This document shows, piece after piece, positions 1 to 6,877 of a stretch of DNA of 6,877 nt. The notes under the pieces were generated by a model. It was not told the origin of the DNA, made no database searches, and worked only from the letters and a program-made list of their open reading frames with translations. This stretch comes from a bacterium (GTDB taxonomy: Bacteria > DYJV01 > JALVYZ01): assembly GCA_027037705.1 (NCBI GenBank), contig JALVYZ010000375.1, forward strand, positions 1-6,877, read 5' to 3'. The translations under genes and the position numbers were made by a program. Within the stretch, counting starts at the first letter, position 1, and the number at the start of each line of letters is the position of its first letter.

Positions 1-2315
1 CCATTAATATTTATAAAAGCTTGGTCATTAGGATTTCCTGTTATTGGTGAAATATCTACTGTTTCAAATTTTTTCTCTTGAAATGATTTATAAATATTCC
101 AATCATAGAATGGTATAATAACTGTATGACTTTCAAGACCTTTAGCTTTATGAATTGTCATTATTTTTAATGCATCAATATCGTCACTAATTGTAACTGT
201 TATATCTTTATTATTATAAAAATAATCAAGTATATCTTCTATACTTTTTTGTGATTCTGTAAGTTTTAAAACTTCTTCCAATAATTTATCAAAATATAAT
301 TTGTTATCTTTTAAATTAAAAATTTCAAGACTTAACAATTTACAAAAAATTTCATATGGTGAAAGTAATTTTACATCTTCCTTTAGATCTTTTAATAACA
401 TTTCATTAATATTTACTATTTTTAATGCAGATTTATAACTATAATCATCTGAATAAACAATTGCAGATAATAACAATAAAAATCTTTTAATTTCATAGTT
501 GTTTAATAAAATTAACGAATCTTCGGTAATAAAAGGAATTTCAGGTAAATATTCTCGTATCCAGCTAACAACAAAGTCTATATTATCTTTCTTTCTCAAT
601 AAAATCATAATATCAGATGGTTTTATCCCTTTATTAAATATTAATCTCTTTAAAACCTCTATTAAACTTTCACAGTAGAATTCTTCATTCTGTTCAACTT
701 CTTCGTTGTCTTTTAAATTAACCTCTATATATCCTTCTGAATTAATAAAATTTTGTTGAAATGAATTTTTATATACATCTTTTATTGCTTTTTCTAATTT
801 TATTGATAAAGAACTATCATAATTTTTTAAAACTTCTTTAAAATCTTCATTAAAAATATTTTTCACATCAAAAACTTTATTGTTGAATTCAACGATATTT
901 TTAGCAGAACGAAAGTTTCTGTTTATATTTTCCTGAGTAAGAGTTAAATATTCTTTTTCAAGCACTTTATCAAAAATCGTATAATCTCCACCTCTCCATG
1001 CATAAATTGCTTGTTTTTTATCTCCTACTAAAAATAGCGAACCTCCTTGAGACACAGCATTTTCTATTAATGGGAAAATTGCATCAAATTGTTCATTCGA
1101 AGTATCTTGAAATTCGTCAATTAAGTAATGAGTTATTTTTTCTCCTAATCTACAAAAAGCATAATTAACTCCATCTTCCCTTTTCAAAATATTACTTAAA
1201 TCCTTTGCAATTTTACTTCCATCAACTATATTTAAATAAGATTTTATTTCTATTTCCTTTTCCTTATATTTTTTTAACAATGCACTAACAGCATAAGATT
1301 CAAATGTTTCTCTTAACAATAAAAATTTTTCACCAATTGAAATACATTCCTTTAAGTTTATTAAAAATTCTTTTTCTATATTTCTATCTAAAAAATTGTT
1401 TTTTCTGTATAATCTCTTTAATGAATTATCTTCAACAATTTCCTTAAAAGCCTTAAATTTATCTCTTTCTAAAAATTTTTTTAAATTTAAATCTTTAAAT
1501 CTTTTTATTTGATTACCATGAAAAATATTTTTGTTTTGGTTAATAATATCTTCAAAATATGAAAAATAAGGAGATAATCTATTTTCTATTTCTGATTCTA
1601 TATCGCTGAGATTATTACCAACAAGGTTGAATCTTTTACCTAATTCATAAAAAGTAATAATATTTTCTGGGATATCTACATCTTTAAAATCTTTAATTCC
1701 ATTAATTATAATCTTTTCTGGATTTACTCCTTTATTTGCAAGAGGAAGGTAATTTTTAAGAAAGTTCAATAAATCATCAAAATTATCAGGATTTGAAAAA
1801 ATATCATCAATTGTAAGCTGAAAAATTTCTTCTCTATTAAAAGTTATCTCATAATCTGGATAAATATTTAAATCAATTGCAAATGCCTTTAAAATTTTAT
1901 TCATAAAAGAATCAATTGTTGTTATATTAAAATCACCATGATTTTTTATAATATCAACTAACAATGTTAGAGCATCTTTTTCTTTAATATCAAAATCTTC
2001 TTTATTGAATTTCTCATCATTATAAATATTGACCAAATATTTTAAGAATAAGATAACCCTCTCTTTCATTTCGGCTGCAGCTTTATTTGTAAAAGTGATT
2101 GCAACGATGGAACCTAAAGTTTCTGGCAATATAAATTCTTCTGATTCTGGCGATTGGGAAATTTTACAAATTTTAAAATTTGAATTTTTTTGAATTGATT
2201 TTAAATAATAGGATAATAGATAAATAAACCTTTTTGCAAGCTGATACGTTTTACCAGAACCAGCTGACGCTTCTATACTTAATGTTCTGATAAATTTATA
2301 TTTTTCTTTATTCAT
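1..2315 (-). CDS. RecB/AddA-like UvrD-family (SF1) helicase, 3' end cut by window edge
   Basis: ATP-dependent superfamily 1A DNA helicase; 771 codons are visible and the frame is still open at the left edge. Motifs seen in order: Walker A (ASAGSGKT, residues 16-23), motif Ia (ITFTNKAAAEMK, 73-84), TTIDSF (132-137), Walker B/motif II (DEFQDT, 400-405), motif III (GDKKQAIYAWRG, 431-442), motif IV (NFRS, 467-470) and motif V (MTIHKAKGLE, 719-728). Motif VI and any C-terminal nuclease domain would lie beyond the edge. The roughly 380 residues between Walker A and motif II, and the TIDSF motif, are typical of the large RecB/AddA-type proteins rather than of short UvrD, Rep or PcrA. A role in double-strand break processing is therefore likely, but no AddB or RecC partner is visible. 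The ATG at 2315 is the only sensible start: the next Met (residue 83) lies past Walker A. It sits 12 bases after, and in frame with, the stop of the regulator gene, and has no Shine-Dalgarno sequence. Confidence 0.9.
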   Translation of the reverse strand, partial: MNKEKYKFIRTLSIEASAGSGKTYQLAKRFIYLLSYYLKSIQKNSNFKICKISQSPESEEFILPETLGSIVAITFTNKAAAEMKERVILFLKYLVNIYNDEKFNKEDFDIKEKDALTLLVDIIKNHGDFNITTIDSFMNKILKAFAIDLNIYPDYEITFNREEIFQLTIDDIFSNPDNFDDLLNFLKNYLPLANKGVNPEKIIINGIKDFKDVDIPENIITFYELGKRFNLVGNNLSDIESEIENRLSPYFSYFEDIINQNKNIFHGNQIKRFKDLNLKKFLERDKFKAFKEIVEDNSLKRLYRKNNFLDRNIEKEFLINLKECISIGEKFLLLRETFESYAVSALLKKYKEKEIEIKSYLNIVDGSKIAKDLSNILKREDGVNYAFCRLGEKITHYLIDEFQDTSNEQFDAIFPLIENAVSQGGSLFLVGDKKQAIYAWRGGDYTIFDKVLEKEYLTLTQENINRNFRSAKNIVEFNNKVFDVKNIFNEDFKEVLKNYDSSLSIKLEKAIKDVYKNSFQQNFINSEGYIEVNLKDNEEVEQNEEFYCESLIEVLKRLIFNKGIKPSDIMILLRKKDNIDFVVSWIREYLPEIPFITEDSLILLNNYEIKRFLLLLSAIVYSDDYSYKSALKIVNINEMLLKDLKEDVKLLSPYEIFCKLLSLEIFNLKDNKLYFDKLLEEVLKLTESQKSIEDILDYFYNNKDITVTISDDIDALKIMTIHKAKGLESHTVIIPFYDWNIYKSFQEKKFETVDISPITGNPNDQAFININ

Positions 2316-2327
2316 TAATATTAAAAA

Positions 2328-2966
2328 TTAATGAGCGCCATAAATTACAGCTAAAATTAAAGCAGGTTTATCTGTATTCGTCGTTATAAAATGAGGAACA
2401 GATGATAAATAGTAAATAGTATCCCCCATATGTAAAATTTCAACATTATCTCCAATAACAACCTTTACTTCACCATCAAGAACATATATAAATTCTTCAC
2501 CTTCATGCACTGATTTCTCTTCTTTACTGTTAGGAAGTAATTTTACAATAAATGGTTCCATATTCATCTCTTTTAATCCTGATGCAAGAGGGATATACGA
2601 ATAATTATATCCTGTTGAAGATTTTCTTGGTACAACTTTTTGCTCTTTTACTCTCATTACACAATAATTCTTTTCTCCAGGTTCACTAAAAAGATTTGCT
2701 ACCATTGTATCAAGAGCTTTTGATAATTTTACAATTATTCCCAATGGAGGTGAAACTTTTCCATTTTCAATATCTTCTAAAAATTCTTTTGAAAATCCTG
2801 TTTTTTTTGCAACATCTTCTATTGTTAAACCTTTTGTTTCTCTTATTTTTTTTATTTTCTCACCTATTAACAATCCTGGTTGTTGTACTTCAACACTATC
2901 AAGTTTCGATGAAATCTCCTCAATATACTCTTCATAATATTTATTAACTTTTTCTACTGGAATCAT
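2328..2966 (-). CDS. XRE-family HTH and cupin-domain transcriptional regulator
   Basis: Cytoplasmic DNA-binding regulator of 212 residues, the usual size for the HTH_3 plus Cupin_2 class. A charged N-terminal extension (1-30) is followed by a lambda-repressor-like helix-turn-helix (about 34-92; IGEKIKKIRETKGLTIEDVA, then FSKEFLEDIENGKVSPP). After a linker comes a single cupin barrel (about 138-208). Its first motif holds His154, Glu157 and Glu158 followed by YVLDG; its second holds GDTIYYLSSVPH with His192. These are plausible metal- or ligand-binding positions. In this family the cupin usually senses a small metabolite, but the ligand cannot be read from sequence. The gene begins 34 bases after the synthase gene, with a strong Shine-Dalgarno sequence, so it is probably cotranscribed with it. 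Control of the synthase and of its own operon is the simplest inference. The family call is firm; the target and ligand are unknown. Confidence 0.93.
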   Translation of the reverse strand: MIPVEKVNKYYEEYIEEISSKLDSVEVQQPGLLIGEKIKKIRETKGLTIEDVAKKTGFSKEFLEDIENGKVSPPLGIIVKLSKALDTMVANLFSEPGEKNYCVMRVKEQKVVPRKSSTGYNYSYIPLASGLKEMNMEPFIVKLLPNSKEEKSVHEGEEFIYVLDGEVKVVIGDNVEILHMGDTIYYLSSVPHFITTNTDKPALILAVIYGAH

Positions 2967-2971
2967 AGTCT

Positions 2972-2977
2972 CCTCCT
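2972..2977 (-). promoter_or_regulatory. Shine-Dalgarno sequence of the XRE-cupin gene
   Basis: On the minus strand AGGAGG lies 5 bases before the ATG at 2966, preceded by a run of nine A. This full match fixes the start and contrasts with the helicase gene downstream, which has no such site. Confidence 0.85.
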
Positions 2978-2978
2978 G

Positions 2979-2999
2979 TTTTTTTTTATTTAAAAAAAA
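2979..2999 (-). repeat. A/T-only inverted repeat between synthase and regulator genes
   Basis: Read on the minus strand, the gap holds eight T, then AAAT, then nine A, immediately before the AGGAGG of the regulator gene. The T and A runs can pair into an 8-bp A-U stem with a 4-base loop. It has no G or C and the U run comes first, so it is not a standard intrinsic terminator. It may simply be an unstructured A-rich leader that helps ribosomes bind, or it may be chance in an AT-rich genome. Confidence 0.4.
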
Positions 3000-3000
3000 T

Positions 3001-4824
3001 TTACATTATTGCATCTTCCATTTCCATTAATTTTTCAAATTTAATATCTAATCCTAACACTCCTACCATTTCACCTCTATCATTCCATATTGGATGTGAT
3101 ACTGTTAAACATAAATCTCCTGTAATTTTAGAGGTATATAAATTAGATACATAAAAACCTCCTTTTTTAACTACCTCTATAAACCATCTTCTATTTGAAA
3201 GGTTTTCTCTTACCCAACTTAAAGCATATTTATTAGTCTCATCTGCCTGAGTGATATTTTTTGTAATCTGATTACCTTCCATATCAATAATATAAGCAAA
3301 TTGTATAAATGGATTTTGATATACAAGTTCTTGAAGTTCTTTCTCAGCTTCTGGGATGTTAAGATTTTTAATACAATCTTTTTCAACAAATTCTTTAACA
3401 ATTTTCTTTGCAATTTGCTTTGCTTTCTCTTTAATTCTTCCAAATTCAGAAATAAAGTATTCTGGCAAGTACTTCCTTGCAAGTTTTTCCATTTCTTCTG
3501 ATGAGAGTGCTGTTGTTCTACCTTCGTCATACATCTTTTTAACAACATGATAAATCTTTTGAATACCTGGATGACTTTTATCTACTTTTTTATCTCCCTG
3601 CAAACCTAAATATGAATTTACCCAATGAGCGATTCCAGCTGCTCCAGATTTATCATTAATGGCTACGGTTGGCGGCCTATTTAAAATTCTTCTTGTATCA
3701 AAAATATTGTAAATCTCTTCATTTTTTAATAAACCATCTGCATGGATTCCTGCTCTTGTAACATTAAACTCAGAACCAACAAATGGATAATTTGATGGGA
3801 TATGAAATCCAATTTCGTTTTCAAAATAATTTTTAAGATCTGTAATTACTGTTGTATCAATCCCATTATGATGACCTATTAAACTTATATAATCAATTAT
3901 TAATGCTTCTAATGGCGGATTTCCAGTTCTTTCACCAAATCCAAAAATAGTCCCATTTGCAGCAGCACAACCATAAAGCCATGCTGTTACAGCATTGATT
4001 AATACTTTATGAAAATCATTATGCCCATGCCATTCAAGATATTCAGATGGAACCCCAGCCTCATCAATAAACACTCTTACTAACTTTGGAACACTTCTTG
4101 GCAACTTTGCATTTGGGAAAGGCACTCCAAATCCCATTGTATCGCAAAGTCTTATTAAAATTGGCATTTTTGCATCTTCAGAAATTTTCATTAATTTTTG
4201 GGCAAATGGTATTACAAAACCATAAATATCTGCTCTTGTTATATCTTCAAAATGGCATCTTGGCACAATCCCATGTTCAAGTGAAGCTTCGATAATTTTT
4301 AAATAATCTTTTAATACTTCTTTTCTATTCTTTTTTAATTTTAAAAATATATGATAATCAGAAACAGATGTTAATATTCCAGTTTCTTTTAGTCCCATTT
4401 CTTTTACTAATTCAAAATCATTAACATTTGCTCTAATCCAGCCAGTAATAATTGGGAATTCATAATTTCTTTCAAGACATAGTTCAACTGCTCTTTTGTC
4501 TTTATCTGAATACAAAAAAAACTCACATTTTCTTATTACTCCATTTGGTCCTCCAAGTTTATGGAAAAAATCAAAAATTGTAACAATCTGCTCTGGAGTA
4601 TAAGGAGGTCTTGCCTGCTGTCCATCTCTAAATGTTGTATCTGTTATAAAAATTTCATCTGGCATTGATGGAATTACAAAAGTATTTTCAAATTCTACTC
4701 TTGGAATTTCTACATAAGGAAAAAATTCTCTAAATAAGTTCGGTCTATCAGTATTAATCAGTGGGTACTTCTCATCAGCTAATTTTAAATATTTACTGAT
4801 GTTAATTATCTTTCTTTTTGGCAT
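3001..4824 (-). CDS. LeuA/homocitrate/Re-citrate synthase-like acyl-CoA condensing enzyme with C-terminal PDC/Cache-like sensor domain
   Basis: A 607-residue cytoplasmic enzyme of the HMGL-like TIM-barrel superfamily, which condenses an acyl-CoA (usually acetyl-CoA) with a 2-oxo acid. Visible motifs: DTTFRDGQQ (62-70) at the start of the barrel, the metal-binding HGHND (266-270), GFGERTGN (295-302) and GIHADG (359-364). The region RILNRPPTVAINDKSGAAG (379-397) lies where LeuA has its GKHSG segment. A helical linker (about 456-500) leads to a domain (about 497-600) with the hallmarks of a PDC/Cache sensor: RRWF, then GGFYVSNLYTSKITGD, LTVSHPIWNDRG and VGVLGLDI. No membrane segment or signal peptide is seen, so this sensor is cytoplasmic. 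The usual LeuA regulatory domain is absent. The acceptor (oxaloacetate, 2-oxoglutarate, 2-oxoisovalerate or pyruvate) cannot be assigned, so I give no symbol; a Re-citrate or homocitrate synthase-like role is my leading guess. The start is fixed by AGGAGG 4 bases upstream. Confidence 0.88.
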   Translation of the reverse strand: MPKRKIINISKYLKLADEKYPLINTDRPNLFREFFPYVEIPRVEFENTFVIPSMPDEIFITDTTFRDGQQARPPYTPEQIVTIFDFFHKLGGPNGVIRKCEFFLYSDKDKRAVELCLERNYEFPIITGWIRANVNDFELVKEMGLKETGILTSVSDYHIFLKLKKNRKEVLKDYLKIIEASLEHGIVPRCHFEDITRADIYGFVIPFAQKLMKISEDAKMPILIRLCDTMGFGVPFPNAKLPRSVPKLVRVFIDEAGVPSEYLEWHGHNDFHKVLINAVTAWLYGCAAANGTIFGFGERTGNPPLEALIIDYISLIGHHNGIDTTVITDLKNYFENEIGFHIPSNYPFVGSEFNVTRAGIHADGLLKNEEIYNIFDTRRILNRPPTVAINDKSGAAGIAHWVNSYLGLQGDKKVDKSHPGIQKIYHVVKKMYDEGRTTALSSEEMEKLARKYLPEYFISEFGRIKEKAKQIAKKIVKEFVEKDCIKNLNIPEAEKELQELVYQNPFIQFAYIIDMEGNQITKNITQADETNKYALSWVRENLSNRRWFIEVVKKGGFYVSNLYTSKITGDLCLTVSHPIWNDRGEMVGVLGLDIKFEKLMEMEDAIM

Positions 4825-4828
4825 ACAT

Positions 4829-4834
4829 CCTCCT
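4829..4834 (-). promoter_or_regulatory. Shine-Dalgarno sequence of the condensing-enzyme gene
   Basis: On the minus strand AGGAGG stands 4 bases before the ATG at 4824. A second ATG at 4828 overlaps the end of this site, is out of frame and lies too close to be used, so the 4824 start is preferred. Confidence 0.82.
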
Positions 4835-4848
4835 TTTTATCTTTCTTT

Positions 4849-4865
4849 AATGATTACTATACATT
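4849..4865. promoter_or_regulatory. 17-base imperfect palindrome, candidate operator
   Basis: The plus strand reads AATGATTACTATACATT. Twelve of the sixteen non-central bases fit a perfect dyad (AATG..TA.C.TA..CATT). It lies in the only roomy intergenic gap, 25 bases before the synthase ATG, and covers a candidate -10 hexamer. The size and symmetry suit an XRE-type dimer, and the adjacent regulator gene is the obvious candidate to bind it. AT-rich DNA gives such dyads by chance fairly often, so this is tentative. Confidence 0.3.
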
Positions 4866-4891
4866 AGGAAATTTCAAAAATTATTTTGCAA
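4856..4891 (-). promoter_or_regulatory. Weak candidate promoter for the synthase-regulator-helicase genes
   Basis: Two poor options exist on the minus strand. TTGCAA (4886-4891) and CCTAAT (4863-4868) are 17 bases apart, each matching the sigma-70 consensus at four of six positions. TATAGT (4856-4861) is a better -10 but has no good -35 at the right distance. With no terminator after ileS, readthrough from upstream is equally possible. Confidence 0.25.
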
Positions 4892-4901
4892 GTCTCATTT
4901 T

Positions 4902-6877
4902 TTACTTTTGATTAATAACCTTTCTACATCTTTCACATATTTTATCTTTGTCTTCTAAAACAGAAATATCATATTGCCAGCATCTCTGACATTTTTCACC
5001 TTCAGCTTTTGAAACATTTACTTTAATTTCTTCTTCCATATCCTTATCTATTATAATATTAAGTTGAGAAACAATTAATATCATTTTTAAATCTTTTTCA
5101 TATTTTTTGTAAAATTCATAATCTTTCTCATTTTTTAAAATAACCTCTACCTTTGCATCAAGTGAATGTCCAATAACCTTATTTTTTCTCGCCTCTTCAA
5201 TATATTTTGTGACTGTTTCTTTAATCTCAACTAATCTTTCCCAGTTTTCATAAATTTCTTCATTATCAAATATCTCACTAATTTCTGGGAATAATTGAGT
5301 ATGTATGCTTTCATCTGTGTTTTTAAAATAACGCCATGCTTCATCTGCTGTAAAAGCCAGTACTGGAGCAAGTAATTTAAGCAAAGCATCAACTATGTAA
5401 TATATTGCTGTTTGAGAAGATCTCCTAACTTTTGAATCTTTTGCTTCACAATATATTCTATCTTTTAATGCGTCAAGATAGAAAGCACTTAAATCAACAA
5501 CGCAAAAATTATAAATTTTATGGTAAACTATGTGAAATTCATATTCATCATATCCTCTAATTACTCTTCTGATTAATTTATTTAATTTTGCAAGGATATA
5601 TTTGTCAATTTCTGTCATTTCTCCATATTTAACTTTATCTATTTCAAAATCAAAATCTTTTAAAACTCCAAGCATATATCTAATTGTATTTCTTATTCTT
5701 CTATAAGCTTCTACCACTCTTTTTAATATCTCTTGAGAGATTCTAATGTCATCTCTATAATCTTGAGCAGCAACCCACAACCTTAAAATCTCTGCTCCAT
5801 ATTTTTTTATAATTTCTTCAGGAGAGATAACATTTCCTGCTGATTTACTCATTTTTTTACCTTCGCCATCCACTACAAATCCATGAGTTAAAACTTCTTT
5901 ATATGGAGCTACATCTCTATTTGAAATAGAAATTAGTAATGAACTATGGAACCATCCTCTATGCTGATCAGACCCTTCAAGATACATATTTGTTGGGAAA
6001 CTTTGAGTTTCATTGTTTTCACATACAGCTGCCCAGGAACTTCCTGAATCAAACCAAACATCTAAGATATCTGTTTCTTTTTCAAATTCATTTCCACCAC
6101 ATTTACATTTAAATCCATCTGGTAAAAAATCTTTTACAGGTCTATTAAACCATGCGTCAGCGCCTTCTTTTGAAAAAATCTCATATACTTTGTCAAATAA
6201 TTCTTTTGTTGAAATAATTTCTCCACAATTTTTGCAATATAAAACAGTAATAGGCACTCCCCATGCTCTCTGACGAGATATACACCAATCTGGTCTATTT
6301 TCAATCATATTATATATTCTTTCTTGCCCCCAGGATGGTATCCATTTGACATCATTCTTTATTGCCTCAAGAGCTTTTTTTCTTAATTCATTTTTCTCCA
6401 TAGAAATAAACCACTGACTTGTAGCTCTAAAAATTATTGGCTTTTTGCATCTCCAACAGTGTGGATAAGAATGGATAAATTCATCTTCAAGAATTAATGC
6501 ATTTTTCTCTTTTAAAATTTCATTAACTTTTTTATTTGCTTCAAACACAAATAGACCTTCAAGTTCTTTAACTCTAACTTCTTCTGTAAATTTCCCATAA
6601 TCATCTACTGGATTCAATATTGGTAAATTATATTTTATTCCAATTATATAGTCCTCTTCACCATGACCAGGAGCAGTATGAACGCATCCTGTCCCTGCAT
6701 CTAAAGTAACATAATCAGCATTAATGATTATTGACTCCCTATCAATAAATGGATGTTGACATTTTATAAATTCTAAATCTTTGCCTTTAAAAGTGACTAA
6801 TTCTTTATAACCTTTAATTCCCCAGAAATGCATACAAGATTCAGATAAATCTTTTGCTAAAATATAAACACCATCTC
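4902..6877 (-). CDS. ileS: Isoleucyl-tRNA synthetase, 5' end cut by window edge
   Basis: Class I cytoplasmic enzyme that charges tRNA-Ile and edits misactivated valine. The 657 visible codons start inside the CP1 editing domain, with 14 of them before the first Met at 6833; that Met is internal and not the real start. Some 270-300 N-terminal residues, including the HIGH signature, should lie past the right edge, judging from the usual length of about 900-950. Seen, numbering from the Met at 6833: editing-domain GTGCVHTAPGHGEEDY (47-62), HCWRC (125-129), RPDWCISRQRAWGVP (180-194), DVWFDSGSSW (258-267), GSDQHRGWFHSSL (287-299), KMSKS (327-331), a helical anticodon-binding region, and a C-terminal zinc finger (C615, C618, C633, C636). 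The GSDQHRGWFHSSL segment and the C-terminal finger mark it as bacterial IleRS rather than ValRS or LeuRS. An additional CxxC...CxC set (C200, C203, C243, C245) is present. It is the first gene of the row, 77 bases before the synthase. Confidence 0.97.
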   Translation of the reverse strand, partial: DGVYILAKDLSESCMHFWGIKGYKELVTFKGKDLEFIKCQHPFIDRESIIINADYVTLDAGTGCVHTAPGHGEEDYIIGIKYNLPILNPVDDYGKFTEEVRVKELEGLFVFEANKKVNEILKEKNALILEDEFIHSYPHCWRCKKPIIFRATSQWFISMEKNELRKKALEAIKNDVKWIPSWGQERIYNMIENRPDWCISRQRAWGVPITVLYCKNCGEIISTKELFDKVYEIFSKEGADAWFNRPVKDFLPDGFKCKCGGNEFEKETDILDVWFDSGSSWAAVCENNETQSFPTNMYLEGSDQHRGWFHSSLLISISNRDVAPYKEVLTHGFVVDGEGKKMSKSAGNVISPEEIIKKYGAEILRLWVAAQDYRDDIRISQEILKRVVEAYRRIRNTIRYMLGVLKDFDFEIDKVKYGEMTEIDKYILAKLNKLIRRVIRGYDEYEFHIVYHKIYNFCVVDLSAFYLDALKDRIYCEAKDSKVRRSSQTAIYYIVDALLKLLAPVLAFTADEAWRYFKNTDESIHTQLFPEISEIFDNEEIYENWERLVEIKETVTKYIEEARKNKVIGHSLDAKVEVILKNEKDYEFYKKYEKDLKMILIVSQLNIIIDKDMEEEIKVNVSKAEGEKCQRCWQYDISVLEDKDKICERCRKVINQK

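Follow-up and report, generated by a model that had tools for sequence, protein, structure and literature searches.

Why would a cytoplasmic enzyme of the LeuA superfamily end in a sensor domain of the kind carried by chemoreceptors? The question is raised by a gene on the minus strand (3001..4824) of the window, by which we mean the whole stretch of 6,877 nucleotides of bacterial DNA analysed here; the gene, delimited by its open reading frame, encodes a protein of 607 residues. A sequence-only reading had described the product as a LeuA-type enzyme fused to a PDC/Cache-like domain and had suggested that this domain senses an amino acid or a carboxylate. Answering the question requires establishing whether the domain is what it seems, which reaction the enzyme catalyses, how widely the two parts occur together and what the domain may bind.

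Results

The protein opens with an HMGL-like catalytic barrel (residues 59-332, 3829..4650, minus strand; PF00682, E 5e-26), in which the motif FRDGQQ (65-70) and the HGHND core of WHGHNDF (265-271) were invariant across an alignment of 54 sequences. The barrel is followed by post-barrel subdomains and a linker (residues 333-455, 3460..3828, minus strand), as delimited by the predicted structure and by alignments to LeuA and HCS that extend to about residue 457, and then by the sensor domain (residues 463-602, 3019..3438, minus strand), encoded in the same open reading frame, as the sequence-only reading had it. In the Pfam search, PF22673 (MCP-like_PDC_1) matched residues 503-600 far beyond chance expectation, with 46.6 bits where the cut-off is 27 (E 5.4e-12), dCache_1 hit the same region slightly below its cut-off (E 8.7e-11), and LeuA_dimer (PF08502) gave no match anywhere in the protein at E values up to 1. 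Nearly all relatives (53 of 54) also matched PF22673, and a profile of 48 family members found Tlp3 (E 2e-11), KinD (4e-10), PctA (1e-7) and YkuI (9e-5) in the PDB.

The predicted structure agrees, with a mean pLDDT of 88 for the full protein and 91 for the Cache domain alone. As a fold search with the whole protein was filled by barrel structures, those of homocitrate synthase and isopropylmalate synthase (IPMS) at Z 30-34, the Cache domain was folded and searched separately; its best match was KinD (Z 16.8, 129 of 140 residues, 2.7 Å), and the other nearest solved structures were the sensor domains of WalK, Mlp24, DctB, Tlp3 (Z 14.0) and CitA, rather than a LeuA-type regulatory fold or another non-Cache fold. 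In the model, helices at residues 460-480 and 490-503 are followed by strands, corresponding to the long N-terminal helix and PAS-like sheet of Cache domains, and because these helices are part of the fold, we place the domain at about 463-602, wider than the span of 497-600 given earlier. The latter had been located correctly, at 3336-3025 on the minus strand, and the strings quoted from it, RRWF (545-548), GGFYVSNLYTSKITGD (555-570), LTVSHPIWNDRG (573-584) and VGVLGLDI (587-594), are all present in the translation. At the level of profile matches and modelled fold, these data show that the protein ends in a genuine Cache/PDC domain. The model has a single PDC unit at the end of the protein and not the double Cache of dCache_1AA. 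No membrane segment is indicated in the whole protein, the highest 19-residue average of hydropathy being 1.12, and the lack of a hydrophobic segment, already noted in the first reading, places the domain in the cytoplasm.

The identity of the enzyme is best approached through its orthologs. In a genome consisting of a single complete chromosome, the only strong match (L148) was 57.5% identical to our protein over residues 19-601, the Cache domain included. We take this ortholog to be SYN_02536, the Syntrophus aciditrophicus Re-citrate synthase, an identity that rests on the length of that chromosome and the mass of the protein. Its computed mass is 71,766 Da from the start giving 629 residues, and a Ser-linked Strep-tag raises this to 72,893 Da; Kim et al. 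reportedly described the purified, tagged S. aciditrophicus enzyme in 2013 as 4 x 72,892 Da, and the agreement supports our assignment. Re-citrate synthase replaces the usual citrate synthase in many anaerobes. S. aciditrophicus is among the organisms with a known, isolated Re-citrate synthase in a published account (PMC12016533). The usual enzyme, Si-citrate synthase (PF00285), was not found in the genome of the window or in its nearest relative, and a separate LeuA, above its cut-off, is encoded elsewhere in the window's genome. More broadly, PF00285 was absent from 33 of the 45 genomes with a Cache-bearing copy and present in 13 of 14 control genomes; it was present in 12 of the 45 versus 10 of 16 genomes with a Cache-less copy (Fisher p 0.016), a comparison to which we give no weight, as it ignores the kinship of the genomes, some of which are incomplete and one of which holds both forms of the enzyme.

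Gene order points in the same direction. Aconitase, isocitrate dehydrogenase or both lie directly downstream on the same strand in 18 relatives, an aconitase-type gene is directly next in the nearest relative (G001), and in three loci (L036, L037 and L042) the Re-citrate synthase gene heads a four-gene run with the large and small aconitase-type subunits and an NADP-isocitrate dehydrogenase, the last named by NCBIfam. Such neighbours suggest a pathway from citrate through 2-oxoglutarate to glutamate. Isocitrate dehydrogenase was not found in the window's own assembly (92.8% complete), where the monomeric type was also searched for; the only PF00180 protein there is of LeuB type, two PF00180 genes are present in the sister genome, and the missing enzyme is probably explained by a gap in the assembly. 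The window's genome (L147, L144) contains a second aconitase-type gene in addition to the Re-citrate synthase. Together, orthology and gene neighbourhood strongly support the predicted identity of the enzyme as a Re-citrate synthase.

The immediate surroundings in the window are of a different kind. Upstream lies ileS (4902-6833), and downstream an HTH-cupin regulator (2328-2966) is followed by a UvrD-type helicase reaching to 2315, ileS and the helicase being named from their translations. The regulator, an HTH (XRE) and cupin protein of PuuR type, shares the minus strand with the Re-citrate synthase gene and starts 34 bp past it; it was not seen as a frequent neighbour among the relatives' loci. 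The gene directly upstream in 57 related loci, about half of the relatives, encodes aspartyl-tRNA synthetase (named via the S. aciditrophicus neighbour), versus ileS in the window, and in 24 relatives a UvrD-type helicase faces the Re-citrate synthase gene from downstream.

Across 386 genomes, a sample mostly spread across families, the enzyme was present in 30. We collected 141 members in total: the Cache domain is present in 120 and absent from 16, and 5 could not be scored; other fusions of the HMGL-like and Cache domains, for which the first reading had proposed a search, are the rule, with 120 of the 136 scorable relatives. Among the carriers, by record name, are Desulfovibrio and further sulfate reducers, Syntrophales, Nitrospirae and Spirochaetes, as well as Lentisphaerae, Elusimicrobia, Omnitrophota and Armatimonadetes. 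In a tree built from the enzyme part, the 16 Cache-less members are scattered, and presence of the domain requires at least eight changes, two to three of them forced by starred branches; the tree was built with a quick method and has weak support inside, and the count is blind to gain versus loss. As all fused members share one point of junction and one domain family, the simplest reading of the sequences would be a single old fusion followed by repeated loss. The absence of the domain from 16 otherwise similar enzymes indicates that it is dispensable for catalysis.

Outside the enzyme family, a search of 290 genomes gave three chemoreceptor-type proteins as the closest carriers, all bearing the same pocket signature (see below). 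All three have a C-terminal Cache domain of the same subtype after the MCP signalling domain (L190, 412-1905; L191, 505-1917; L149, 1997-3868), and two of them, L190 and L191, appear soluble on visual inspection. Chemoreceptors with a C-terminal Cache domain past the signalling domain are consistent with sensing inside the cell, and intracellular Cache sensors on receptors seem to be little described.

The domain evolves fast, its median identity to the window protein being 39% versus 62% for the enzyme part, and within it a small set of positions stands out. The putative pocket signature R545-x-W547-F548 (3181..3192, minus strand) corresponds to PctA R126-x-W128-Y129, Y563 and S565 (3130..3138, minus strand) to PctA Y144 and D146, and D593 (3046..3048, minus strand) to PctA D173; R545 also aligns with KinD R131, the residue changed in the R131A structures 4jgq and 4jgr. 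In 70 non-redundant sequences (80% clustering), W547 and S565 were conserved in all 70, D593 in 69, F548 in 67 and R545 in 65, while site 563 was Y in 57 and F in 11. Among the 140 positions of the domain, their conservation ranks were 2 (W547), 3 (S565), 5 (D593), 7 (F548), 12 (R545) and 17 (Y563), and none of 100,000 random sets of six positions ranked as low. In PctA, D173 is central to the amino-acid motif and R126 bonds the carboxyl group of the ligand (PMC10104139). Of that motif (Y121, R126, W128, Y129, Y144, D173), our domain keeps R, W, Y144 and D and has F for Y129; the equivalent of Y121, residue 540, is variable and unconserved in the 70 sequences. Full membership in dCache_1AA was rejected on the single domain and the loss of Y121. 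Many Cache domains share the conserved R, W and D, whose conservation may partly be structural; the alignments suggest that a sensor-type pocket of R545, W547, F548, Y563, S565 and D593 has been kept.

Discussion

Our analyses indicate that the window encodes a Re-citrate synthase belonging to a widespread and conserved family of the same architecture, an identity and a distribution that go beyond what was first read from the sequence. We consider it probable, with room for doubt, that the C-terminal Cache domain serves this enzyme as an allosteric sensor of a small amino or carboxylic acid of the cytoplasm. The proposed course of events would be as follows. In an anaerobe without Si-citrate synthase, the enzyme would join acetyl-CoA and oxaloacetate to citrate with Re-type chemistry, and the citrate would feed the oxidative branch through isocitrate and 2-oxoglutarate to glutamate. 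The Cache domain would occupy the place of the feedback domain of IPMS and citramalate synthase, its position after the catalytic subdomains making it a natural binding site; an acid of this kind would bind in the predicted pocket, and its binding would alter activity via the helical linker and contacts between subunits. The allosteric role of the domain is our interpretation of this arrangement, and what binds, and in which direction activity then changes, are hypotheses. The first reading's suggestion that an amino acid or a carboxylate binds the domain and acts allosterically looks plausible from the sequence evidence.

As to the ligand, the superfamily offers a guide. Leucine, isoleucine and lysine inhibit IPMS, citramalate synthase and homocitrate synthase, each as the end product of the pathway concerned, and by analogy we propose glutamate, the end product and a possible feedback inhibitor, as the first candidate and 2-oxoglutarate as the second. 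The more specific scenario, in which a chemoreceptor-type Cache domain has moved into the cell as a glutamate/2-oxoglutarate feedback domain and sets the flux at what is, in many anaerobes, the only citrate synthase, is offered tentatively, and we put it at somewhat less than an even chance; if borne out, it would give the first demonstrated case of a Cache domain in direct control of a metabolic enzyme. A signal of another kind, reporting on energy or carbon (pyruvate, citrate, acetate or a nucleotide) and possibly activating, appears unlikely, if clearly worth keeping in mind: the nearest fold, KinD, was solved with pyruvate (4jgp), R545 aligns with R131 of that protein, and the Cache domains of CitA, DctB and KinD bind carboxylates. 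However, the near-invariant D593 aligns with the Asp of PctA that binds the amino group, and KinD has no Asp at that place, a difference that leans towards a ligand with an amino group. We also find it rather improbable that the domain is purely structural, helping to form dimers or tetramers with no ligand at all. Cache and PAS domains do often dimerise, and the 16 related enzymes that do without the domain have retained the gene; a structural role, however, fits poorly with pocket sites so much more conserved than the remainder of a fast-changing domain, and with the recurrence of the same signature in the C-terminal Cache domains of chemoreceptors.

Explanations that question the protein itself carry far less weight. 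That the enzyme is a different synthase of the superfamily, making homocitrate, citramalate or, as a second copy, isopropylmalate, seems to us very unlikely: the best curated models were indeed LEU1_arch, nifV and IPMS, but all of them scored far under their cut-offs, as did every named equivalog, a bona fide LeuA is encoded elsewhere in the genome, the neighbours in relatives are aconitase and isocitrate dehydrogenase, and the orthology is to a characterised Re-citrate synthase. An extracellular or membrane receptor might be suspected as Cache domains mostly are extracellular (PMC4822843), and an assembly error might have fused two genes; against the former stands the lack of any hydrophobic segment, and against the latter the recurrence of the fusion in independent assemblies, at 120 loci in all and in one complete chromosome among them, and we give either next to no credence.

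Compared with known systems, the enzyme class is not new, the window protein adds a further member to it, and its architecture is that of a characterised enzyme, the S. aciditrophicus Re-citrate synthase, from which we found no architectural difference. The Cache-less enzymes of the Clostridium kluyveri type (L005, L006, L110, L168-L178) end at about window residue 457, with no sensor domain, and their enzyme part is mostly 52-64% identical to ours (41-42% in L008 and L178). A second clade of Re-citrate synthases, from Heliomicrobium (HM1_2993), Clostridioides and Thermoanaerobacter, shares the reaction and the superfamily, but its identity to the enzymes of C. kluyveri and S. aciditrophicus is given as only about 28% (PMC12016533). 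The isopropylmalate, citramalate and homocitrate synthases have the same barrel and the same C-terminal regulatory position, with amino-acid end-product control in the known cases, but the IPMS-type synthases regulate through LeuA_dimer or RAM domains where our protein has Cache/PDC. On the sensor side, KinD, Tlp3 and PctA share the fold and most pocket residues with the window domain, whereas their Cache domains are extracellular, membrane-anchored and often double, and that of the window is single, cytoplasmic and attached to an enzyme. A parallel in layout is YkuI_C in Bacillus subtilis YkuI, likewise an intracellular C-terminal Cache domain past a barrel-fold, enzyme-type EAL domain; the partner there, however, is the c-di-GMP EAL of a signalling protein and here an enzyme of central metabolism.

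Cache domains typically lie between two membrane helices, YkuI_C and Diacid_rec being mainly intracellular, and a survey from 2016 gave only signal-transduction output domains as their partners, the SMP_2 family excepted (PMC4822843). Our findings add a metabolic enzyme to these partners. In the searchable literature, not all of it within reach, we found no paper on a Cache domain attached to a metabolic enzyme, and the literature searched gave no account of the regulation of Re-citrate synthase; databases probably already display the two domains side by side. Since forms with and without the domain exist in nature, they are easily compared, and the conserved sensor domain provides a direct and testable handle on the control of Re-citrate synthase, the enzyme by which many sulfate reducers, syntrophs and uncultured anaerobes enter the path to 2-oxoglutarate and glutamate. 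Probably, a small molecule of the cytoplasm turns this enzyme up or down through its Cache module.
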